Origin: a bacterium
GTDB lineage: Bacteria; AUK180
DNA: 10,249 nucleotides
Assembly: GCA_030622125.1 (NCBI GenBank)
Contig: JAUXGM010000080.1
Span: 1-10,249, forward strand
Reading direction: 5' to 3'
Under the pieces are notes generated by a model, which saw only the letters and a list, made by a program, of their open reading frames with translations, did no database searches and was not told where the DNA came from. A program made the position numbers and the translations under genes. This document shows, in pieces, positions 1 to 10,249 of the stretch (the stretch's first letter is position 1; each line of letters begins with the position of its first letter).

Positions 1-30
1 CCCTACGAATGACTGGTGCTTTTGCATTTT

Positions 31-64
31 AATTCTCAATTCTCAATTGTCAACTCTCAACTAT
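31..64. repeat. 7-bp tandem repeat (AATTCTC-type, about 4.5 units)
   Basis: Four consecutive heptamers can be read directly: AATTCTC, AATTCTC, AATTGTC and AACTCTC, followed by the partial unit AACTA. The first two are identical and the others each differ by one base. It lies in noncoding DNA downstream of tatD, close to the window edge, and may be part of a longer dispersed repeat. Arrays of this type translate to spurious peptides such as NSQFSIVNSQL, so an open frame across it is not a gene. Confidence 0.8.
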
Positions 65-109
65 TTTGTGCTCTGTGGTTAATATTATTATTTAAATACT
101 GGATTTTTC

Positions 110-176
110 TTTCTCTGCGTTCTTTGCGTCTCTGCGGTGAGGTAACTCTGAATGACACGAAAAATATTTTTCTTTT
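110..176 (-). repeat. 67-bp dispersed repeat, copy A (inverted partner at 7427-7493)
   Basis: This segment is the exact reverse complement of 7427-7493 over all 67 bp. Allowing two mismatches, the match extends to 186 (7417 in the partner), which takes in the tatD stop codon. Internally it carries three near-identical octamers, TCTCTGCG, TCTTTGCG and TCTCTGCG (112-119, 121-128, 129-136), and a 14-bp palindrome GAAAAATATTTTTC at 159-172. No coding potential is evident. It begins immediately after tatD, where a transcription terminator would be expected, but no GC-rich hairpin with a T-run is visible. The copies are oriented so that each reads outward in the same order: core, then an AT-rich spacer, then TTAACCACAGA (here 72-82). 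Confidence 0.9.
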
Positions 177-183
177 GTCTGAA

Positions 184-933
184 TCACAGAGCAAACTTTT
201 CCCAATTCCGTGTAAGTATACTATCCATTTCATTAAAAGGAATATTTTTTATCTCGGCAATCTTTTCAATAACATATTTAACATAGAGCGGATGATTTAA
301 TCTCCCTCTAAAAGGCACCGGAGCAAGATAAGGACCATCCGTTTCAGCCATTATTCTATCAACCGGTAGATAATCAACAACATCCCTTACAATGTCTGCT
401 TTTTTAAAGGTGATGATACCTGTAAATGAAATATAATATCCCCTATCAAGAACCTTTCTTGCTTCTTCAACTCCATAAGAAAAACAATGAAAGACAATAT
501 TCTTATGTTTAAAATTGGAAAGTATGCTCATTGTATCATTGAATGCTTCTCTTGAATGGATAATAATAGGTACCTGATGTTTTTCCGCCAGGGAGAGTTG
601 CACCTCAAATATTTCTTTTTGTTTTTTAATTGGGGCAAAGATATTATGATAATCAAGTCCAACCTCCCCAAGCATATTACCATTTTTTAATAATGGTTCC
701 AAACCATTTTCAATGGTTGTGACAGTATCATCTTTGCATTCTTCGGGATGGATGCCGTAGGCAGAATAGATGAAATCATATTTTTTGCTTAGATATTGAA
801 TCTCTTTTATTGATTCCCAATTTATTGAAGGAACAATAACCTTTTCAATATTATTAGTCTTGATCTCATTTACTATATCGTTAAATATCGGAGTATATTC
901 TGCGGAATTAAGATGACAATGAGTATCAATCAT
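184..933 (-). CDS. tatD: TatD family metal-dependent deoxyribonuclease
   Basis: Predicted TatD-type metal-dependent hydrolase with a TIM-barrel fold, 249 residues, a normal length for the family. Seen: the N-terminal metal motif DTHCHL (H5, H7), GIHPE at 60-64, GEVGLDY with E90, HSRE with H126, FHCFS with H149, and ETDGPYLAP with D199 followed by RGRLNHP. All family metal ligands are therefore present. TatD proteins are known as 3'-5' DNA exonucleases implicated in DNA repair and DNA turnover; the precise substrate here is inferred. The ATG at 931-933 was chosen because the protein then begins MIDTHCHL, as the family does; a TTG ten codons upstream only adds an unconserved tail. The start overlaps the end of the upstream methyltransferase by 8 bp, suggesting coupled translation. 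It is the last gene of the operon. Confidence 0.93.
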   Translation of the reverse strand: MIDTHCHLNSAEYTPIFNDIVNEIKTNNIEKVIVPSINWESIKEIQYLSKKYDFIYSAYGIHPEECKDDTVTTIENGLEPLLKNGNMLGEVGLDYHNIFAPIKKQKEIFEVQLSLAEKHQVPIIIHSREAFNDTMSILSNFKHKNIVFHCFSYGVEEARKVLDRGYYISFTGIITFKKADIVRDVVDYLPVDRIMAETDGPYLAPVPFRGRLNHPLYVKYVIEKIAEIKNIPFNEMDSILTRNWEKFAL

Positions 934-1690
934 TACTCTTATTGAGAAAGTAGTTATGAGCAAATATAGAAAAGGATGTCTGCAAATTCAATGAATCAAT
1001 CTTTTTCGTTCCTTCAATGAAAACCCTGTTGTTTACTTTATCAAGAAGGTCTTTGGTGATACCTTTCCCTTCATTCCCAAAGACATAGATTGCCCTTTGC
1101 GGAAATTCAAATCCGGAAAGCGGAATATCCCCTTTTTCAGTAAGAGCAACGAGTTCATGCCCTTGATTGCCTCTTAAGAAATTATCAAGCTCCTTTACAA
1201 TATAAGGAGTTATTGCAAAAACAGCACCCACCGATGATCTAATAACCTTGGGATTAAAAATATCAACGGACTCATAAAGATAAATAGATTGTATCCCGAA
1301 CCATACGGCACTTCTTACAATATTCCCCAAATTGGTCGGATCCTGAGTTTGAAAGAAAAGAAAGGCATTTTCAGAAACCGGGGATACAACTTTTTCAGGT
1401 ATCTTTATCGGAAAGGCACCGATGATCCCCATATTCTTTTTCGTATCGGACAATTCTTTCATATCCTCTGAACTAATGTATACAACAGGAATTGCCTTAT
1501 CCTTTTTTATTTCTTGTATGGTATTTTTGAATTTTTCCTGCATTCTACGATCTACATAAATAAAATTCGGCTCTATCTTTTTTGAAACATCTTTAACGAC
1601 CTTTGGTCCCTCAATTAGTGTCATTTTATGTTCTATACGGAACTTTTTTTCCCTTAATCGACGAGCGTTCTTTATTGATAGCGGTTCCAA
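926..1690 (-). CDS. TrmH/SpoU-family RNA 2'-O-ribose methyltransferase
   Basis: Predicted SPOUT-class, SAM-dependent RNA 2'-O-methyltransferase of 254 residues. An N-terminal substrate-binding region (about 1-95, with LIEGPK at 25-30) precedes the knotted catalytic domain. The three family motifs are visible: N120-LGNIVR126 with the conserved Arg126, FGNEGKGI at 204-211, and IDSLNLQTSFSI at 231-242. Such enzymes methylate 23S rRNA or tRNA riboses; which target applies cannot be told from sequence, so no symbol is given. The start is probably TTG (1688-1690), 2 bp after the lon stop and 6 nt after an AAGGA ribosome binding site; an in-frame TTG at 1723 would overlap lon and lacks that site. 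The 3' end overlaps tatD. Its place after lon suggests cotranscription with the protease genes, not a direct functional link. Confidence 0.9.
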   Translation of the reverse strand: MEPLSIKNARRLREKKFRIEHKMTLIEGPKVVKDVSKKIEPNFIYVDRRMQEKFKNTIQEIKKDKAIPVVYISSEDMKELSDTKKNMGIIGAFPIKIPEKVVSPVSENAFLFFQTQDPTNLGNIVRSAVWFGIQSIYLYESVDIFNPKVIRSSVGAVFAITPYIVKELDNFLRGNQGHELVALTEKGDIPLSGFEFPQRAIYVFGNEGKGITKDLLDKVNNRVFIEGTKKIDSLNLQTSFSIFAHNYFLNKSND

Positions 1691-1692
1691 AA

Positions 1693-4026
1693 TTATTCCT
1701 TCAAGCCAAAAATCTTTTCCCAAACCTGCCAGATGGTTTCTACGGGAATAAGATTCAATTTATTTTTTATTTCTTCGGGAACCTCTTCCAGTGTGTTTAC
1801 ATTTTCTTTTGGAATGAAAATATTTGTTATACCTATTCTCAGTGCTGCAAGTAATTTTTCCTTCAGCCCACCAATAGGAAGTATTCTACCGGTTAATGTT
1901 AATTCGCCGGTCATTGCAAAATTCCATGGTACCTTCTTTTTTAAATATGTTGATATCATAGATGTAGCAATAGTAATTCCAGCCGATGGACCGTCTTTTG
2001 GAATTGCTCCCTCCGGAACATGAATATGGATATCACATTTTTTAAATTTATCAACACCAATCTTCAACTTTTCATGATTTGCTTTTATCAAACTGAGCCC
2101 GATCTGTGCCGATTCCTGCATTACCTTTCCAATCTGTCCCGTGATATTAATATTTCCTTTGCCTGGCAGCAATGCAGATTCTATGGATAATAGAACCCCG
2201 CCATATCTTGTCCATGCAAGTCCGTTAACAACACCAATATTACTTTTCTTTTCAATTATTGATTCCTTATATTCCTGAATACCTAAAAAATTATTTATAT
2301 TTTCTTTTTTTATTTGAAATGGTAATTTTAGGTTTTCTCTTTTTTTATCAACGATCATCGTTGCTATTTTTCTGCATATCTTTCCAATCTGTCTTTCAAG
2401 ATTTCGGACTCCTGCTTCCTGAGTATAATGTTCTATTATTTCCATTATACCATTCTTAAAAAATTTAACATCATTCTTTGTAAGTCCATTCTCCTTTACC
2501 TGTCTTGGTATAAGATAATTATTTGCTATATGATATTTTTCAAGCGTGGTATATCCGGATAAAAAGATGATCTCCATTCTATCTCTTAATGGTTCCGGGA
2601 TTTGAAAAACATTGTTTGCCGTTGTTATAAAGAAAACCTTAGAAAGATCATAATCGACATCCAGATAGTGGTCTTCAAACATATAATTTTGTTCGGGATC
2701 CAATACTTCAAGTAGAGCTGATGCGGGATCACCTCTAAAATCAGATGCAAGTTTATCTATTTCATCCATCAAAAAAACCGGATTCGTTACACCGGCTCGC
2801 TTCATTGTTTGAATGATCTTACCGGGAAGTGCACCGATATATGTCCGTCTATGTCCCCTGATCTCCGCTTCATCTCTTATTCCACCGAGTGAGATCCGGA
2901 CAAATTTTCTGTTCATTGCCCTTGCAATTGATTTTCCGAGTGATGTTTTTCCAACCCCTGGTGGACCGACAAAACAAATTACAGGTCCTTTCTTTAATTT
3001 TGATAATTGTCTAACAGCAAGTATTTCAACTATTCTTTCCTTGATCTTTTTTAATCCCCAATGGTCTTTCTCTAAAATATTCTTTGCAATTCGAAGTTCT
3101 TTTCGCTCTTCATCACTATTTTTCCAGGGTAGAGATGTAAGCCAATTAAGATAATTAAGAATAACAGTATATTCAGGTGAAAAATTCGGAGTATAATCCA
3201 ATTTTTTTACCTCCTTTATTGCTTTTTCCATAGTTTCCTTCGGCATACCTGATTTTTTAACTGTTTCTTTCAGTTCGTCGATCTCACTGGTCCAACCTTC
3301 AAGTTCATTTAATTCTTTTTTTATTGATTCCATCTGTTGGGTCAGGATAATTTTCTTTTGAATACTATCAAGTTTTTTCTTTACATTTCCACGGATCTTA
3401 CTTTGTAATTTTGCAATCTCATATTCATTATTTATAATGAGGAATAATTCATTTAGAAAATTCTTTGTGGTTTGTATCAATAATAATTTTTGCTTGCGTT
3501 TATAGGGAATGGGAAGTTGAAAAGCAATTGTAAAGGCAATCTGAATAGGATCATTTTCTACACGTATTTTCTCAAGAATATCTTCTTCAATAGGATTATT
3601 TCCCGATAATTGTATAAGATTTTCAAATGTCTTGACAATCTCTTTTGCAGTTGCAAAAATATTTTTTGTAATAGTTCCCTGGTATTTATATTCTTCAACT
3701 TCAACCAAAAAATAGGGCTCTCTTTTTTCAAATCTCGTGATCCTTCCACGACTAATACCTGAAACCAAAACCTTCGTAGTGTTGTCAAATTCAGATTTCT
3801 TCTTAATAATTCTGGCAATCACACCGATCGGCTCAATGTCTTTAGAACTTGGATTTTCTATACTTCCGCTTTTCTGTGTAGAAAGAAAAATTAGATTATT
3901 ATTTTTTATTGCTTTTAATGCAAGTATGGACTTGTGTCTTCCAATTAAAAATGGAAAAATAACATTTGGAAATCCGACCATGTCCCTCAGTGGGATAAGA
4001 GGTAATTTGTATGTCTTTTTCTTCAT
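1693..4026 (-). CDS. lon: ATP-dependent protease Lon (LonA type)
   Basis: Full-length 777-residue LonA, close to the 784 residues of the E. coli enzyme. It is a cytosolic homohexameric AAA+ protease that unfolds and degrades damaged and regulatory proteins. Seen in order: the N-terminal substrate-recognition domain beginning KLPLIPLRDMVGFP; a charged helical region at about 200-275; Walker A GPPGVGKT (354-361); Walker B VFLMDEID (417-424); the peptidase motif PKDGPSAG with catalytic Ser681; and GGLKEKLLAA with catalytic Lys724, giving the 43-residue Ser-Lys spacing known in E. coli Lon. No transmembrane segment is seen, so this is not LonB. The ATG overlaps the clpX stop as TAATG and is preceded by AAAAGG about 7 nt upstream, suggesting coupled translation. 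No CIRCE or other stress operator was recognised upstream. Confidence 0.98.
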   Translation of the reverse strand: MKKKTYKLPLIPLRDMVGFPNVIFPFLIGRHKSILALKAIKNNNLIFLSTQKSGSIENPSSKDIEPIGVIARIIKKKSEFDNTTKVLVSGISRGRITRFEKREPYFLVEVEEYKYQGTITKNIFATAKEIVKTFENLIQLSGNNPIEEDILEKIRVENDPIQIAFTIAFQLPIPYKRKQKLLLIQTTKNFLNELFLIINNEYEIAKLQSKIRGNVKKKLDSIQKKIILTQQMESIKKELNELEGWTSEIDELKETVKKSGMPKETMEKAIKEVKKLDYTPNFSPEYTVILNYLNWLTSLPWKNSDEERKELRIAKNILEKDHWGLKKIKERIVEILAVRQLSKLKKGPVICFVGPPGVGKTSLGKSIARAMNRKFVRISLGGIRDEAEIRGHRRTYIGALPGKIIQTMKRAGVTNPVFLMDEIDKLASDFRGDPASALLEVLDPEQNYMFEDHYLDVDYDLSKVFFITTANNVFQIPEPLRDRMEIIFLSGYTTLEKYHIANNYLIPRQVKENGLTKNDVKFFKNGIMEIIEHYTQEAGVRNLERQIGKICRKIATMIVDKKRENLKLPFQIKKENINNFLGIQEYKESIIEKKSNIGVVNGLAWTRYGGVLLSIESALLPGKGNINITGQIGKVMQESAQIGLSLIKANHEKLKIGVDKFKKCDIHIHVPEGAIPKDGPSAGITIATSMISTYLKKKVPWNFAMTGELTLTGRILPIGGLKEKLLAALRIGITNIFIPKENVNTLEEVPEEIKNKLNLIPVETIWQVWEKIFGLKE
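1697..1701 (-). promoter_or_regulatory. ribosome binding site that decides the RNA methyltransferase start
   Basis: AAGGA on the minus strand within the last codons of lon, 6 nt before TTG 1688-1690. It supports a TTG start at 1690 rather than the longer TTG-started frame at 1723, which lies inside lon. Confidence 0.65.
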
Positions 4027-5204
4027 TAATTTACCTTTTTCTTAAGAATAGCGGGTTTTTTCCCTTTCAAAACCACATCTTCCGAAATTATTATCTTTTC
4101 CACATTTGGAATTGAAGGAACTTCATACATCAAGTCAAGAAGCAGGGATTCAACAATACTCTTTAATCCGCGAGCACCCATTTTTTCATCCTTTGCAAGT
4201 GTTGCGATCTCAACAAGTGCTTCATTTGAAAATTGAAGATCTATACCGTCTATCTCGAAGAGCTTTTTGTACTGCAGTACTATTGCGTCTTTCGGCTCTA
4301 TCAATATCTGAACGAGCTGATCTTTTGTAAGTTCGTTAAAACCGACTCTCACGGGAATTCGTCCGACAAGCTCAGGAATAAGACCGTATTTGATCAGATC
4401 ATCCGTTTCTATATTATTTACAAGTTCATTGCTTGATAACTCAGTATCAATATCAGATCGGAATCCGATAACTTTTTTATTCAACCTACTTCCTATTATC
4501 TTTTCTATTCCTGAAAATGATCCACCTAAAACAAATAAAATATTTTTTGTATCCAGCGGAGAATATGGTTGGTATGGAAGTTTTCTTATTGAATTTTGTG
4601 GAACATTCACAATCGTGCCTTCAATGATCTTCAAAAGCGACTGTTGAACACCTTCACCGCCGACATCCCTTGTTATTGAAGGATTTTCACTTTTTCTCGT
4701 TATTTTATCTATCTCATCAATGTATATAATTCCCATCTCTGCATTTTTTACATCACTATTTGCGGCAAGAAGAAGGCGAGCAAGAATATTCTCAACATCT
4801 TCACCAACATAGCCTGCTTCCGTTAAAGTTGTAGCATCTGCAATTGCAAATGGAACATCAATAAACTTTGCTATGGTTTTGGCAAGTAAGGTTTTTCCGG
4901 AGCCTGATGGTCCAAGAAATAGAATATTACTTTTTTCTATCTCAATATCCTCTTTTTTCCTATTATAATTATGGAAAAGACGTTTATAATGATTATATAT
5001 CGCAACAGAAATTATCTTTTTGGGTTTTTCCTGACCTATTACATATTGATCAAGATGTTTTTTGATCTCTTTCGGTTTTGGAAGTTTCATTTCCTTTTTT
5101 TGGTTTTGTAACTTCTCATAACATTCCTTACAGACCAATTTCCCTCTGATGGAAATTAATTCATCTGCTTTGAAACTACGACCACATAGATCACACTTTT
5201 TCAT
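4026..5204 (-). CDS. clpX: ATP-dependent Clp protease ATP-binding subunit ClpX
   Basis: ClpX, 392 residues, is the AAA+ unfoldase that feeds substrates to ClpP. Seen: an N-terminal four-cysteine zinc-binding domain (C4, C7, C25, C28); Walker A GPSGSGKT (98-105); pore-1 loop GYVGED (131-136); Walker B IIYIDEID (159-166); [15 protein letters not shown] (183-197); an IGF loop at 246-248, the ClpP-docking element; arginine finger region ELVGRIPV with R282; and sensor-2 GARGL (343-347). Two things depart from the textbook sequence. The loop that normally reads RKH is RKL (207-209), and the zinc domain resembles a generic CxxC...CxxC ribbon more than a classical ClpX zinc domain. The start overlaps the clpP stop as ATGA, so the two subunits are probably made in coupled fashion. 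The immediate upstream region is A-rich with only a weak ribosome binding site. Confidence 0.97.
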
Positions 5205-5788
5205 TTTTCTTTTCTCGGTAAAAACACTTCATCTATTAGTCCGTAATCTTTTGCTTCTTGTGCCGTCATAAAAAAATCCCTTTCTGTATCTGCTGCAATT
5301 TTTTTGGGATCCTGTCCAGTGTGTTTGACCAAAATATTTATCAATCTTTTTTTTGTTTTTATTATTTCTTCAGCGTGGATCTTTATATCGGTTGCCTGCC
5401 CCTGAATCCCGCCAAGCGGCTGATGAATGAGTACCGTTGAATTAGGTAAAGCATACCTCTTATCTTTTGCACCTGCTGTTAAAATTATTGCAGCCATACT
5501 CGCTGCGCCACCAATACAAACAGTTGCAACATCCGGTTTAATGTATTGAATGGTATCGTAGATAGCAAGACCTGATGTAACATAACCACCCGGTGAATTC
5601 ACATAGAGAAAAATATCCTTCTCTGAATTTTCCATCTCAAGAAAAAGCAACTGAGCGGTTATTGCATTTGCCACCATATCATCAATTGCCGTTCCAAGAA
5701 AAATTATCCTATCTTTGAGTAGCCTTGAATAGATATCATAAGCACGTTCTCCTCCCGGACCTGGTTCAATAACATACGGAATTGTCAT
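5201..5788 (-). CDS. clpP: ATP-dependent Clp protease proteolytic subunit ClpP
   Basis: ClpP serine peptidase, 195 residues. It assembles into a tetradecameric chamber that degrades proteins unfolded by ClpX. The catalytic triad is visible: Ser97 in GGAASMAA, His122 in LIHQPLGG, and Asp171 in [16 protein letters not shown] at 64-73 is the conserved glycine-rich strand. The motif around the serine differs from the usual GQAASMGA in two positions. The ATG at 5786-5788 was chosen because a strong GGAGG lies 5 nt upstream and tig ends 13 bp upstream; an in-frame ATG at 5819-5821 would add 11 lysine-rich residues and overlap tig. No long propeptide is evident. It is followed directly by clpX with a 4-bp overlap, and the IGF loop of that ClpX supports a working ClpXP pair. 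Confidence 0.97.
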
Positions 5789-5793
5789 ATAAT

Positions 5794-5798
5794 CCTCC
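5794..5798 (-). promoter_or_regulatory. ribosome binding site that decides the clpP start
   Basis: GGAGG on the minus strand, 5 nt upstream of the ATG at 5786-5788 and just after the tig stop. It favours this ATG over the in-frame ATG at 5819-5821, which lies inside tig. Confidence 0.8.
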
Positions 5799-5801
5799 AA
5801 T

Positions 5802-7103
5802 TTAGTTTTCTTTTTTTCCATCTTTATTTTCTTTCTCCCTCTTTAATTTTATTTTTTTGATCTTTGCATTTTCGTAAAGTAGATCATCAATTTTTTGAGT
5901 AAGAAGATCGTTCTTTAAATTATTTATGTATTCTTTGTTTGAATCGTAAAAACTCTTAACTCCTTCATGAGAGATGTTGCTTTCTATCGCTATTTTTTTA
6001 TAGGTATTCGTTAGTTCTTCCTCTGTTATCTCCAATTTTTCCTTATCGATGAGATGCCTTCGTATATAGTTCATTTTAATTCCTCTGACAATTTTATCGG
6101 ACATAGATTCTTTTGTAATATTAAATTTTTCCATTCCTACTCCGTAATTTTTCTTGTATTTTTCATCTTCTGCTCTGTATATCTCTTCTTTCATTTGTTC
6201 CAGATAATTTGGCGGCAGTTCAAAGGGATGTCTTTCAATAAGTATATCATATATCTTTTCCAGTGATTCCTGTTTTATTTTAATTTCCGAATTTTTTGTA
6301 ATATTTCCCCGTAATTTTTTGATTACATCTTCTTTTGTTTTACTATCCTTAAATATCTTAGAAAATAATTCTTCATTTTCTTTCGGCATTTTTCTCTTTT
6401 TCAGAGACTCCACCTTGTATGAATATTTTACTGTTTTACCCCTATATTTTTCTCCACCTTCCGAACCGTAAGAGATTGAATATGTATATTCTTTACCTAT
6501 TTCAACTTCCTTTACCTTAGAATAAAATGGTTTCGGATCTTTTTTTTCTGAGTAAATAACTGGGAACTTGTCCATTTTCGTTGGTTTTTCCCCCTCAATT
6601 TCTTCTACATAATCAGCAAGATTTACTAAAACATCCTCTCCAACTTTTCCTTTATAATCCTCCCATGTTGCAAAATTAGTAAGTATATGAGCATACTCAT
6701 TCAAAACATCCTCTTCCTTTTCCTGAAACTTTGCTTCTTCTATCTCTATTCCCTTATGATCATTAATATCAAGGACAGGTAGAAATTCAACTTCATATTT
6801 GCATATACCTTTTTCGAGGTCATATTCCTTTATTGTAAAATGAAGCGGATCTTTTTTTTCTTCCTTGGTGATTTTTTTATATAATCCTTGTAATATTTTT
6901 TTTTGGATATCTTCTTCAATATACTCTTTGTATCTTAAAACAATGATGCCTTCAGGGGCTTTTCCTTTTCTATATCCGGGAATCATTTGCGATTTTTGAA
7001 TATCTTTAATGATTTCGTGTTTTTTAGATTTTACCTCTTCCTGTGTTAATTTTATTTCGTATTCCACCAAATAATCCTTCAGCTTGTTTGAAACATATTC
7101 CAT
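5802..7103 (-). CDS. tig: trigger factor, ribosome-associated chaperone (divergent PPIase domain)
   Basis: Trigger factor of 433 residues, the usual length. The chaperone docks at the ribosomal exit tunnel and shields nascent chains. The ribosome-binding signature is visible as [10 protein letters not shown] (41-50), a conservative variant of GFRxGKxP. After it come the N-terminal domain (to about 115), a region at about 150-235 in the position of the FKBP-type PPIase domain, and a long helical, Lys/Glu-rich C-terminal arm domain (about 240-433). The PPIase region keeps the entry VGEDV (154-158) and the exit [21 protein letters not shown] (220-240), but the usual GSGxFIPGFE active-site segment is not recognisable, so prolyl isomerase activity is doubtful. 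The ATG is preceded by AGGAG 5 nt upstream. It is the first protein gene after the tRNAs, with only 19 bp between. Identification rests on the signature, length, domain order and the clpP-clpX neighbourhood. Confidence 0.92.
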
Positions 7104-7122
7104 AATTACTCCTATGTAAAAA

Positions 7123-7204
7123 TGCGAGAGGTGGGACTTGAACCCACACCCGTCGCCGGACAGGATCCTAAATCCTGCGTGTCTGCCAATTTCACCACCC
7201 TCGC
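7123..7204 (-). tRNA. tRNA-Leu (anticodon TAG)
   Basis: Reading the minus strand, a class II tRNA folds cleanly. The acceptor GCGAGGG pairs with CTCTCGC (one G-U), the anticodon stem is CAGGA/TCCTG with loop TTTAGGA (anticodon TAG, plus-strand positions 7168-7170), the long variable arm forms a CCG/CGG stem, and the T-arm is GTGGG-TTCAAGT-CCCAC. The discriminator is A, as expected for leucine. No 3' CCA is encoded: the gene is followed by TTTTTACATAGG, unlike its two neighbours. It is last of the three tRNAs and 19 bp ahead of tig. Confidence 0.96.
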
Positions 7205-7210
7205 AAAAAG

Positions 7211-7286
7211 TGGTAGGCCTTCAGGGACTCGAACCCTGAACCTACTGATTAAGAGTCAGTTGCTCTACCAATTGAGCTAAAGGCCC
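7211..7286 (-). tRNA. tRNA-Lys (anticodon CTT)
   Basis: On the minus strand the acceptor GGGCCTT pairs with AAGGCCT (terminal G-U), the D-arm is GCTC/GAGC, the anticodon stem is ACTGA/TCAGT with loop CTCTTAA (anticodon CTT, reading AAG), and the T-arm is CAGGG-TTCGAGT-CCCTG. The discriminator is A and the 3' CCA is encoded. It lies 2 bp after tRNA-His and 6 bp before tRNA-Leu, so the three must be processed from one precursor. Confidence 0.97.
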
Positions 7287-7288
7287 AC

Positions 7289-7364
7289 TGGGGTGGATGA
7301 TGGGATTTGAACCCACAACAGTCGGAACCACAATCCGATGCTCTACCATTGAACTACATCCACC
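7289..7364 (-). tRNA. tRNA-His (anticodon GTG)
   Basis: On the minus strand the acceptor GTGGATG pairs perfectly with CATCCAC. The anticodon stem TCGGA/TCCGA carries loop TTGTGGT (anticodon GTG), and the T-arm is GTGGG-TTCAAAT-CCCAT. The family-specific extra G at position -1 is encoded at 7364 and faces discriminator C73. CCA is encoded. It is the first gene of the operon, about 8-9 nt after the predicted transcription start. Confidence 0.97.
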
Positions 7365-7378
7365 ATACATAATTTTAT

Positions 7379-7407
7379 ATTATAGCAAATCTACTTTATT
7401 ATGTCAA
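7379..7407 (-). promoter_or_regulatory. sigma70-type promoter of the tRNA-tig-clpPX-lon operon
   Basis: On the minus strand a perfect -35 TTGACA (7402-7407) and a perfect -10 TATAAT (7379-7384) are separated by the optimal 17 bp. Transcription would start near 7372, just upstream of tRNA-His. Such a strong promoter suits stable RNA genes. No second promoter is evident in the 19 bp between tRNA-Leu and tig, so the protein genes are probably read through from here. Confidence 0.85.
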
Positions 7408-7426
7408 TGTTTTTTTTGATTTAGAT

Positions 7427-7493
7427 AAAAGAAAAATATTTTTCGTGTCATTCAGAGTTACCTCACCGCAGAGACGCAAAGAACGCAGAGAAA
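7427..7493 (+). repeat. 67-bp dispersed repeat, copy B (inverted partner at 110-176)
   Basis: Exact reverse complement of 110-176 over 67 bp, extending to 7417 with two mismatches. It contains the palindrome GAAAAATATTTTTC (7431-7444) and the motif CTCACCGCAGAGACGC (7462-7477). It begins about 20 bp upstream of the -35 box of the tRNA operon. As in copy A, an AT-rich spacer (48 bp here, 27 bp there) and then TTAACCACAGA (7542-7552) follow on the far side. Confidence 0.9.
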
Positions 7494-7549
7494 AAGGTAA
7501 TAAGGGAATAAGTAGATATGGAAATAAGGAAAGAAAATATTTTAACCAC

Positions 7550-7576
7550 AGATTAGACGGATTAAACGGATTAAAA
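7550..7576. repeat. 9-bp imperfect tandem repeat (GGATTAAAC-type, three units)
   Basis: Three consecutive nonamers: AGATTAGAC, GGATTAAAC and GGATTAAAA. It directly follows the TTAACCACAG motif that also accompanies the other copy of the 67-bp repeat, so it is probably part of the same composite intergenic repeat family. Noncoding. Confidence 0.7.
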
Positions 7577-7594
7577 ATAATAATTTTTTTTACT

Positions 7595-7661
7595 AAAGGT
7601 AAAAATGTTTAATGTAGAAGATTGAAATTCGCATCTTCTACCTCTTAATTTATTTACCTTT
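7595..7661. repeat. nested inverted repeat (outer and inner 9-bp stems)
   Basis: The outer arms AAAGGTAAA (7595-7603) and TTTACCTTT (7653-7661) are perfectly complementary. They enclose a second perfect pair, GTAGAAGAT (7614-7622) and ATCTTCTAC (7633-7641), with a 10-nt loop. A transcript of either strand could fold into one two-part hairpin. The function is unknown. It is not followed by a T-run as a terminator on either strand would be. Confidence 0.6.
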
Positions 7662-7663
7662 TT

Positions 7664-7687
7664 AAAGATGAAACTTATTTCATCTTT
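7664..7687. repeat. 10-bp inverted repeat with 4-nt loop
   Basis: AAAGATGAAA (7664-7673) and TTTCATCTTT (7678-7687) are perfect complements around the loop CTTA. It starts 2 bp after the nested hairpin and ends 2 bp before the next one. It could act as a weak terminator or as part of a structured RNA, but AT-richness and lack of a clean T-tract leave this open. Confidence 0.6.
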
Positions 7688-7689
7688 TA

Positions 7690-7710
7690 TCTCAATCTTT
7701 CTGATTGAGG
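7690..7710. repeat. 7-8-bp inverted repeat, third stem-loop of the cluster
   Basis: CTCAATC (7691-7697) and GATTGAG (7703-7709) pair around the loop TTTCT, with an additional T-G pair outside. On the plus strand it is followed by an A-run rather than a T-run. It completes a run of consecutive stems spanning 7595-7710. Confidence 0.55.
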
Positions 7711-7751
7711 AAAAAAATTATTGAAAACAGAAAAATATCGCATTAAATAAT

Positions 7752-7780
7752 TTGATTTTTGACGTTAAATATATTATAAT
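7752..7780 (+). promoter_or_regulatory. candidate sigma70-type promoter for the restriction gene
   Basis: TTGATT (7752-7757), a 17-bp spacer and a perfect TATAAT (7775-7780). The predicted start is near 7787, giving a leader of about 220 nt before the restriction gene at 8010 and coinciding with the ATG of a possible 30-codon ORF. A second TATAAT at 8002-8007 abuts the gene start but has no well-placed -35 box. Confidence 0.6.
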
Positions 7781-7787
7781 CAAGCAA

Positions 7788-7880
7788 ATGAAAAAGTATG
7801 AAATCAAAATAACAAAAGGGCAAAGTTGGAAGATAATAAGCCCTTTGGATAAAATGGAAAAGGAAAGGGAGAATAAGTGA
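7788..7880 (+). CDS. possible leaderless small ORF, 30 codons, unrecognised
   Basis: The ATG at 7788 opens a 30-codon frame ending TGA at 7880, beginning MKKYEIKITKGQSWKI and ending in a charged KMEKERENK tail. No ribosome binding site precedes it, but the predicted transcription start lies at or next to the ATG, so leaderless translation is conceivable. It is highly charged (many K and E), has no membrane segment, and I recognise no family. It could be a leader peptide, the relic of a displaced gene, or chance; in AT-rich DNA the last is quite possible. Confidence 0.25.
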   Translation: MKKYEIKITKGQSWKIISPLDKMEKERENK

Positions 7881-7894
7881 ATAGATTTGCGATG

Positions 7895-7913
7895 TATCCG
7901 AACCATTCGGATA
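7895..7913 (+). repeat. 8-bp hairpin in the leader of the restriction gene
   Basis: TATCCGAA (7895-7902) and TTCGGATA (7906-7913) are perfect complements with the loop CCA; a G-T pair and a T-A pair extend the stem to 10 bp. It sits about 100 nt upstream of the restriction gene, with no T-run after it, so a terminator is unlikely. Confidence 0.55.
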
Positions 7914-8009
7914 TACAATGTTAGGTGAAAGACTTTGCCCCATCTTTTTTTAGGAGTAGTGTAGACCATTCATGGTTAGCTTTGAGAAATGGTTATAGGG
8001 ATATAATAA

Positions 8010-10249
8010 ATGAACATTAAAGAAAATGCAAAAAAAGAAATTGCAAAACTTGTTGATTATTTTCAATCTAATTACGAATCATTTATGCAAAAATCTGGTG
8101 ATGAGGGTGAAAGAGAAATTGAAGAATATTTAATAACACCTTTTTTTAAAGCTCTTGGTTGGTTCGATAATTATCCTGAAACATCCGTAGAGTTGAGAGA
8201 TGTAAAATTTCAAGAAAGCATTTCATTAAAGCGAGGACTTTCAAGAGGTGGAAAAGGGACAAAAAAAGTTGATTATGCCTTTAGAATAAATGGAGTTAAT
8301 CAATTTTTTATTGAAGCAAAAATACCAAGTAGAGATTTGAGACCAAAAGTAGGGAATAAAATTTCACAGGACACGATTGAAAGCATCTGGCAAGCTAAAA
8401 CCTATAGCTGGAGTAAAGATGTTCCGATTGTAATTTTAACAGATTTTGAAGAATTTCGGGTTTTTAATACAATAAAAAAACCAAACAAGAAAAGATATTT
8501 TGATCAAGTCATAGATGTACTGGATATCAATTATACTGATTATTTAGATAAATTTGATTTAATATGGGATACATTTTCAAAAGAAGCTGTAGAAAATGGT
8601 TCTTTAGAAAAATATCAAGAAAGCTCAGAATTTATTACACGACAAACAATTGATGAAGCTCTTCTTGAAACTATCGACAATTGGAGAAAAAAATTAGCTG
8701 AGAATATTATATATAACATTAAAAAGAACAACAGTAATTTCCCAGCAAGTAATGAATTGACCAATATTGTACAAACTATTATCGATCGAATTTTATTTAT
8801 TCGATTTTTAGAGGACAATGGAATTGAACAAACAATTATATTAAAAAAATATCTTAAACCTCAATATAATTCAAAAGTTATCTATTCAGAAATAGTCAAA
8901 GATTTTGAAAGTTTAGCCCCATATTACAATGGATCAATATTTGGAACAAATAACAATTCACATCCGGCAAATAGTGTAATAATTAGTAACATTACAATAA
9001 AAAACATTTTATCCGAATTATATGACGATTCCCCTTATGATTTTTCAGTTATACCAATAGATATAATTGGTAGAATCTATGAAAGATTTTTAGGTAAAAT
9101 TATTACTGTTACAAATAAAGGTGGCTTTTCAATTGAACATAAAGAAGATATAAGAAAAGCGGGAGGTATATTTTATACTCCAAAGTTTGTAGTTGAATAC
9201 ATTGTTGAAAAAACAGTAGGAAAACTAATTAAAAATAAAAACCCTAGAGATATTAGTAAAATCAAAATATTAGATCCAGCATGTGGTAGCGGCTCGTTTT
9301 TACTTGGAGCCTTTGAAAGAATAATAAAGGAACATGAAAAATATTATTATAAAGAATATCAGAAAGGCAAGCTTGCTGGAAAGGACAAAGATTGGTTAAT
9401 TGTTAAAGATAAAAATGAAGAGATGGTGAAAATAACAGTCAAAAAAAAGAAAGATATATTATTAAACAATATTTACGGTGTTGACTTAGATAAACAAGCC
9501 GTAGAAGTAGCTCAAATGAGTCTCTATTTAAAATTATTAGAAGATGAGACCTTTGAGGTAAAGCAACCAACACTTCAGGGCATGAAAACTACTGTTTTAC
9601 CAGATCTTAATAATAACATAATTTCAGGCAATTCTTTAATTGGCACAAATATTGGGTTTCTTTCAACAGGGAATATTATTAAAATAAATCCTAAAAATTA
9701 TGAAGATTTATTTTCTTTTTTTACTGGAGAAAAATTTCATGCAGTTATTGGAAATCCTCCATATTTAAATATTGATGATACATGGGGTCAAAAAGATATA
9801 AGATTGCAATACATTAAAGATAATTATTCAGAAGTCTATAATGATAAAACTGACATATTATTCTATTTTCTAAATAAAGCTGTAACTCTTTCACAAGATT
9901 ATACTGGTTTCATTGTTTCAAGAGCATTTCTTGAAGCATATAAAGCAAATAAACTAAGGAAATGGTTATCAGAAAACACGTATGTGATTGAGCTGATCGA
10001 TTTCAGAAATCATTATATTTTTAAAGGAGTTGGAATCACTACTTGTATTTTGATTTTAAAAAATAAAAGCAGAAAAAAAGAATCCATAATCTATAAAAAA
10101 AATGATACAAAAGTAATATTAAATAATTTGAATATACAACTACCACAATCAAAATATTTTGATAAAATCAACATACCAAGTACATCATTTGGTGAAGATA
10201 TCTGGTCATTTTCAGAAAAGAATACACAAGTCATATTAAATAAAATTGA
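8010..10249 (+). CDS. Type IIG-like restriction-modification protein, N-terminal 746 residues (partial)
   Basis: A frame open from the ATG at 8010 to the window edge, with no stop in 746 codons. The residues at about 30-170 resemble the HsdR N-terminal nuclease fold, with VDYAF (D88) and FFIEAK (E102, K104) as the likely PD-(D/E)xK site. A helical linker follows. Then come the N6-adenine methyltransferase motifs: GGIFYTP (385-391, motif X), ILDPACGSGSF (420-430, SAM binding), GVDLDKQAVEVA (490-501) and NPPY (582-585, catalytic). The region after 600 would lead into a TaqI/Eco57I-like target recognition domain, which is missing here because the window ends. Fusion of cleavage and methylation in one chain is the Type IIG arrangement: modification and restriction of the same recognition sequence, with specificity unknown. 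AGGG lies 9 nt upstream of the ATG. The gene is visibly more AT-rich than the operon and on the opposite strand, consistent with horizontal acquisition. A solitary methylase in a larger phage-defence locus cannot be excluded. Confidence 0.88.
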   Translation, partial: MNIKENAKKEIAKLVDYFQSNYESFMQKSGDEGEREIEEYLITPFFKALGWFDNYPETSVELRDVKFQESISLKRGLSRGGKGTKKVDYAFRINGVNQFFIEAKIPSRDLRPKVGNKISQDTIESIWQAKTYSWSKDVPIVILTDFEEFRVFNTIKKPNKKRYFDQVIDVLDINYTDYLDKFDLIWDTFSKEAVENGSLEKYQESSEFITRQTIDEALLETIDNWRKKLAENIIYNIKKNNSNFPASNELTNIVQTIIDRILFIRFLEDNGIEQTIILKKYLKPQYNSKVIYSEIVKDFESLAPYYNGSIFGTNNNSHPANSVIISNITIKNILSELYDDSPYDFSVIPIDIIGRIYERFLGKIITVTNKGGFSIEHKEDIRKAGGIFYTPKFVVEYIVEKTVGKLIKNKNPRDISKIKILDPACGSGSFLLGAFERIIKEHEKYYYKEYQKGKLAGKDKDWLIVKDKNEEMVKITVKKKKDILLNNIYGVDLDKQAVEVAQMSLYLKLLEDETFEVKQPTLQGMKTTVLPDLNNNIISGNSLIGTNIGFLSTGNIIKINPKNYEDLFSFFTGEKFHAVIGNPPYLNIDDTWGQKDIRLQYIKDNYSEVYNDKTDILFYFLNKAVTLSQDYTGFIVSRAFLEAYKANKLRKWLSENTYVIELIDFRNHYIFKGVGITTCILILKNKSRKKESIIYKKNDTKVILNNLNIQLPQSKYFDKINIPSTSFGEDIWSFSEKNTQVILNKI

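Follow-up and report, generated by a model that had tools for sequence, protein, structure and literature searches.

The inverted repeats at the two ends of a tRNA-chaperone-protease operon, found in the 10,249-nt stretch of bacterial DNA analyzed here (the window), belong to a family of noncoding repeats dispersed through the source genome, and repeats of this class are associated with the gene for the GxxExxY protein. We consider it probable that the two window copies are solo, non-autonomous, dispersed intergenic repeats of a mini-element system that would work much as REPIN/RAYT does, but is built on a Cas4-like nuclease. The copies would then simply have landed on either side of a conserved operon, and would not constitute a functional bracket.

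The inverted pair and the operon that it encloses

A repeat search of the whole window identified an inverted pair, 110-186 against 7417-7493, which is 77 nt long and 97% complementary, with a spacing of 7,230 nt; the second-best such pair is 33 nt long at 76%. Comparison of the letters confirmed the perfect 67-nt inverted match (110-176/7427-7493) of the original prediction, together with its near-identical extension. The expectation for an exact 67-nt match by chance in 10 kb is far below 1e-25, and chance is a negligible explanation for the pair. The placement of the copies was also as predicted. At copy A, the tatD stop codon (184-186) falls inside the 77-nt match, and copy B lies 19 bp upstream of the -35 box in its 67-nt version (about 20 bp had been proposed), or 9 bp upstream in its 77-nt version. 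The promoter has its -35 box at 7407-7402 and its -10 box at 7384-7379; no other sigma-70-like promoter on the minus strand reaches 12/12. Identity between the two copies, over 77 nt, stops where differing C-type units start. A search of the window with Rfam matched three tRNAs and no other RNA family. The features are collected in Table 1.

Table 1. Repeats, modules, promoter, and genes in the window
Feature	Position	Strand	Basis or details
7-nt-period array, AATTCTCAATTCTCAATTGTCAACTCTCAAC	31-61	-	Class of the arms of the S23 gene element C184:7447-7761
Second arm-like unit, start, AACCACAGAGC	72-82	-	Lies beyond module A of copy A; likewise in C190
Copy A, module A, TCACCGCAGAGACGCAAAGAACGCAGAGAAAG, CRCNRAG unit in three iterations	109-140	-	Alignment; class of the GxxExxY-element arms
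Repeat copy A, module B then A on the minus strand	110-186	-	77 nt, 67 perfect (110-176); repeat search and own-genome search
Copy A, module B, TGTGATTCAGACAAAAGAAAAATATTTTTCGTGTCATTCAGAG, a partial palindrome that contains the tatD stop	146-188	-	Alignment
Enclosed genes	184-7363	-	tRNA-His/Lys/Leu 7122-7363; tig 5802-7103; clpP 5201-5821; clpX 4026-5204; lon 1693-4026; TrmH/RlmB-like methyltransferase 926-1723; tatD 184-963
Consensus promoter TTGACA-17-TATAAT, tRNA-tig operon	7379-7407	-	
Repeat copy B	7417-7493	+	77 nt, 67 perfect (7427-7493)
Module B of copy B	7417-7457	+	Alignment
Module A of copy B	7463-7493	+	Alignment
Module C, AACCACAGATTAGACGGATTAAACGGATT, arm-like iterated unit, with hairpin tail	7539-7736	+	Alignment

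Gene order suggests that the enclosed segment is a single transcription unit. The order tRNA-tig-clpP-clpX-lon-trmH-tatD is kept in four relatives from the same family (three other genera), and their tRNAs are His-Lys-Leu, as in the window. No repeat was found upstream of tRNA-His in any of the four when this region was compared, and no arms follow tatD in three of them; in the fourth (G002), arms of the same class but unrelated in sequence lie ∼250 bp past tatD. Because the operon persists in these relatives in the absence of the pair, the pair, as judged from the sequence comparison, is lineage specific and not part of the operon, and the idea of a conserved bracket is not supported.

The orientation of the arms was also examined. 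In the two module A arms (109-140 on the minus strand and 7463-7493 on the plus strand), the ACC ends face the operon, a divergent layout, and because these ends point inward the operon is not in the position of cargo. The operon as cargo of an element was ruled out on this orientation, which is reversed relative to the GxxExxY loci described below, and on the relatives that lack the pair. A composite or conventional transposon is likewise not supported: no transposase was found among the window ORFs inside the bracket, and the operon is conserved in relatives without the repeats.

The perfect identity of the 67 bp and their exact placement at both ends of the operon could be taken to indicate a recombination switch or functional bracket that would serve to invert or insulate the protease/chaperone operon. 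In physical terms, 67 identical bp could allow inversion by homologous recombination, copy B lies 9 to 19 bp upstream of the -35 box, and the two copies are closer to each other (97%) than to the nearest other copy, on contig C150 (89%). However, the pair is missing from the same operon in four relatives, no recombinase ORF was recognized in the window, and ∼24 further matches lie in unrelated contexts. Moreover, because the promoter lies inside the bracket, an inverted operon would keep its own promoter, and nothing obvious would be switched. We regard such a switch as most improbable.

A second tatD 3′ end, 99% identical over 137 bp, is present on contig C66 with another repeat arrangement, which suggests, with the caveat of MAG binning, that the site at the end of tatD varies between strains. 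It was rejected as proof of inversion, since its flank matches neither orientation of the window flanks.

A dispersed family of modular repeats

The source genome assembly (192 contigs, 96% complete) was searched with positions 100-190 of the window, which gave about 26 matches at E ≤ 6e-4, spread over 20 contigs and nearly all intergenic. The proposal of a mobile noncoding element thus stands in part: the 67-bp unit belongs to a dispersed noncoding repeat, which is probably derived from a mobile element, but the preference for operon boundaries that had been attached to it is not supported. Because the gene ends that flank module A are of all kinds (5′/5′, 5′/3′, 3′/5′, and 3′/3′), with the copy on contig C46 lying between co-oriented genes, there is no boundary preference beyond sitting in non-coding DNA.

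Each copy is a mosaic of modules, single or joined, and the order B-A-C, found in both window copies and on contigs C82 and C8, is the commonest. Module A is TCACCGCAGAGACGCAAAGAACGCAGAG, consisting of iterated CRCNRAG units and a purine tail; it is non-palindromic, and its matches in the 20 contigs are intergenic, except for two within short dubious ORFs. Module B is a partly palindromic 43-mer, for which no partner gene is known; copies lacking module A are found at C184:4430-4472 and C115:6089-6130. Module C is AACCACAGATTAGACGGATT-like; positions 7539-7727 of the window are 94% identical to C82:17840-18031.

These data also bear on the origin of the pair by segmental duplication or gene conversion, or as an assembly or binning artifact of a fragmented MAG. 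Many of the 192 contigs end in these repeats, the second tatD 3′ end on C66 indicates that a strain mixture exists, and gene conversion could account for the 97% identity of the pair. Against this, both copies lie within one contig and have unique flanks, and the family recurs on 20 contigs, where the flanks are independent and the divergence is graded. We consider an origin of this kind very unlikely.

Association of the arms with GxxExxY genes

The source genome contains only one GxxExxY gene (PF13366/TIGR04256; 153 bits for TIGR04256). It is flanked by convergent module A arms, at C46:11835-11862 and C46:12270-12297, each 15 to 40 bp from the gene, and the whole unit is located between two co-oriented genes, identified by reading as those of a permease and an ATPase of an ABC transporter. 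No GxxExxY gene lies between the window copies themselves.

We analyzed this arrangement in two sets of loci. The named set comprised 80 GxxExxY loci found via one conserved peptide, of which 76 were testable; record titles placed the set in at least 14 phyla. An inverted arm pair at an alignment score of at least 30 was present in 57/76 loci, compared with 134/760 mismatched flank pairs and 1/49 flanks taken 1 kb further out; the mismatched rate is high because the arms in this one-peptide search share the CACAGAG motif. The profile set, 94 loci obtained by profile search alone, covered many families and had more diverse arms. Inverted arms at a score of at least 34 were found in 56 of these loci, against 57/1880 (3%) for mismatched flanks, and the other 38 genes were without convincing arms. 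For RAYT genes in the same genomes, used as a control, the count was 2/27.

The left and right arms of one GxxExxY locus match each other, whereas arms differ between loci. Most consist of about three units of the form CRCNRAK (CRCNRAG-like) at a spacing of 8 to 10 nt, and their letters vary widely (CACAGAG, CGCAGATT, CACGAAG, ACGGGATGG, ACGAGACTT, and others). The ACC ends are outermost, in a convergent layout, at 45 of the 48 loci that could be oriented, and the median unit is 541 nt long. In the genome search with the CAGAG-type arm pattern described below, neighboring arms within 200 bp were convergent, like REPINs, in 6/7 cases among the matches listed (binomial P = 0.0013); most copies in the source genome are single rather than doublets.

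Protein similarity predicted arm similarity between genomes (Mantel Spearman r = 0.245, P = 0.0005; 0/2000 permutations were as high), and the result was the same after GC correction. The mean arm cosine increased from 0.06 to 0.37 as protein similarity rose. Co-occurrence was analyzed with genomes mostly limited to one per genus, counted as independent with kinship ignored; a genome was called arm-rich if it gave at least three matches to a strict CAGAG-type arm pattern, and the gene was scored as present at E ≤ 1e-20. By these definitions 33/62 genomes with a GxxExxY gene were arm-rich, versus 6/228 without one (odds ratio, 42; Fisher P = 2e-20), so that six genomes have many arms and no GxxExxY gene at E ≤ 1e-20. 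Total arms were 898 in gene-bearing and 90 in gene-free genomes; a reversed control pattern was nearly absent. We conclude that the arms are associated with the GxxExxY gene.

Genes for S23 (23S rRNA IVP, a four-helix bundle) are found in the same genomes between inverted iterated arms of their own, with a 7-nt period. At a score of at least 34, such arms were present at 15/25 S23 loci, with 3/250 for mismatched and 0/25 for displaced flanks, and the array at 31-61 in the window is of this heptad class. The class of arm tracks the gene: the CRCNRAG type goes with GxxExxY and the heptads go with S23, and in a 60-genome set only 1/12 S23-positive, GxxExxY-negative genomes was arm-rich. S23 was ruled out as the partner of module A, given the 7-nt period of its arms. 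The parallel arrangement at S23 genes counts against dependence on the nuclease, in that arms need not require a GxxExxY nuclease.

A different reading of these loci is that another agent moves the arms (for example, RAYT, host recombination, or template slippage), and that GxxExxY is a passenger, which tolerates or domesticates insertion between them. The S23 loci fit such a scheme, since different small genes there fill similar frames, and the same genomes commonly have RAYT genes. In the source genome, however, all four RAYT genes (Y1_Tnp, PF01797) have another inverted repeat, GGGGACGGTGGT, at their flanks instead of module A, which rules out RAYT as the partner enzyme in this genome. RAYT loci also have no excess of inverted arms, and neither the correspondence between arm class and gene nor the covariation of the arms with the GxxExxY protein favors a passenger. 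We hold this reading to be doubtful, although it deserves some weight.

The GxxExxY protein was examined for a predicted activity. Residues D63, E73, K75, Q87, and Y91 are invariant in 24 diverse GxxExxY proteins; D63/E73/K75 and Q87/Y91 are the PD-(D/E)XK and QxxxY motifs of Cas4/RecB nucleases, so that both the D...ExK and the QxxxY elements of this type are present. An AlphaFold model (pLDDT, 94) gave SSO0001 (4ic1), a Cas4 nuclease, as its best Foldseek match (probability, 1.00, with a weak E value of 2e-3), followed by lambda-type exonucleases. A sequence search of the PDB with the protein returned no solved relative. In its modeled fold the GxxExxY protein resembles Cas4, and it is predicted to be a PD-(D/E)XK nuclease of the Cas4/RecB type.

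Related systems and a proposed mode of spread

The only precedent that we found is in Geobacter metallireducens, where 21 paired class 2 sites, on opposite strands and each with three tandem TCTCCGTS[Y] units, lie at variable distance from each other and were read as putative IHF/HU sites (Aklujkar et al. 2009, PMC2700814). TCTCCGTS(Y) is the complement of CACGGAGA, and the sites are like the arms described here in their three units, opposite-strand pairs, multiple copies, and intergenic location; unit type, number, and pairing all agree, as judged by match to the published consensus alone. They are unlike the arms in that they come from one species, were reported to be unique to that genome, and have no tie to a gene (PMC2700814). 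We regard them as repeats of the same kind that lack the tie to a gene. The corresponding explanation for the window repeats, as binding sites of a nucleoid or global regulator of the IHF/HU type, can draw on this proposal and on the resemblance of the iterated units to protein-binding iterons. The units, however, are entirely different from genome to genome and from locus to locus within a genome, whereas the arms match across one GxxExxY gene and covary with its protein, a pattern for which a conserved host protein would not account. In addition, the patchy presence of the repeats follows GxxExxY, and they are missing at the orthologous operon in relatives. Regulator binding is therefore unlikely as their explanation.

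REPIN/RAYT is the closest working model (PMC3116915). The two have in common many extragenic, non-autonomous repeats per genome and one or a few enzyme genes flanked by the same repeats (PMC3116915, PMC2817692), and inverted doublets may be a further common feature; module A is extragenic, apart from its two matches in dubious ORFs. Membership fails on enzyme family and on palindromic structure. RAYT is a Y1 HUH tyrosine transposase, whereas the enzyme here is a predicted PD-(D/E)XK (Cas4/RecB-like) protein, and REPs are palindromic, whereas the arms are iterated 8- to 10-nt units, with module B alone being partly palindromic. A REPIN-like way of working is plausible by analogy.

Other repeats share single features with these units. 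In the Coxiella IVS, an S23p ORF lies inside a 28-bp inverted stem, and 23S rRNA IVSs of this kind are similar to GxxExxY units in having a small ORF within inverted terminal arms, in being regarded as selfish, and in their patchy occurrence (PMC4990558). They are unlike them in that S23 is a four-helix bundle and that the classic IVS is inside 23S rRNA, while GxxExxY units are intergenic. Unlike the classic IVS, S23 genes in the genomes examined here are also found in intergenic units with 7-nt-period arms. The STRR sequences of cyanobacteria are heptad tandem repeats at many intergenic sites, in direct arrays, and are read as regulatory. The TAACTGA repeats of Beggiatoaceae are likewise heptads in direct arrays at many intergenic sites, with a regulatory reading (PMC4679880). 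Both differ from GxxExxY arms in their 7-nt unit and direct arrays, and no link of either to S23 or GxxExxY has been reported.

Comparisons of related genomes gave evidence on how units come and go. Bacteroides finegoldii has a complete unit, with TTCACCACAGAGGACGCAGAGGACACGGAG arms on both sides, between radA and an FAD-dependent gene, with about 1 bp or less separating it from the radA stop. Only 13 bp lie between the same two genes in Parabacteroides distasonis, this occupied-unoccupied pair being a comparison between families. Phocaeicola massiliensis has a different gene at that position. In a cyanobacterium-like genus (G053), two genomes carry the unit and two others keep a decayed 3′ remnant, so that a clean empty site was rejected in favor of loss, not gain; GxxExxY units also get lost. 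Between G053 and G060, solo arms differ within messy heptad arrays that show no clean junction, and a genus search around G072 gave no orthologous site. The comparisons made yielded no insertion between near-identical genomes with a defined target duplication. No carrier stood out in a vector search (0/50,697 phage records and 8/72,556 plasmid records), and a viral-contig scan for the Bacteroides FAD gene gave no match.

Our preferred reading, a mini-element system with a Cas4-like nuclease, can be set out as follows. Module A represents an arm class of about three iterated CRCNRAG-like units, 8 to 10 nt apart, whose complete form is a convergent arm pair around a GxxExxY gene, ∼0.5 kb in all, between host genes. 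The GxxExxY nuclease would recognize its cognate arms and cut or nick the DNA at them, the likeliest substrate being a hairpin or cruciform in which two arms come together. Cutting would drive copying of the unit, or of arm-only copies in trans, into new intergenic sites, comparable with the role proposed for RAYT transposases in the spread of REPINs. We infer that the nuclease is the mobilizing enzyme and that the window copies arose by such GxxExxY-driven copying of arms. More broadly, and more tentatively, GxxExxY proteins may be the enzymes of undescribed tiny autonomous mobile elements, each a single Cas4-like gene between convergent iterated arms, ∼0.5 kb long, chromosome-bound, spread over many phyla, and feeding gene-less arms, with S23 and its heptads as a parallel class; we put this wider proposal at somewhat less than an even chance.

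The striking perfect inverted repeat at the ends of the operon is thus explained by dispersed repeats that settled in non-coding DNA. Environmental genomes commonly contain intergenic repeats of the CACAGAG/CGCAGAG type, and the explanation offered in the literature searched is a guess at IHF/HU in one species. A search of CC-licensed PMC papers for the repeat letters and GxxExxY returned nothing relevant, and within this open literature the repeat class and its tie to GxxExxY appear to be undescribed. If the nuclease does mobilize the arms, this would be a self-propagating element without a classical transposase. The link of the arms to TIGR04256/PF13366, a named family without a function, makes the role of the nuclease and the spread of the repeats testable together.

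Repeat mosaics at the operon and elsewhere in the genome

Contigs of the window's own genome often terminate within these intergenic repeats (for example C118, C180, C12, and C190), and at such contig ends additional modules, GTCATTCTGAG..GAAGAATC and GTCATTCCTG..CAGGAATCC, are joined to the repeats as mosaics. The 3' end of tatD is found again on another contig of this genome, C66, with a different repeat mosaic upstream; this reflects either variation among strains or mixed binning at copy A, the inverted repeat that holds the tatD stop codon. The long ORF at the end of the window resembles PglX/type IIG-like adenine DNA methyltransferases, as judged from an NF033452 match below the cut-off.

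Coordinates of the repeat module and of other loci
Feature	Position	Remarks
Repeat module C and hairpin tail	window 7539-7736	directly outside copy B; C82 copy 94% identical
Long ORF	window 8010-10249	truncated by end of window
Second tatD 3' end	C66:3399-3557 (L046)	137 bp, 99% identical
GxxExxY cluster	G152:C1:786477-827837	41 kb, six copies
S23 gene with arms	C184:7447-7761 (L039)	7-nt-period units

GxxExxY cluster, and genes flanked by inverted repeats

The GxxExxY nuclease cluster lies in one complete genome, with two copies almost side by side, at 799691 and 800163. Inverted repeats, GGGGACGGTGGT...ACCACCGTCCCC, stand on both sides of three RAYT transposase genes of the window's own genome (L050, L051, and L052), and these loci apparently include whole insertion boundaries within or between host genes. 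Inverted arms of 7-nt-period units surround S23 four-helix-bundle genes (also L164 to L193) and form a class separate from the GxxExxY arms; these S23 units are the intergenic counterpart of 23S rRNA IVS elements.
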